Position numbers and translations under genes: made by a program. A DNA stretch of 64,000 bases, taken from contig PGZD01000002.1 of assembly GCA_002843155.1 (NCBI GenBank), positions 1-64,000 on the forward strand. Direction: 5' to 3'. A model generated the notes under the pieces. The model was not told where the DNA came from and did not search any database. It was given only the letters and a program-made list of their open reading frames with translations. Numbering within the stretch: position 1 is the first letter of the stretch; the number at the start of each line of letters is the position of its first letter. This document shows, piece by piece, positions 1-64,000 of this stretch. Source of the stretch: Gammaproteobacteria bacterium HGW-Gammaproteobacteria-3. Its GTDB lineage: Bacteria; Pseudomonadota; Gammaproteobacteria; Methylococcales; Methylomonadaceae.

Positions 1-75
1 CAAGAGACCGAATATATGGCTGCAATCTCGATCTCTGTTGAAATCATTATTTTTGGCAATCTTGGCTTGCAATTG

Positions 76-173
76 GGGAGGAGTCCATATATGCGGTGAT
101 AACAAGAGCAGTATCAATCGCGAACGATGCGGTTCGTTCCGCACCGTATATATGGAGTATATGGACTCCTTCC
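76..173. repeat. Inverted-repeat element with nested hairpin
   Basis: The outer arms at 76-91 and 158-173 pair at 15 of 16 positions (arm core GGAGTCCATATA). An inner pair lies around 85-98 and 142-156 (CCATATATGCGGTG against its near-complement), and a small hairpin (GCGG TTCGTT CCGC) sits at 129-142. The whole could fold as a long structured RNA or be a small MITE-like element. No target-site duplication is evident and no convincing gene overlaps it. The rest of 1-386 holds only this element and the two hairpins listed next. Confidence 0.5.
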
Positions 174-309
174 CAGCCCAGGCTCACACCCTCTTTCGTT
201 TTCAAATTGAGAATTGCCGCTATCATCCTACGGGTCTATTGCGTTACACCTCACAAGTGGACTTTAGAATTATACGCAACATCAGGCATCCAGAAACTTT
301 TGCTCGTGC

Positions 310-338
310 GGAATGTGTCAATGACATTGAGACATTCC
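310..338. repeat. Hairpin downstream of the aminotransferase gene
   Basis: A 14-bp stem with one mismatch and a one-base loop: GGAATGTGTCAATG pairs with CATTGAGACATTCC. It lies beyond the 3' end of the minus-strand aminotransferase gene. There is no T-run after it on either strand, so it may be an RNA-stabilising hairpin rather than a classical terminator. Confidence 0.45.
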
Positions 339-379
339 GGCCGAGAAGCGTGCCAGTGTCGCAGGGTGACTGCCGTAGA

Positions 380-395
380 GCCCGATTTATCGGGC
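380..395. repeat. GC-rich hairpin over the aminotransferase stop codon
   Basis: A perfect palindrome with a 7-bp stem, GCCCGAT TT ATCGGGC. It overlaps the stop codon of the minus-strand aminotransferase gene at 387-389. It probably marks the transcript end together with the hairpin at 310-338, although no T-run follows. Confidence 0.4.
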
Positions 396-1568
396 GATAG
401 TGTTTGAGTCCTTATTGATAAAATGTTGCAAACGTCGTAACGCGGTTTCCATGCGCGGTATCGACGCGGTATAGGCGAAACGAACAAAATGCCGGGCTTG
501 ATTGCGGCCAAAGTCCAGTCCCGGCGTTATCGCAACGCCTTCGGTCTCCAATAGATCATGGGCAAACTGAAAGCTGTCGTCGCTAAAGTCCGAGCAATCG
601 GCGTAAATATAGAACGCACCTTCCGGTTTGTCGGCAATTTTAAACCCCAACCCAAGCAAACCGGCATAAAGGAAATCGCGTCTTTTTTTAAATTCCCGGC
701 GTCTGGCTTCCAGTTCATCCAGGGTGGCTGGTGTCAATGCCGCTAACGCAGCATATTGGGAATGGGTGGCGGTGGCGATAAAAATATTTTGCGCCAATTT
801 TTCGGCAGCTTCAGCAAACGCTTCGGGCACTATCAGCCAGCCGACGCGCCAGCCGGTCATGCCAAAATATTTTGAAAAACTATTGATGACAAAAACGTCC
901 TGACTGAATTGCAAGGCCGAAGCCGCCTGTTTTCCATAAACCAGACCATGATAAATCTCGTCGGAATAAAAACAGCCGCCCAGATCCTCTGTCGCCGCTA
1001 TAGCCTGCTCAAGCACGGTCGGCACGATAACGGTGCCGGTTGGATTGGAGGGCGACGCGATTAAAGTGCCCATACAGGCGTCCGTCCAATTACGCCTGAT
1101 CAACTTCGCCGTCAATTGATAGCCGCTTGCAGCATTCACGGCTACCGTCAAGGCGCGGCCTTCAAATAGATTGACGAAATTACTGTTGCAGGGATAACAA
1201 GGATCTGCCATCAATAATTGTTGCCCCGGATTCAGGCTGACACCCAAAGCCAGCAAAAAGGCGCCCGATGCGCCCGGCGTAATAAAAATCCGTTCGGGCG
1301 CAACGAATACGCCATAACGGCTTCGATAAAAATCGGCAATGCCGCTACGCAACTGCGGCAAACCGGCAGCCGGTGTATATTTCACGTTCCCGCTTCGAAG
1401 ATGTTCGACGCCTGCTTCAATAATGCCCCGGGGCGTTGGAAAATCCGGTTCGCCAATTTCCATGTGAATGACATCCATACCCTGCCGCTCCAATTGCTTG
1501 GCCCGCTTTAACAATGCCATGACATAAAACGGGCTGATGCCCTCCATTCTCTTCGCTGGTACACGCAT
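387..1568 (-). CDS. PLP-dependent aminotransferase, class I/II
   Basis: A 393-residue fold-type I aminotransferase that should move an amino group between an amino acid and a 2-oxo acid using pyridoxal phosphate. Visible family features are YTPAAG near residue 64, the NPTG signature at 175-178, the cofactor-binding Asp203 in YSDEIY, the Schiff-base Lys233 in SFSKYFGMTGWRVGW and a C-terminal FVRFAYT that should hold the carboxylate-binding arginine. The length is normal for the aspartate/alanine aminotransferase superfamily. The substrate cannot be told from sequence. The start is the first Met; Met8 is an alternative, and no strong ribosome site decides between them. It is transcribed alone, divergent from dksA. 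Confidence 0.9.
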   Translation of the reverse strand: MRVPAKRMEGISPFYVMALLKRAKQLERQGMDVIHMEIGEPDFPTPRGIIEAGVEHLRSGNVKYTPAAGLPQLRSGIADFYRSRYGVFVAPERIFITPGASGAFLLALGVSLNPGQQLLMADPCYPCNSNFVNLFEGRALTVAVNAASGYQLTAKLIRRNWTDACMGTLIASPSNPTGTVIVPTVLEQAIAATEDLGGCFYSDEIYHGLVYGKQAASALQFSQDVFVINSFSKYFGMTGWRVGWLIVPEAFAEAAEKLAQNIFIATATHSQYAALAALTPATLDELEARRREFKKRRDFLYAGLLGLGFKIADKPEGAFYIYADCSDFSDDSFQFAHDLLETEGVAITPGLDFGRNQARHFVRFAYTASIPRMETALRRLQHFINKDSNTIAR

Positions 1569-1678
1569 GATGTTTTTCTCAAAAAGGAACGGCTAAATAA
1601 TATAATAATTCTTGCTAACAGGGCGCTGTTCTGCTAAAAATGCGCAGTTTTTTATTGATATATTGTAGGAGTTAAAGG

Positions 1679-2110
1679 ATGAGCGAGAATATTAAAACCG
1701 ATTCACCTTTCAGTTTTAAGCCTTATGTTGGCAAAGATGACGAAGAATACATGAACCCTGCCCAACTTCGGCATTTTGAAATCATATTAAATAACTGGAA
1801 AGCCGGATTGATGGCCGAAGTTGATCGTACCGTACACCACATGCAGGATGATGCCGCTAACTTTCCCGACCCCAATGACCGGGCCACACAAGAATCCGAA
1901 TTCAGTCTGGAATTGAGAACGCGTGATCGCGAACGCAAGCTCATCAAAAAAATTGACGAGGCGTTAAAAGAAATTGAAGCCGGTGATTACGGTTATTGCG
2001 AATCCTGCGGCGTTGAAATAGGCATTCGCCGACTGGAAGCGCGGCCTACCGCGACCTTGTGCATCGATTGTAAAACGCTCGATGAAATAAGGGAAAAACA
2101 AATGGGATAA
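1679..2110 (+). CDS. dksA: RNA polymerase-binding transcription factor DksA
   Basis: DksA binds the secondary channel of RNA polymerase and works with ppGpp in the stringent response. The 143-residue protein shows the long coiled coil (about 30-100), with the acidic tip DPND at 64-67 containing the two conserved aspartates. It also has a four-cysteine zinc finger (C107, C110, C128, C131). A TAGGAG ribosome site sits just before the ATG. The 3' end overlaps the reading frame of gluQ, the usual dksA-gluQ arrangement in gammaproteobacteria, so the two are very likely cotranscribed and translationally coupled. Confidence 0.97.
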
Positions 2111-3006
2111 AGCCGTCGCAGCACCCCGGCTCAACTTATATCGGGCGGTTTGCGCCTTCACCGACCGGCCCTCTGCATCTCGGTTCGCTGTTCACCGCCC
2201 TGGCCGGTTTCCTGGATGCGCGTTACCATAAAGGACGCTGGCTGCTTCGGATCGATGACCTCGATACACCCCGCAATGTGGCGGGCGCCGCCGATGACAT
2301 TCTCAAAACACTGGAAGTTTTCGGTTTAACCTGGGACGGCAGCGTTTATTATCAAAGCGATCATCTCGACCGTTACCAAACCCGGCTGGAGTTCCTTGAA
2401 AAAAAACACTGTCTGTATCCTTGCACCTGTAGCCGGAAAACGCTGGCTCACGCTGACAAAAGCTATCCCGGCTATTGTAAAAACAAGACCTTTCCCCAGA
2501 CTTTACCTTATGCGACCCGTATCAGGGTAACACATGCCTCGATCGATTTTTACGATGCCTTGCAGGGCAAGATGTCAGAAAATCCGGCCAGCCGCCAGGG
2601 CGATTTCATCATCAGAAGAAAAGACCGGATATTCGCCTATCAGTTTGCCGTAGTCATCGATGATGCCGAACAGCAGGTCAATCATATTGTTCGCGGCGCC
2701 GACCTACTCGAATCCACCGCCCGGCAAATTTATCTACAGCAACAACTGGGTTTGTCCAAACCTAGTTATCTGCATGTGCCGCTGCTGACCGATAGCCACG
2801 GCGACAAACTCAGCAAGCAGACCTTCGCTCAGGCTGTAAACCGAAACTCACCGGCGCGTGTACTGTTCAAGCTGCTTCAATTACTCAGGCAAGCACCGCC
2901 TTTAGAGTTGGCCGAATATCCCGTAACCCAGGTGCTGGACTGGGCCATTGCCCATTGGCAACCGGCAGCCCTGAAAAATATTGGCTCTGTTTATGGCGAC
3001 CTGTGA
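2107..3006 (+). CDS. gluQ: Glutamyl-Q tRNA(Asp) synthetase, non-canonical start
   Basis: GluQ-RS attaches glutamate to queuosine-34 of tRNA(Asp). It is a paralogue of the GluRS catalytic domain without an anticodon-binding domain. The translation carries [17 protein letters not shown] (the HIGH-type motif), the zinc site C-x-C-x11-Y-x3-C in the CTCSRKTL region, and KLSKQ as the KMSKS loop. From the dksA overlap to the stop there is no in-frame ATG, GTG or TTG before GTG at 2278, and starting there would delete the HIGH motif. An in-frame TGA at 2083 closes the frame upstream. The best start is the ATA at 2107, whose last two bases begin the dksA TAA, giving 299 residues (E. coli has about 308). 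The function is secure; the exact start is inferred. Confidence 0.88.
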
Positions 3007-3021
3007 AATGGTGGGGCGATA

Positions 3022-3537
3022 TTACAAAAGCGGTTCGATGATTTCTATGATGGTATCTCTTGACAATTCGCCGGGCTGGCTATGCACGATGCGCCCTTGC
3101 CGGTCGAGCACTACGCTGAAAGGCACGGCGCCGATAACGTTGCCCATTTGCCGGGCCAGTTCAATGCCAGAGTCGCCCGCAACCAGAATCGGATAATTGA
3201 TGGTTATGGAATGGATAAATTCAGCGACCGGTTGTTTTTCTTCCAGTGCGATGCCGATAAATTGCAAGCCTTTATCGCCGTATTGTTTTTGTAATGCGAT
3301 AAATTCAGGAATTTCTTTCCGGCAAGGCGGACACCAGGTGGCCCAGAAGTTGATGATGATGACCTTGCCTTTCCAATCCGCCAGCGAGTGGTTACTACCT
3401 TGCAAGTCCGGCAAATTAAATTCAGGCAGGGTGGAACTTGCCGTTAGTGTTTTTGAGCCGATAAAACGCTGCGCTAAAGCACCGGTGGCAAGGGCTATAA
3501 CAGCGGCCAGAACAATCAGTAAAGGTGTGGTTTTCAT
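3022..3537 (-). CDS. TlpA/ResA-like thiol-disulfide oxidoreductase
   Basis: A membrane-anchored or exported thioredoxin-fold protein of 171 residues. It has an N-terminal hydrophobic segment (about 5-22) followed by an AhpC/TSA-Redoxin type domain with the active site WCPPC (C69, C72). Such proteins reduce periplasmic disulfides, often in cytochrome c maturation. Its start overlaps the stop of dsbD by ATGA. This implies translational coupling and suggests that TlpA receives electrons from the DsbD encoded just upstream. It converges with gluQ with only 15 bases between them. Confidence 0.9.
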   Translation of the reverse strand: MKTTPLLIVLAAVIALATGALAQRFIGSKTLTASSTLPEFNLPDLQGSNHSLADWKGKVIIINFWATWCPPCRKEIPEFIALQKQYGDKGLQFIGIALEEKQPVAEFIHSITINYPILVAGDSGIELARQMGNVIGAVPFSVVLDRQGRIVHSQPGELSRDTIIEIIEPLL

Positions 3538-5762
3538 GGCTGAACAGTGTTTAAGGTAGTCAGAAAAGCGTCCGCATTCTGGTAGCCGATAACGCGCGCG
3601 GTTGTTTTTTCTTGACGGTCCGTGTCAAAAAACAAAATGGCCGGAGGGCCGATGAGTCTAAATTTTTTCAATAAAGCCTGATCTTCGGCCGAATTTGCGG
3701 TGACGTCGGCTTGCAGCAGGACAAAACGTTCAAGCTGCTGCCGAACTTTCGGGTCGGTAAAGGTATAGGCTTCCATTTCTTTGCAGGAAATACACCAGTC
3801 GGCATAAAAATCGAGCATAACCGCTTTGTTGTCGATGCTGGCCTGATGCAGCCGTGCGTCGAGTTCCGAAAGCGATGTGATGCGGGTAAAGGTTGTTTTT
3901 TGCGACGTGGCGCCGGCCGTAGCTAAACCTAAACCTTGCAAGGGTTGCAAGGGATTACGGTTGCCAAGGCTCAGACCGAGCAATAACAGCACGCCATAAA
4001 TGAGCATAACGACACCTATGCCTTTAAAAAGCTTGCGCCAGCCGCTGGCGTTTTCCGGTAATGGATCGATGGCGCTGAGATAAATGGCCGGAATGATCAA
4101 TAACAGTGCCCATAAAAACAGCGTGACGGCGGCAGGCAAAATGCGGTCGAGCATCCACACCGCGACCGCCAGCATGATGACGCCGAACACGACTTTGGTG
4201 GCATTGAGCCAAGGCCCCGCCTTGGGCAGCCATTTTCCGGCCGAAGCGCCCAGTAATAACAACGGTACGCCCATGCCTAAGCCCATGGCAAACAAGGCAC
4301 TGCCGCCCAATAAAACGTCTCCGCTCTGGCCGATATAAATCAGGGCGCCGGCCAATGGCGCGGCGACGCAGGGGCCGACGATCAATGACGACAACGAACC
4401 CATGATAGCAGCGCCCCAAAGCGAGCCGTCCCGGTGTTTTTCGCTGGAATCATGCAGTTTTGCCTGAATGGATTTGGGCAATTCAAGATGATAGAAACCG
4501 AACATCGAAAACGCCAGCAGCACGAAAATGGCGCTGAAAAGGACGATAATCCAGGGTTGCTGAAAAATGCTTTGCAGATTACTGCCAAACAAGGCCGCCA
4601 GAATGCCGAATACGGTGTAGGTGGCGGCGGATGCCAGAACATAACTCAACGACAGTAAAAAGGCGCGTGATGCCGTGATGTTTTTGCTTTGGCCGACGAT
4701 AATGCCGGACAGAATCGGAATCATCGGGAAAACACAGGGCGTAAACGCCAGTAATAAACCGAAGCCGAAAAAGCTCATCAGCGTCAGCCATAAGGTATCC
4801 TGATGCAGCGATTGGACAATACTGTCCTGTTCGGATAGTGGCAGGCCGGAAAGCGCTACGGGCAGGGTATTGGCTGACGTCGTAGCCGGTAGTTTCAGTT
4901 TCAGTGTTTTTTCCATGGGCGGATAGCAAACGCCCCGGTCGGCGCAGCCTTGAAATCCGGCCCGTAGCGTAATGGTTTCTGCGCTGTTGTCCGTACGCAG
5001 CAAGGGGACAGCAAAATTCAGTGTGTTGCGGAAAATTTCTATCTGACCGAAAGTTTCGTCATGCGCGGGGGTTCCGCGCGGCAGGTTGAAAGTGCCGATG
5101 CGAGCATGCTCGTTGTTTAAAATTTCGAGCTGGATTTTGTCGCGATAAAGATAATAAGCGTCGGCAATCTGCCAGTTGACGTTAAGCGTGTTGCCGTCTT
5201 TGACCTCGGCCAGAAACTGAAAAGCCTGGTCTGGAGGCAGTAATTCGTCTTCGAACAGCTTGAGCTTGATGCCGCCCAAGCCATTGAGTAATTGTTTGAC
5301 AGGCGTCTCTTGCGGCTTTGTATTCGGCGGCGGCAAGTCAATGTTTAAAGTGGTTTTTTGCGGCGGGTAACACAGACCAATATCGGCGCAGCCCTGATAT
5401 TGCACAACCAGTTGCAGTTGCCGGAGCGCGGATTTGTTTTTGAGTATCGGCACATCGACAGCCAGATTATGCCGGAAAACAGTCACATCGCCGAGAAATT
5501 CATCGTGTTTGGCTTCGCCTGGCGGAAATTCGATGCCGCCGAGTTTTATTTTAGGCGTGATCGATCTGATGTTGAATTTACTACGGTACAGGTAATAACC
5601 TTCGGCGATAATCCAATTGAGCTGAATTTGATTGGCCGTCAAGGCTTTGGCCGAAAGTTTGAAAGCTTGTTCGGGCGGCAAGGGTTCTCCGCTGTCTGCG
5701 GCCACGGTCAGGTGGCTGAAAAAACCCAAAAAAACAATGACAATTATTTTGAAACTAAGCAT
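3534..5762 (-). CDS. dsbD: Thiol:disulfide interchange protein DsbD with duplicated alpha domain
   Basis: DsbD passes electrons from cytoplasmic thioredoxin across the inner membrane to periplasmic thiol proteins. After a signal peptide (about 1-21) there are two consecutive DsbD-alpha-like domains, about 25-155 and 170-300. Each ends in a near-identical cysteine block (QGCADIGLCYPP and QGCADRGVCYPP). Then come the multi-spanning beta domain with FTPCVFPMIP and VGPCVAAPLAG, and a C-terminal thioredoxin-like gamma domain with WCISC. At 742 residues it is well above the roughly 565 of E. coli DsbD, and the extra length is the second alpha domain. It sits between cutA, which it overlaps at its 5' end, and tlpA, which overlaps its 3' end. 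Confidence 0.95.
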   Translation of the reverse strand: MLSFKIIVIVFLGFFSHLTVAADSGEPLPPEQAFKLSAKALTANQIQLNWIIAEGYYLYRSKFNIRSITPKIKLGGIEFPPGEAKHDEFLGDVTVFRHNLAVDVPILKNKSALRQLQLVVQYQGCADIGLCYPPQKTTLNIDLPPPNTKPQETPVKQLLNGLGGIKLKLFEDELLPPDQAFQFLAEVKDGNTLNVNWQIADAYYLYRDKIQLEILNNEHARIGTFNLPRGTPAHDETFGQIEIFRNTLNFAVPLLRTDNSAETITLRAGFQGCADRGVCYPPMEKTLKLKLPATTSANTLPVALSGLPLSEQDSIVQSLHQDTLWLTLMSFFGFGLLLAFTPCVFPMIPILSGIIVGQSKNITASRAFLLSLSYVLASAATYTVFGILAALFGSNLQSIFQQPWIIVLFSAIFVLLAFSMFGFYHLELPKSIQAKLHDSSEKHRDGSLWGAAIMGSLSSLIVGPCVAAPLAGALIYIGQSGDVLLGGSALFAMGLGMGVPLLLLGASAGKWLPKAGPWLNATKVVFGVIMLAVAVWMLDRILPAAVTLFLWALLLIIPAIYLSAIDPLPENASGWRKLFKGIGVVMLIYGVLLLLGLSLGNRNPLQPLQGLGLATAGATSQKTTFTRITSLSELDARLHQASIDNKAVMLDFYADWCISCKEMEAYTFTDPKVRQQLERFVLLQADVTANSAEDQALLKKFRLIGPPAILFFDTDRQEKTTARVIGYQNADAFLTTLNTVQP

Positions 5763-6070
5763 TTATCAATCCAGTGCAGGTATTCCGGTAGGCCTTGTTC
5801 GACAGAGACCGCGATAATTTCCGGAAGTTCATAAGGGTGGTTTTGCCGGATCGAAGCTTCCAGCGCGGGATAGCGGTCCTGCCGGGTTTTAATCAGCAAT
5901 AAATGTTCCTGCGCGCTTTCAATGCGGCCTTGCCAGCGATAAACTGAAGTCAAACCGGGCACAATATTGACGCAGGCGGCGAGCTTGGCGGTGACCAGCG
6001 TTTCGGCGACGCGCTGGGCAGTGGCTTGATCCGGGCAGGTGCAAAGAATAATTTGATGTCGATGTGCCAT
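5744..6070 (-). CDS. cutA: Divalent-cation tolerance protein CutA
   Basis: A 108-residue trimeric PII-like ferredoxin-fold protein, linked genetically to copper and divalent cation tolerance. The typical segments are visible: TCPDQATAQRVAETLV, LAACVNIVPGLTSVYRWQG and HPYELPEIIAV. Its 3' end overlaps the start of dsbD, the known cutA-dsbD pairing of proteobacteria. The biochemical role of CutA remains poorly defined across the family. Confidence 0.95.
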   Translation of the reverse strand: MAHRHQIILCTCPDQATAQRVAETLVTAKLAACVNIVPGLTSVYRWQGRIESAQEHLLLIKTRQDRYPALEASIRQNHPYELPEIIAVSVEQGLPEYLHWIDKCLVSK

Positions 6071-6165
6071 GGCGTTTCGAGTGAGTTTTCTATGAAATCC
6101 GATATTATCCCGGAAAATGGGGTAAGCTGTTCAGGCATTATGAATGATAAGTTAGGATGTTTAAG

Positions 6166-6603
6166 ATGAGAGTTTTTCGAGGCATTTTTCTGCTGTTTTT
6201 AATTATTCCGTTCGTGGAAATTTATTTGTTGTTGACAATCGGCGGCATTATCGGCGCCTTGCCGACAGTATTTTTAGTCGTGTTTACCGCAGCCTTGGGC
6301 GCATGGCTACTCAGGCGTCAGGGTTTTGCAACCTGGCAGCGTTTTCAGGCAAGCCTGGCCCAAGGCGCGGTACCGGCTTATGAGATGATAGAGGGGCCGC
6401 TACTGTTGATCGGCGGCGCGTTGCTGCTGACGCCGGGTTTTTTTACCGATGCCTTGGGGTTTGCCTGCCTGGTGCCGTCGTTGCGCAGACGAGTCGCCCG
6501 CTATATCATCGAAAAACATTTGCTACAGGCCGGTGGGCCTTTTCAGCCAACCCGAACTCCCGAGAAAGATGTGCTTGAAGGGGAGTATCGTAAAGAGGAT
6601 TAA
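6166..6603 (+). CDS. fxsA: Membrane protein FxsA
   Basis: A small inner-membrane protein of the FxsA family; in E. coli its overproduction relieves F-plasmid exclusion of phage T7. Hydrophobic helices lie at about 5-25, 28-48 and 75-98 (GGALLLTPGFFTDALG), with a charged C-terminal tail. An upstream ATG at 6157 is only one base from the AGG motif. The ATG at 6166 has AGGA eight bases upstream and gives the usual MR-start of the family, so 6166 is preferred. It is divergent from cutA. Confidence 0.9.
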   Translation: MRVFRGIFLLFLIIPFVEIYLLLTIGGIIGALPTVFLVVFTAALGAWLLRRQGFATWQRFQASLAQGAVPAYEMIEGPLLLIGGALLLTPGFFTDALGFACLVPSLRRRVARYIIEKHLLQAGGPFQPTRTPEKDVLEGEYRKED

Positions 6604-6692
6604 GCTGGAATCTGATGGTAAAGTGCATATGAGGCGGCACAAAGCCACTCAGCGCAATTGTATTTGTCGGCATTGATTATGGCTGGATAATT

Positions 6693-6720
6693 GCGGTTCT
6701 TTTACTCTAAAAAGAACCGC
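6693..6720. terminator. Bidirectional terminator between fxsA and the DUF2892 gene
   Basis: A perfect 11-bp stem (GCGGTTCTTTT with AAAAGAACCGC) and a six-base loop. It sits between two convergent genes. The T and A tracts inside the stem suit termination in either direction. Confidence 0.65.
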
Positions 6721-6745
6721 CCTGCTTTATGGTTTGATATAATGA

Positions 6746-7018
6746 TCAGCTTTTTTCCGAATCGTTTTTTTCTTCCGGCGCATCCGCCTGGTTTGCATCA
6801 CCTGTGACTGTGCAAGTGTTTTTGCCAAAGCCCGAGTAAACCGGGCACCAGCCGGTGTAGGACGTGGCAATCAAAACGATGCCGATAAGGATCAATAGAA
6901 TTTTGGCGGAAAAAATCGACAGAACAACCAGGGCAATACCGCCCATCATGCGATATTTTTTATCCACTTCGCCAAGATTGTGTTCAAATTTCACGACCCG
7001 TTTATAATCAAAACTCAT
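6746..7018 (-). CDS. DUF2892 family membrane protein (YgaP-like)
   Basis: A 90-residue protein resembling the transmembrane part of YgaP. It has a charged N-terminus, two hydrophobic helices (about 24-38 and 41-53) and the family motif TGWCPVYSGFGKNTC, followed by a polar acidic tail. There is no rhodanese domain here, unlike full-length YgaP. The function is unknown. It is a single gene, divergent from uvrD. Confidence 0.85.
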   Translation of the reverse strand: MSFDYKRVVKFEHNLGEVDKKYRMMGGIALVVLSIFSAKILLILIGIVLIATSYTGWCPVYSGFGKNTCTVTGDANQADAPEEKNDSEKS

Positions 7019-7099
7019 GTTAATTTACCCCTCTTCAATAATTATTTTTATTAAGGGCGTAAATATACACAGCTCCTGAAAATGTGCAAGCTATAACAC

Positions 7100-9265
7100 A
7101 TGGATATTACCAAAATCATCGATCCTCTCAATGATGCCCAGCGCGAGGCAGTATCGGGTCCCGGCCGCTCCATGCTGATTCTGGCCGGCGCCGGTAGCGG
7201 CAAAACCCGCGTACTGGTGCATCGCATTGCCTGGCAGATTCAAGTGCAAGGGGCTTTGCCGCACAGTATTCTGGCGGTCACTTTTACCAACAAGGCGGCC
7301 AGTGAAATGCGCACCCGCATCGAAGATTTGCTGCAAATCTCCGCCCGCTCAATGTGGATCGGCACTTTTCATGGACTCGCGCACCGTTTGCTGAGGCGGC
7401 ACGCCAAACAGGCCAAATTGCCCGAAAGCTTTCAGGTCATGGATTCGGACGATCAATTGCGCGTAATCAAGCGTTTACTCAAGGATATAAATCTGGATGA
7501 TTCCAGATGGCCGCCAAGACAAGTTCAATGGTTTATCAATGCGCAAAAGGATGAAGGCATAAGGGCTTCGAAAATACTTGATTCCGGCGATTTTTTTCAG
7601 CATCAGATGAAGCTCGTTTACCAGTCATACGAAGATATATGTAGGCGTTCAGGCTTGGTCGATTTTGCCGAACTGTTGCTCTCCAGCTATGAGTTGTTAA
7701 GAGATAACGCCGATATTCTCGATTTTTATCAACAGCGTTTTCAGCATGTTCATGTCGATGAATTTCAGGACACCAATACCATTCAATACGCCTGGCTGCG
7801 CCTGTTGACCGAAGGCCGGGATAATTTATTCGTAGTCGGCGATGACGATCAGTCCATTTATGGCTGGCGCGGGGCTAAAATCGAAAATATCCACCGTTTT
7901 CAGCGCCACTATCCTAACCATAAAGTCATCAAGCTGGAGCAGAATTACCGTTCCACCGGGCATATACTGAAAGCCGCCAATCAAGTCATCGCCTGCAATG
8001 AAGGCCGGATGGGCAAGGAATTATGGACCGATTCCGGCGATGGGGAGCCGGTTTCGTTATATGCGGCGTTTAATGAACAGGATGAAGCCTATTTCGTTGT
8101 GGAAGGTATCAGAAAATGGGTGAACGAAGGCGGCAAACGCAGCGATATTGCGATTTTGTACCGCTCCAATGCCCAGTCCCGGCAATTTGAGGAAAGGCTT
8201 ATGAGCACCAGAACACCTTACCGGGTTTACGGCGGCTTGCGCTTTTTCGAACGCGCGGAAATCAAAAATGCGTTGGCTTTTTTACGCATTATGGCCCATC
8301 ACGAAGATGACGCTTCCTTCGAGCGTGTGATCAATACGCCAACGCGCGGTATCGGCGCAAAATTAATCGCCGATATTCGCACCTTCGCACGCGAACAAGG
8401 GCTTTCTTTATGGCATGCAGCCGAAACCCTGATTGCCGAAAAACATCTGTCGGCGCGGGCGGCTAACGCACTGGCAGGGTTTTTGGAGTTGATCGGACAA
8501 CTGGAGCGGCAAACCGCCGAAATGGCTTTATTCGAAAAAGTCAAATATGTTATCGAGCATTCAGGGCTTATCGCGTTTTATAACGAAGAGAAAGGCGATA
8601 AAGGTGAAGCCCGGGTCGAGAACCTGGAAGAGTTGGTCAATGCCGCGCGCGCTTTTGATTACGACCGGGAAGCGGAAGAGAACCTGGGTGAGCTGGATAT
8701 GTTTCTGACACATGCCGCGTTGGAAGCGGGTGAAATGCAGGGCGACGCTTTTGATGATTGCGTGCAGTTAATGACCTTGCATTCAGCTAAAGGGCTGGAA
8801 TTCAAACAGGTATTTTTGGTGGGGCTGGAAGAAGGTTTGTTTCCTTCGCAACAATCGCTGGAAGACCTCGGTCGTCTGGAAGAAGAACGCAGGCTGTGTT
8901 ATGTCGGCATGACCCGTGCCATGGAACATCTGACGCTGACTTATGCTGAATCCAGGCGTTTATATGGCCGGGAGATCTATCCCAATGCTTCGCGGTTTTT
9001 GCGCGAAATTCCGCCGGAGACGTTGCAGGAAGTCAGAATGCGGGCGCAGATAAGCCGCCCGCTGACGGCAGTAAAATCAAGGGCAGGGGGGCTTGGCAGC
9101 GAAGGCAAATATAAACTGGGACAGCGGCTCAAGCACGCAAAATTTGGCGAAGGTGTGGTGCTGCAAATCGAAGGCAGCGGCGCCCAGGAGAGGGTGCAGG
9201 TCAACTTCAGCGAGGTGGGCGTGAAATGGTTGATGTTGGCCTATGCCAAACTTGAGACTTTGTAA
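7100..9265 (+). CDS. uvrD: DNA helicase II (UvrD)
   Basis: A superfamily 1A 3'-5' helicase acting in nucleotide excision and mismatch repair. At 721 residues it matches E. coli UvrD. Motifs in order are Walker A AGAGSGKT at 29-36, TFTNKAA, the DEFQDTN Walker B region, GDDDQSIYGWRGA, EQNYRS, the LMTLHSAKGLEF motif and YVGMTRA. The last 60 residues (KLGQRLKHAKFGEGVV onward) form the Tudor-like RNA polymerase-binding end of PcrA/UvrD proteins. The gene is monocistronic. Confidence 0.96.
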   Translation: MDITKIIDPLNDAQREAVSGPGRSMLILAGAGSGKTRVLVHRIAWQIQVQGALPHSILAVTFTNKAASEMRTRIEDLLQISARSMWIGTFHGLAHRLLRRHAKQAKLPESFQVMDSDDQLRVIKRLLKDINLDDSRWPPRQVQWFINAQKDEGIRASKILDSGDFFQHQMKLVYQSYEDICRRSGLVDFAELLLSSYELLRDNADILDFYQQRFQHVHVDEFQDTNTIQYAWLRLLTEGRDNLFVVGDDDQSIYGWRGAKIENIHRFQRHYPNHKVIKLEQNYRSTGHILKAANQVIACNEGRMGKELWTDSGDGEPVSLYAAFNEQDEAYFVVEGIRKWVNEGGKRSDIAILYRSNAQSRQFEERLMSTRTPYRVYGGLRFFERAEIKNALAFLRIMAHHEDDASFERVINTPTRGIGAKLIADIRTFAREQGLSLWHAAETLIAEKHLSARAANALAGFLELIGQLERQTAEMALFEKVKYVIEHSGLIAFYNEEKGDKGEARVENLEELVNAARAFDYDREAEENLGELDMFLTHAALEAGEMQGDAFDDCVQLMTLHSAKGLEFKQVFLVGLEEGLFPSQQSLEDLGRLEEERRLCYVGMTRAMEHLTLTYAESRRLYGREIYPNASRFLREIPPETLQEVRMRAQISRPLTAVKSRAGGLGSEGKYKLGQRLKHAKFGEGVVLQIEGSGAQERVQVNFSEVGVKWLMLAYAKLETL

Positions 9266-9305
9266 AAAGCTGTTTTTGTCTGGTGGGGGCCAACAGGCGT
9301 AGGCT

Positions 9306-9333
9306 GCCCCTCACCTAGCGTTAGGTGAGGGGC
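9306..9333. repeat. REP-like palindrome copy 1 / putative terminator
   Basis: An 11-bp perfect stem (GCCCCTCACCT with AGGTGAGGGGC) and a six-base loop AGCGTT, between convergent uvrD and pyk. The reverse complement of its core, CTCACCTAACGCTAGGTGAG, differs by one base from the palindrome near 57,000. That marks it as a dispersed palindromic element. Here it may also end both transcripts. Confidence 0.65.
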
Positions 9334-9369
9334 GATTTACGCGATGTGGCCGTATTTGTTAAAGTTGGG

Positions 9370-10815
9370 TTAAGGCGTCAGCCCTTCACCCACAGTAATC
9401 ACTTTAAGGGCATTGGTGCCGCCTTCGACGCCGGACAGATCGCCTTTGGTGATAATGAATTTATCGCCGTTTTGCGCCTGTTTCAGATGTCTCAGTTGCT
9501 TCACGATCTCCCGGTTGACCACGGCATGATCCTGCTCTTTCAGGTGAAGGTCGAAAAAAACCGGAAATACGCCCCGGTATAACGTCGCCTTGCCCAGTGT
9601 TTTTTCATGGCTGCTGAACGCGAAGATAGGAATCCCCGAGCTGATCCGGGACATCCACAAAGGCGTCGAGCCGGATTCGGTCAGAGCCGCGATGCCGTTG
9701 ATGGTGGTGTGGTTGGCCAGATACATGGCGGACATGGCGATAGCTTCGTCGATACGTTGAAACTGAATATCGACACGGTGATCGGAAACGCGAACGCTGG
9801 GTTGCTTTTCGGTTTCATTGCAGATACGCACCATCGCTTCGACCGCCTTGACCGGATGTTTGCCGGAGGCGGTTTCCGCAGACAGCATAATGACATCGGT
9901 GCCGTCAACCACGGCATTGGCGACATCGAAGACTTCGGCGCGGGTAGGAATCGGGTTTTCAATCATCGATTCCATCATCTGCGTCGCCGTGATCGCCACG
10001 CGGTTCAATTCCCGGGTGCGCTTGATCAGACGTTTTTGTACGGCGGGCAGGTTGGCATCACCGATTTCAACGCCCAGATCACCGCGCGCCACCATCACCG
10101 CATCCGACGCCAGGATGATTTCGTCCATTACATCCAGTGCTTCGGCGCGCTCGACTTTGGCCACGATACCGGCGTAACAGCCTTCGGCTTCCAATAGCGC
10201 GCGCGCTTCATTCAAATCGGCGGCGCATCTTGGAAAGGACACGGCGACATAATCACAATCGATTTGCGCGATGGTTTTGATGTCTTCCTTGTCCTTGTCG
10301 GTCAAGGCCGCAGCCGACAAGCCGCCACCCAGCAAGTTGATGCCTTTGTTGTTGGACAAATCGCCACCGACAAAGACCGTACAGTTGACTCTTTTGCCGT
10401 CGGTGTCAATCACGTCCAACACCACACGGCCATCATCCAGCAACAACCGGCTGCCGGGACGTACTTCACTCGCCAGTGGTTCATAAGTGATGCCGACCTG
10501 GGTATTGTCACCGTCATTGGCGCCGAGATTGATGTCCAGCGCAAAAGCCTGGCCCTCTTCAAGCCACACTTTGGTGTCCTTGAAGCGGGCAATGCGGATT
10601 TTAGGACCTTGCAAGTCTCCCAGAATACCGACCCGCCGTCCGGTTTTGCGGCTCAATTCCCGAACTTTACGCGCACGGTCGATATGATCCTGAGCCGAGC
10701 CATGCGAAAAATTCATGCGCACGACATCGATGCCCGCCTTAAATAAATTTTCAAGAATCCCGGGTTTATCGGTCGCCGGGCCCAGCGTAGCTAGAATTTT
10801 GGTTCGTCTTAGCAT
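9370..10815 (-). CDS. pyk: Pyruvate kinase
   Basis: Converts phosphoenolpyruvate and ADP to pyruvate and ATP. The 481 residues open with [14 protein letters not shown] and RMNFSHGS. They include [10 protein letters not shown], the metal and substrate site in [11 protein letters not shown], and the [26 protein letters not shown] signature. The length and motifs fit PykA-type enzymes. It follows gap by nine bases on the same strand, so gap-pyk is very likely one transcript. Confidence 0.96.
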
Positions 10816-10824
10816 GGGGTTTTT

Positions 10825-11835
10825 TTATTTTGCGTTATATAAAGCTACAGTGGTGTCCAGCATACGGTTTGAAAAACCCCATTCATTATCGTACCAGGAC
10901 AATACTTTGACAAAGTCGTCTCCGGTCACTTTGGTCAGCGAAGATTCGTAAATCGAAGAAGCGGGATTGTGGTTGAAGTCGATGGAAACCAGCGGCTTGT
11001 CATTGAAAGCCAAAATGCCGTTGGATTTTTCCGAAGCCGTTTTCAGGATGCTGTCGATTTCTTCCTTGGTGGTGTTTCTGGCGGCCTGGAAGCACAGATC
11101 GACGACGGAAACGTTGATAGTCGGTACGCGCATGGCGAAACCGTCCAGCTTTCCGGCCAATTCAGGCAGCACCAGACCTACTGCGGCCGCAGCGCCGGTT
11201 TTGGTGGGAATCATGGACTGCGTGGCGGAACGGGCGCGGCGCAGGTCGCTGTGGTAAACGTCGGTCAGAACCTGATCGTTGGTATAGGAATGAATGGTGG
11301 TCATCAAGCCGTGCTTGATGCCGATGGTGTCGTTCAGCACCTTAGCCAATGGCGCCAGACAGTTGGTGGTGCAGGATGCGTTGGATATGATGGTGTCGGA
11401 CGCTTTCAGCGTTTGCTGGTTGACGCCATAAACAATCGTCGCATCGACATCATCGCCGCCCGGCGCCGAGATGATTACTTTTTTTGCGCCGGCACTAATA
11501 TGGGCCGATGCTTTCGCTTTGCTGGTAAAAAAACCGGTGCATTCATGCACGACATCGATACCGAGTTCAGCCCAGGGCAATTTCGAGGGATCTCTTTCGG
11601 CCAGAACCCTGATTTTGTCACCGTTGACGACCAGATAATCGCCATCGACACCGACTTCGCCCGGGAATTTTCCATGCGCGGTATCGTATTGGGTCAAATG
11701 CGCATTGGTGGCGGCATCACCCAAATCGTTGATCGCGACGATTTGGATTTCACCGGTACGGCCGGATTCATACAGCGCTCGCAGGATATTGCGGCCAATA
11801 CGACCATAACCATTGATGGCGACTTTAATTGTCAT
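10825..11835 (-). CDS. gap: Glyceraldehyde-3-phosphate dehydrogenase
   Basis: Oxidises glyceraldehyde 3-phosphate to 1,3-bisphosphoglycerate in glycolysis, reversibly in gluconeogenesis. The 336 residues show the Rossmann start [23 protein letters not shown] with the acidic residue expected for NAD binding, the catalytic cysteine block [13 protein letters not shown], and the C-terminal [12 protein letters not shown]. It is the first gene of a gap-pyk pair. Confidence 0.96.
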
Positions 11836-11977
11836 AGAGATTCTCCAGAATAATGAGGTTTATTGGGGGCGATTAACGGCTGGACAGGCCGTTTTTATCC
11901 CGCTAATGATAGCAAAGACTGATAGGTTCGTCCATGTATTAGCCCGGCAATGCGGACAGGCAGCTTTTGATGGGCAA

Positions 11978-12041
11978 CCCAGCACCTAAATTCAGGCCAT
12001 TAACTATATAATTCGAGATCATAGCTAATTTAGGTGCTGGG
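11978..12041. repeat. 64-bp inverted-repeat element with 15-bp perfect arms
   Basis: The arms CCCAGCACCTAAATT (11978-11992) and AATTTAGGTGCTGGG (12027-12041) are perfect complements around a 34-base AT-rich centre. An outer pair, GCGGAC at 11952 and GTCCGC at 12052, suggests that a longer structure of about 106 bases can form. It lies between gap and the coiled-coil gene. The form suggests a MITE-like remnant or a strong RNA hairpin. No ORF lies inside. Confidence 0.6.
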
Positions 12042-12121
12042 CTGTCGTGGAGTCCGCTTCATCCGGCGATGGATAATGCCTTGAACCGGTCTGGCCGCAA
12101 GGCTTTGCAAAGGCCGTCTGG

Positions 12122-12961
12122 TCAGGCGTAAGTGCCGCTCATAGGGTGGTTCGGCGCACCGAAACTATGCGTATCCTTGAAGTGCTTTATTTTACTGTTG
12201 ACATGATCATAGCAACGGCTCAGGGAAGGTTGCGCCGAGTCTTTGAGCTGCGCGATCAAGCTTTGAATTTGTACCTGTATTTTATGGTACTGGGCGGAAA
12301 GCGCCCAGAGAAAATGCCATGCCGGTGTGACAATTTTGTTCAGCAATAGAAACTTGGCCTCTGCGGGGGCTTCGTGTAAAAAGCCGTGTATATCTTCATA
12401 GGCATTTTTAGCAGGCCAAAGTACTTGTGTGTCGATGACCGTTTGTGCTTCTTCGATAAACCGGGCAAAAAAGGCATTGAGCTGTTGCAAACTCATGCGG
12501 CATTTTGACATCAGGCCATCCCGCGTGTTCTGCCAATAACCGACCGAATCGCTTTTGATGGCGGTAATCGTGTTCAGGGTAATCCGGCCCAATCGGCGCC
12601 CCGGCTCGATGATTCTGATTTCGGCAAAGTGCTGGGATTGTGCCGGGAATGAGCGAATCAGTTCCAGTAATTTCATTAATTGTACAAATTTTGGTTCGGT
12701 CAGACTGCGGCTGATGCCGACCTTTATTTGCTGTCGATAGTGCTGGACACTATCCCAGGCCAGGTTGAGCATCGATTGTTGCGCAACTCTGAGCGCCGCT
12801 TCCAGCTCTGAGATATGGCTTTGTTTTTCGCTCAGTGAGCGTTCCAGTAATGCAATGGTTTCCGAGCGTGTTATTAATTCGGATGACAGCGTTGAAACTT
12901 TTTGCTCAAGCTCTGCCAGTTGTTCAAAAAGCTCGCTCTTCCCCTCAGTGTTATGGTCCAT
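12122..12961 (-). CDS. Coiled-coil protein of unknown function
   Basis: I do not recognise this 279-residue protein. Residues about 8-70 form a heptad-rich coiled coil (LFEQLAELEQKVSTLSSELI and on). A largely helical body with basic patches (GRRLGRITLN) follows, and the tail is Pro/Gly-rich (GAPNHPMSGTYA). There is no signal peptide or obvious membrane helix. It stands alone between gap and the divergent hrpA. Its 3' end is close to the inverted-repeat element at 11978-12041. Confidence 0.75.
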   Translation of the reverse strand: MDHNTEGKSELFEQLAELEQKVSTLSSELITRSETIALLERSLSEKQSHISELEAALRVAQQSMLNLAWDSVQHYRQQIKVGISRSLTEPKFVQLMKLLELIRSFPAQSQHFAEIRIIEPGRRLGRITLNTITAIKSDSVGYWQNTRDGLMSKCRMSLQQLNAFFARFIEEAQTVIDTQVLWPAKNAYEDIHGFLHEAPAEAKFLLLNKIVTPAWHFLWALSAQYHKIQVQIQSLIAQLKDSAQPSLSRCYDHVNSKIKHFKDTHSFGAPNHPMSGTYA

Positions 12962-13241
12962 TTATCCCCCTCTATAGTGCTTTAGTTTTATTATTTTTTA
13001 GCTTGGCTGGAGAAGCTGTTTAACACCTGACATATATAAAGTCAATAAATCCTGCTATTTTTCAGCAATTTCTATTCTGAAATGGCAGGTCGTCAAAAGC
13101 TTGGCTGGTCAGCCGGGGGAACGGGGTCCTTCGAAATGCCGCGAAAAGACTCAAGCCGGAAAATGCTGATGACTCAGCCATAAAAGCCGCAAACATGGCC
13201 GCGCGAAGTATATAATAGTCATCTTTGTTCGACGGCTTTTA

Positions 13242-16200
13242 ATGTCCACCTCCGATTCTATCAAACATCTCACAACGCAACTGGCCGATTGTCTCAATCA
13301 GGACAGGCACAGTCTCAAACAGCAACTGGAGCGCTTGCGTGGCGAATACCGGAAAGGCAAAGATATAACCGAAAAACTGACTCAACTGCAACAGCGTATC
13401 GGCAAGTCCATCGACCTTCGCAACAAGCGCCTGGCGAGTATCCCGGCGATCAATTTTCCAGATTTGCCGGTCAGCGGCAGACGGGATGAAATCGCCCGCC
13501 TGATTCAGGCGCATCAGGTTGTGATCGTGTGCGGTGAAACCGGCTCCGGCAAAACCACGCAGTTGCCCAAAATTTGTCTGACTATTGGCCGGGGCGCTGC
13601 CGGTGTTATCGGTCATACCCAGCCACGACGTATTGCCGCCCGCACTGTGGCCGACCGTATTGCCGAGGAACTGGGCGAAAGCATCGGGCAATCGGTCGGT
13701 TACAAAGTCCGTTTTTACGACAAGACCCATGCGCAATCGCTGGTCAAACTGATGACCGACGGTATTTTGCTGGCAGAATCGCAGAATGACCCGTACCTGA
13801 CCCAATACGATACTATTATCATCGACGAGGCGCACGAACGCAGCCTGAATATCGATTTTCTGCTGGGCTATATGCGCTGGTTGCTGCCCAAACGGCCCGA
13901 TCTGAAATTGATTATCACGTCGGCTACGATCGACCCCGAACGCTTTGCCAACCATTTCGACAACGCGCCGATCATCGAAGTGTCCGGGCGCACCTATCCC
14001 GTGGAAATTCGCTATCGCCCGATCGAACAAGGCGAGGAAGACGACGAAACCACGGCCGATCTGCAACAGGCGATTGTGGATGCGGTCGATGAATTGTCCC
14101 GGGACATGCGCGGCGATATACTGATTTTTCTGAGCGGCGAGCGTGAAATCCGGGAAACCACCGAAACGTTGCGGAAACACCATCCGACCGGCTATGAAAT
14201 ATTGCCGCTGTATTCCAAGCTCAGTGTCAGCGAACAGGAGCGGGTGTTCAAGCCGAAGGGCAATCTGCGCATCGTGCTGGCGACCAATGTCGCCGAAACT
14301 TCACTGACGGTACCGGGCATTCGCGGCGTGATCGACAGCGGCCATGCCCGCATCAGCCGTTACAGTCACCGCAGCAAAATCCAGCGTCTGCCGATCGAGA
14401 AAATAGCGCAGGCCAGCGCCAATCAAAGGGCAGGGCGTTGCGGCCGGGTCGCCGCAGGCATTTGCATCCGCTTGTATTCTGAAGAGGATTTTAACGCACG
14501 TCCCGAGTTTACCGAGCCGGAAATTTTGCGCACCAATCTGTCATCGGTCATTTTGCAGATGATTTCGCTGAAACTTGGCGCTATCGAAGATTTCCCGTTC
14601 GTCGAACCGCCCGAAGACAAGATGATCCGGGACGGAAAAACCATGCTGCACGAAGTCAATGCCCTCGATAAGCAAGGCAATCTGACTGAAATCGGCAAGC
14701 AACTGGCCAAGCTTCCGACCGATCCGAAGCTGGCGCGGATGCTGCTGGCCGCAGACGAAAACCATTGTCTGACGGAAGTGGCGATTATCGTCGCGGCGCT
14801 CAGTATTCAGGATCCGCGCGAAAAACCCGCCGATAAGATGCAGCAGGCCGACGCCAAACATGCCGCTTTCAGGCACGAGGAATCGGATTTTCTGACTTTG
14901 CTCAATATCTGGAATATTTTTGAAGAGCAAAAAAAGCATCTGTCCAACAACAAGTTGCGCAAATACTGCAAGGATCAGTTTTTATCCTATATCCGCATGA
15001 AGGAATGGTTCGACATTCATGCCCAGATCATGCAGGTGATCAAAGGCGAACTGAAATTGAAACCGAATATGATCGAAGCGGGCTTTGCCGAGATTCACCG
15101 GGCGTTGTTGCCGGGACTTTTGTCCAATATCGGCTTCAGGCACGAACAATATGAATATCTGGGTGCGCGGAACCTCAAGTTTTTTATATTTCCAGGCTCC
15201 GGCCTGCACAAGCTCAAGCCTAAATGGATCATGGCGGCCGAGCAGGTCGAAACCAGCAAAGTCTATGCGCGCACTGTCGCCAAAATCGAGCCGGAGTGGA
15301 TCGAGGCCTGTGCCGGGCATTTGCTCAAGCGCAATTATTTTGATCCGCATTGGGAAAAAAAAGCCGGGCGTAGCGGTATTTACGAACGGACGCTGCTGTA
15401 CGGCCTGACCTTGCAGGCCAAACGCAAGGTGCCGTATGAGCACGTCGATCAATCGGCTGCGCGCGACTTTTTTATCCGTTTCGGTCTGGTCAATCAGGAT
15501 TATCACACCCGTGCGCCGTTTTTCAAGGCCAATCAGCAGTTGCTCGAAGAAGTCGGCTATATTCAGCATAAAGGCCGCCGCGTCGATCTGATCGAAGACG
15601 AGGAATGGCTCTATCAGTTCTACGATAAAAAAATCCCCGAAACAGTGGTAGGCGGCATTACTTTCGATCAGTGGCGCAAGAGAATCGAACGCGAGAATCC
15701 GAAATTTTTGTTTTTGACCAAAGAAGATTTAACCCGGGAGCAGGATGCTACGATCAATGAATGGGATTTTCCCGATCACAAAAAAGTGGGAAACCTGACT
15801 TTCGACCTGCATTATCGCTTCGAGCCGGGGCATGACGAGGACGGCGTGACCGTCATCGTACCGGTGCACCAACTCAACCAGATTGACGAACAGCCTTTCG
15901 ATTGGCTGGTGCCGGGTATGCTGGAAGAAAAAGTTATCGCATTGATCAAGTCATTGCCCAAGCAGTTGCGTAAACATTTTGTGCCGGTGCCGCAAACGGC
16001 ACGGCAATGCCTTGAAATCGAGCCTGACTTCAAAGGCTCGCTGTACGACTGGCTTGGCATGCGTTTGCGTAAATTGACCGGCGAAGCGACGCCGTTGAAT
16101 CAATGGCATCCGGAGCTGCTGCCGGAACATTTGAAAATGAATTTCAGGGTCGTCGATGAGCAGGGGAAATTGCTCGATTATGGCCGCGATCTGAAAACAC

Positions 16201-17123
16201 TACAGAGTAAATACGCCCGGAAAGCCGACGCCAGTTTCGATCAAATCGCCGCCGATGAGTTGAATTACACCGGCTGCATACAATGGGCTTTTGGCGACCT
16301 GCCGGAAACCTATCAATTCATGCAAAAAGGGCAGAGCTTTGTCGGTTTTCCGGCCGTGGTCGATGAAGGCGATGCGGTCGGCGTCAAGATTTTCGATACC
16401 CGGAAGAAAGCGGACAGGCTGCATGAAGGCGGTCTGGTACGGTTATTTCAATTGCATTTGAGGAGAGAAAAAACTTATTTACTTAAAAATATGCCGCAAA
16501 ACTCGCAGTCAGCGCAACTGACTTATAACCAGTTGTCCGAACACCCCGTCATCAAAAATTACGGCGGCGTTTCGTTTAAAGAGGATGTGTTGTATGCGGT
16601 TTTTTGCGCGGTGTTTGTTGATGGGCGCAGCATTCGAACGGCGCAGGCGTTTGAGGACAGCGTGGGGCAGCATAAAAGCGAACTGATCACTGTCGCCGAC
16701 AACCTGGGCAAAACGGCTGTCGAAATCATGGGGCGTTATGCCCGGATCAAGTCTCAGTTGAAACTTTTCAGCGCCGCTGTGCAGGATATTCATGAACAAC
16801 TGAATGTCTTGATCTATTCAGGCTTTATTCGCAATACGCCTTATGCGCAACTGAAACATTTTCCCCGCTATCTGAAAGCATTGGAATATCGCCTGGAAAA
16901 GCGTGATAACGATGCTGAAAAATTGCGGGCAATCAATCGGTTCTGTCTGAATTATTGGCAAGATGTCCTGAACAAAGCGAAAAAAGAGCCGCTCCTTCCC
17001 GAGCGGGATGGTTTTCGCTGGTTGCTGGAAGAGCTGAGAGTGTCCTTGTTTGCGCAACAATTGAAAACGCCTTTTCCGGTGTCGGTAAAGCGTCTGGAAA
17101 AAGCCTGGGATGAACGTGCATAG
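13242..17123 (+). CDS. hrpA: ATP-dependent RNA helicase HrpA
   Basis: A DEAH-box RNA helicase of 1293 residues, close to E. coli HrpA, which acts on mRNA processing and stalled ribosomes. Motifs are GETGSGKT at 98-105, QPRRIAART, DEAH near 195, SATID, and QRAGRCGR. They are followed by the HA2 and OB-fold regions and the long C-terminal DUF3418-type extension of bacterial HrpA. A perfect TATAAT box lies at 13211-13216 upstream, but no good -35 box accompanies it. The gene converges with the PEP carboxykinase gene. Confidence 0.96.
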   Translation: MSTSDSIKHLTTQLADCLNQDRHSLKQQLERLRGEYRKGKDITEKLTQLQQRIGKSIDLRNKRLASIPAINFPDLPVSGRRDEIARLIQAHQVVIVCGETGSGKTTQLPKICLTIGRGAAGVIGHTQPRRIAARTVADRIAEELGESIGQSVGYKVRFYDKTHAQSLVKLMTDGILLAESQNDPYLTQYDTIIIDEAHERSLNIDFLLGYMRWLLPKRPDLKLIITSATIDPERFANHFDNAPIIEVSGRTYPVEIRYRPIEQGEEDDETTADLQQAIVDAVDELSRDMRGDILIFLSGEREIRETTETLRKHHPTGYEILPLYSKLSVSEQERVFKPKGNLRIVLATNVAETSLTVPGIRGVIDSGHARISRYSHRSKIQRLPIEKIAQASANQRAGRCGRVAAGICIRLYSEEDFNARPEFTEPEILRTNLSSVILQMISLKLGAIEDFPFVEPPEDKMIRDGKTMLHEVNALDKQGNLTEIGKQLAKLPTDPKLARMLLAADENHCLTEVAIIVAALSIQDPREKPADKMQQADAKHAAFRHEESDFLTLLNIWNIFEEQKKHLSNNKLRKYCKDQFLSYIRMKEWFDIHAQIMQVIKGELKLKPNMIEAGFAEIHRALLPGLLSNIGFRHEQYEYLGARNLKFFIFPGSGLHKLKPKWIMAAEQVETSKVYARTVAKIEPEWIEACAGHLLKRNYFDPHWEKKAGRSGIYERTLLYGLTLQAKRKVPYEHVDQSAARDFFIRFGLVNQDYHTRAPFFKANQQLLEEVGYIQHKGRRVDLIEDEEWLYQFYDKKIPETVVGGITFDQWRKRIERENPKFLFLTKEDLTREQDATINEWDFPDHKKVGNLTFDLHYRFEPGHDEDGVTVIVPVHQLNQIDEQPFDWLVPGMLEEKVIALIKSLPKQLRKHFVPVPQTARQCLEIEPDFKGSLYDWLGMRLRKLTGEATPLNQWHPELLPEHLKMNFRVVDEQGKLLDYGRDLKTLQSKYARKADASFDQIAADELNYTGCIQWAFGDLPETYQFMQKGQSFVGFPAVVDEGDAVGVKIFDTRKKADRLHEGGLVRLFQLHLRREKTYLLKNMPQNSQSAQLTYNQLSEHPVIKNYGGVSFKEDVLYAVFCAVFVDGRSIRTAQAFEDSVGQHKSELITVADNLGKTAVEIMGRYARIKSQLKLFSAAVQDIHEQLNVLIYSGFIRNTPYAQLKHFPRYLKALEYRLEKRDNDAEKLRAINRFCLNYWQDVLNKAKKEPLLPERDGFRWLLEELRVSLFAQQLKTPFPVSVKRLEKAWDERA

Positions 17124-17173
17124 TATAGAATCGCTACGGCTTGTGCACAGAAATAATCAAGCACTTAGAGCGC

Positions 17174-17195
17174 TTTTTGAAAAGCTTTTCAAAAA
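17174..17195. terminator. 22-bp perfect palindrome after hrpA
   Basis: A perfect palindrome centred on AAGCTT at 17182-17187, with TTTTTGAAA and TTTCAAAAA arms. It lies 50 bases past hrpA in an AT-rich convergent spacer. It probably helps to end the hrpA transcript. It is AT-rich for a terminator stem and has no separate T-run, hence the modest confidence. Confidence 0.45.
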
Positions 17196-17307
17196 AGCTT
17201 GATTAATTATAAGTTATTGAATTTAAAAAATAATAGAAGCTGTATTATTTTTATGCAATCTGACAAAACATCAATAAATCCGCCGTCTGGACGGTTTAAA
17301 AAACAAT

Positions 17308-17328
17308 ACATCCACAGAGTTATCCACA
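17308..17328 (+). promoter_or_regulatory. Pair of DnaA-box-like 9-mers
   Basis: A consensus DnaA box TTATCCACA at 17320-17328 lies 12 bases after the near match ACATCCACA at 17308-17316, both in the same orientation. They sit in AT-rich sequence between two convergent genes. Two boxes are too few for a standard origin, and the neighbours are not oriC genes. A DnaA-titrating site or coincidence are both possible. Confidence 0.35.
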
Positions 17329-17418
17329 GTTTTTGTGAGTAACTCGGATAACTGATGTTAGCAGAGCGACTTAGCCGGAAGTCAGCTAAAAAACTTTAAA
17401 AATTACCGCTATCTAACT

Positions 17419-20400
17419 TCACGAAATATGTTCATTGTGCACCCAGTCAGCGCCCAGAGTGCCCTGCAAATACTCAAGATAATCCGGTTGACTGACCCGG
17501 TTCAGTATCTGTTCGGCCTGTTCCAGCTTTTTAGTGAGTTCTAAGTCATTATCGGCACCGATTTGCTGCTTTTCCAGTTGGCTTTGCCGGATTTGGTCAC
17601 GGTGACGCCGCCACAGCGCGCAATCGCGTTGTTGCTTGATTTGCAGGCGCCGCCGGTACCAGTCGCTGTGCAATAAATAGTCACGGGCAAACAAATTCCG
17701 AATGGCGGCATCGGTGAGGGTTTTATTTTCATAATGGCCGTAAGCCATGATATGCAACAGCGCTTGCAAAGGCGGACAGGCGTCGTTGATCGAGCCGTCC
17801 AGAAAATACAGTTGCGCCACCCGCTGCTGGGCTTCATAAATATTATCGACACCGGCAACGAAAGCAGCCAGATCCTGGGTTTCCGGTTTTAACATGGCTT
17901 CGTCGAACACAGCGGTCGGATAATCGAAAATCTTGCCGAAATTGGTATGGATGAAGCGTTCGGTAATGCGATAACCCAAACGGCTGGCATAGACGGTTCT
18001 GCCCTGGTAGTCGAAGTCTTCCAATGGCTCAAGATGACCGTGTTCGATTAAATAACGGGCATCGCGCTCTTCAACCGGGAGACGTGACCAAAGCTCGGGA
18101 ATCAGCAGGCTGATGTCGTGATCGATACGGCGCTGCGAACCGATGTAGCCGGCCGCAGTGGAAAAGCCATCGTAGCCGCACAGGATAAACGATACCAACG
18201 CCGTGTTGAGATCGGCAGTGGCGCATAAGGCATTGAACGGGCCTTTGGTCAACGCGCCTTCGGAACCTGCGCCGGTGGTTGAAGGCGATTTGCCGGTCAG
18301 GCTGCAAATAAAATCCATGAACAGTTCCGGCAGTTCCTGATAATGGATAGGGTTGTAAACGGCCAGCGGTTTGATGCCGGTCGCAAGCTCCTGGGGATTG
18401 TTGCGGCGCCCGGGCAAAACGGCATTGACCGGAAAATACACCGGCTGGTCGGCCTTTAAGTGGCGCGCCAGGCGGGTGGATATTTCCGCCAGATAACGCA
18501 TTTTGGGATTAATGATATCCGGACGCCGTTGCAGATAACGTACATTCTGGCTGGGTTTACCGTCAACCAGGCGGGGATGTGCCGAGGATACGAAATAATC
18601 GCCTTCATCGCCTGCCGCCGCCTGGCTGATGGTTTTTCGCATCGGTTCGCTGAATTGTTCAAAGTGAATGACGTCTTCTATCAGTTCCCGCGCGTCTTGC
18701 GGCGTAAGCGCTTGAAAATTTGAAATAAAATTATCTGCACCGGCCAAATCTTGTTCGGTTTGCAAGTCCACGCCCCGGTGAATGGCGTCGTCCGGGCGTT
18801 GAAAAAAACTGTGTTCGCAGTTTTCCACCAATTTGACACAAGGATTTTTATAATTTGGGTTGAGGGTATTCAAATACCGCACCGGCACTACGGTGGAAAC
18901 GGTAATATCGTCTTCCATCTGTACTTTTTCAGCCGCGATAAAGTCCTGGCGCAGCTTGAAAACCCGCCAGGCGCCATTGGCGTCGAAACCGACGCGCAGA
19001 TAACTGGCGATCAGTTTGCGGCCATGATGCTTGAGTTCGTTGCCGGGGTGACTGTTGACCAGATCAACCGAGAAATGTTCGCGCCAGTCGGCGCCCCATT
19101 CTTCTTTATAGAAGCGTTTGATCATCAACACCAGCGATAGGATATGCTGGGGTATGCGTTCCAGCCAACGGTTGTAATCTTCGCAATATTCGCTTGCCGA
19201 TGGCGTCAGCAATTTGATGACGGAGCCGAGCGTGCGGGCGTTGCTGAGCAAGGGGCGTTGATCGATGCCGTTGCGGGCCGGGTCGCGGAAACGCCTGGAG
19301 TAATCGTATTCGAAAATAGTGGCGACGCTGTCCATATCGCTGTCGAAATCATCGACAAAAACGGCGCCGGAAATGACCGAGCCGGCCATGGATTTTGAGA
19401 TTTCCGACTTGCCGCCGCCCGATACGGTGCTGGGCTTGTGGCAAAAAGTGCCTTCAGGCTGGGTGCCGACCAGGCGCCAGCTCGGCGCATTGGGGTGGCG
19501 CTCCATGTGCACTTTGAAACCGTTCGGGTAGACATAGGTCTGGTTGATCAATAGTTTGAGCGTTTGGCTTTTGCCTTGGTGCAGCCAGGTGATTTGTTGC
19601 TGCTGAATATTGATTTGGGCGGAGCCTGGAAGGTAAATGATATCCGGATAATTTTTATCGACGGCATAGCCTTCATCCCGGTGCTCGATGATGGGCGCGA
19701 GGTTACGGCATAAAGTATCGAAATTGTAAGCTGAACGGCTATCGGCATGAGGTAAATAAATTTCACCCAGAATGACGCGCGGGAAAGCTAAGGCGCCGCC
19801 CGAATGTTCTTCTTCGCAGCCGCCGAACAGGTTGGCCGAATAACTGATCTGCGACTTTATTTCTTTTTTGCTGTAGCCGAAATAATTGTCGGCAATCAAG
19901 GTAACGATAACGCCTTGCCTGTCGCGGCAGACCAGTTTGAAGGCTTTGCCGTCGTTATAGCGTTCGTCTTCTTGCTGCCAGCACATGCCGTCCCGGCGTT
20001 GACGCTCGCTGGCATCAGTGTAGTGAGGTAGTCCCAGGTCCTTTTTGCGGCAGGCCAGTAAATGCGGCGCCAAAATAATGCAACCGGTATGGCCGGTCCA
20101 GTGATCGATATCCAGGGCGGCATCGTTTTCGGGTAAAAAAGGGTCGCCGGCGTTACCGAAAATGGCTTCGACAAAATCCAGATTGGCAACTAAACCGCCG
20201 GGAACGAAAAACCGGGTTTCCATGGTCTTGATCGGCATGACATCGCCGACTGAAGGGCAGACGATGGGGCGCATCAGCAATGAAACCCAAAGCTTTGCCG
20301 CTTGCGCTTGCGCTTGCGTGTGAGTGAAAGGCAGATGTAAAAGTTCATCCGGTGGCGACAGCGCTTTTTGCAGTAAAAGCGTGTAAACAGGCACCGGCAC

Positions 20401-20883
20401 TTCATTTTTATCGGCCGGTACCGGCAGGCCTCCGGCGACGATGTGAAACACGCCCTGTGTCGTGCGCCGGTCGTTTTTTGGATTATGTAACACGCCTTGC
20501 TGTATGCGGTATGAATCAATATAAGCGGAATGAAATTCGTTTTGTCCGAAAGGCAATGATAATTCCCGCGCCAGGCCTTTCCGGTCGAGAACAAAAGTTT
20601 CTCCAGGCAGACGGATACCGACTTCAACACCGTTTTCCAGCAAATAACCGTTCAGGAAATCCTGAATGCGTTGATCGGCCGGACAGCGGTATTTGGCTAA
20701 CAAACGGCGCTGCTGGGAATAGTTTTTCAGCAAACTGTCGGCAATTTTAAGATAATGGGGGTCATCTTCGTTCGCGCAAATCGGCTGGCCAAGAGCGGCC
20801 AGTTGCAGGTTGATATGCTGCAATTCTTCCAAACGTCCGGAACGGCTCGGGGGGGTGTTGGGCGGTGCAACCGTTGTGTTCAT
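17419..20883 (-). CDS. Probable PPi-dependent phosphoenolpyruvate carboxykinase
   Basis: A very large protein (1154 residues) fitting the PPi-type PEPCK family, about twice the size of GTP- or ATP-dependent PEPCKs. That enzyme interconverts oxaloacetate plus pyrophosphate with phosphoenolpyruvate, CO2 and phosphate in the cytoplasm. Supporting features are a kinase-type P-loop SGGGKSEIS at 488-496, a following acidic metal site VDDFDSD at 510-516, and DNYFGYSKKEIK at 332-343, placed like the lysine-bearing YYAGEMKK block of ATP-PEPCK. The C-terminal 450 residues are lobe-like and I cannot match them to a separate domain. There is no signal peptide. It is a single gene, divergent from the PaaK-like gene. 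The assignment rests on size and motifs recalled from the family; a kinase-fold protein of other function is possible. Confidence 0.68.
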   Translation of the reverse strand: MNTTVAPPNTPPSRSGRLEELQHINLQLAALGQPICANEDDPHYLKIADSLLKNYSQQRRLLAKYRCPADQRIQDFLNGYLLENGVEVGIRLPGETFVLDRKGLARELSLPFGQNEFHSAYIDSYRIQQGVLHNPKNDRRTTQGVFHIVAGGLPVPADKNEVPVPVYTLLLQKALSPPDELLHLPFTHTQAQAQAAKLWVSLLMRPIVCPSVGDVMPIKTMETRFFVPGGLVANLDFVEAIFGNAGDPFLPENDAALDIDHWTGHTGCIILAPHLLACRKKDLGLPHYTDASERQRRDGMCWQQEDERYNDGKAFKLVCRDRQGVIVTLIADNYFGYSKKEIKSQISYSANLFGGCEEEHSGGALAFPRVILGEIYLPHADSRSAYNFDTLCRNLAPIIEHRDEGYAVDKNYPDIIYLPGSAQINIQQQQITWLHQGKSQTLKLLINQTYVYPNGFKVHMERHPNAPSWRLVGTQPEGTFCHKPSTVSGGGKSEISKSMAGSVISGAVFVDDFDSDMDSVATIFEYDYSRRFRDPARNGIDQRPLLSNARTLGSVIKLLTPSASEYCEDYNRWLERIPQHILSLVLMIKRFYKEEWGADWREHFSVDLVNSHPGNELKHHGRKLIASYLRVGFDANGAWRVFKLRQDFIAAEKVQMEDDITVSTVVPVRYLNTLNPNYKNPCVKLVENCEHSFFQRPDDAIHRGVDLQTEQDLAGADNFISNFQALTPQDARELIEDVIHFEQFSEPMRKTISQAAAGDEGDYFVSSAHPRLVDGKPSQNVRYLQRRPDIINPKMRYLAEISTRLARHLKADQPVYFPVNAVLPGRRNNPQELATGIKPLAVYNPIHYQELPELFMDFICSLTGKSPSTTGAGSEGALTKGPFNALCATADLNTALVSFILCGYDGFSTAAGYIGSQRRIDHDISLLIPELWSRLPVEERDARYLIEHGHLEPLEDFDYQGRTVYASRLGYRITERFIHTNFGKIFDYPTAVFDEAMLKPETQDLAAFVAGVDNIYEAQQRVAQLYFLDGSINDACPPLQALLHIMAYGHYENKTLTDAAIRNLFARDYLLHSDWYRRRLQIKQQRDCALWRRHRDQIRQSQLEKQQIGADNDLELTKKLEQAEQILNRVSQPDYLEYLQGTLGADWVHNEHIS

Positions 20884-21087
20884 GGGTAAGGTTTCCAGCG
20901 AGTCACAAAGTGTTTACCTTATATTTACTCAAGTATATTTGCAACATCGATGCTATTGGAAGCTGAGTGTAGGGTTTAAGCGAAATATTGCTCAACGCCT
21001 CATCAATCCTGAATTGTTTGCTAAAAAGGATTATCATCGGGTAGGATTTGACCGACTAAAATCTAAAAATAACCTGACTTCAGCGCA

Positions 21088-22437
21088 ATGAATCCTTTTG
21101 TATCCAGAAATATCATTTACCCGCTACAAGAAAAGCTGCTGCATCGACCGACTTTTCCCTATCTTCGGGAGTTGGAGCAAAGCCAATGGTATTCCAGAAG
21201 TGAAATCGAAGCGCTTCAACTCAAAAAACTCCAGGCCTTACTCCGTATCGCACAACGCTACTGCCCCTGGCACAGTCAGCGTATTAACGAATCCGGTATC
21301 GATATCGAGCAGTTAAGTCTCGATAACTTATCGCAATTACCGCTCAGCACCCGCGTCGATGTCCAGCAAAACGGCGAGCAAATGACCTGGCGGGGCGTGC
21401 CCGGTGGGGTTTTCCGTTACACGACCGGCGGTTCAAGCGGCCAGCCGCTGATTTTTAATTTTGGCCGAACCCGTCAGGCTCAAGACGCCGCCAGCCGTAT
21501 TCGCGCCCGGCGCTGGTGGGGTGTCGATGTCGGCGAACCTGAAGTTTATTTATGGGGGGCGCCGGTTGAGCTCAATAAAACCGACCGGATAAAAACTATC
21601 CGCGACCGCCTGCTCAATCAATTATTGCTCAATGCCTTTCAGATGTCAGCCGAAAAAATGGCCGATTATCTGAAAGCCATCGAACAATTCAAGCCCCGCT
21701 GCATTTATGGTTATGCCAGCAGTGTCGCCTTGTTGGCAAAATACGCGCAAGAAACTCAAACGTGCCTGTCGCTGCCTGATCTTAAAGTAGTCTGCACCAC
21801 GGGCGAGCCGCTTTTTCCTGAACAGCGACACTTGATTTCACAAGTTTTCGGGGTTCCTGTGGCTAATGAGTTCGGCAGCCGGGATAGCGGTTTGACCGCG
21901 CATGAAAACAAGCACCATCAATTGTTGCAAATGAGTGAAAGCATGATTGTGGAAGTGTTGGATCAACAAGGTCGGGCGGTCAAACCCGGCGCAATGGGGG
22001 AGGCCGTCATTACCGGATTGTGCTCCGAAGCCCAGCCTTTTATACGCTATCGTACCGGCGACATGCTCAAACTTTCCGATACCGCAGACAAGGATGGCCG
22101 TGGCCTGCATGTTCTGGATGCAGTGATCGGTCGCAGTACCGATTTTCTGGTGCATCAGGACGGTTCCATTGTCCACGCGCTGGCGGCGATTTATACTTTG
22201 CGTGAAACTCCCGGCGTCGAGCAATTTAAAATCATTCAGCAACGTATCAATGAGTTCGAGATTCTGATTGTCACCAATGCTTTTTGGAAACCGGCCTCAC
22301 TGGGCAGCATCGAGCAAAAATTCAAGGCGCGCTTCGGCCCGCAATGCCGGACGCATATCCGTCTGGTAGACAGTATTGCGCCGGAAGCGTCCGGGAAAAT
22401 CCGCCAAGTCGTGTCTAAAGTTGAGCCTGTTTTTTAA
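21088..22437 (+). CDS. PaaK/CapK-like adenylate-forming enzyme
   Basis: A 449-residue member of the phenylacetate-CoA ligase (PaaK/CapK) branch of adenylating enzymes, which activate a carboxylate with ATP. Visible are the phosphate loop YTTGGSSGQP near residue 112, the adenine-side motif NEFGSRDSG and the hinge region YRTGDMLKL. Members outside aromatic degradation often act in polysaccharide or natural-product pathways. No phenylacetate genes are nearby, so the substrate is unknown. It starts 204 bases from the divergent PEPCK-like gene and is followed by a secreted TPR protein. Confidence 0.85.
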   Translation: MNPFVSRNIIYPLQEKLLHRPTFPYLRELEQSQWYSRSEIEALQLKKLQALLRIAQRYCPWHSQRINESGIDIEQLSLDNLSQLPLSTRVDVQQNGEQMTWRGVPGGVFRYTTGGSSGQPLIFNFGRTRQAQDAASRIRARRWWGVDVGEPEVYLWGAPVELNKTDRIKTIRDRLLNQLLLNAFQMSAEKMADYLKAIEQFKPRCIYGYASSVALLAKYAQETQTCLSLPDLKVVCTTGEPLFPEQRHLISQVFGVPVANEFGSRDSGLTAHENKHHQLLQMSESMIVEVLDQQGRAVKPGAMGEAVITGLCSEAQPFIRYRTGDMLKLSDTADKDGRGLHVLDAVIGRSTDFLVHQDGSIVHALAAIYTLRETPGVEQFKIIQQRINEFEILIVTNAFWKPASLGSIEQKFKARFGPQCRTHIRLVDSIAPEASGKIRQVVSKVEPVF

Positions 22438-22523
22438 TCGATTACCCCTGATTGCTAAACAGCCAATGCTTCAAGCTCTAACTTTGCTGGATTGACTCAA
22501 TAACCCAATAGAGATTCTTTAGT

Positions 22524-23102
22524 ATGAATATTTTAAAATTATGTGTATTGATATTACTAATGATTGGCGGACCCACCGCTTTTGCCGCCTATCCCAAAAA
22601 CGATCAGGATTTTAGGTTATTGCCGCCGTATTGCAAGGCACGTTCTTCCGATAGCAAAAGCCCCGAATATCAACTTTGGCAAAAACGCTTAGGCAGCGGT
22701 TTTTTACACATTCATCACTATTGCGCGGGACTTTTTACACGCGATATAGCCAACAGAACCACTAATCGGAATGACAAAAAATCGGCTTTAAAAGTCGCTG
22801 TCGGTGAAATGCAATATGTTTTTGATCATGCTTCGCCAAGTTTTGTTTTATTGCCCAAAATATCTTATGACCAGGGGCAGATATTCGAGCAACTGGGCGA
22901 TATTCCCAAAGCTTTTCAGGCTTATCAGCGTAGTATTAAACTTAACCCTAAATTAGCCCCTCCCTATGCCGCATTGAGCGACCTTTATATCAAGCAAAAC
23001 AACACCCAGGACGCCATCAAAGTATTGGAGCAGGGGCTGCACTATAAGCCCAATTCCAAAGCATTGCTTAAACGCATGGCTAAACTCAGAAAAACCAAAT
23101 AA
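22524..23102 (+). CDS. Exported TPR-repeat protein
   Basis: A 192-residue protein with a clear signal peptide (about 1-21, ending AFA). The N-terminal half is Cys-containing (LPPYCKARS, HIHHYCAGLF). Two to three tetratricopeptide repeats lie in the C-terminal half (about 108-185: GDIPKAFQAYQRSIKLNPKL and NTQDAIKVLEQGLHYKP). It is probably periplasmic and mediates protein contacts. It follows the PaaK-like gene on the same strand, and a shared transcript is possible. Confidence 0.85.
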   Translation: MNILKLCVLILLMIGGPTAFAAYPKNDQDFRLLPPYCKARSSDSKSPEYQLWQKRLGSGFLHIHHYCAGLFTRDIANRTTNRNDKKSALKVAVGEMQYVFDHASPSFVLLPKISYDQGQIFEQLGDIPKAFQAYQRSIKLNPKLAPPYAALSDLYIKQNNTQDAIKVLEQGLHYKPNSKALLKRMAKLRKTK

Positions 23103-23270
23103 ACACAAAAACACTTGCCGACTGAAAGTGATGGCCTTTATTTTGTAAAGTTTAGCGTTGGGCATGAATAGAGTCGGTATATCGTTTATAATTTACCGTT
23201 TCCTTCAAAATTTTCCGCTGTGGGAGTAATCCCGCAATCAGGCAGCGACTGTTCATGGTAAAAACCACTC

Positions 23271-24369
23271 ATGCAAGAAATAAATCCGATTAAAAATAAA
23301 ATAGTCGATCTTAAAAGCCGCGAAGACGCGCTTAGGAGGTATCTTTGACTTCGATACTAAAAATGAGCGTTTAATCGAAGTATTAATGGAACTGGAAAAT
23401 CCCAAAATCTGGGATAATCCTGAGCAGGCTCAAGCGCTGGGTAAAGAGCGCGGACAATTGGAAGCCGTTGTCGAGACTATCAATGATTTGACGCAAGGCC
23501 TTAACGATGCTGAAGAATTACTGGCCATGGCGGTTGAGGAAGGCGACGAAGACACTGTCGATACGCTGGTCAACGATCTTGAGCGGTTCGAGAAAAAAGT
23601 GTCTGTTTTGGAATTCAGACGCATGTTTGCCGGGGAAATGGATGCCAATAATGCTTTCCTCGACATTCAATCCGGCTCCGGCGGCACCGAAGCCCAGGAC
23701 TGGGCTTCGATGATCGAGCGCATGTATTTGCGTTGGGGTGAGGCCAAAGGCTTCAAAACCGAATTGATCGAAGAATCCCCGGGCGATGTCGCCGGCATCA
23801 AAAGCGCCACGATCAAATTTGAAGGCGACTACGCATTCGGTTGGTTGCGGACTGAAACCGGGGTGCACCGTCTGGTCAGAAAGTCGCCGTTCGACTCCGG
23901 CAATCGTCGGCATACGTCGTTCGCATCGGTGTTCGTATCGCCGGAAATCAACGAAGACATCGATATCGACATCAACCCGGCTGATTTGCGTGTCGATGTG
24001 TACCGAGCCAGCGGCGCCGGTGGCCAGCATATCAACAAAACCGAATCGGCAGTGCGTATCACCCATGCACCCAGCGGCATTGTCGTACAATGTCAAAGCG
24101 ACCGTTCGCAGCATAAAAACCGCGATACCGCGATGAAACAGTTGAAAGCCAAACTGTACGAAATGGAAATGATGAAACGCAGCGAAAAGCAGCAGGCTCT
24201 GGAAGATTCCAAATCGGACATCGGCTGGGGCAGCCAGATACGGTCTTATGTGCTGGATCAATCGCGCATCAAGGATTTACGCACCGGTGTCGAAACCGGC
24301 AATACCCAGGCCGTGCTCGACGGCGAACTGGATCAGTTCATCGAAGCCAGCTTGAAGAGCGGGTTGTAA
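23271..24369 (+). CDS. prfB: Peptide chain release factor 2, programmed +1 frameshift
   Basis: RF2 ends translation at UGA and UAA. The gene is in two frames. ATG at 23271 opens 25 codons ending CTT, followed by an in-frame TGA at 23346-23348; translation continues in the +1 frame from GAC at 23347. The joined product is 365 residues, the same as E. coli RF2. It has the stop-recognition SPF tripeptide (VRKSPFDSG) and the catalytic GGQ loop ([16 protein letters not shown]). The frame starting at ATG 23386 alone would miss the N-terminal domain. lysS follows 46 bases downstream, as in many gammaproteobacteria. Confidence 0.97.
23334..23349 (+). promoter_or_regulatory. prfB programmed frameshift site
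   Basis: An internal Shine-Dalgarno AGGAGG lies three bases before the slippery CTT TGA C. This is the classical autoregulatory element: when RF2 is scarce the ribosome stalls at UGA and slips +1, making more RF2. Compared with the E. coli site the SD differs by one base (AGGAGG instead of AGGGGG), while TATCTTTGAC is unchanged. Confidence 0.97.
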
Positions 24370-24415
24370 AGCTCGAAGCAAAAGCTATTTTAAAAATTTG
24401 ATAAAAAATACTCGC

Positions 24416-25915
24416 ATGTCAGAAATCCAACAAGACGAACAAGAACAAATCAAACAGCGCCGTGACAAACTCAACGCATTGCGGGAAAACGGTATTGCTT
24501 TCCCCACCGATTTTCGCCGCAATGTCGTGGCTTCTGAGTTGCTGGCCGAATATGGCGAAAAATCGAAAGAAGAGCTCGAAGCCCAGCCCATTCGCGTGAA
24601 AGTGGCCGGTCGCATGATGACTCGCCGCATCATGGGCAAGGCCAGTTTCTGCCACATACAGGATATGTCCGGCAAAATGCAGCTTTATGTCGCTCGCGAC
24701 AGTCTGCCCGAAGGTTTTTACAACGAGCGGTTCAAGAAATGGGATATCGGCGATATTATCGGCGCTGAAGGCGTGTTGTTCAAAACCCAGGTCGGTGAAT
24801 TGAGCGTCAAGGTTGATGACCTGCGTCTTTTGACCAAAGCATTGAGGCCGTTGCCCGAAAAATTTCACGGTCTGACCGATCAGGAAGTCAAATACCGGCA
24901 GCGCTATCTGGATCTGATTATGAGCGAGCAATCGCGCGGCACTTTTTTAATGCGCTCCAGAATTATCAGCTATATCCGCGATTTTTTGCTGCAACGTCAA
25001 TTTCTCGAAGTTGAAACGCCGATGATGCAGACAATTCCCGGCGGCGCCACCGCGCGCCCGTTTACGACGCACCATAATGCGCTGGATATGGGGCTTTACC
25101 TGCGCATTGCGCCGGAATTGTATTTAAAACGTCTGGTGGTTGGCGGCTTCGAGCGGGTTTTTGAGATTAACCGCAATTTTCGCAACGAAGGTCTATCGAC
25201 CCGGCATAACCCCGAATTTACCATGCTGGAATTTTATCAGGCCTATGCCGAATACGGCGACCTGATGGATTTGACCGAAGCTCTGCTGCGCGGCATAGCC
25301 GAAGATGTGGTGGGACAAGCGGTAATAACCTATCAAGGCGAGAACTATGATTTCAGCCAGCCGTTCGAGCGGATGACGGTAGTGGAATCGATTCTGCACT
25401 TTAATCCCACATTAAAGATCAGCGATATCGACACCCGCGAGGCGGCTGCGAAAGTGGCCGCAGGTCTTGGTTTGCCGGTCAAGGACAGCTACGGTTTAGG
25501 TAAAATTCAAATTGAAATATTTGAAAAAACCGTCGAACAGCGCTTGATGAATCCGACTTTCATCACGGCGTACCCGGTCGAAGTTTCGCCTCTGGCGCGG
25601 CGCAATGATAATAATCCGCATGTTACCGATCGCTTTGAATTCTTTGTCGGCGGACGTGAAATCGCCAACGGTTTTACCGAACTCAACGATGCCGAGGATC
25701 AGGCCGAACGGTTTAGAAAACAGGTGGCGGAAAAAGAAGCCGGTGATGACGAAGCCATGCACTTCGATGCCGATTATATCGTGGCGCTGGAACACGGAAT
25801 GCCGCCGGCGGCGGGCGAGGGCATAGGCATCGACCGTCTGGTCATGCTGTTTACCGATGCGCCCTCCATTCGTGATGTCCTGTTGTTCCCGCATATGCGG
25901 CCTAAAAACCAATAA
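24416..25915 (+). CDS. lysS: Lysyl-tRNA synthetase, class II
   Basis: Charges tRNA(Lys) with lysine. It has 499 residues from the ATG at 24416; an upstream TTG would add six residues but the family starts MSE. It has an N-terminal OB-fold anticodon domain (about 55-150) and a class II core with [23 protein letters not shown] (motif 2) and [11 protein letters not shown] (motif 3). It forms a probable operon with prfB and ends at a strong terminator. Confidence 0.96.
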
Positions 25916-25932
25916 CAAATTAACGACTTTTG

Positions 25933-25964
25933 AGAGTGGCCGCTTTTATTGCGGCTACTCTTTT
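25933..25964 (+). terminator. Rho-independent terminator of prfB-lysS
   Basis: An 11-bp stem with one mismatch (AGAGTGGCCGC and GCGGCTACTCT), a seven-base loop and TTTT after it, 17 bases past the lysS stop. Confidence 0.8.
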
Positions 25965-26106
25965 CCCGCGCCGTCTGCCGCACCTTGCAGTAAGGTTCAT
26001 GGACAGTGCCCGACTTAACGCTATATTATTAAGGCTCTACACCACACTAAAGTAACGACCGCTCTTTCGCTTTACCCTTTTTTCAAACGTAAAAAAGAAG
26101 GCCGAT

Positions 26107-28446
26107 ATGAAGCAAAACACCTATCCGGAGGACTGGCCCGATATTGACACCGCCCTCTACAACCGCTCCGTCAAACTGTTCAGAGCCGTCAAAAATCTGC
26201 TCAGCGTCAAGTTTGAACTGTACGCTGATACGCAGGTGCTGCAAGGCGATATTTTCCTGTTCAATCATTTTTCCCGCTTCGAAACGTTTATTCCGCAGTT
26301 CCTGATTTTCGAAAAAACCGGCGCCTACAGTTGCGCCATTGCGGCTGGTGAATTTTTCAATGAAGACAATGTGCTGTCGAACTATCTCAAAAATGTAGGT
26401 GTTTTTCCACACGATCATCCGCGTCTGTTTGCGATGCTGGCGGGACAAATACTGCGGGGACGCAAAGTCATTATTTTTCCGGAAGGCGGCATGGTCAAGG
26501 ATCGCCGCGTCATCGACAAAAAAGGGGAATACAGCATTTTTTCCCGCATGACCGGCAACCGCCGCAAACACCATACCGGCTCTGCGGTTTTGGGGCAGGG
26601 CGTGGAAGCCTTGAAAGCGGCGATTCGTTATGCTTTTAAAAAAAATGACCTCGAACGGCTGCAACACTGGAAAGAACTGCTGCAATTCAACAGTCTGGAC
26701 GAGCTGATGGCGACAGCGCTGAAGCCGACCTTGATCGTACCGGCCAATATCACTTTTTATCCCATCCGCGCTTCGGAAAATATGTTGTTCAAAGGCGTCG
26801 AGTTGTTTTCGGACAAACTGAGCCTGCGCCAGTCCGAGGAACTTCTGATCGAAGGCAATATCATGCTCAAGGATACCGATATGGATATTCGCATGGGTTG
26901 CCCGGTCAACCCTTGCTGTGTCTGGGACTGGCGTACTCACTGGCTCATGGATAAGGTCGCGCCGGGCTTGCAGGAGCTGGACGATGTGTTCAAACTGAAA
27001 ACACGGCCCAGAAACTGGCAAGAACGTTTACTGGGTCATTATTTTATCAAAAATGCGCAATGCTCGCGCAATCAGTACATGGAAGCAATCTACGCCAATG
27101 TCACGATCAATCTCAGTCATCTGGCTTCCACACTGATCATGACCTTGATCGGCGAGGGACGGCAGCATATCGAAAAAAGCCGGTTTTACACTGTGCTGTA
27201 CATCGCTATTAAAAACCTGCAAAAAAACACTGAGATTCATTTACATCGCAGTCTTTTGAATCCTGCCGATTACGGCGATTTGATTCAGGGCGTCAGCGTC
27301 CGCTTCGATCAGTTTATCTGTGTCGCCAAGGAAGCGGGCCTGATTACCGAGCAGGACGAATGCTATTATTTTTTAGCCAAGCTTTGTGAAGACCACGATT
27401 TCGACCGCATCCGTCTGGAAAATCCAATCGCCGTCTATCACAATGAAGCCGCGCCTTTGCGAACCGTGCGCGACGCCTTGCTGGCGGCGAACCGGGATTA
27501 TCGGAAAATGAATCCTTATCAACTCGCCGCCTGGCATTTTGAAGATGAACAATTGAACCTGGCTTTTGAGCAACAAAGCTACAGCACACAGCGAAACGGC
27601 GACATCCAGCAGCAAGAAACCGCCATCGCCGCCCCCTCGCCTTTTTTTATCAAACCCAAAAAAGCCAATGGCTTTGGCATTTTACTGGTGCACGGGCTGC
27701 TCGCCAGCCCAGCCGAAGTGCGCGCTTATGGCCATTATTTGGCGAGCCAGGGTTATACCGTGCTGGGCATACGATTAAAAGGTCACGGGACTTCGCCTTA
27801 TGCGCTGCGCGATGTGACTTATGAGCAATGGGGCGAGTGCGTCAAACGCGGACTCAACATTCTCAAGCTGCATTGTCAGAAACTGTTTGTCATCGGTTTT
27901 TCCACCGGCGGTGCGCTGGCGCTCAATCTGGCTGCGGAACAACATCCCGAAATTATCGGTCTGATTGCCGTGTCGGTACCGATAAAATTCGTCAACTCCG
28001 CTTTCATGCTGGTGCCTTTGCTGCATAACGCCAATGCCCTGGTACACTGGATATCGAGTCTTGAAGGCGTCAAACCTTTTCTTGAAAATACGCCCGAGCA
28101 TCCCGACATCAACTATTGCAATATTCCGGTGCGGGCTTTGTACGAATTGCGGCGGTTGATTCAGCATATGGAAGCCTCGCTCCCCGATGTGGAAACGCCC
28201 ACTTTGCTGCTGTACGCCGACCAGGATCCGGTGGTATTGCCGCAAAGTTCCGAAATCGTTTTTGCAAAACTCGGCTCAGGACTAAAACAATTGCATCCCA
28301 TAAAATCCGAGCGCCACGGCATATTGATGGAAAACATCGGCGGAACCTGGTCGGTTATCGATGAGTTTTTAAATTTTCATCGGCAAAATCCGGGTTTAGC
28401 GCCGCAAATGTCGGAGCCTTTGCCCCTACAGGAGACAGTATCATGA
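26107..28446 (+). CDS. Acyltransferase / alpha-beta hydrolase fusion protein
   Basis: A 779-residue two-domain protein. The N-terminal part is a PlsC-type acyltransferase with NHFSRFE at 53-59 (a variant of the HX4D motif with Glu) and FPEGG at 124-128. The C-terminal part, from about residue 520, is a serine alpha/beta hydrolase of the monoglyceride-lipase kind. It has the oxyanion LVHGLLASP, nucleophile Ser599 in GFSTGG, an acidic residue in YADQDPVV and a catalytic His in ERHG. The middle (about 250-500) is helical and unassigned. Its stop overlaps the start of fadA (ATGA), so it is tied to beta-oxidation. A role in exchanging or releasing acyl chains of lipids is inferred. Confidence 0.85.
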   Translation: MKQNTYPEDWPDIDTALYNRSVKLFRAVKNLLSVKFELYADTQVLQGDIFLFNHFSRFETFIPQFLIFEKTGAYSCAIAAGEFFNEDNVLSNYLKNVGVFPHDHPRLFAMLAGQILRGRKVIIFPEGGMVKDRRVIDKKGEYSIFSRMTGNRRKHHTGSAVLGQGVEALKAAIRYAFKKNDLERLQHWKELLQFNSLDELMATALKPTLIVPANITFYPIRASENMLFKGVELFSDKLSLRQSEELLIEGNIMLKDTDMDIRMGCPVNPCCVWDWRTHWLMDKVAPGLQELDDVFKLKTRPRNWQERLLGHYFIKNAQCSRNQYMEAIYANVTINLSHLASTLIMTLIGEGRQHIEKSRFYTVLYIAIKNLQKNTEIHLHRSLLNPADYGDLIQGVSVRFDQFICVAKEAGLITEQDECYYFLAKLCEDHDFDRIRLENPIAVYHNEAAPLRTVRDALLAANRDYRKMNPYQLAAWHFEDEQLNLAFEQQSYSTQRNGDIQQQETAIAAPSPFFIKPKKANGFGILLVHGLLASPAEVRAYGHYLASQGYTVLGIRLKGHGTSPYALRDVTYEQWGECVKRGLNILKLHCQKLFVIGFSTGGALALNLAAEQHPEIIGLIAVSVPIKFVNSAFMLVPLLHNANALVHWISSLEGVKPFLENTPEHPDINYCNIPVRALYELRRLIQHMEASLPDVETPTLLLYADQDPVVLPQSSEIVFAKLGSGLKQLHPIKSERHGILMENIGGTWSVIDEFLNFHRQNPGLAPQMSEPLPLQETVS

Positions 28447-29585
28447 AAAATGTCGTTATCGCAGCTTACGCACGCTCACCGTTTACTCCGGCCTACAAGG
28501 GCGCACTGATCGGTGTTAGGCCGGATGATCTGGTCGCGCAGGTGGTCAAGGTGCTGGTTCATAAATCCGGCATCGATCCGAATGATATAGAAGACCTGAT
28601 TCTCGGCTGTGCTTTCCCCGAAGGCGAGCAAGGTCTCAATCTGGCGCGTTTGGTGGTGCATTTGGCCGGACTCCCTGTCAGCATTGCCGGCGTCACCGTC
28701 AACCGTTTTTGCGGCTCATCCATGCAAGCCGTTCATATTGCCGCAGGCGCCATTCAAATGAACGCCGGTGAAGCGTTCATCTGCGCCGGTGTGGAATCGA
28801 TGAGCCGGATACCGATGGGCGGTTTCAATACCTTGCCCAATCCCGGACTTTATCAGGATTACCCGCAGGCTTATATCGGTATGGGTGAAACAGCGGAAAA
28901 TCTGGCATTGAAATACCATATCGACCGCGCGGCCCAGGAAGCCTTTGCCTTGAGCAGTCAGCAAAAAACCTATGCCGCGCAGCAGCAAGGACACTTTGCC
29001 GATGAAATCGTAGTCATCAAACCGGCGCAGGGCGAAGACATTACGCTGGACGGTTGCTTACGGCCCGGTTCCACAGCCGAAGATCTGGCCGGACTGAAGC
29101 CTGCGTTTCTGGAAAACGGCAGCGTCACCGCCGCCACTTCCTCGCCTTTAACCGACGGGGCCGCCGCCGTGCTGGTTTGCAGCGAGGCTTATGCCGACCG
29201 ACACGGCCTCGATAAACTGGCGCGCATCAAGGCCGTGGCGGTATCGGCCTGTTTACCTGAAATCATGGGTATAGGGCCTGTCGCCGCCACTCAAAAAGCC
29301 TTGCAGCGCGCCGGATTGACATTGGCCGACATCGATATTGTCGAACTCAATGAAGCTTTTGCCGCGCAATCTCTTGCCGTATTAAAGGATTTACCCATCA
29401 GTGCGGAAAGGCTCAATCTGGACGGCGGCGCTATTGCCCTGGGTCATCCTTTAGGCGCAACCGGTGCCAGAATTACCGGCAAGGCCGCCAGCCTGCTGCG
29501 ACGTGAAAACAAACAATTTGCCTTGGCCACGCAATGTATTGGTGGTGGTCAGGGTATCGCGACTATTCTGGAGGCTGTGTCATGA
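28443..29585 (+). CDS. fadA: Acetyl-CoA C-acyltransferase (3-ketoacyl-CoA thiolase)
   Basis: Performs the thiolytic last step of fatty-acid beta-oxidation, cutting 3-ketoacyl-CoA to acetyl-CoA and a shortened acyl-CoA. The 380 residues have the acyl-enzyme Cys90 in NRFCGSSMQ, the GHPLGATGAR motif with the catalytic His, and the second Cys in CIGGGQG. It is flanked by ATGA overlaps on both sides (hydrolase fusion upstream, fadB downstream), so the three genes are translationally coupled. Confidence 0.94.
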   Translation: MKNVVIAAYARSPFTPAYKGALIGVRPDDLVAQVVKVLVHKSGIDPNDIEDLILGCAFPEGEQGLNLARLVVHLAGLPVSIAGVTVNRFCGSSMQAVHIAAGAIQMNAGEAFICAGVESMSRIPMGGFNTLPNPGLYQDYPQAYIGMGETAENLALKYHIDRAAQEAFALSSQQKTYAAQQQGHFADEIVVIKPAQGEDITLDGCLRPGSTAEDLAGLKPAFLENGSVTAATSSPLTDGAAAVLVCSEAYADRHGLDKLARIKAVAVSACLPEIMGIGPVAATQKALQRAGLTLADIDIVELNEAFAAQSLAVLKDLPISAERLNLDGGAIALGHPLGATGARITGKAASLLRRENKQFALATQCIGGGQGIATILEAVS

Positions 29586-31894
29586 GTATCGAAAAAGTCG
29601 CCGTGATCGGCGCCGGGGTCATGGGCGCGGGTATTGCCGCACATGTCGCCAATGCCGGTATTGCGGTCGATCTCTTGGACATCGTGCCCAAAGACGGCAA
29701 CCATCGGAATGCCATAGCCGAAAACGCTATTGCCAAACTGCTGAAAACCGAACCGGCTGCTTTCATGCACCTCAAAAATGCACGTCTGCTCAATCCCGGT
29801 AATATCGAGGATCACCTCGATCGTCTGGCGCAAGCCGATTGGGTGATTGAAGCGGTTATCGAAAATCCCGGCATTAAACAGGCGCTGTACCAAAAACTTG
29901 AGACTGTCTGCCGCCCGGATACATTGATTTCATCCAATACCTCGACCTTACCGTTGAGCCTCTTGACGCGTGATTTGCCGGATAGCTTCAAGCGCCGCTT
30001 CATGATCACTCATTTTTTCAATCCACCCCGTTACATGCGGCTTTTAGAGTTGGTCGCGGCACCCGAACTGGACGTCAACCTGTTTAACACCGTCAACGCT
30101 TTCGCCGACCACAAGCTCGGCAAAGGCTGCGTGGTCTGTAACGACACACCGGGATTTATCGCCAATCGCATCGGCACATTCTGGATACAAACCGCCTTGA
30201 TCGAAGCTATCGCGATGAATTTGACCGTGGAGCAGTGCGATGCTGCCATGGCTTTGGTCGGTATCCCAAAAACCGGCGTATTCGGCTTAATGGATTTGGT
30301 CGGACTGGATCTCATGCCGCATATTTTAGAAACTTTTAGGCACAGCCTGTCGGCCAACGACCGCTTACGCGCTATCGCCGCCGTGCCGCCGCTATTGCAG
30401 GGCATGATTGCCAAAGGTTTGACCGGCCGCAAAGGCGAGGGCGGCTTTTATCGGCTGCAACCGGGCGCCAAGCATAAAATCAAGGAGTCCATTGATTTAC
30501 AAAGCGGCGAATACCGCGTGAGTGAGAAATTTCAGATCAAAGGCGTATCCCACAAAGCTGAAGATTTGCGGACTTTTCTGAGCGCTGACGAGGCGCTCAA
30601 CCGTTATACCTGGCGCGTCCTGTCGGAAACACTCAGCTATAGCGCAAGCTTGATTCCGGAAATCGCCGACAACATTGTCGCGGTCGATACTGCCATGCGT
30701 CTGGGTTATAACTGGCGTTACGGCCCGTTCGAATGGCTTGACCGCCTCGGTGTTGACTGGTTTATCGATAAATTGCTGGCGCAAAATCAAGCTGTTCCTT
30801 ATCTGTTGGCGGACCGGCAAAGTCTGTATCGGAGTTACAACGGACAGTTACAATTCAAGGACACGGAAAACCATTATCAACCCTTACAGCGCCCCGAAGG
30901 GGTTTTGCTGCTGAGCGACATCAAACGCCGAAGCTCCGCGCTCTTGAGTAATGCCTCGGCCAGTCTGTGGGATCTCGGTGACGCGATAGCCTGTTTTGAA
31001 TTTCACAGCAAAATGAATACTCTGGATCCGGATATTTTAAATCTTTTGCAACAAAGTCTCGCTTTGCTTGCACAAGACTTTAAGGGACTGGTGATTCATA
31101 ACGAAGCGGAAAACTTTTCGGCCGGAGCCAATTTGACGTTACTGATGCCCGCCATCGTCAATCAGGACTGGGCGACTGTCAAAGCCATCATCCGTCTTGG
31201 CCAGCAAACGTATCAAGCCCTGAAATACGCGCCTTTTCCCGTGGTGGGCGCGCCTTCAGGACTGGCCTTGGGCGGCGGCTGCGAAATATTATTGCACTGT
31301 GACGCCCTTGTTGCCCATGCCGAACTTTACACAGGACTCGTGGAAGTGGGCGTCGGTCTGGTGCCGGGCTGGGGCGGCTGCAAGGAACTTCTGCGCCGCT
31401 GGCTGGCATTCCCCAAACGTCCCGGTGGCCCCTTGCCGCCCATTGCGCAAACTTTTGAAACCATTGGCCTCGCCAAGGTTTCAAAATCCGCGCAAGAGGC
31501 TCGGGATCTGTTGTTTTTATCCAAAACCGACAGCATCACGATGAACAAAGACCGTTTATTAGCGGACGCCAAACACCGCGCAGTGGCTTTGGCGGAAAAT
31601 TACCGGCCGCCCGAACTTTTCGTGTACAGCTTGCCGGGAAAAAGCGGCTGGTCCGCGCTGGATATTGCCGTGCACAACTTACATCTGGCGGGTAAAGCCA
31701 GTGCTTATGATGTTGAAATTTCACGGCAATTGGCTGTCGTTTTAAGTGGTGGCGACACCGGCATCACCCGGCCTTTGACTGAACAGGATTTACTGGATCT
31801 GGAGTTGGAAGCTTTTTTGACCCTGGTCAAACAACCTTCTACGTTGGCAAGACTGGAACATATGCTCAAAACCGGCAAACCTTTAAGAAACTGA
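29582..31894 (+). CDS. fadB: 3-hydroxyacyl-CoA dehydrogenase / enoyl-CoA hydratase
   Basis: A multifunctional beta-oxidation enzyme of 770 residues from the ATG at 29582 that overlaps the fadA stop. The dehydrogenase part comes first: Rossmann GAGVMGAGIAAHVA near residue 10, then HFFNPPRYMRL and NDTPGFIANRI. The hydratase part lies toward the C-terminus, with GLALGGGCEILLHCDA and VEVGVGLVPGWGG. This order is the reverse of E. coli FadB, where the hydratase is N-terminal, and belongs to a separate known branch. An in-frame start at 29534 lies inside fadA and is rejected. Confidence 0.93.
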   Translation: MSIEKVAVIGAGVMGAGIAAHVANAGIAVDLLDIVPKDGNHRNAIAENAIAKLLKTEPAAFMHLKNARLLNPGNIEDHLDRLAQADWVIEAVIENPGIKQALYQKLETVCRPDTLISSNTSTLPLSLLTRDLPDSFKRRFMITHFFNPPRYMRLLELVAAPELDVNLFNTVNAFADHKLGKGCVVCNDTPGFIANRIGTFWIQTALIEAIAMNLTVEQCDAAMALVGIPKTGVFGLMDLVGLDLMPHILETFRHSLSANDRLRAIAAVPPLLQGMIAKGLTGRKGEGGFYRLQPGAKHKIKESIDLQSGEYRVSEKFQIKGVSHKAEDLRTFLSADEALNRYTWRVLSETLSYSASLIPEIADNIVAVDTAMRLGYNWRYGPFEWLDRLGVDWFIDKLLAQNQAVPYLLADRQSLYRSYNGQLQFKDTENHYQPLQRPEGVLLLSDIKRRSSALLSNASASLWDLGDAIACFEFHSKMNTLDPDILNLLQQSLALLAQDFKGLVIHNEAENFSAGANLTLLMPAIVNQDWATVKAIIRLGQQTYQALKYAPFPVVGAPSGLALGGGCEILLHCDALVAHAELYTGLVEVGVGLVPGWGGCKELLRRWLAFPKRPGGPLPPIAQTFETIGLAKVSKSAQEARDLLFLSKTDSITMNKDRLLADAKHRAVALAENYRPPELFVYSLPGKSGWSALDIAVHNLHLAGKASAYDVEISRQLAVVLSGGDTGITRPLTEQDLLDLELEAFLTLVKQPSTLARLEHMLKTGKPLRN

Positions 31895-31907
31895 AGGTTC
31901 TGGTGTT

Positions 31908-31923
31908 TCCAGGTAAACCTGGA
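31908..31923. repeat. Small palindrome between fadB and fadE
   Basis: TCCAGGT AA ACCTGGA, a perfect 7-bp stem in the 73-base gap between fadB and fadE. It could be a weak attenuating hairpin or a protein-binding palindrome. There is no T-run. Confidence 0.3.
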
Positions 31924-31967
31924 GTCAGCGCGTCGTCACTATAAAAATAATCTTACCGGAGCGTCTC

Positions 31968-34283
31968 ATGTCAAAACTTGTTCTACTCGTCATGATAATC
32001 GGCCTTGCCGGTTTATTGGGTTTACCGCCACTCCGGCGCAGGTTTCTGAGCCGTCCGCTGTTCACAAAAATGCGTAAAAGCCTGCCGCCGATGTCGCAAA
32101 CCGAACGCGAAGCGCTGGAAGCGGGCAATACCTGGTGGGACGCCGAACTGTTCACCGGCAAGCCCGACTGGCACAAACTCAAAGAACTTCCAGCCGCCCG
32201 TTTAAGCGAGGAAGAACAGGCCTACCTCGATGGTCCGGTGGAAACTTTGTGCGCCCTATTGAACGACTGGGACATCACCCATACGCGCCGCGATTTGCCG
32301 CCGGAAGTGTGGGATTACATCAAACAGCACAAGTTTTGCGGCATCATCATTCCCAAACACTACGGGGGCCTTGAGTTTTCAGAATTCGCCCATTCCCAAA
32401 TCGTCATGAAAATCGCCAGCCGCAGCACCAGTGCAGCGGTCACCGTGATGGTGCCCAATTCTTTAGGACCTGCCAAATTGTTGCTGGCTTATGGAACCGA
32501 AAAGCAAAAAGATCACTATCTGCCGCGTCTGGCGACAGGTGAGGAAATTCCCGCATTCGCGCTGACAGGCCCGCAAGCCGGCAGTGACGCAGGCGCCATG
32601 CCCGATACCGGCATCGTGTGTCACGGCGCTTTTGAAGGCAAGGAGCGGGTGCTGGGGATACGACTGAACTGGGAAAAACGCTACATCACACTGGGACCTG
32701 TGGCCACTGTCTTGGGGCTGGCGTTCAAATTATACGATCCCGAACATTTACTGGGTGAGGACGACGACATCGGCATCACTGTGGCGCTGATTCCAACCAA
32801 TACACCCGGTATTGCTATCGGCAAACGCCATTTTCCGCTGGATTCGGCTTTTCAGAATGGGCCGAACTGGGGCAAGGATGTGTTTATTCCGCTGGACTGG
32901 ATTATCGGTGGTAAAGCGCAAGTCGGCCAGGGCTGGAAAATGCTGATGCAATCGCTGGCGACCGGCCGCGCCATTTCCTTACCCGCGCTCAGTGTCGGCG
33001 CGGCCAAGTTCATCTGCCGCAACACCGGCGCTTATGCGCGTATCCGTACCCAATTCAATCTGCCTATCGGCGCTTTTGAAGGCATCGAAGAAGTGCTGGC
33101 GCGTATGGCGGGCACGGCGTATCTGATGGACGCAGCGCGCCAGGTCACCTGCGCCGCACTGGATGAAGGCCAGAAACCGGCGGTGATTTCGGCGATTCTC
33201 AAATACCAGTTGACCGAAGGCATGCGCCGCATCATTAACGACGGCATGGACATTCAGGGCGGTTCCGGGATTTGCCTGGGGCCGAGCAATTTTATCGGCC
33301 GTCTGTATCAGGTCATTCCGGTTGGTATTACCGTGGAAGGCGCGAACATCCTCACCCGCACCATGATGATTTTTGGCCAGGGTTCGGTGCGTTGCCACCC
33401 TTTCATTCAAAGTGAAATGAATGCTTTGAATGACCCCGACCCGACCGCCGCCTTGCACGCATTCGACGCCGTGTTATGGCGCCATATCGGCTTTTTTCTG
33501 AACAATCTCGGACGGGGCTTCTGGTTTGGCCTGGGTGGGGTAAAACTGGCCTCCACGCCCGGCGACAAAAATACCCGGCGTTATTACCGGCAACTGACCC
33601 GCCTCAGCACAGGCTTTGCGCTGGCCGCCGATTTTGCGCTGCTCACGTTGGGCGGGCAACTGAAACGCAAAGAAAGACTTTCCGGCCGCTTTGCCGATGT
33701 CTTGAGTTTTTTGTATCTGTGCTCTTGCGCGCTGAAACACTTTGAAAATCAGGGTTCACACCCCGATGATCTGCCGCTGTTGCACTGGGCTTGCCGGTAC
33801 AGCCTGTATCGCGCCCAGCAATCCCTGCTGGCGGTGTTTCACATGCTGCCCGCACGCATTCCGGCATTGCTGCTGCGTGCGTTATTGTTTCCGTTGGGAC
33901 GCCCCTGCGCGCCGCCACCGGATAAACAAGTGGGGCCTCTGGCGCAGTTGCTTCTTGAGGATAGTCCGGTTCGCGACCGCTTGACGGCAGGAATTTATAG
34001 CAACGAAAATCCGCTTGACGCTACCGGCAGAATAGAAACTGCGTTCAAGGCCGTATTGCAGGCCGCACCCATCGAGACAAAACTGCACAATGCCCAAAAG
34101 CAAGGCCTGTTGCGCAAAGGCGTTTTACCGGGCTTGCTACAGGAAGCGTTGCAGGCAGACATTATCACTGAAGCCGAAGCCGATTTAATCAACCAGGCCG
34201 AACAAGCGCGTCTGCTGGCGATAAGTGTCGATGATTTTTTGCCCGAACAGTTGACCGGCACAAAAAGCGGCATTAACGTTTAA
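31968..34283 (+). CDS. fadE: Acyl-CoA dehydrogenase, FadE type
   Basis: Introduces the trans-2 double bond into acyl-CoA, the first step of beta-oxidation, using FAD. The 771 residues start with a membrane helix (about 2-20) and a basic linker. The acyl-CoA dehydrogenase core has ALTGPQAGSDAGAMPD and GGSGICLGPSNFIGR, and a long C-terminal extension is typical of FadE (DUF1974). E. coli FadE is 814 residues. It completes an acyltransferase/hydrolase-fadA-fadB-fadE cluster. No fadD, electron-transfer flavoprotein or fadR gene is next to it. Confidence 0.94.
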   Translation: MSKLVLLVMIIGLAGLLGLPPLRRRFLSRPLFTKMRKSLPPMSQTEREALEAGNTWWDAELFTGKPDWHKLKELPAARLSEEEQAYLDGPVETLCALLNDWDITHTRRDLPPEVWDYIKQHKFCGIIIPKHYGGLEFSEFAHSQIVMKIASRSTSAAVTVMVPNSLGPAKLLLAYGTEKQKDHYLPRLATGEEIPAFALTGPQAGSDAGAMPDTGIVCHGAFEGKERVLGIRLNWEKRYITLGPVATVLGLAFKLYDPEHLLGEDDDIGITVALIPTNTPGIAIGKRHFPLDSAFQNGPNWGKDVFIPLDWIIGGKAQVGQGWKMLMQSLATGRAISLPALSVGAAKFICRNTGAYARIRTQFNLPIGAFEGIEEVLARMAGTAYLMDAARQVTCAALDEGQKPAVISAILKYQLTEGMRRIINDGMDIQGGSGICLGPSNFIGRLYQVIPVGITVEGANILTRTMMIFGQGSVRCHPFIQSEMNALNDPDPTAALHAFDAVLWRHIGFFLNNLGRGFWFGLGGVKLASTPGDKNTRRYYRQLTRLSTGFALAADFALLTLGGQLKRKERLSGRFADVLSFLYLCSCALKHFENQGSHPDDLPLLHWACRYSLYRAQQSLLAVFHMLPARIPALLLRALLFPLGRPCAPPPDKQVGPLAQLLLEDSPVRDRLTAGIYSNENPLDATGRIETAFKAVLQAAPIETKLHNAQKQGLLRKGVLPGLLQEALQADIITEAEADLINQAEQARLLAISVDDFLPEQLTGTKSGINV

Positions 34284-34603
34284 CCGTTCATGCTCTCAGT
34301 GGACGGGATAAGCCCAGAACGGTAGATTGCGATTTTGCCGGGGCGATTGCCAGGCTTTCATGAACGTTAGGGTGAGCGTTGCACCCATTGCCCCAAGTGT
34401 CCCGAACAACGGCTATCTTTTGGACTATTGCATCGTATCGGCTCCGCTGGGTATTTTACTGCGTAGGAGTATGGCAGACTCGCAACGGACAATAACAAAC
34501 GATTTTTTGTAAAAGATAAGCACTTTCAGACGCACACCCGCCAACAGTAAGGTATTATTAGGCCAAACGACTCATCAAGCACTAACTTCCGGATGAACGA
34601 TTT
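34284..34603. other. 320-bp intergenic region before the mla-type operon
   Basis: No convincing gene lies here. A 61-codon frame at 34327-34512 lacks a ribosome site and recognisable content. Short complementary pieces occur (CCGTTC near 34284 and GAACGG near 34317), forming only a weak hairpin. The promoter of the following transporter operon should lie in this stretch, but no box pair is clear enough to name. Confidence 0.4.
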
Positions 34604-35734
34604 ATGACTGAGCGTCATTTGCCGAGTGCCGACCCGACTTTACCGACACTGGCCGAAGTGCCGGACGGCAGACTGATTGAACTGAAAGGTCACTGGACGC
34701 TGCGGACATTGACGGCCTTGCCTCAGTTACGGCAACGGCTCAAAAAACTCGACAAGACTAAACAGTGGGATATCAGCGCTATCGAGCGGCTGGACAGTGC
34801 GGCTGCTTTTTTGCTTTGGCAGGCCTGGGGCGAAAAATTACCGGAAGATTTGATCATGCGCCCGGAACAGCGCCGTTTATTCGATTATTGGCATGATCGG
34901 GAAATTCCTCCGCCGCAGCCCATGCGGCCCGATCTTACCGAAGTTTGGCGTTATTGGTTGCTGCTATTGCAAGGCTTCTTCGGGCACATTCGCGCCTGGT
35001 TGACTTTATTCGGGCGTTTACAGCTTGATTTTATTTATTTGTTACGCCATCCCGGCGCCGCACCCTTTAAAGAAATATCGGCAACCATCTACAAGGCCGG
35101 TGTCAGTGCTTTAGGCATTACCGCACTGGTTGGTTTTTTGGTGGGCGTGTCGATGAGTTATTTGTCGGCCTTGCAACTGCAACGCTTCGGCGCGGAAATT
35201 TATATCATCGACTTGCTCGGACTGAGCATTATCCGCGAACTGGGGCCGATGCTGACGGCGATTTTGATCGCCGGCCGTTCCGGTTCTTCAATGACCGCCG
35301 AAATTGGCATCATGCGTGTTACCCAGGAATTGGACGCGCTGTCGGCATTGGGCATTTCCCATACCTTGCGTCTGGTATTGCCAAAAGTGATTGCCCTGTC
35401 CCTGGTATTGCCGCTATTGATCGTCTGGACCGACAGTATTGCCCTGATAGGCGGCATGATGTCGGCGCAACTGGCTCTGGATATTGGCTATCAGCAATTT
35501 CTCGATCATTTGCCGAAGGCAGTGCCGATTGTCAATTTTTATATGGGGCTGGCCAAGGGCGTTGCTTTCGGCATGATGATCGCCATGGTTGCCTGCCATT
35601 TCGGGTTTTTGATCAAACCCAATACCGAAAGCCTTGGCAGCGAGACGACCCGTGCCGTGGTGGCGGCAATTACCGTGGTAATCGTGGTCAATACGGTGTT
35701 CGCCATCGTGTTCAGAAATGTGGGGTTTCCATGA
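34604..35734 (+). CDS. MlaE-type lipid ABC permease with N-terminal STAS-like domain
   Basis: A permease of the MlaE/YrbE family that moves lipids between membranes together with an MCE protein. Residues about 1-105 resemble a STAS domain (LKGHWTLRTL, WDISAIERLDSAAAFLLW), the fold of the separate MlaB protein in E. coli. The permease core starts near 140 and includes RELGPMLTAILIAGRSGSSMTAEIG and TQELDALSALGIS. The stop overlaps the next start by ATGA. This fused form is common outside the enteric mla operon. Confidence 0.9.
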   Translation: MTERHLPSADPTLPTLAEVPDGRLIELKGHWTLRTLTALPQLRQRLKKLDKTKQWDISAIERLDSAAAFLLWQAWGEKLPEDLIMRPEQRRLFDYWHDREIPPPQPMRPDLTEVWRYWLLLLQGFFGHIRAWLTLFGRLQLDFIYLLRHPGAAPFKEISATIYKAGVSALGITALVGFLVGVSMSYLSALQLQRFGAEIYIIDLLGLSIIRELGPMLTAILIAGRSGSSMTAEIGIMRVTQELDALSALGISHTLRLVLPKVIALSLVLPLLIVWTDSIALIGGMMSAQLALDIGYQQFLDHLPKAVPIVNFYMGLAKGVAFGMMIAMVACHFGFLIKPNTESLGSETTRAVVAAITVVIVVNTVFAIVFRNVGFP

Positions 35735-36513
35735 GTGCATCCCCTATGGTGACGCTGGAAAATATCTGGACGTATTTTGGCGACCAGCTCATTCATCAGG
35801 ATATCAGCTTATGTCTTGAGCGGGGGGAAATACTGGGGTTGGTCGGCGCATCCGGCAGCGGCAAAACCACTTTGCTGCGCGAGATAATTGGCCTGGAAAT
35901 ACCCAGCCGGGGCAAATTGTCGGTGCTGGGCGAGGATGTGGCGCAAATCTGCGCTATCGATTGCCTGCAACGGCGCAATCATACCGGCGTGCTGTTTCAG
36001 GGCGGCGCGTTGTTCAGCGCCTTGAATGTATTTGACAATATTGCTTTTCCGTTGCGGGAACTGGTGGTCGATGACGAAGCTCTGGTCGGGCAAATGGTCT
36101 GCATGAAACTGGCCATGGTAGGCTTGAACGCGCATGATGCGATGCTGATGCCTGCGGAGTTGTCGGGCGGCATGATCAAGCGGGCGGCACTGGCGCGGGC
36201 ATTGATTCTGGAGCCGGAACTGTTGTTGCTGGATGAGCCGACTTCGGGTCTCGACCCCATTGCCAGCGAGGATTTTGTTACGCTGTTGCGGCAATTACAT
36301 CGGCAACTCAATTTTACCGTGATGATGATCACGCACGATTTACATATTTTGAAAGATCTGTGCACCAAAGTTGCGGTATTGGCCGATCATCGGCTGATTG
36401 CCTTCGATACGCTGGACAAGGTATTGACTACCGAGCATCCGTTTATTCGGGAGTTTTTTCATAATCATCGCGCGCAAAGGATTTTCAACACCTTGGAGAC
36501 CGCTCATGGGTAA
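35731..36513 (+). CDS. MlaF-type lipid ABC transporter ATPase
   Basis: The ATP-hydrolysing subunit of the MCE lipid transporter, 260 residues. It has Walker A GASGSGKTTLL near residue 37, the ABC signature ELSGGMIKRAALARAL, Walker B LLLLDEPTSGLDP and the switch His in ITHD. It overlaps the genes on both sides, which supports one coupled operon with permease, MCE protein and lipoprotein. Confidence 0.93.
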   Translation: MSASPMVTLENIWTYFGDQLIHQDISLCLERGEILGLVGASGSGKTTLLREIIGLEIPSRGKLSVLGEDVAQICAIDCLQRRNHTGVLFQGGALFSALNVFDNIAFPLRELVVDDEALVGQMVCMKLAMVGLNAHDAMLMPAELSGGMIKRAALARALILEPELLLLDEPTSGLDPIASEDFVTLLRQLHRQLNFTVMMITHDLHILKDLCTKVAVLADHRLIAFDTLDKVLTTEHPFIREFFHNHRAQRIFNTLETAHG

Positions 36514-37420
36514 AGACAGCTATGCGTTAGTGACCGGTTTGTTTATGGCCGCTTTGATAGCCGCTATTGTCGTTATTGCTATCTGGTTGGGCGATGTTCA
36601 GCACCAAACGCGGACTTATGTCGCCGAAACCCGTGCTTCGGTGACCGGTCTCAAGGCCGGTTCCACCGTGTATTATCGCGGCATAGCAGTAGGTAAAGTC
36701 AGCGCCGTGTATTTTGAAGCCGATAATCCGGGCGTGATTGTTGTGCCGATGGAATTGGATGACGACGTACGTCTCAGCCAGGGCGTCTATGCGACGCTGG
36801 AGTTTCAGGGCGTGACCGGTTTGACCAAAATAGCGCTCAACGATAACGGCGATTATTCAAAACTATTGCCAAAGCACGCGCGCATTCCTATCAAACCTTC
36901 GTTGATCGATCGCTTGTCGGCGTCCGGCGAAGATACGGTAGTCGAGGTTCATGAGCTGGTGAAACGGCTGAACGGTTTACTGGATGAAAACAATGTGCAT
37001 CATATCACGCAAATACTGGCAAATGTCGAAGCCGCCACCGCGCGTTTCAACGGTTTGCAGGATCAAGTCGGCAAAACTTTGGCCTTGATGCCCGCTTTAA
37101 GCGCCGATGCGCGCCGCACCATGACCGAAGTTAACGGTTTAACCCAAGAGTTCACCCAATTAAGCCGGCAAATGCGCCAGGAGATGACAATACTTTCCAA
37201 ACAATCAGGCCAATTAATGCAGACCGGCACTTCGGTCGGCCAGCAATTATTGCAAACGACCTTGCCCCGGGCCAATACCCTGATGACTCAAATGCAAGCC
37301 ACAACCCGCCGTTTTGCCCGTCTCGCGTCAACACTGGAAACCCAGCCGCAGGCCTTTCTGCTCGGAGCCGATGCGCTGGAACCTGAGCCCGGTGAAGCGG
37401 ATTTTAAGGAGTCACCATGA
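36506..37420 (+). CDS. MCE-domain substrate-binding protein (MlaD-like)
   Basis: An inner-membrane-anchored periplasmic lipid-binding subunit of 304 residues. One transmembrane helix (about 10-28) is followed by a single MCE domain (about 35-115: SVTGLKAGSTVYYRGIAVGKV and GVTGLTKIAL). A long helical, coiled-coil-prone tail (about 145-285) may form a needle-like hexamer. It overlaps mlaF-like by 8 bases and the lipoprotein gene by ATGA. Confidence 0.92.
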   Translation: MGKDSYALVTGLFMAALIAAIVVIAIWLGDVQHQTRTYVAETRASVTGLKAGSTVYYRGIAVGKVSAVYFEADNPGVIVVPMELDDDVRLSQGVYATLEFQGVTGLTKIALNDNGDYSKLLPKHARIPIKPSLIDRLSASGEDTVVEVHELVKRLNGLLDENNVHHITQILANVEAATARFNGLQDQVGKTLALMPALSADARRTMTEVNGLTQEFTQLSRQMRQEMTILSKQSGQLMQTGTSVGQQLLQTTLPRANTLMTQMQATTRRFARLASTLETQPQAFLLGADALEPEPGEADFKESP

Positions 37421-37971
37421 AAACATTGGCCCGTAACTGGCTGGCATTACTTTTCAGCTTAAACCTTTCCGCTTGCAGCGTTATTTCCGCCAAACCGGGT
37501 TTACCAGTCAGCCATGACCTAGGGCCAGGTGGGGTGCTGATTGCGGACAGCGTCAATGTCACTTTGACCGCCCCGGTATGGCTGTGGGATGAACGTATAC
37601 GCTATCGTCTGCTTTATAAAGACGCCACTGTCGTCCGCTATTATCAGCGGCACCGCTGGGAAGCGCCGTTGCCCGCTTTATTGGAGCGCCGACTCAAGAT
37701 AGCCGGGGCGTCGTCCTTGACCTTGCAAATACAGTTGACGCAATTTGAGCAGCAATTTTCAACAGCCGACAATGCCCGCGTGTTGATGGCTCTGACCGTT
37801 AATGCAATCGCAGAGGACGGTTTCAATTCGCTGGGTAAACGCAGCTTCAGTTTCTCGCAACACACCGTTTCAGCGGATGCGGTCGGTGCCATTGCAGGTT
37901 TTATCGCTTTGACGGAAGAGGCGCGGAATGCGATCGGAATCTGGCTCAAGACGTTGGCCGAAGCGCCTTGA
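37417..37971 (+). CDS. ABC-type transport auxiliary lipoprotein
   Basis: A 184-residue lipoprotein with a signal peptide ending in the lipobox LSAC (Cys at about 20). It belongs to the PqiC/auxiliary-lipoprotein family that accompanies MCE operons and is thought to sit in the outer membrane as partner of the MCE protein. It is the last gene of the four-gene operon. Confidence 0.85.
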   Translation: MKTLARNWLALLFSLNLSACSVISAKPGLPVSHDLGPGGVLIADSVNVTLTAPVWLWDERIRYRLLYKDATVVRYYQRHRWEAPLPALLERRLKIAGASSLTLQIQLTQFEQQFSTADNARVLMALTVNAIAEDGFNSLGKRSFSFSQHTVSADAVGAIAGFIALTEEARNAIGIWLKTLAEAP

Positions 37972-37991
37972 TTTTTCCAGGTGGTGATGTT

Positions 37992-38672
37992 TTAGTCCTG
38001 ATTCATGGGGTGTTGATCAAACTGAAAACGGCAACATCCAAGGTCGAGAACCTGGCTCTTGACGCGGTTGCGGATGGGTTCGGCGATTGTGGAGATGACT
38101 AGACGACCGTCGCGCCGGGATTCGATGACGCCCGCCTGACGCAAGATGCGCAAATGTTTTGACGTATTGTAATGGGTCAATTTCAGGCGGGAGGCCAAAT
38201 CCTCGACGCAACAGGCTGTTTTTAAAAGTTCCGCGACGAGTCGCAGGCGCGTCGGGTCGGAAAGCGCCTTGAGCAATTTTGGCCAATCCTGAAGAGGCGG
38301 CTTGTGTATCGGTGGTAAACCGTGATGTTCAAAACCTTGAACGTATTGTCCCAATTGCGTCACGACACGCATAAACGTTTGCAATTGGGGCGGCTCAAGC
38401 CTACCTTCGAAAGCGACTATCAATTGCTGATCGGAAATGGCATAACGAATTCCCTGCGGCATGTCGCACTGGTTACCGAGGCAAAATAACAATTGTTCGT
38501 GACCCAGCCGGTCGATAGCGGTGACGACCGATTGTATTGAAAATAGCCCGTCCCGCGCCAACTGCCGACAACTATAAAAGACCCCCTGGTAACCAAAATG
38601 CCAATTATTTGTCCGGCGGATAGCGCGGACATCCAGGGTGCGGATCCAAGCCGCCAAGTTGGGTTTATTCAT
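37992..38672 (-). CDS. ArsR-type winged-helix regulator with extra N-terminal domain
   Basis: A 226-residue protein. Residues about 130-205 are an ArsR/SmtB winged helix (LLKALSDPTRLRLVAELLK, then LKLTHYNTSKHLRILRQAGVIESRRDGR). A cysteine pair, TACCVEDLA, sits on the helix where ArsR repressors carry their metal-binding CVC(D) motif. A second pair lies near the C-terminus (LGCCRFQF). The first 125 residues are not part of normal ArsR proteins, which are about 100-120 long, and I do not recognise them; they contain a FCLGNQCDMP segment with two more cysteines. It may sense thiophilic metals or metalloids. It converges with the lipid transporter operon. Confidence 0.8.
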   Translation of the reverse strand: MNKPNLAAWIRTLDVRAIRRTNNWHFGYQGVFYSCRQLARDGLFSIQSVVTAIDRLGHEQLLFCLGNQCDMPQGIRYAISDQQLIVAFEGRLEPPQLQTFMRVVTQLGQYVQGFEHHGLPPIHKPPLQDWPKLLKALSDPTRLRLVAELLKTACCVEDLASRLKLTHYNTSKHLRILRQAGVIESRRDGRLVISTIAEPIRNRVKSQVLDLGCCRFQFDQHPMNQD

Positions 38673-38717
38673 AAGCTAAGCAGCTATCTAAAAGAGTTAT
38701 AAAGCAGTATTTTAAAC

Positions 38718-38740
38718 GCCCTGGCAACTGCTGTCAGGGC
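38718..38740 (-). terminator. Terminator after the His/Gly/Tyr-repeat gene
   Basis: A 9-bp stem with one mismatch (GCCCTGGCA and TGTCAGGGC) and a five-base loop, 34 bases beyond the stop of the minus-strand repeat protein. An AATTTTT run follows on the plus side and a weaker T/A run on the minus side. Confidence 0.5.
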
Positions 38741-38773
38741 AATTTTTCTGCCAAAGCCTTGTTCGCCATAAGA

Positions 38774-39115
38774 TCAGCGATAACCGCCCCGACCATAATA
38801 GCCATAACCATTGTAATATGGCCGATAATATCCGTAGCCATTGTAATACGGCCGATAATATCCGTAGCCATTGTAATATGGCCGATAATATCCGTAGCCA
38901 TAAGTGGAATAATTATAATGGTGTCCATTGTGGTGACCGCCGAAATGACCACCGCCATGGCCGCCACCGAAATGGCCACCGCCATGGCCGCCACCGAAAT
39001 GACCACCGCCATGGCCGCCACCATGACCACCGCCTCTTGCGTAAACCGTCTGAATGCTCGCCAGCAAGAATATGACAAGAAATAACTGTATGATGATTTG
39101 TTTGAATGTTTTCAT
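38774..39115 (-). CDS. Exported His/Gly- and Tyr-rich repeat protein
   Basis: A 113-residue protein of unknown function. A signal peptide (about 1-26, ending VYA) precedes three GHGGGHFGG nonapeptides, then HHNGHHYNY, then three exact YGYYRPYYNG decapeptides and a GRGGYR end. The His-rich half could bind metal ions. The Tyr/Arg half resembles low-complexity sticky or coat proteins. A very strong ribosome site (GGAGG) precedes the ATG, so it is probably made in quantity. Neighbours are an ArsR-like regulator and an Slp-type lipoprotein, all on the minus strand. Confidence 0.8.
   Translation of the reverse strand: MKTFKQIIIQLFLVIFLLASIQTVYARGGGHGGGHGGGHFGGGHGGGHFGGGHGGGHFGGHHNGHHYNYSTYGYGYYRPYYNGYGYYRPYYNGYGYYRPYYNGYGYYGRGGYR
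38811..38900. repeat. Three 30-bp tandem repeats (coding)
   Basis: Three consecutive 30-bp units, nearly identical at DNA level (only one variable base seen), encode the YGYYRPYYNG decapeptides. The near-identity even at third positions points to recent expansion by slippage or recombination. Confidence 0.9.
38937..39029. repeat. 27-bp tandem repeats (coding, His/Gly)
   Basis: Three units of 27 bp, plus a partial one, encode GHGGGHFGG. They are nearly identical in DNA, with only isolated third-position changes. They lie in the same gene as the 30-bp repeats but in a separate array with a different period. Confidence 0.85.
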
Positions 39116-39177
39116 GACAACCTCCTTGGAGTTTCAGGTGCATGATAATACGGCCTTGTTATACCTGAACTGAACGG

Positions 39178-39711
39178 TCAGTAATGATAGCCTCCGAACG
39201 ATGAGCCGCCATAGCCATGGTAGCGATAATTACCGTAAAAAGGCGAGTAGCCGCAATAACCGCTTCCGTAATATTCGTTACGGTTTTGTGGCCACAGATA
39301 TAGCTGTTGTGATTCAAGAACAGGCAGCTTGATAACTTTTCGACTCAAATAACGTTCGCTTTGTTCAACAAGCCGTCCGAAGACAGTGACTTCGCTGCCT
39401 CTTGTATAGTGAGCAGCATCAACGAATCCGCCCACTTTAACCCTGAAACGGCCTTGCGCGAGCAGGGTCACATCGGGGCGGCCCGAACCGTCCAGCGGAT
39501 AAGCCAAAATTTCCAGCGTCGATTCAGTTTCTTTATTCTCTACTTCAAGCAGAGCGCCGCCCCAACGGACTGAATGATTCTGATAGGCGGGAAAATCCAG
39601 TTGCACAGCTTGTAACTGAATATCCGGTTTTGGCGGCTCGCGAATGGTCTCAGGAGCCTTTGCGCAGCCGCCCAACAAGACAACCAAGGTGATTAAGATG
39701 AGTCTGAACAT
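39178..39711 (-). CDS. Slp-family outer-membrane lipoprotein
   Basis: A 177-residue lipoprotein with lipobox LLGGC (Cys at about 17) and an Slp domain (YQNHSVRWGGALLEVENKE; LAYPLDGSGRPD; GRFRVKVGGFVDAAHYTRGSEVTVFG). Slp is a starvation-inducible outer-membrane lipoprotein in E. coli. The start at 39711 is chosen because GGAGG precedes it and it opens the signal peptide; a longer in-frame start at 39837 gives no signal peptide. The C-terminus is rich in Gly/Tyr (YGSGYCGYSPFYGNYRYHGYGG), echoing the neighbouring repeat protein. Confidence 0.88.
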   Translation of the reverse strand: MFRLILITLVVLLGGCAKAPETIREPPKPDIQLQAVQLDFPAYQNHSVRWGGALLEVENKETESTLEILAYPLDGSGRPDVTLLAQGRFRVKVGGFVDAAHYTRGSEVTVFGRLVEQSERYLSRKVIKLPVLESQQLYLWPQNRNEYYGSGYCGYSPFYGNYRYHGYGGSSFGGYHY

Positions 39712-39905
39712 AAATGCCTCCCGAAATTTTATCGGCTCAAAAGCATTCGGAGCTTTGTTCGATAAATTATGTGCAAAAATCAAGGCCTTCTTAACTTGAG
39801 TCGGTAGCAAGGCAGCGTGCTTACAGGAGCCTGTCATCGGTTTGTAATAGTATTTTTTAATGAAAAAACATAGAATCCCCCAATTAAATTCTTCAAAACC
39901 ATTTC

Positions 39906-40922
39906 ATGAACACAAATATAACCAGGTTTGTGGTTTCCTATCCGCAAACCAATTGGGATTATGCCAAATTCAGATTGAACCGCATTATTCGCGGCAAAGA
40001 TAAATCCAACGATGTTTTTCAGGGTTTGCCCGGTGGCAAAATCGAATTATTCGAACATAACGGCGAATTGGGAGGTATCCGGTCCTTAGGTGAAATTCAT
40101 CCCGTTAAACCTTTCGGAATGCACTATGTCGCCGGAGAAGGTTTGTATTTCATTACCGGCCTGGCCTGTAGCCGGGAGGGCGTCAGCGGCAATGAACATA
40201 TTGCGCGCCTCAATGATGACGGCTTGATTGACCTGGAAATTCACAGTCCTTTATTAAGCCAGGTACGTTCTTTACGGCGAACCGAAAAAGGCTTGCTGGT
40301 TACGGCCAGCGGGGTCGATGCCTTGCTGGAATTTGATTTGCAAGGCCGGCTTGTCTGGTCGTGGTGGGCGACGGAGCAAGGCTATGATCAAGCTTATGGC
40401 GGCGGCTTGCGGATACTGGATAAAACCCTGGATCATCGTCTGAAAAACTATCCCGGACGCCTGCAAACCACGCACTTGAATTCAGCCACAGTAGACCCCT
40501 ACGATGACAACTTTGTGCTGACCATCCTGTTTTATCAAGGCAAAGTCGCGCGTATCAACAAAACCACCCTGACACATGAAATTGTCATTTCCGGTTTAAG
40601 CGGCGCGCACCATATACGTCCGCATTCGCAAGGTTATATGCTGTCCAATTCGCGTAAAGGCGAAGTGCTGTTATTTGATAAAAACTTCAATTTGACCCGA
40701 CGCATTCCCGGTACGGGCCGGTATTTTCCGGTGAAATGGGTGCAAGATGCTCTGGAAACGCCCCGGCACACTTACTTGATCGCCGATTGCAACACCTTTA
40801 AATTGCGTGAGCGCACATTCAGCGGTGCTCAAAAAAGTATCAGTACGCATATGCCCAACAGAATCTTTCAAATTGAACCGGTACCTGCGACTTTTTCTTT
40901 ACCCGCTGATTTTAACCCATAA
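39906..40922 (+). CDS. Putative beta-propeller protein
   Basis: A 338-residue protein of unknown function. It shows a recurring pattern of short strands with Gly/Asp turns (ARLNDDGLIDLEIH, LLEFDLQGRLVWSWW, KVARINKTTLTHEIV, GEVLLFDKNFNLTRRI), as in NHL/SMP-30 or arylsulfotransferase-like propellers. There is no signal peptide. HLNSATVDPYDDNFVL and HHIRPHSQGYML are conserved-looking blocks that may hold metal-binding residues. It stands alone, converging on mop. Confidence 0.7.
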   Translation: MNTNITRFVVSYPQTNWDYAKFRLNRIIRGKDKSNDVFQGLPGGKIELFEHNGELGGIRSLGEIHPVKPFGMHYVAGEGLYFITGLACSREGVSGNEHIARLNDDGLIDLEIHSPLLSQVRSLRRTEKGLLVTASGVDALLEFDLQGRLVWSWWATEQGYDQAYGGGLRILDKTLDHRLKNYPGRLQTTHLNSATVDPYDDNFVLTILFYQGKVARINKTTLTHEIVISGLSGAHHIRPHSQGYMLSNSRKGEVLLFDKNFNLTRRIPGTGRYFPVKWVQDALETPRHTYLIADCNTFKLRERTFSGAQKSISTHMPNRIFQIEPVPATFSLPADFNP

Positions 40923-40975
40923 AAACAGGTTTTTCCCTGAGCGGGGCGGCATCGAAACAACCGCCAATAAAAATA

Positions 40976-41404
40976 TCAACCAACCACAGCCAGAATCACC
41001 GCGCCGGCCTTGAATACCGCCGTGGCGGGTTGACCTTTGCGCAAATCCAATGTTGCGATACTGCCTTCGGTCACGGTGGCGGCAACCTCGCCGCCGCCTT
41101 TCAGTTCAATAGCGACTTCGGCGTTGACGGCTCCCGGTTTGACCTGGCTTACCGTGCCCGGAAACTGATTGCGCGCCGACAGCCGGTAGCCGCCGAAATC
41201 GGTGACGATGATGATTTGCGGCGCTTTAACCAGCGCTATCACAGCTATGCCGGTTTTGATGCCCAACGTTTCAACGGATTCTTTGGTAATCGAGGCGACG
41301 ATGGTTTCACCGCCGTTCAGGCCGACATGAACTTCGGCATTGACGACGCCGATAGCCACTTTGCTGACGATACCGCTAAACTGATTGCGCGCACTTGCTT
41401 TCAT
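40976..41404 (-). CDS. Molybdopterin/molybdate-binding protein with two Mop domains
   Basis: A 142-residue molbindin made of two Mop (TOBE) repeats, about 1-68 and 73-141. Each starts SARNQF-G-V with VNAEV following. Such proteins store or buffer molybdate in the cytoplasm. It is 21 bases downstream of modC on the same strand with GGAG before the start, so it is probably the last gene of modABC-mop. Confidence 0.92.
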   Translation of the reverse strand: MKASARNQFSGIVSKVAIGVVNAEVHVGLNGGETIVASITKESVETLGIKTGIAVIALVKAPQIIIVTDFGGYRLSARNQFPGTVSQVKPGAVNAEVAIELKGGGEVAATVTEGSIATLDLRKGQPATAVFKAGAVILAVVG

Positions 41405-41425
41405 GATGAATCTCCTGGGTGTTGG

Positions 41426-42502
41426 TTAATTTAATATCGAAGTACACTTAATTTGCACATAAACCGCCATGCCGACCTGTAAGTCCAGCAGTCGCGCCGA
41501 TTTGCGGGTGATGTGCGCCAGTAGCGCCTGGCTGCCGACAACGAGACGTATCACGCTTTGGCCGGCCTGACCATCGGCGCTGCCGGTGACGGTCGCGGGC
41601 AGCACATTGAGTATGCTGGTGGCGGCCGGTGCTTCAAGGACGATACTGACATCGCGGGCGTAAATCCGTACCCGTAATGATGCGCCGATTTCGGCATCGA
41701 CCCTGGGCAGGCTGAGCGAGCCGCCGGAAAATTCGACACGGGTCAGATGATAGTCGGCTTCATGTTCGCTGATTATCACCTGCCAAACCGTGGCGGCCTC
41801 GCGGTCTTGCGCCAGCGCGACGTCGAGACGGCTTTGTATATCGGGCAACGGCCCTAAAGCTTGTACCCGGCCGTCTTCCATAATCACCAAGGTGTCGGCC
41901 AGTTGCGCGACTTCCTGTTGGGAGTGGGTGACGTACAACAGCGGAATAGCCAGTTGCTGATGCAGACGGCTTAAAAACGGCAGGATTTCCTGTTTGCGTT
42001 TAAAATCCAGTGAGGCCAGTGGCTCATCCATCAGCAGGATTTCGGGATTGAGTGCTAAGGCGCGGGTGATGGCGACCCGCTGCCGTTCGCCGCCGGACAA
42101 TTGTCCGGGCCTACGCTCCAATAAATGGCCGATGCCCAGTAAATCAACGGCATGATCGAGTCTGACGGTGCCTGAGTTGTGTTTGATCCGTTTCAGGCCG
42201 TAGCGCAGGTTATCCCGCACCGTTAAATGGGCAAACAAATTGGCTTCCTGAAACACATAGCCCAAAGGGCGCTTGTGGGTGGGCAGGAACACGCCGCGCT
42301 CGCTGTCCTGCCAAACACTGCCGTTGACTTCAAGAAATCCTTGCGGCGCACGCTGCAACCCGGCAATGCAGCGCAGCAAAGTGGTTTTGCCGGAACCGGA
42401 GTGGCCAAACAGCACAGTGATGCCGTTACCGGGCAGCTTTAAATCGACGGCAAGCTTAAAGTCGCCGTAATCGAGCTGGAAGCGAGCCTTAATAGTTGTC
42501 AT
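41426..42502 (-). CDS. modC: Molybdate ABC transporter ATPase ModC
   Basis: Powers molybdate import. The 358 residues have Walker A GHSGSGKTTLL near residue 34, the Q-loop in GYVFQEANLF, the signature LSGGERQRVAI, Walker B LLMDEPLASLD and a C-terminal TOBE domain (about 290-355) that senses oxyanion. It sits in the minus-strand modA-modB-modC-mop order. Confidence 0.95.
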   Translation of the reverse strand: MTTIKARFQLDYGDFKLAVDLKLPGNGITVLFGHSGSGKTTLLRCIAGLQRAPQGFLEVNGSVWQDSERGVFLPTHKRPLGYVFQEANLFAHLTVRDNLRYGLKRIKHNSGTVRLDHAVDLLGIGHLLERRPGQLSGGERQRVAITRALALNPEILLMDEPLASLDFKRKQEILPFLSRLHQQLAIPLLYVTHSQQEVAQLADTLVIMEDGRVQALGPLPDIQSRLDVALAQDREAATVWQVIISEHEADYHLTRVEFSGGSLSLPRVDAEIGASLRVRIYARDVSIVLEAPAATSILNVLPATVTGSADGQAGQSVIRLVVGSQALLAHITRKSARLLDLQVGMAVYVQIKCTSILN

Positions 42503-42569
42503 GCAAGTAACCTTGAAAGATACGTCATCCCGAAATGACCGCGATTGGCCTGTACGAATGCTATGGCTG

Positions 42570-43256
42570 TCATTTGAGCGAATGGGCCACAGGCTGTGTT
42601 CTCAGCGCGGTATACAATATCAGCAGCACGCTGAACGAAAACACCAGCAGACTGCCCGCCAGCCAGTGCGCCTCGGCGTATTCCAGAGCTTCGACATGGT
42701 TGTAGATTTGTACCGACACCACGCGGGTCTTGCCGGGAATATTGCCGCCGACCATCAGCACCACGCCGAACTCACCGACAGTGTGGGCAAAACCCAAAAT
42801 GGCGGCGGTCAGAAAGCCCGGTTTCGACAGCGGTACAACGACGCTGAAAAACCGGTCCAAAGACCCTGCGCGTAAGGTTGCCGCCGCCTCCAAAGCGTGC
42901 CCGCCGATGGCGCTGAAGGTGGCTTGCAAGGGCTGTACGACAAACGGCAGGGAATACAGCACCGAAGCAACCATCAAACCGGGTAAAGTAAACGGCAAAG
43001 TGCCCAAACCCAGCCAGGTGGTGAATTGACCGACCACCCCGGCAGGCCCCATCAACACCAGCAGATAAAAGCCCAACACCGTCGGTGGCAGCACCAGAGG
43101 CAATGCCACGAGCGCATTGATGATGCTTTTCCATTTGGAGTGTGTCCGCGCTAGCCACCAGGCCAGCGGAGTACCGAGCAACAACAACAGCAAGGTGGTG
43201 ATGCTGGCGACTTTGAATGTCAACAGCAAGGTCTCAAGATCATCTGCCGTTAGCAT
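42570..43256 (-). CDS. modB: Molybdate ABC transporter permease ModB
   Basis: The membrane channel of the molybdate importer, 228 residues, as in E. coli. It has about five hydrophobic spans and the cytoplasmic EAA loop (HALEAAATLRAGSLDRFFSVVVPLSKPG). It follows modA by 12 bases. Confidence 0.95.
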   Translation of the reverse strand: MLTADDLETLLLTFKVASITTLLLLLLGTPLAWWLARTHSKWKSIINALVALPLVLPPTVLGFYLLVLMGPAGVVGQFTTWLGLGTLPFTLPGLMVASVLYSLPFVVQPLQATFSAIGGHALEAAATLRAGSLDRFFSVVVPLSKPGFLTAAILGFAHTVGEFGVVLMVGGNIPGKTRVVSVQIYNHVEALEYAEAHWLAGSLLVFSFSVLLILYTALRTQPVAHSLK

Positions 43257-43268
43257 GGGTGCCTCCTT

Positions 43269-44039
43269 TTATTCAGGCAAACCAAAGCCGTATTTTTCGA
43301 TAATCGACCGTGCTGTCGGCGATTTAAGAAAATCCACCAGAGCAAGGGCGGCTGGATTTTTGGCGCCGGTTTTCAGCAACACGGCCATTTGACGGAATGG
43401 ACCATGCAGATTATCCGGTATGATCCAGCCCGAACCGCTGCCGAGTTTCCCATTGTTAATATCGATGACTTGCGCCAATCCGACAAAACCCAGATCGGCA
43501 TTGCCGGTGTTGACAAACTGAAACGTTTGCGCGATGTTTTCGCCCATGACGAACAAGGGGCGCAGTTTGTCCAATACGCCCAGATTTTTCATTACCTCCT
43601 CGGCCACGACACCGTAAGGTGCATGACTGGAATCGGCCAAGGCAATGTGTTTAAAACCGCCGGTGGTCAGAATTTTTCCTTCATTGTCAACATAGCCAGG
43701 AATAGCCGACCACAAAACCAGTTTGCCGATGGCGTAAATAAAATGACTGTCGGCAATTGCAAAACCGGATTTTTCCAGTTCCAGCGGGTATTTTTCACTG
43801 GCCGACAAATACACCTCGAATGGTGCGCCACTTTTAATTTGCGCGAAAGCTTTGCCGGAAGAACCAAACGCCAGTTTGGCGGTGTGATGGGTGATTTTTT
43901 CAAAAGTGGCGGCAATTTCTGTCATCGGTCTGGTGAAATCCGAAGCCACGGCGACCAGGACGGTTTCGGCCCTCAGTGAAGGTGTTATTAAAAGTAACCC
44001 TACGGCGAGGATAGGGTGTAAAAAGCGGCTAGCTAACAT
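43269..44039 (-). CDS. modA: Molybdate-binding protein ModA
   Basis: The periplasmic substrate-binding protein of the molybdate importer, 256 residues. The start at 44039 is chosen because GGAG lies seven bases upstream and it opens directly into a signal peptide ending LRA-ET. Longer frames to 44111 would run close to the operator and add a polar leader. Family blocks are VAVASDFTRPM, FGSSGKAFAQIKSGAPFEVYLSA and the ligand-side YAIGKLVLWS. It is the first gene of modABC-mop, downstream of a ModE operator. Confidence 0.94.
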   Translation of the reverse strand: MLASRFLHPILAVGLLLITPSLRAETVLVAVASDFTRPMTEIAATFEKITHHTAKLAFGSSGKAFAQIKSGAPFEVYLSASEKYPLELEKSGFAIADSHFIYAIGKLVLWSAIPGYVDNEGKILTTGGFKHIALADSSHAPYGVVAEEVMKNLGVLDKLRPLFVMGENIAQTFQFVNTGNADLGFVGLAQVIDINNGKLGSGSGWIIPDNLHGPFRQMAVLLKTGAKNPAALALVDFLKSPTARSIIEKYGFGLPE

Positions 44040-44133
44040 AATGTTCTCCATGTACAGATTAAATGATGAATGTTCTTGTTTTTCACGCAAGGCAGGATAT
44101 CGATACGGCAATGAAAAGCGAGTTTAGTTTAAT

Positions 44134-44157
44134 CGCTATGTACTATATTACATAGCG
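44134..44157. promoter_or_regulatory. ModE operator upstream of modA
   Basis: A perfect inverted repeat: CGCTATGTA, six-base spacer CTATAT, TACATAGCG. It closely follows the known E. coli ModE site architecture (CGNTAT arms around an AT centre). It lies 95 bases before the modA start, between divergent modA and modE, so molybdate-loaded ModE should repress the modABC-mop operon here. Confidence 0.88.
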
Positions 44158-44299
44158 TAATTTTTAAAAGCATTAGCGTGCCAAAATTTATTATCATGAA
44201 TAGGTTATTGAATTATATTGCTTGCCGCTGTCGAGCCAGGGCTGTTGAAGATCGCCTTTCAAACATTTTGTGCTGTTTTGTCGCTTTTCTGACAACACG

Positions 44300-44312
44300 G
44301 TTATTCAATAAC
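44300..44312. promoter_or_regulatory. 13-bp palindrome upstream of modE
   Basis: GTTATT C AATAAC is a perfect short palindrome 44 bases before the modE start. Half of it (GTTATTGAAT) is repeated near 44203. It may be a binding site or part of the modE promoter. It does not match the ModE arms well, although CGCTATG (44314-44320), the same as the operator arm, follows almost at once. Confidence 0.35.
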
Positions 44313-44355
44313 TCGCTATGTCCCTGAAAACCCGCTTGCTTGCTGACGGGAAATA

Positions 44356-45210
44356 ATGGTTAACTCAGGTACTTTACGGCAACATAAGACACTTATGACA
44401 GCTCATTCAAACGACAATAACAGTCCGGTGTGCTGGGTCGATGGCGAATTGCGTCTGGTTGGTTTGGATAAACGCATGGCGGGTTTGCTCAAAGCGATCG
44501 ATCAATCAGGCTCCATCAATCAGGCCGCCAGACAGGTGGGTTTGAGCTATAAAGGCGCCTGGCAAATCATTGAAAAGGCCAACAATGGCGCACCGAAAAC
44601 ATTGGTCTGCACCAGTATTGGCGGTAGCAAAGGCGGGGGAACCTGTTTGACCGAAGCGGGACGTTCATTGCTGGCGCTGTTCACCCGGCTGGAACAGCAG
44701 CACCGGCAGTTTCTCGATCAGCTCAACCGTAGTCTTACCCGTGATCCCGATACGGTTTTACTATTGCAGCGCCTGGTGGTCAAAACCAGTGCCTGCAACC
44801 AGCTTTTTGGAAATATTACCGCGATTCAAGGCGGCGCGGTGAATGCCGAGGTCAGGGTAAGATTGAAAGCGGGCGAGACGATCATGACGTGTATGGCTCA
44901 GGCATCGCTCAGCGAGCTTGAGTTGAAGATTGGCGCCGATGCGGTTTTGTTGATCAACAGCGATGACATCATGGTGGTGACCGATTCCGGGTCGGATCGG
45001 TTTTCGGCACGCAACCGCTTGTCCGGTCAGGTGCTTCGCATGCAACAGGATGAAGTCAATGCACAGGTGATTATTTTGTTAGCCGGAGGCGAAACCTTGA
45101 CGGCCTCGATCACCCGGCAAAGCGCACAAGCGATGGAATTCATACCCGGCATGACGGTATCGGCGATATTTAAAGCCAGCACACCGATTCTCGGAGTTCT
45201 GAGTGCTTGA
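44356..45210 (+). CDS. modE: Molybdate-responsive transcriptional regulator ModE
   Basis: A LysR-like winged helix-turn-helix regulator that binds molybdate. The 284 residues have an N-terminal DNA-binding domain (about 28-110: LLKAIDQSGSINQAARQVGLSYKGAWQIIE, and SIGGSKGGGTCLTEAGRSLL) and two Mop/TOBE domains (about 145-210 and 217-282). Methionine 14 is an alternative start, but GGGAA precedes the first. It is divergent from modA across a spacer holding its probable operator. Confidence 0.93.
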   Translation: MVNSGTLRQHKTLMTAHSNDNNSPVCWVDGELRLVGLDKRMAGLLKAIDQSGSINQAARQVGLSYKGAWQIIEKANNGAPKTLVCTSIGGSKGGGTCLTEAGRSLLALFTRLEQQHRQFLDQLNRSLTRDPDTVLLLQRLVVKTSACNQLFGNITAIQGGAVNAEVRVRLKAGETIMTCMAQASLSELELKIGADAVLLINSDDIMVVTDSGSDRFSARNRLSGQVLRMQQDEVNAQVIILLAGGETLTASITRQSAQAMEFIPGMTVSAIFKASTPILGVLSA

Positions 45211-45243
45211 ATACGGGAAAAAATACTGTGCCGGCAGGCCGGG

Positions 45244-46545
45244 TTATTTCATGCCCATTCCCGGGCTATTTCTATCGAGTGCTTTAAAGCCGATGTCGGT
45301 GCGGTAATAGACCTTATCCCAATGTATTTGATGGGCCAGTTCGTAAGCTTTGGTCTGTGCATCCTCGATGCTATGGCCTAAAGCACATGCGCATAAAACC
45401 CTGCCGCCGGCGGTGACGACAGCATCGCCCTGCTTAACTGTACCGGCATGAAAGACTTTTCTGTCGGAGGTATCGACAGCGGGCAGGCCGGAAATAACAG
45501 CGCCGGTTTGATAAGCGCCGGGATAACCGCCTGCGGCCAGAACCACGCCGAGAGCCGGGCGCTCATCCCATTGGCTATTCATGCCTGCAAGTGTTCCTGC
45601 CAGCGCCGCCTCGCACAAATCCACCAGGTCGCTTGTAAGGCGCATCATGATGGGCTGGGTTTCGGGGTCGCCGAAGCGACAGTTGTATTCCAGTAATTTG
45701 ATCTCGCCGTCCTGACCAATCATCAAACCGGCATAGAGAAATCCGGTGTAGGCATGGCCGTCTTCGGCCATGCCTTTCAAGGTGGGTTCGATGATCTCGC
45801 GCATTACCCGCTGATGAATTTCAGGCGTGACGACCGGTGCTGGCGAATAGGCGCCCATGCCGCCGGTATTGGGGCCTTTGTCATTATTGTCGCGGGCTTT
45901 GTGATCCTGTGAAGTGGCCATCGGCAATGCGTGTTTACCGTCGGCGATAACAATGAAACTGGCTTCTTCACCGGCTAGGAATTCCTCAATGACCACACGG
46001 CTGCCCGCGCTGCCGAAAACATTGTCGGCGAGCATGTCTTTAACGGCGGCCATGGCTTCGGTCTCGGTCTGTGCGACGATGACGCCTTTGCCCGCAGCCA
46101 GGCCGTCGGCTTTGACGACGATGGGTGCGCCTTGGGCTTTGATATAAGCTATCGCCTGTTCACAATCGGTAAAAGTCCGGTATCTGGCCGTTGGAATTTT
46201 ATGGCGCGCCATAAAATCCTTGCAAAAAGCCTTGGAGCCTTCCAGTTGAGCGGCCTTGGCGCTTGGGCCGAAACATTTTAAACCCGCCTGCTGAAAACGA
46301 TCGACGATACCGAGCACTAAAGGCACTTCGGGACCTATGATCGTCAGATCGATGTTGTGCGTTTTGGCAAAAGCCAGCAGGCCGGAAATATCATCAACCG
46401 CGAGATCGACATTTTCGACCGAGGCTTCCTGCGCGGTACCGGCATTGCCGGGCGCGACAAAAACTTTATCAACGCGGGCTGATTGTTTGACTTTCCAGGC
46501 CAGGGCGTGTTCACGGCCGCCGCTGCCGACGATAAGGACTTTCAT
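45244..46545 (-). CDS. purD: Phosphoribosylamine-glycine ligase
   Basis: Second step of de novo purine synthesis: joins glycine to phosphoribosylamine with ATP. The 433 residues start VLIVGSGGREHALAWK and contain the ATP-grasp blocks VVKADGLAAGKGV and EYNCRFGDPETQ. It is the last gene of dusB-fis-purH-purD. Confidence 0.96.
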   Translation of the reverse strand: MKVLIVGSGGREHALAWKVKQSARVDKVFVAPGNAGTAQEASVENVDLAVDDISGLLAFAKTHNIDLTIIGPEVPLVLGIVDRFQQAGLKCFGPSAKAAQLEGSKAFCKDFMARHKIPTARYRTFTDCEQAIAYIKAQGAPIVVKADGLAAGKGVIVAQTETEAMAAVKDMLADNVFGSAGSRVVIEEFLAGEEASFIVIADGKHALPMATSQDHKARDNNDKGPNTGGMGAYSPAPVVTPEIHQRVMREIIEPTLKGMAEDGHAYTGFLYAGLMIGQDGEIKLLEYNCRFGDPETQPIMMRLTSDLVDLCEAALAGTLAGMNSQWDERPALGVVLAAGGYPGAYQTGAVISGLPAVDTSDRKVFHAGTVKQGDAVVTAGGRVLCACALGHSIEDAQTKAYELAHQIHWDKVYYRTDIGFKALDRNSPGMGMK

Positions 46546-46567
46546 GATTGAGGTTCAGGGTTGTTGG

Positions 46568-48127
46568 TCAATGTCTGAAATGGCGCATATCGGTGAATAC
46601 CATCGCCATATTATGTTCATCGGCGGCGGCGATGACTTCCGCATCTCGCATCGAACCACCGGGTTGGATAACGGCAGTAATACCCGCTTCGGCGGCGGAG
46701 TCGATACCGTCACGGAACGGGAAAAAAGCATCGGAAGCCATGACCGCCCCGCGCACTTCAAGGCCTTCATCGGCAGCTTTGATGGCGGCGATTCTGGCCG
46801 AATAGACGCGGCTCATTTGGCCCGCGCCGATGCCGATGGTTTGATTGTCCTTGCCATAGACAATCGCATTGGATTTAACGAATTTAGCGACTTTCCAGAC
46901 AAACAGTAAATCCGCAAGCTCTTGTTCACTGGGCGCGCGTTGACTGACGATTTTAAGTTCGGCAGCGGCAATGGCGCCAAAATCCTTGTCTTGCACCAAC
47001 AAGCCGCCCGCCACTTTTTTGTAATCGAAAGCCGGGCTGTTGCCGCTGCCCCAAATACCGGATTCCAGTACCCGCACATTTTGTTTGACGGCCAATAAAT
47101 CGAGTGCCGCAGGCGCCACGGTCGGGGCAATAATGACTTCGACAAACTGACGTTTTATGATTTCGGCGGCGGTGGCGGCATCGAGTTCGCGGTTGAAGGC
47201 AATAATGCCGCCGAATGCGGACGTCGGGTCGGTGGCATAGGCCCGCTCATAAGCGCCCAGAATATCTTTGGCTACCGCCACGCCGCAGGGATTGGCGTGT
47301 TTTACGATAACGCAGGCGGGATTGTCTTCAAAAGACTTGACGCATTCCAGCGCGGCATCGGTATCGGCTATATTGTTATAAGACAAGGCCTTGCCTTGTA
47401 ATTGCACAGCGGCGGCAATGCTGCCAGGACCTGGCTGTGCTTCGCGATAAAAAGCGGCTTGCTGGTGCGGATTTTCGCCGTAGCGCAGGCTTTGTCGGCG
47501 CTGAAACTGAAGGTTGAGTGTTTCGGGAAATTTCTGCTGATTGACCTGGCCAAGATACATCGAGATAGCGCTATCGTAACGGGCAGTATGGGCAAAACAT
47601 TTTACCGCCAGATCAAAACGGGTTTGCTGTGACAGCGTGGTATCTTGCTTGCTCAGTTCGGATAAAATAGCTTGGTAATCGTCGGGGCAGACCACGACGG
47701 CGACATCGGCATGATTTTTGGCGGCTGCGCGAATCATAGTCGGGCCACCGATGTCGATATTTTCAATCGCGCTTGCAAAATCGCAACCGGGCCTGGCGAT
47801 GGCCTCTTCAAAAGGATAAAGGTTGACCACGACCATATCGATAGGCGCGATGGCGTTAGCGGCCATAACCGCATCGTCAAGCCCACGGCGCGCCAATATC
47901 CCGCCGTGAATTTTAGGGTGCAAGGTTTTGACCCGGCCGTCCATCATTTCCGGGAAACCGGTGTAATCGCTCACCTCTATCACCGGGATATTGTTTGTCT
48001 GCAAAACTTTAGCTGTGCCGCCGGTGGACAAAATTTCAACGCCGTGAGCGTTCAGTTCACGGCAAAAATCGACAATGCCGGTTTTATCCGAAACACTGAC
48101 TAGCGCTCGGGCTATTTTTTTATTCAT
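46568..48127 (-). CDS. purH: Bifunctional AICAR transformylase / IMP cyclohydrolase
   Basis: Catalyses the last two steps of IMP synthesis. It has 519 residues from the Met at 48127 ([20 protein letters not shown]), which matches the family start better than the upstream in-frame Met. The N-terminal cyclohydrolase shows [14 protein letters not shown]. The transformylase half has [22 protein letters not shown] and [12 protein letters not shown]. It lies 22 bases upstream of purD. Confidence 0.96.
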
Positions 48128-48164
48128 GCAAGACCTCAAGGGTATTAAGCGGAGTGTTGTTATT

Positions 48165-48449
48165 TCAGGAGATGCCGTAAAAATCCAGTTTTTTGCGCAG
48201 CGTGCTGCGGCTTAAGCCCAATGTTTTAGCGGCTTTGGTTTGATTGTAGCTTGAATGTTTCAGCGTGGCTTCCAGTAAAGGCTTCTCGACTTCGCTGATT
48301 ACCAGGGCATGAAGCCCTGAAGCGTCGTGGCCGTTCAACTGGGTAAAATACAAGTCTACAGCCTCTCTGACTTGTTCGGACAACGGTATCGGTACCGATA
48401 TTTTGCTGTCAATAGCGATCACTTGGGCGGTTTGTTGCATTGCGTTCAT
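48165..48449 (-). CDS. fis: DNA-binding protein Fis
   Basis: A nucleoid-associated protein that bends DNA and activates rRNA and other promoters in fast growth. The 94 residues have the family core [24 protein letters not shown] and the C-terminal helix-turn-helix [20 protein letters not shown]. The start codon lies two bases after the dusB stop, the dusB-fis arrangement conserved across gammaproteobacteria. Confidence 0.95.
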
Positions 48450-48451
48450 AG

Positions 48452-49435
48452 TTATGTTGCAGGATTATCGATCAAGTAAGTGAAGGCGGACTTAACAGAA
48501 TTTAACTGTTCAACTGGAGTCTGGCTCTGATTGATGGGCTGTCTGATAACGGTCGGCAAGGCGCCCAGATGATCAAGATACCAGGCGATATGTTTTCGAG
48601 CCATTTTAACACCGCTTGCCGCGCCATAGAAACTGTAGAGTGCGTTAAGATGGCTGAAAACAACCTCTTGAATGCTCTCAATATTCTGTTTTTCAATGTT
48701 TTTTTTGTCGTTTAAATAATGAGCGACAGCCCTGAACAGCCAGGGGGCGCCTTGAGCGCCACGCCCGATCATGATGGCGTCGGCACCGGTAATTTGCAGC
48801 ACGTCCAGGGCTTTTTCAGGGGTTTTAATGTCGCCGTTCGCGATGACCGGTATGCGGATGGCCTGTTTGACTTGTCTGATGGTGTCATATTCGGCATGCC
48901 CCTCAAATTTACAAGCGCGTGTGCGTCCGTGTACGGTCAAAGCGGCGATACCGGCTTGTTCGGCTATTTTTGCGATATTCACGGCATTGCGGTTTTGCAA
49001 ATCCCAGCCGGTACGGATTTTAAGAGTCACCGGCACACTGACCGCATTGACGACGGCCTCCAGAATGCGCTTAACCCGGTCTTCGTCTTTCATTAACGCC
49101 GAACCTGCCGCCACCGAGCAGACTTTTTTCGCCGGACAACCCATATTGATGTCGATAATCTGGGCGCCGCGCTGCACATTGAGTCGCGCAGCGTCCGCCA
49201 TTTCCACAGGGTCGGTGCCGAGTATCTGTACCGCACGGATACCGGGTTCGCCGCTTTGGTCGGTTTTCAGCAAAGTCCGCCGGTGCTTTTGCAGTGACGG
49301 TTTGGAGGCAACCATTTCCGACCAGGCCAGACCCGCGCCGAAGTGTTTGCACAGGGTCCTGAAAGGCCGGTCGGTAATACCGGTCATCGGCGCCAGAATC
49401 AAATTATTGGTCAGTGTAAAGGGACCTATTTGCAT
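48452..49435 (-). CDS. dusB: tRNA-dihydrouridine synthase B
   Basis: Reduces uridine to dihydrouridine in tRNA using FMN. The 327 residues from Met at 49435 (QIGPFTLTNNLILAPMTGITDRPFR) match the family start; the longer frame to 49471 adds an unrelated leader. The catalytic cysteine is in INMGCPAKKVC, with HGRTRACKFEG and IANGDIKTPEKA also present. It is the first gene of the dusB-fis-purH-purD string. Confidence 0.95.
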   Translation of the reverse strand: MQIGPFTLTNNLILAPMTGITDRPFRTLCKHFGAGLAWSEMVASKPSLQKHRRTLLKTDQSGEPGIRAVQILGTDPVEMADAARLNVQRGAQIIDINMGCPAKKVCSVAAGSALMKDEDRVKRILEAVVNAVSVPVTLKIRTGWDLQNRNAVNIAKIAEQAGIAALTVHGRTRACKFEGHAEYDTIRQVKQAIRIPVIANGDIKTPEKALDVLQITGADAIMIGRGAQGAPWLFRAVAHYLNDKKNIEKQNIESIQEVVFSHLNALYSFYGAASGVKMARKHIAWYLDHLGALPTVIRQPINQSQTPVEQLNSVKSAFTYLIDNPAT

Positions 49436-49882
49436 GGACGTTAGAGCAAATTGGAAAAGGCACAATAGCATAACTTAAAAAAGATTTTATCGCTGTTGTT
49501 TGTCTGCAAAAAAAATCTTTTTGCGGGCGCACATCCCATTCCCGTTCATCGACATGCTGCCATGGCCAGTTTTTTTATCGGTCAATACCGCATCGCGCAC
49601 CGCAGCTTGCCCGTCCTTATGCTCGGTCAACACAATCGGTAGCTTGATCATATTTTCGGCTTTTAATTCCGAAGCCGAGCAGCGATAAAGGATGTTTGAG
49701 GCGGATGTAAGGCTGTTCGGAATCGATAGCCTGATTTGAATCGGAACTGGTTGCTGGAATACGCAAAATAGGTTTATTCAGTGTGACAAAATTTTCTGGA
49801 GTTCCGACTTACAACCCCAACAGGAAAACACTCGATTGGGTGTAGGAACCCGGTAGACCAAAGCGATTTTCTTTGCCCATTT
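49436..49882 (-). pseudogene. Gene-poor stretch after tusC with decayed coding-like frames
   Basis: Two bases after the tusC stop an ATG at 49880 opens 23 codons to TAA at 49809. The same frame continues protein-like (VGTPENFVTLNKPILRIP and on) to a stop near 49621. A neighbouring frame then gives a 54-codon ORF from 49651 to 49487 (MIKLPIVLTEHKDGQAAV, ending in a Gly/Met/Ser-rich segment and KIFFADKQQR). Together this looks like one small gene broken by a stop and a frameshift, or simply spacer. I cannot match it to TusB, which usually follows TusC. Confidence 0.3.
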
Positions 49883-50239
49883 CTAACCTGTATAAACAAT
49901 ATCGAAGGCGGCAATCAAGGCGGCAATATCTTTTCTATGATATTCCTGCACCGGCAAACATAAATCCCGGCGCTTTAAACCCCGTTCTTGCAGCGACTCG
50001 ATTTCTGCATAAATCGATTTGACATCGTAAATTTCCAGGGCTTTAAAAATTGAGGCCGTGTCTTTCATGCCAAAGGCTTCGGGCTGCTGGCCTTTTTTAA
50101 GTTGGAACACGCCGTCGTCCAGCAATAACAGGCTCACACTTTGATCAAAAGCCGCCAGCGTCAGGACAATGTCCAGCGTTTCTTGAGTCCGGACGCCGTC
50201 ATGCGGGGGCCTTCGCAGTACAAATAAATATTTTTTCAT
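49883..50239 (-). CDS. tusC: Sulfurtransferase subunit TusC (DsrF-like)
   Basis: A DsrE/F-fold protein of 118 residues. In E. coli TusBCD relays persulfide sulfur from TusA to TusE for 2-thiouridine at tRNA position 34; in sulfur oxidisers the DsrEFH relatives do a similar relay. Family features are the N-terminal LFVLRRPPHDGVRTQETLD, the central LLLDDGVFQLKKGQ and the C-terminal FDIVYTG. It follows tusD by three bases. No tusB is visible behind it. Confidence 0.88.
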   Translation of the reverse strand: MKKYLFVLRRPPHDGVRTQETLDIVLTLAAFDQSVSLLLLDDGVFQLKKGQQPEAFGMKDTASIFKALEIYDVKSIYAEIESLQERGLKRRDLCLPVQEYHRKDIAALIAAFDIVYTG

Positions 50240-50242
50240 AGG

Positions 50243-50632
50243 TCAGTCAAAGACGATAAAGCGGTCGGCCAGTAACGTCGCCTCGGCTAATTGCCCCAAG
50301 CCCGAAATTCGGAAACCCTCGGCCAGGTCGTCGTCCTGCTTGTTCTGTCTTTTGGCTTCATCGCTGCCAAGAATGCCGCGTCTTTGCGCGGCCGAAATAC
50401 AAACCACCAAATCAATGGCGTGTTGCCGGGCTAATCGGCTCCAGAGCCGGATCATGTGCAATTCGTCATCCGGTGGTGTCGCGTATCCGGCGGCGTGATA
50501 AATGCCGTCGTGATAAAAAAACACACGCACAATTTCATGTCCTGCCGCCAGCGCCGCAGTTATGAATTGGTAAGCGGCATAGCCACTCGTCGAGTGTGTC
50601 GGGCTGCTGTTGACCTGGATGGCGAATTTCAT
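50243..50632 (-). CDS. tusD: Sulfurtransferase subunit TusD (DsrE-like)
   Basis: A 129-residue DsrE-fold protein. It has the sulfur-carrying cysteine in DLVVCISAAQRRG (E. coli Cys78 equivalent), FFYHDGIYHA, and the C-terminal FRISGLGQLAEATLLADRFIVFD that matches E. coli TusD closely. Its ATG overlaps the stop of the PAS/SpoIIE phosphatase gene (ATGA), an unusual partner for tus genes. Confidence 0.93.
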   Translation of the reverse strand: MKFAIQVNSSPTHSTSGYAAYQFITAALAAGHEIVRVFFYHDGIYHAAGYATPPDDELHMIRLWSRLARQHAIDLVVCISAAQRRGILGSDEAKRQNKQDDDLAEGFRISGLGQLAEATLLADRFIVFD

Positions 50633-52914
50633 CGGTTGGTCGGGCGTTGTTGGAACACCATCAGTGTCACATCGTCATTAAACGATTCGGTTTGGTAGAA
50701 CTGTTTTAAATGACGGATTATTTCCTCGATGATGACCTGGGGCTTTTGTTCGGCAACTTGAGAAAAAACGTTTATCAATCGTTCCGTCCCGAAAAACTCA
50801 CCCCGGGGATTTTCAGCTTCGGTCAAACCGTCAGTATACATCAGCAAACAGTCGCCCGGAGCCAGTTCGACATTTTTCTCTTCGAAGCGGATGTTTTTCC
50901 GAATTCCGATAATCAGACCGTCGGCGTCCAGTTGGCGGCATTTGTTATCTGCCCGACTATATAACAGCGGCATCGGATGCCCGGCATTGGCATAACTCAG
51001 GGTCTGCCGCGCCATATCGTATTGCAGATAAAACAAAGTGATGAAATGATTGGCGTTATTCAGATCGTCATAAAGGAAATTATTGAGCACATCAAGGGTT
51101 TGTGCCGGAGTGCCTTGCTGGTTGGCCTGGGTTCTGATGGCGCTGCGTGCCGAAACCATGAGCAGGGCAGGCCCTACGGCATGGCCCGAGACATCGGCTA
51201 TGACCATGTCCAGATGCTGCGGATCACGGTAAAAATAGTCGAAATAATCGCCGCCCACCCGGGTGCTGGGCAAACAATGGCCGCTGACTTCAAACTTTGC
51301 CGAGACTATGGCTTGGGCGGGAAACAATGAAGCCTGAATTTGCTGGGCAATTTTCATTTCGTTTTCCGCGATGGCCAGATTGACTTGCGCCTGACGGATT
51401 TGCTCTTCCGCCGCTTTGCGTCCGCTGATGTCATGGACAAAGCCGCTGAATTCATAGGCATTACCTATTTTCAAGGGGGCCACGCTGAATTCGACCGGAA
51501 ATTCGGTGCCATCTTTTTTCAGCGCGATTTGTTCGGTCAGCTTGTTCATTATATTGTTTTTACCGCCGTGCAAAAAATTTTGCAGTCCCTCGTTATGGGC
51601 TTGACGGAACCGTTCGGGTATTATCAATCCGGCCAGGTTCCGGCCTATGGCTTCATCGCGGCTCCAGCCGAACATGCGCTCGGCTTTGGAGTTCCAGTCG
51701 ATGATGATGCCGTAGTGATCCATTATGATGATGGCGTTGAGCGCCGTTTCGATAATCAGCCGTTTGCGTTTTTCGCTTTCAATCAGCGCGTCTTCATAAT
51801 GTTTGCGCGCAGTGATGTCGCGGTCGACGCCACGCCATTTAAGCAAATGGCCTCGGCTGTCGGTAATCGGCAAACCGGTCGATTCGGCAATGACCGGGTG
51901 GCCGTCCTTGTGCCGGTAGTGGTTGGTCAGCCCGTAAAAACCGTGTTGTATGTTGGCGTAGGTTTGAACGTCCACTTTGTCTTGCGGCGTCAATAGTTCC
52001 GTATAATGTTTGCCGATGACTTCCTTGGGATCGTAGCCGATTATGGCCTTGACCGCATTGCTGCTGTAGATGTAAAAGCCATCCGGGTCTTGCTCCCAGA
52101 GCCATTCGCCGGTCATTTCGGCCATTTGCCGGAAACGTTCCTCACTTTCTTTTAACGCGCTTTCAAACTGTTTGCGTTGGGTGATGTCTTCTTCCACGGC
52201 CAGCAGATGCGTTATTTTTCCCTGCTTGTTTTTTATCGCGCTGATACTTTCAAAAGCCCAGTAATCTTCACCGCTTTTTTTCTGGTTTTTAATTTCGCCC
52301 CGCCATTCACCCTGTTCCAGCAGATTTTGCCACATGAACTGGTATTGCTCGATAGAGGTGTCTCCGGATTGCAATATTTTGGGGCTGTAGCCTAATAATT
52401 CTTCCTTGCTGAAACCGGTCATCGAACAGAATTTGGGATTGACATATTCAATGCGGCCTTGAGGGTTGGTAATGATCACCGCGCTCGCGCTTTGTTCGAC
52501 CGCCATATGCATCAGAAACAAATTGTTTTCCTGCGCTTTATTGGCGCTGATGTCCTGGATAAAAAGGGCAATGGCGGGGAAGGGCGAGGCGGATGTTTCG
52601 GTCAGCCGGCACAGTGAGATGAGCGCGGGAAAGCAGTGTCTGGAAGCATTGATCAACTCAGCCTGCATACTGAAAGCGGGTAAGCTTTTATCGGTATTGA
52701 GGCCGAGCCCTTCCAGTGCGGTTTGCCAAAAATCCGGTGGCCGGCCCTGCGCCAGAATGCTGTCGAGCGGCTGGTTGATCAGACTCTGAGCGGGGTAACC
52801 GAAGAGTTTGGCGGCATTGGCATTGAGTTCCCGGATTTTCAGGATTAAAGGTTCTGTTTGCTGTATCTGAGCAATCACGATACAAAAACTTAAACTTTCG
52901 ATAAACCCTGGCAT
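50629..52914 (-). CDS. PAS-domain protein with C-terminal SpoIIE/PP2C phosphatase
   Basis: A 761-residue signalling protein. Four PAS domains lie at about 20-115, 130-250, 258-370 and 380-500 (each after the first ends in a PAC block such as EEDITQRKQFE). A short coiled coil (about 500-540: EEQIRQAQVNLAIAENEMKIAQQIQ) and a SpoIIE-type PP2C phosphatase (about 545-757) follow. The metal-binding residues are present: GGDYFDY, IADVSGHAVGPALLM, YTDGLTEA and NDDVTLMV. Such enzymes dephosphorylate anti-sigma-antagonist (STAS) proteins. There is no transmembrane segment, so it senses a cytoplasmic cue, perhaps redox or oxygen. Its stop overlaps tusD. Confidence 0.92.
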   Translation of the reverse strand: MPGFIESLSFCIVIAQIQQTEPLILKIRELNANAAKLFGYPAQSLINQPLDSILAQGRPPDFWQTALEGLGLNTDKSLPAFSMQAELINASRHCFPALISLCRLTETSASPFPAIALFIQDISANKAQENNLFLMHMAVEQSASAVIITNPQGRIEYVNPKFCSMTGFSKEELLGYSPKILQSGDTSIEQYQFMWQNLLEQGEWRGEIKNQKKSGEDYWAFESISAIKNKQGKITHLLAVEEDITQRKQFESALKESEERFRQMAEMTGEWLWEQDPDGFYIYSSNAVKAIIGYDPKEVIGKHYTELLTPQDKVDVQTYANIQHGFYGLTNHYRHKDGHPVIAESTGLPITDSRGHLLKWRGVDRDITARKHYEDALIESEKRKRLIIETALNAIIIMDHYGIIIDWNSKAERMFGWSRDEAIGRNLAGLIIPERFRQAHNEGLQNFLHGGKNNIMNKLTEQIALKKDGTEFPVEFSVAPLKIGNAYEFSGFVHDISGRKAAEEQIRQAQVNLAIAENEMKIAQQIQASLFPAQAIVSAKFEVSGHCLPSTRVGGDYFDYFYRDPQHLDMVIADVSGHAVGPALLMVSARSAIRTQANQQGTPAQTLDVLNNFLYDDLNNANHFITLFYLQYDMARQTLSYANAGHPMPLLYSRADNKCRQLDADGLIIGIRKNIRFEEKNVELAPGDCLLMYTDGLTEAENPRGEFFGTERLINVFSQVAEQKPQVIIEEIIRHLKQFYQTESFNDDVTLMVFQQRPTNR

Positions 52915-52977
52915 GGTGGGGAAGAGCGGTTATAAAAGCGGCTTCAGATTCATGATATGCGGCTATTGATGAGCAAA

Positions 52978-54000
52978 TCAGAACGGTAGCGGGTTGTCAG
53001 CGACAAAATTATGTACTTTGGCTTTAGGCTTGAAGGCAGGCGGCGTCCAGGGCTGCTGCTCCGAACCGTCGGCAAGGTAGGCCGCCAGCCACTGCGCCTG
53101 ACTGCGGATGGGCAAGATAAAGGCATAAAGTTTGCCGTCGGGCAATTCGGCTACGTCGCCCAAGGCAAAAATATCAGGGTCGCTGGTTTGCAGAAAAGGC
53201 GTGACTTTGATGCCACGGTTGATCGATAAACCGGCTGCCGCCGCCAATTCAGTGTGCGGCTTAAAGCCGCAAGCGACAATGACTGCATCGAATCCGGCAG
53301 GCTTGGCGCTGTTTATCACGATTTTGTCATTTTGTTTTTGAAAGCCGGTGACGGCTTGCTCAAGCAGGACTTCGATGCCGTCAGCTTGCAAAACGCTTTG
53401 CAGTTTGGCCGAATCCTCGATGACCAGTTGACGCTCCATGAGCCGGTCCATGGCATGATATAAAGTCACTTTGTCACCGGCCAAAGCCAGATCCGAAGCC
53501 ACTTCGCAGCCGATCAGTCCGCCGCCGACAATGGCCCAATGAACCGGGTCCAGCCGTGTCGATAAGGCCGTGCGCAGCGCCCGCAGTTTTTTGAGATCGT
53601 TCAGGCTGTTGAGCAGATGAAAACATTCCTGATTGTCCCGAAACGGCGGTGGTACAAATGCCGCCGAGCCTTGTGCCAGGATCAGTTTGTCGTAAGCTGA
53701 AAGTGTTTCCTGTGAACTGGCGTCATCGATAAAGGTAAGCGTTTTATGTGTACGATCGATGCCGGTGACGGTGGCGCCGCTGAAAATTTCGATACCGTTT
53801 TGTGCCAGCGTCGGAAAAGGTTTGAGGATGATGGATTGCTCGATGCCGGGCTTGCTGAAGCCGTGCGAGAGCAGCGGCCTGGAATAATAGCCGTCCCGTT
53901 CACGCGTGATCAGGCAGATCGTGGCTTGTGGCGCCAGAGTGCGGAATTTTTCCGCGAAACTGATGGCCCCAAAACCGGAACCCACGATAACGATTTTCAT
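52978..54000 (-). CDS. Rubredoxin reductase-like FAD/NAD oxidoreductase
   Basis: A 340-residue flavoprotein of the pyridine nucleotide-disulfide oxidoreductase fold. It has an FAD-binding start IVIVGSGFGAISFAE, a second Rossmann motif AIVGGGLIGCEVASDLA near residue 157 for NAD(P)H, and the ALGDVAEL motif near the C-terminus. Lying 18 bases after a rubredoxin gene, it most likely reduces that rubredoxin with NAD(P)H. It is shorter than the roughly 385 residues of AlkT/RubB, missing part of the C-terminus. Confidence 0.88.
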   Translation of the reverse strand: MKIVIVGSGFGAISFAEKFRTLAPQATICLITRERDGYYSRPLLSHGFSKPGIEQSIILKPFPTLAQNGIEIFSGATVTGIDRTHKTLTFIDDASSQETLSAYDKLILAQGSAAFVPPPFRDNQECFHLLNSLNDLKKLRALRTALSTRLDPVHWAIVGGGLIGCEVASDLALAGDKVTLYHAMDRLMERQLVIEDSAKLQSVLQADGIEVLLEQAVTGFQKQNDKIVINSAKPAGFDAVIVACGFKPHTELAAAAGLSINRGIKVTPFLQTSDPDIFALGDVAELPDGKLYAFILPIRSQAQWLAAYLADGSEQQPWTPPAFKPKAKVHNFVADNPLPF

Positions 54001-54018
54001 GCTGCGTCCGTGTGAATA

Positions 54019-54189
54019 TCAAGGCATTAATTCGAAAGCGCTTTTTTCAGCGCCGCATTCAGGGCAAAGCCAGTCATCGGGAATATCGTCCCAGCGGGTG
54101 CCTGGATCGATACCCCCTTCAGGGTCGCCTATTTCTTCATCATAAATATGACCGCATTCTAAACATTGGTATTTTTTGAAATCCGACAT
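54019..54189 (-). CDS. Rubredoxin
   Basis: A 56-residue iron-sulfur protein with one iron held by four cysteines: [15 protein letters not shown] and [16 protein letters not shown], the two CxxC loops of rubredoxins, with the conserved aromatic and [12 protein letters not shown] centre. It carries single electrons between a reductase and an acceptor such as an alkane hydroxylase, a superoxide or peroxide reductase, or a rubrerythrin. The gene is small but unambiguous. It leads a likely operon with its reductase. Confidence 0.96.
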
Positions 54190-54245
54190 GTGTGTACCTC
54201 GAGTTTGGGAGTGAAAAGAGTCGATGCCAATTAATCCGGGTTTAA

Positions 54246-54275
54246 GTTATAACGCATTAATCCCTGTCATGGCAA
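54246..54275 (-). promoter_or_regulatory. Putative sigma-70 promoter for the rubredoxin operon
   Basis: On the minus strand TTGCCA (54270-54275) and TATAAC (54246-54251) are separated by 18 bases. They lie 57 bases before the rubredoxin start and just past the rnt stop. This suggests that the rubredoxin-reductase-phosphatase-tus string can be transcribed separately from rnt. Confidence 0.5.
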
Positions 54276-54286
54276 TCCGGATATTG

Positions 54287-54910
54287 CTAACCTGCCAAGG
54301 CTTCCAGTTGTTTCCAGCGGTTGATGATCAGGCAAAAAAGTTCCGCTGTTTTTTCGGCGTCGTAAAGTGCGGCATGGGCGTTGTCATTGTTCCATTCAAG
54401 TCCTGCGGCTTCGGCAATCTTGGCCAGTACGGTCTGTCGATAAGCCAGGCCGCCCAAGGTGGCGGTGTCAAAAGTGCTGAAAGGGTGAAACGGACTGCGT
54501 TTGATCTGGGTGCGTTGAATGGCGGCGTTTAAAAAGCCGATGTCGAACGCCGGATTGTGTCCGACTAAAATGGCGCGTGTGCAGTTGTTTCGTTTTACCG
54601 CTTTTTTGATGGGTGTGAAAATTTTATCGAGCGCGTCTTTTTCCTCAATCGCCATTCGAAACGGATGATACGGATCGATGCCGTTGAATTTGAGCGCGGA
54701 GGCGTCCAGCTCAGAGTTTTTGAAAGGAAGGATATGAGTGGCGTGACGTTCGGTGATTTCAAGGTTACCCTGCTTGTTAAGCTCGACAATGACAGCGGCA
54801 ATTTCCAGTAACGGGTTTTTTTTGGGATTGAAGCCGCCGGTTTCGATATCGACAACGACTGGCAAGTAACCCCTGAAGCGGTTTTCTAGCGGAATGGTGT
54901 TTATTTCCAT
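54287..54910 (-). CDS. rnt: Ribonuclease T
   Basis: A DEDD-family 3'-5' exoribonuclease that trims tRNA and other RNA ends. The 207 residues from Met at 54910 (EINTIPLENRFRGYLPVVVDIETGGF) match the family start. The DEDDh residues are in DIETGG, VGHNPAFDIGFL and HAALYDAEKT. It is upstream of rubredoxin on the same strand and divergent from mlaA. Confidence 0.94.
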   Translation of the reverse strand: MEINTIPLENRFRGYLPVVVDIETGGFNPKKNPLLEIAAVIVELNKQGNLEITERHATHILPFKNSELDASALKFNGIDPYHPFRMAIEEKDALDKIFTPIKKAVKRNNCTRAILVGHNPAFDIGFLNAAIQRTQIKRSPFHPFSTFDTATLGGLAYRQTVLAKIAEAAGLEWNNDNAHAALYDAEKTAELFCLIINRWKQLEALAG

Positions 54911-55049
54911 TGATTGTTCTGAAGCGTATAGGGCATGGAGCTGGCATGCATTGGTTAGAGATGCCAATACTCGATAGAGTGTAAGGTTTGTGGTATGTTA
55001 CGCGAAAAATGATAGATAAAAAAATTCTTGAAGTCTTGTGAGGCAAATA

Positions 55050-55820
55050 ATGGATAAGCAACAATTGTTAAGGCGCTTAGCTGGTTTACTGGTAGCCGTT
55101 GCATTGAGTGGTTGTGCCGGTACATCGCAAACTGTTTATGACGCGCGTGATCCTTGGCAAGGCTGGAACCGGGATGTCCAGAGCTTTAATGACGGTTTGG
55201 ATGACTATGTGATGAAGCCGGTGGCGAAAGGCTATCAATGGGTTACTCCCTCATTTGTCGATCGCGGCGTGACCAATTTTTTCAGTAATATCGATGATAT
55301 TGGTGTTACCATTAACGACTTGTTGCAATTCAAGCTGGCGCAAACCGGCTCCGATGGCGCGCGTTTCCTTGTCAACACGACGGCAGGTGTTGCCGGTTTG
55401 TTTGATGTGGCGACGCTGATTGATTTGCCCAAGCACAATGAAGATTTTGACCAAACCCTGGGTGTTTGGGGCGTACCGATGGGGCCTTATCTGGTATTGC
55501 CTTTCTTCGGACCCAGTTCGCCTCGCGGCGTTGGCGGTCTGGTCGGTGACGTTGCCATGAATCCTATCACTTATATCAACAGTCTGGCGATTACCGGCGG
55601 CTTGTTCACGCTCAATGCCGCAGACGAGAGGGCCGATAATCTGACTACCGAAAAAATTGCCACAGAGGCGGCCGTCGATCGTTATGATTTTTTCAAAAAT
55701 GCTTATTTGCAGCAAAGACGGTTTTTAGTGCTGGATGGCAATGTGCCTGAAGAAGAGGAAGAAATTGATCTTAATATGGATTTGGGTGACGAGAGCTTGA
55801 GGCCGGTCAACCCCTATTAG
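55050..55820 (+). CDS. mlaA: Outer-membrane lipid-asymmetry lipoprotein MlaA (VacJ)
   Basis: An outer-membrane lipoprotein that removes misplaced phospholipid from the outer leaflet and hands it to the Mla pathway. The 256 residues have lipobox LSGC (Cys at about 22) and the family core DPWQGWNRDVQSFND, FFSNIDDIGVTINDLLQFK and GPYLVLPFFGPSSPRG. The tail is acidic (PEEEEEIDLNMDLGDESL). ATG 55050 is preferred over an in-frame GTG at 55038 because AGG lies six bases before it. The MCE transporter in this window could be its partner. Confidence 0.95.
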   Translation: MDKQQLLRRLAGLLVAVALSGCAGTSQTVYDARDPWQGWNRDVQSFNDGLDDYVMKPVAKGYQWVTPSFVDRGVTNFFSNIDDIGVTINDLLQFKLAQTGSDGARFLVNTTAGVAGLFDVATLIDLPKHNEDFDQTLGVWGVPMGPYLVLPFFGPSSPRGVGGLVGDVAMNPITYINSLAITGGLFTLNAADERADNLTTEKIATEAAVDRYDFFKNAYLQQRRFLVLDGNVPEEEEEIDLNMDLGDESLRPVNPY

Positions 55821-55830
55821 GCTTGGCATG

Positions 55831-55862
55831 TAACGGGTTGCCTGGGGCTAGGCCGCCCGTTA
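55831..55862. terminator. Bidirectional terminator between mlaA and pyrC
   Basis: TAACGGG and CCCGTTA pair with an inner GCCT/AGGC pair, making a nested stem in the 51-base gap between the convergent genes. A T-rich tail (TTGTCTTTCT) follows on the plus strand. Confidence 0.6.
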
Positions 55863-55871
55863 TTGTCTTTC

Positions 55872-56906
55872 TCAGTCCCGGATTTTCCAGGCTAATGTTT
55901 CTCCTGCCTTTAGCGGTGTGATGGCGACAGCTTCGCTGCCATAGACATCAGGCACATTCCAGGTCGATTTAATCAGCGTGAGCGTGTCTGAGTTTCTGGG
56001 TAATTGATAAAAGTCAGGGCCGTAAAAACTGGCGAAAGCTTCCAGTTTATCCAATGCATTGGCTTGTTCGAAAGCTTCCGCATAGAGTTCGATAGCGGCA
56101 TGGGCGCTGAAACAACCGGCGCAACCGCAGGCGTTTTCTTTTAAATGAGTCGGATGCGGCGCGCTATCGGTTCCTAAAAAAAACTTCGGATTACCGCTGG
56201 TTGCCGCCGTCACTAAAGCTTGCCGATGGTGTTCCCGTTTTAATATCGGCAGGCAATAAAAATGGGGTCGAATGCCTCCGGCCAGCAAGGCATTGCGGTT
56301 GTATAACAAATGTTGCGGCGTCAGGGTGGCGGCGACGCGGTCGGATGCAGCCAGCACAAAGTCTGCGGCTTCGCGGGTCGTGATGTGTTCGAGCACGATA
56401 CGCAGGGCAGGGAAGGTAGCAACGATGGCCTGTAGCAATTGCTCTATAAAGGCCTGTTCGCGGTCGAAAATATCGCAGTCAGCCGCCGCCGTTTCGCCAT
56501 GAATGAGCAAAGGAATGTCGTATTTTTCCAGCGCTTCAAATATCGGATAGACCGATTTTATATCGGCAACACCGGCTTCGGAATGGGTCGTGGCGCCCGC
56601 AGGATACAGTTTAAAAGCGTGAATATAAGGCGATTGCGCTGCTTTTTTGATTTCTTCAAGCGAAGTGGCGGCGGTCAGGTAAAGTGTCATCAAAGGCGTG
56701 AAATTCAGATGACTGGGGACGGCGGCCAGTATTTCTCGGCGATAAGCCAGCGCCTGATCGACAGTGGTGACCGGTGGTTTCAGGTTGGGCATGATAATGG
56801 CCCGTGCAAACCGGCGTGCTGTGTAGGGCAGGACGGTTTTTAAGATGTCGCCGTTTCTGACATGTAAATGCCAGTCATCGGGTCGGGTGAGCGTGAGTTT
56901 GTTCAT
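55872..56906 (-). CDS. pyrC: Dihydroorotase
   Basis: Closes carbamoyl aspartate to dihydroorotate in pyrimidine synthesis. The 344 residues match the E. coli PyrC type. The zinc ligands are in DDWHLHVR, the carboxylated lysine in [12 protein letters not shown], His in IHGETA and [10 protein letters not shown], and the catalytic Asp in FLGTDSAPH. It is a single gene, divergent from fmdB. Confidence 0.96.
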
Positions 56907-56975
56907 GATAAAGTTAAGGTAGGGTGAAAAATCCAGAATTCTCTTCGGCAGGATTCATTATACGCATCGTAGATC

Positions 56976-57019
56976 AAAATTCGGCTCCTCACCTTACGCT
57001 AGGTGAGGAGCCGAATTTT
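56976..57019. repeat. REP-like palindrome copy 2
   Basis: A perfect 19-bp stem (AAAATTCGGCTCCTCACCT with its complement at 57001-57019) and a six-base loop TACGCT. It lies between divergent pyrC and fmdB, so it is not a normal terminator for either. The core CTCACCTTACGCTAGGTGAG is one base from the reverse complement of the core at 9310-9329. Confidence 0.75.
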
Positions 57020-57110
57020 GAAGTGCGAAAGGTATATTTTATTTAATGGGTCTTGAAAAACCAAAGCAAGACCTTATTAATCAGTTTATTTTTTGTTTTT
57101 GGAGTGGTCA

Positions 57111-57383
57111 ATGCCTATATACGAATATCAATGCCAAGCTTGTGGTCATGAGCATGAAGCGTTGCAAAAAATGGATGCCGAACCTTTGCTTCATTGTCCG
57201 GCATGCAGCCGACCCGAATTAATGAAAAAAATTTCGGCGGCCGGGTTCAGATTGAAAGGCGGGGGCTGGTATGAAACCGATTTTAAAAGCGGCGCGAAGA
57301 AAAATATCGCCAATGAATCGTCTGCTCCAACGCCCGCAGCAACTGCGGGTTCCTGTGCCGGAGGCGGCTGCGCTGCGAAATAG
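57111..57383 (+). CDS. FmdB-type zinc-ribbon protein
   Basis: A 90-residue protein whose N-terminal 45 residues form the FmdB/putative regulatory zinc ribbon (PIYEYQCQACGHEHE and HCPACSRPELMKKISAAGF, two CxxC). It is followed by a Gly/Ala/Ser-rich tail with GSCAGGGCAAK. The function is unknown; family members are often next to aspS, as here (68 bases upstream). The start at 57111 is the family-typical MPIYEY; an upstream in-frame Met is rejected. Confidence 0.93.
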   Translation: MPIYEYQCQACGHEHEALQKMDAEPLLHCPACSRPELMKKISAAGFRLKGGGWYETDFKSGAKKNIANESSAPTPAATAGSCAGGGCAAK

Positions 57384-57451
57384 TTCCCACTTGCATAAGC
57401 GGTTTGAAGCAAGTAATATCGGCAATTTTTTAGCTAGACACGAGAAACCTT

Positions 57452-59242
57452 ATGCGTACACACAAGTGTGGCGAACTAACGACCCAACACCTAGGACAAG
57501 CGGTTGCATTATGCGGCTGGGTTCATCGTCGCCGTGATCACGGCGGCGTCATCTTCATTGATCTGCGCGACCGCGCAGGTCTCGTGCAGGTGGTGTTTGA
57601 TCCTGATGCGCCCGGTAGCTTTGCTATCGCCGAAAGCGTGCGCAGTGAGTATGTCCTGCGTATTGAGGGCATTGTTCGCGAGCGCCCCGAAGGTACGCAT
57701 AATGCCAATATGGTGACCGGTGCGGTCGAGGTATTGGCTAAAGGCATAGAAGTGTTGAACGAGTCCGAAACACCGCCGTTTCCGCTGGAAAGCGAGATTG
57801 AAGTCAACGAGGAAACCCGGCTTCGTTATCGCTATATCGACCTGCGCCGCAGTGTCATGATGCAAAACATGAAAGTACGCCGTGACGTGACGCGTCATTT
57901 GCGCCGGTATCTGGATGATCACGAGTTTTTCGAAATTGAAACGCCGTACCTGACCAAGGCCACGCCGGAAGGTGCGCGTGACTATATCGTGCCGAGCCGT
58001 ACCCATCAGAATTCGTTTTTTGCCTTGCCGCAATCGCCGCAGTTGTACAAGCAATTACTGATGATCGCGGGCATGGACCGTTATTATCAAGTGGTGCGCT
58101 GTTTTCGCGACGAAGACTTGCGCGCCGACCGTCAGCCTGAATTTACCCAGCTCGATATCGAAACTTCATTTATGGACGAGCGGCAAATCATGGCTATTAT
58201 GGAAGACATGATTCGTGGCCTGTTCGCCGATATTATCAATGTCGATCTCGGTTCGCCGTTTCCGGTGATAAGCTATGACGAAGCGCTGCGCCGCTACGGC
58301 TCCGACCGTCCCGACCTGCGCGTGCCGCTGGAGCTGGTCGATATTGCCGAGGAGATGAAAGATGTCGATTTTAAAGTCTTCTCGGGCCCCGCTTTCGACC
58401 CCAACGGCCGTGTGGCGGCGCTGCGGTTGCCTTCGGGGGCCGACTTGAGCCGCAAGGAAATCGATGATCTGGCCCGGTTCGTCGGTATCTACGGCGCCAA
58501 AGGCCTGGCTTACATCAAAGTCAACGATCTGGCCGCCGGCAGCGAAGGTTTGCAATCCCCTATCGTCAAATATGTTCCCGATGAGGTATGGACCAAAGTC
58601 ATGGAAAAAGTCGCCGCGCAAAACGGAGACCTGATTTTCTTTGGCGCCGATAAAGCGGCCATTGTCAATGAAGCCATGGGCGCGTTGCGGGTCAAATTAG
58701 GCGTCGATCGTAATTTGCTGGTCGGCGACTGGAAGCCGGTGTGGGTGGTTGATTTCCCGATGTTCGCCTGGGATGACAAAGCCCAGCGCTACAGCGCCAT
58801 TCATCATCCTTTTACCGCACCGAGTTGTTCCGTGGAAGCTCTGGTGGCCAATCCCGGTCAGGCATTGTCGCGCGCCTACGATCTGGTGTTGAACGGCACC
58901 GAAGTCGGTGGCGGCTCGATTCGTATCAACCGCACGGCGATGCAGAAAACCGTATTCGATATTCTCGGCATCGGTCATGAAGAAGCCCGCGAAAAATTCG
59001 GCTTTTTGCTGGATGCACTGAAATACGGCGCGCCTCCGCACGGCGGTATTGCTTTCGGACTGGATCGCCTGGTTATGCTGATGACCGGCGAAAGCTCGAT
59101 TCGTGAGGTGATCGCTTTCCCGAAAACCCAGACAGCGGCTTGTCCGTTGTTCAATGCGCCGGCTCAGGTCAGCGAGGAGCAGTTGAAAGAACTGGGTATC
59201 AGGCTGCGCAAGCCTTCGGTCAAAGTGGACAAGGAAGACTGA
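57452..59242 (+). CDS. aspS: Aspartyl-tRNA synthetase
   Basis: Charges tRNA(Asp), and tRNA(Asn) if non-discriminating. The 596 residues have an N-terminal OB-fold ([22 protein letters not shown]), the class II core with [20 protein letters not shown], the bacterial GAD insertion (about 300-410) and the C-terminal [10 protein letters not shown]. It follows fmdB and precedes nadA. Confidence 0.96.
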
Positions 59243-59301
59243 TCGTTTCAGGGGGAATAGGCCGCACGATCAGGAAACAAAAACGTGATTGCGCGGTCAA
59301 A

Positions 59302-60423
59302 ATGAAAAACAAACAGGTTTTACTTATGACTACTGCCACTTTCCCCATTCAAGATTACGCCCTGCTCGATGATGACGAATGCGCCGCCCGTATCGTCGCC
59401 GCCAAGGAAAAACTCGGTGATCGCTGCGTGATTCTGGGGCATCATTATCAGCGGGATGAAGTTTTCAAACATGCCGATTATTACGGGGACTCGCTGAAAT
59501 TGTCCCGCGATGCCGCCGCGTCCGATGCCGAGTACATTGTGTTCTGCGGTGTGCATTTTATGGCCGAAGTCGCCGATATTCTATCGCGACCCGAGCAAAT
59601 CGCCATTTTGCCGGATATGGCGGCCGGATGCTCCATGGCCGACATGGCCAATTTAATCAAAGTCAATAAATGCTGGCAAGAGTTATCCCGGGTTTTGGAT
59701 CCCGATGTAACGGTGACGCCGGTGACTTACATCAATTCCGCCGCCGATCTCAAAGCTTTTTGCGGGCGTCATGAAGGTATTGTCTGCACGTCATCGAATG
59801 CCCGTAAAATATTGGAATGGAGTTTCGACAGGCGCGGGAAAGTGTTGTTTTTCCCCGATCAACATCTAGGCCGCAATACCGGCTATGACATGGGGATTCC
59901 TCTGGCGGAAATGGTGGTTTGGGATTTCGATAAACCGCAGGGCGGCTTGACCGAGGCGCAAATACGCGACGCGAAAATTATTTTATGGAAAGGTTTTTGT
60001 TCCGTGCATCAGATGTTCAAGCCGGAACATATCGACCGGTTTTTAGAGCGCTACCCGGAAACCCAGGTCATTTCACATCCCGAGGCCAGTTTTGAGGTAT
60101 GCAGGAAGTCCGATTATGTCGGTTCCACCGAGTACATCATAAAAGTAGTGAGGGAAGCACCAGCGGGTAGCCGCTGGCTGGTGGGCACCGAGTTGAACCT
60201 GGTCAACAGGCTTAATGAGCAGTGCAAGGAGCAGGATAAGCATATTCATTTCATGTCGCCTACCGTTTGCATGTGCTCAACCATGTTCAGAACCGATCCG
60301 CAGCATTTGGCCTGGGTGCTTGAAAATCTGGCGGCGGGCCATGTCGTCAACAGAATTGAAGTGCCGGAAAAAGAAGCCGCATCGGCTAAAAAAGCGCTGG
60401 ATAGCATGTTGTCGATACATTAA
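59302..60423 (+). CDS. nadA: Quinolinate synthase NadA
   Basis: A [4Fe-4S] enzyme that makes quinolinate from iminoaspartate and dihydroxyacetone phosphate in NAD synthesis. Family blocks are VILGHHYQRDEV, YGDSLKLSRDA, LPDMAAGCSMADMA, VTYINSAADLKA, VCTSSNA, HPEASFEV and MSPTVCMCSTM with cluster cysteines. It is about 373 residues from ATG 59302; ATG 59326 is an equally possible start. The frame is open back into aspS, but those codons are rejected. It ends at a strong terminator. Confidence 0.95.
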   Translation: MKNKQVLLMTTATFPIQDYALLDDDECAARIVAAKEKLGDRCVILGHHYQRDEVFKHADYYGDSLKLSRDAAASDAEYIVFCGVHFMAEVADILSRPEQIAILPDMAAGCSMADMANLIKVNKCWQELSRVLDPDVTVTPVTYINSAADLKAFCGRHEGIVCTSSNARKILEWSFDRRGKVLFFPDQHLGRNTGYDMGIPLAEMVVWDFDKPQGGLTEAQIRDAKIILWKGFCSVHQMFKPEHIDRFLERYPETQVISHPEASFEVCRKSDYVGSTEYIIKVVREAPAGSRWLVGTELNLVNRLNEQCKEQDKHIHFMSPTVCMCSTMFRTDPQHLAWVLENLAAGHVVNRIEVPEKEAASAKKALDSMLSIH

Positions 60424-60456
60424 ACAGGCTTCTTTTTTAAGCATAAAAATAACAGC

Positions 60457-60490
60457 AGCCGTTGCATAACATTCATGCAACGGCTTTTTT
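60457..60490 (+). terminator. Rho-independent terminator of aspS-nadA
   Basis: A perfect 11-bp stem (AGCCGTTGCAT and ATGCAACGGCT), a seven-base loop, then TTTTT, 33 bases after nadA. The remaining 238 bases up to nqrA should hold the nqr promoter, but I cannot name its boxes. Confidence 0.92.
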
Positions 60491-60677
60491 ATGGCTTGTC
60501 GATTGACGCCGGTTTGGGAAATGATGCGGTTACTGGCTGTTAACAATGGCTGGATTGACCTGCTCCGGCAGTGTGGGGACGGTGTCATAAACAGATGGCC
60601 AATCTTGAGAAATCGACTTTTTTGTGCTGTAATGGGACGCTTATGTCTTTTTTGTGCCTCATGATTTGCGGTTTTAA

Positions 60678-62077
<1,400 letters not shown>

Positions 62078-62078
<1 letters not shown>

Positions 62079-63280
62079 TGTCGGCTAGAGAATTATTAGA
62101 TAGCATAGAGCCGCATTTTACCAAAGGCGGCAAGTTGGAAAAGTATTACGGTCTCTACGAGATGGTGGATACTTTTATCTACACACCCTCTGAAGTAACG
62201 CGCGGCGCAACGCATGTCCGGGACGGAAACGATCTGAAACGGACCATGACCTTTGTCGTGATTGCAACATTTTTCTGTGTCCTGATGGCCATGTATAACA
62301 CCGGTTATCAGGCCAATCTGGCAATGGCCGCGCTGGGGCGCGCGGAAGCTGACGGCTGGCGCAGCATTCCGATGCTGGTGTTCGGCTACAACTCCATGAA
62401 CCCCTTGTCGAACCTTATTCATGGCGCGTTATATTTTCTGCCGATATATATTGTCACGCTGGCTGTCGGCGGTGTATGGGAAGTCCTGTTTGCGACCGTG
62501 CGCGGCCATGAAGTCAATGAAGGCTTTCTGGTTTCGTCGATGCTGTACACTTTGATCATGCCGCCTGATATGCCGCTGTGGCAAGTGGGGCTGGGCATTT
62601 CGTTCGGTATTGTGATCGGCAAGGAAGTTTTCGGGGGCACCGGTAAAAACTTTTTAAACCCTGCCTTGACGGGTCGGGCATTTTTGTATTTTGCCTATCC
62701 GGCTTCCATATCCGGTGATTCTGTCTGGGTTGCGGTTGACGGCTATACCGCCGCCACGCCTCTGGGGTTGGCGGCTACCGGTGGTCTGGATGCCGTGCAT
62801 TCAGCCGGGTATGGCTGGTTTCAGGCATTCTTTGGTTTTATGCCCGGGTGTCTCGGCGAGACTTCGACTCTGGCGATTTTAATCGGCATGGCTTTTCTTC
62901 TATACACGAAAATAGCTTCTTATCGCATTGTCGCGGGTGTGTTTCTGGGTATGGTGCTGATGTCACTCGTCTTTAATGTCATCGGCAGTGACACCAATCC
63001 CATGTTCGCGTTTCCTTGGTATTGGCATCTGGCCGTCGGCGGATTCGCTTTTGGCATGGTGTACATGGCGACTGACCCGGTCAGCGCCGCGATGACCGAT
63101 ACCGGACGCTGGATTTTTGGCGGTTTAATAGGGGTGATGACGGTTTTGATTCGGGTTGTGAATCCGGCTTTCCCGGAAGGCATTATGTTGGCAATTCTGT
63201 TTTCAAACATGTTCGCGCCTATCATTGACTATTTTGTCGTTCAGGCAAATATCAGAAGAAGGGTGAAGCGTCATGCCTAA
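62078..63280 (+). CDS. nqrB: Na+-translocating NADH:quinone reductase subunit B
   Basis: A membrane subunit of Nqr, 400 residues with about ten hydrophobic helices. The covalent FMN threonine lies in [10 protein letters not shown] (the SxAT-type motif near residue 225), and [28 protein letters not shown] is family-typical. It overlaps nqrA at its start and nqrC at its end. Confidence 0.95.
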
Positions 63281-64000
63281 CGAAAAAAAATTCGAACATT
63301 ACGAAAAATTTAAAGTTTACGCCAACAAGATTCTGGCGTTAAAGAACGACAGTCTGGAAAAAACGCTGGCGATTGCCTTGTCCTTGTGTTTTGTCTGTGC
63401 GATTTTGGTTTCTTTCGCCGCCGTGGCGCTGAGGCCTTTGCAAGCCGACAATAAAGCTTTGGATATGAAGCGGAATATTCTCGATGTGGCCGGTCTGCTG
63501 CAAGAAGGCGTCGATGTCAACCAGGCTTTCAGTGAGCAAATCGAAGCCAAACTGGTGAATCTTGAAACCGGTGACTATGTCGAAGGCATGGATGTTGAAG
63601 CTTATGATCAGCGTCAGGCCACTAAAGATCCGGCCCAAAGCATCGCTATTCCGGCGGACAAGGATATTGCCAGTATCAAGCGCAAGGCTAAAATCGCTAA
63701 AGTGTATCTGGTCAAGCAAGGTGATAAAACCCAATCCATTATCCTGCCGGTCAGTGGTTACGGCTTATGGTCCACTTTATACGGTTTTTTGGCTCTGGAA
63801 GCGGATGGCCAGACAGTACAAAGCATCAACTTCTACGATCAGGCGGAAACACCCGGATTAGGCGGCGAAGTGGTCAATCCGAAGTGGCGCGCCTTATGGC
63901 AAGGTAAAAAAGTTTATAACGAAGCAGGTGATGTGGCTTTGGCCCTGATCAAAGGTACGGTCGATACCGGCAAACCGGGTTCCGAATACAAGGTGGACGG
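63273..64000 (+). CDS. nqrC: Na+-translocating NADH:quinone reductase subunit C (cut by window end)
   Basis: Starts inside the end of nqrB (ATG 63273) and is open to the window edge, giving 242 codons here. An N-terminal cytoplasmic stretch is followed by one transmembrane helix (about 30-53) and a periplasmic FMN-binding domain with [19 protein letters not shown] and [14 protein letters not shown]. The threonine that carries FMN should lie just beyond the window. nqrDEF presumably follow. Confidence 0.94.

Follow-up and report, generated by a model that had tools for sequence, protein, structure and literature searches.

The FUS locus and its operon

The window, meaning the whole 64,000-nucleotide stretch of DNA that was analysed, carries a gene set on its forward strand (Table 1) that opens with a fused gene, called FUS here, and continues with fadA, fadN/fadB and fadE. 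A sequence-only reading of this DNA had claimed that a single polypeptide joins an acyltransferase and a serine hydrolase. This is confirmed by one 779-aa ORF and by widespread full-length homologues. Its claim that FUS overlaps fadA and that fadA overlaps fadB is likewise correct. Both overlaps are 4 bp long: the ATGA at 28443-28446 holds the FUS stop and the fadA start, and the ATGA at 29582-29585 holds the fadA stop and the likely fadN start. The ORF caller lists 29534 as the fadN start, which makes the protein 16 residues longer; we took 29582 as the likely start. The Cys/His/Cys catalytic motifs of the FadA thiolase are intact. The fadN/fadB product scored 490 bits with NF052272, which is under that model's cut-off. 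No acyl-CoA synthetase gene was found within the FUS-fadA-fadN-fadE set, and an Rfam search of the window gave no match.

Table 1. Features of the FUS locus and related features of the window
Feature	Position	Strand	Basis or remark
Promoter-like site between lysS and FUS	26000..26029	+	Consensus match alone; matches in the region not clearly more than in shuffles
FUS, 779 aa: GPAT/PlsB-fold acyltransferase (predicted), middle domain and monoacylglycerol-lipase-like hydrolase	26107..28446	+	Single ORF, domain matches, fold
FUS acyltransferase domain, aa 1-270	26107..26916	+	Motifs invariant in 53 homologues; weak PF01553; GPAT1 fold
FUS middle domain, aa 300-500	27004..27606	+	No Pfam match
FUS alpha/beta-hydrolase domain, aa 506-760	27622..28386	+	PF12146; bMGL structures by sequence and fold; conservation
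fadA, acetyl-CoA C-acyltransferase, 380 aa	28443..29585	+	TIGR01930, 418 bits vs cut-off 240; active-site motifs
fadN/fadB, 3-hydroxyacyl-CoA dehydrogenase and enoyl-CoA hydratase in FadN order, 770 aa	29582..31894	+	PF02737, PF00725, PF00378
fadE, E. coli FadE-type acyl-CoA dehydrogenase, 771 aa	31968..34283	+	PF09317; NF007000, 1118 bits vs cut-off 600
MCE/Mla-type lipid ABC transporter cluster (permease, ATPase, MlaD-like, lipoprotein-like)	34604..37971	+	320 bp past fadE
MlaA domain, one of 3 mlaA homologues in the window genome	55146..55724	+	mlaA directly upstream of FUS in one sister clade

The MCE cluster was considered as a member of the conserved module and rejected, as only 3 loci have a matching cluster close to FUS and the adjacency is not kept. 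MCE/Mla-like genes were also seen near FUS in L125 and L071.

The acyltransferase half of FUS

Motif I of the acyltransferase is NHFSRFE (HX4E, residues 54-59, with H54 and E59), motif III is FPEGGMVKDR (E126, K131 and D132) and motif IV is IVPANITFYP (P212-P219). PF01553 matched residues 48-138 of the window protein weakly, with E values of 0.005-0.012 and 15.9-17.0 bits against a gathering score of 23; it weakly matched 49 of 53 FUS homologues, the best with an E value of 7.5e-7. Membership in PlsC/PF01553 was rejected because the motif is HX4E instead of HX4D and the window protein falls below the gathering score.

A structure model of FUS residues 1-506 had a mean pLDDT of 79. Residues 1-468 of this model aligned with residues 167-716 of human GPAT1 (8e4y) with a Z score of 14.4 and an rmsd of 4.4 over 327 residues. 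The next-best structural match was PlsC, with a Z score of 7.9. Because the GPAT1 score far exceeds that of PlsC, the modelled region, including the domain that follows the acyltransferase, is assigned the GPAT/PlsB fold and not the PlsC type that the sequence-only reading had given it. Sequence-level support for this class is weak. A sequence profile of the N-terminal half gave no match in the PDB, FUS has no GPAT_C match, and hhalign of FUS with a profile from six PlsB sequences produced no convincing alignment. Foldseek alone found no match to the N-terminal model at E<0.001.

FUS thus resembles GPAT1/PlsB in the fold over the acyltransferase and the following domain, and its motif III, EGGMVKDRRVID, resembles that of E. 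coli PlsB, EGGRSRTGRLLD. Unlike GPAT1/PlsB, it has HX4E rather than HX4D, is fused to a lipase and, like the rest of the window genome, gives no match to TIGR03703 (PlsB). Its motif II, as aligned by eye, reads VGVFPHDH and is without the Arg pair (FIRR) of PlsB GAFFIRR; therefore the acceptor is probably not glycerol-3-phosphate. The lipid A acyltransferase LpxL is a known case of Glu at the Asp position of HX4D.

The hydrolase half of FUS

Pfam Hydrolase_4 (PF12146) matched residues 525-742 of FUS with an E value of 9e-24 and 84.5 bits against a cut-off of 27. The triad of S599 (GFSTGG), D707 and H737 is intact, and the oxyanion HG lies at residues 529-530. The best matches of this half are bacterial monoacylglycerol lipases, with a sequence E value of 2e-29 and 27% identity to bMGL of Bacillus sp. 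H257, itself a PF12146 protein; Foldseek gave 1e-17 and a TMt of 0.84 with bMGL. Fold, triad and this degree of identity are common to both proteins. These matches mark the C-terminal 255 residues as a monoacylglycerol-lipase-like hydrolase, predicted to act on monoacylglycerol or lysophospholipid. Unlike bMGL, it is fused to an acyltransferase.

Conservation and integrity of the fusion

Full-length FUS homologues with 37-83% identity occur in dozens of genomes, so the fusion did not arise by chance. The relatives, the class sample and 80 named loci all yielded strong homologues over the full length. Separate halves were seen solely where a contig ends or the frame is broken (G035, G038, G055), and from these sequences the fusion looks obligate. 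H54, E59, E126, K131, D132 and S599 are invariant across 53 homologues; D707 and H737 are invariant in the 52 that cover them, with one gap among the 53. The dN/dS values of five close pairs were 0.07-0.21 in all three domains, indicating purifying selection. Because H54, E59 and E126 are invariant and dN/dS is low, we regard HX4E as the normal state of the family and not as a lesion. The Glu that the sequence-only reading had noticed in HX4D is indeed present as E59, but it is no anomaly. A dead acyltransferase is ruled out by the invariant residues and dN/dS, and neither domain of FUS looks dead, an outcome that would have refuted that reading. Our literature search found no account of such an acyltransferase-lipase fusion.

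Two unusual copies were seen. A highly divergent fusion (L090, G177) has Tyr for the motif-I His (VNYFTRFE) and PQG for PEG with an intact hydrolase Ser motif; it is possibly a pseudo-acyltransferase. In one single-contig genome (L089, G055), both FUS and FadD have frame breaks and FadE has a stop, probably owing to sequencing errors.

Gene order and co-occurrence with beta-oxidation genes

Gene order was counted over non-redundant FUS loci with enough flank. The fadA gene lies on the same strand within 3 kb downstream of FUS in 48/83 loci, mlaA is directly upstream in 29/95, and FadD is directly downstream in 11; a fadA neighbour is absent at Sedimenticola and several further loci. The order in relatives, which had been proposed as a test of the sequence-only reading, is conserved and not random. 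In a quick FUS tree, with an outgroup chosen as root, forms with an adjacent FadD branch from the deeper Methylococcales lines, and those with an adjacent mlaA nearly all belong to one clade. The simplest reading is that the ancestral order was FUS-fadD-fadA-fadN, that fadD was lost in most of the window's family and that mlaA joined one clade later, although the direction of these changes goes beyond what the tree alone can prove. The earlier idea of a self-contained system is not supported, as FadD was probably part of the ancestral order and mlaA has joined in one clade.

Of the 37 genomes in the window's family, 26 have both FUS and fadN and the other 11 have neither. The chance of such an exact match is 1/C(37,11), about 1e-9, by simple counting that ignores shared ancestry. 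The genes do not adjoin each other in at least five genomes (L060, L063, L064, L065, L066). FadE was found in 25 of the 26 genomes with both genes, the exception being 77% complete, vs none of the 11 without. This co-occurrence strongly supports a functional link between FUS and beta-oxidation. Outside the family, FUS is present without this fadN in G040, G044, G047, G055 and G058; therefore the dependence is not universal.

Absence of FadD and fatty-acid activation

The sequence-only reading had stated that the set lacks an acyl-CoA synthetase, and this extends beyond the operon: a genome-wide PF00501 search gave no FadD. The whole window genome, estimated to be 100% complete, has three PF00501 proteins, namely an acetate-CoA ligase, an Aas with an LplT-like neighbour and a fatty-acyl-AMP ligase. 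A complete beta-oxidation set with FadD was found neither in the operon nor in that genome. Directly upstream of aas lies an ORF of many imperfect 'SGVAKYLxKQ'-type repeats (L184:2-997, G000 C76).

A FadD orthologue is missing in 25 of the 26 family genomes that have FUS and fadN. Only two genomes of the family gave FadD at 50% identity or more: G020, where it adjoins FUS, and G033, which lacks FUS. In G031, an 826-aa frame holds a 35%-identical match. The sole FUS- and fadN-containing family genome with FadD carries it between FUS and fadA (L067), and basal Methylococcales retain FadD next to FUS. We extended the PF00501 scan to eight relatives and classified eleven of the frames. A FadD hidden among these eleven was rejected, since they are Aas, amino-acid-adenylation/DltA-like, exosortase-associated and 4-coumarate-like ligases; the exception is G029, where a 477-aa frame is long-chain-ligase-like. 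Ligase frames of Aas size (about 700-750 aa) occur across the family genomes, with or without FUS and beta-oxidation. No genome of the family has PlsB.

A similar situation has been reported for Methylotuvimicrobium buryatense 5GB1, whose fadABE cluster is, like that of the window, a methanotroph beta-oxidation cluster without FadD, FadL and PlsB. In that study the organism was found to lack plsB, fadD and fadL, a fadABE deletion mutant grew normally and had 10% more fatty acids, and the absence of fadD despite active beta-oxidation was termed 'puzzling' (Demidenko et al., 2017; PMC5222806). The searched passages of the paper mention no acyltransferase/lipase fusion next to the cluster (PMC5222806). 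From relatives such as G010 and G036, we infer that the same FUS lies ahead of fadA in this strain.

Proposed role of FUS

We propose, with a probability of roughly one half, that FUS remodels membrane acyl lipids, or strips them, and passes the chains to FadE-FadN-FadA, with substrates, direction and location as inferred here. FUS would be a two-headed lipid-remodelling enzyme, cytosolic or membrane-associated. Its monoacylglycerol-lipase-like C-terminal domain would cut the acyl chain off a monoacyl lipid, either a lysophospholipid or a monoacylglycerol, and its GPAT/PlsB-fold N-terminal domain would shift acyl groups between a glycerolipid acceptor and CoA or ACP as the thioester carrier. 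Freed or surplus chains would be degraded to acetyl-CoA by the co-encoded FadE-FadN-FadA, beta-oxidation serving as the sink. The module would recycle membrane lipid, and the host is probably not a fatty-acid feeder. The sequence-only reading is partly supported: the lipid turnover that it suggested keeps its link to beta-oxidation through co-occurrence, and loses the PlsC label and the self-contained character. Its idea of acyl exchange straight to CoA is weakened by the FadD that occurs with FUS in basal lineages and by the Aas-type ligase of these genomes. In the genomes without FadD, acyl-CoA would be made by Aas, by FUS itself or by another enzyme. Aas is the conventional candidate, and a direct route through FUS is only one of several possibilities.

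It is conceivable, if somewhat doubtful, that the acyl-ACP synthetase of Aas, or another AMP-forming ligase, took over the role of FadD, with the role of FUS limited to freeing fatty acids by its lipase and using the products to re-acylate lysolipids in an alternative Lands cycle-like scheme. The Aas of the window genome with its LplT-like partner and the Aas-sized frames across the family agree with this, but these frames are present with or without the module and therefore do not track it. Moreover, the product of E. coli Aas is acyl-ACP rather than acyl-CoA. That annotated acyl-CoA synthetases might fill the fadD gap was also proposed by Demidenko et al. (PMC5222806).

We consider it unlikely that FUS itself replaced FadD, its acyltransferase running in reverse or its hydrolase acting as a transacylase to move membrane-lipid acyl chains onto CoA with no need of an ATP-dependent synthetase. 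The near-complete lack of FadD in the family genomes with FUS and fadN, the position of the lone FadD exception between FUS and fadA, the three ligases of the window genome, and the published fadABE phenotype, which points to active beta-oxidation without FadD (PMC5222806), all speak for it. Yet an adjacent FadD coexists with FUS in basal lineages, and therefore the family did not arise only where FadD was gone; transfer from ester to thioester is uphill, and Aas-type ligases exist in these genomes. An ATP-independent entry into beta-oxidation, in which FUS makes acyl-CoA from membrane (lyso)lipid and CoA and FadD becomes dispensable in most of the window's family, is similarly improbable. If true, a reversed acyltransferase making acyl-CoA directly would solve the FadD puzzle.

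That FUS acts independently in phospholipid or storage-lipid synthesis and shares only its regulation with the operon is very unlikely: it has other neighbours in Sedimenticola and further gammaproteobacteria and fadA is unlinked from it in several genomes, but its exact co-occurrence with fadN over 37 genomes includes the unlinked cases, and FadE behaves likewise.

Comparison with known systems

The proposed remodelling of membrane lipids by FUS has partial counterparts elsewhere. In the lysolipid repair system Aas-LplT of E. coli, Aas also fuses an acyltransferase with a second acyl-handling enzyme, but its second domain is an acyl-ACP synthetase whereas that of FUS is a hydrolase. The FadN-type enzyme, thiolase and acyl-CoA dehydrogenase set is the same as in the fadNAE operon of Bacillus subtilis; that operon is not known to include an acyltransferase-lipase fusion, and the FadE of the window is of the E. 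coli type. In E. coli, outer-membrane lipid homeostasis depends on a PldA-FadD-Mla pathway that connects MlaA with the breakdown of phospholipids and the activation of fatty acids (May and Silhavy, 2018; PMC5874903), and mlaA adjoins FUS in one clade. Unlike the FUS system, that pathway uses PldA, an outer-membrane phospholipase, and requires FadD.

Both domain superfamilies and a FadD-less cluster in one species were already known. New here are the conserved fusion, the predicted GPAT fold with an invariant HX4E, the all-or-none link with fadN and fadE in the family, and FadD beside FUS in basal relatives. Because a conserved fusion is coupled to a FadD-less beta-oxidation operon, FUS is a prime suspect in the membrane-lipid recycling puzzle, and a conserved, genetically accessible candidate for how FadD-less methanotrophs with active beta-oxidation activate fatty acids. 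It would add a GPAT-fold acyltransferase family with HX4E that is so far unannotated and looks obligately fused to a lipase. In bacteria with abundant internal membranes, it may also connect lipid turnover with the retrieval of outer-membrane phospholipid (MlaA).

Two further observations concern the window upstream of FUS. A 449-aa PaaK/CapK-like adenylating protein without a Pfam match is encoded at 21088-22437. The prfB gene (RF2) at 23300-24369 contains a classic programmed +1 frameshift site, AGGAGG followed by CTTTGAC at 23343; because this site lies before the listed ATG start at 23386, that start is internal.
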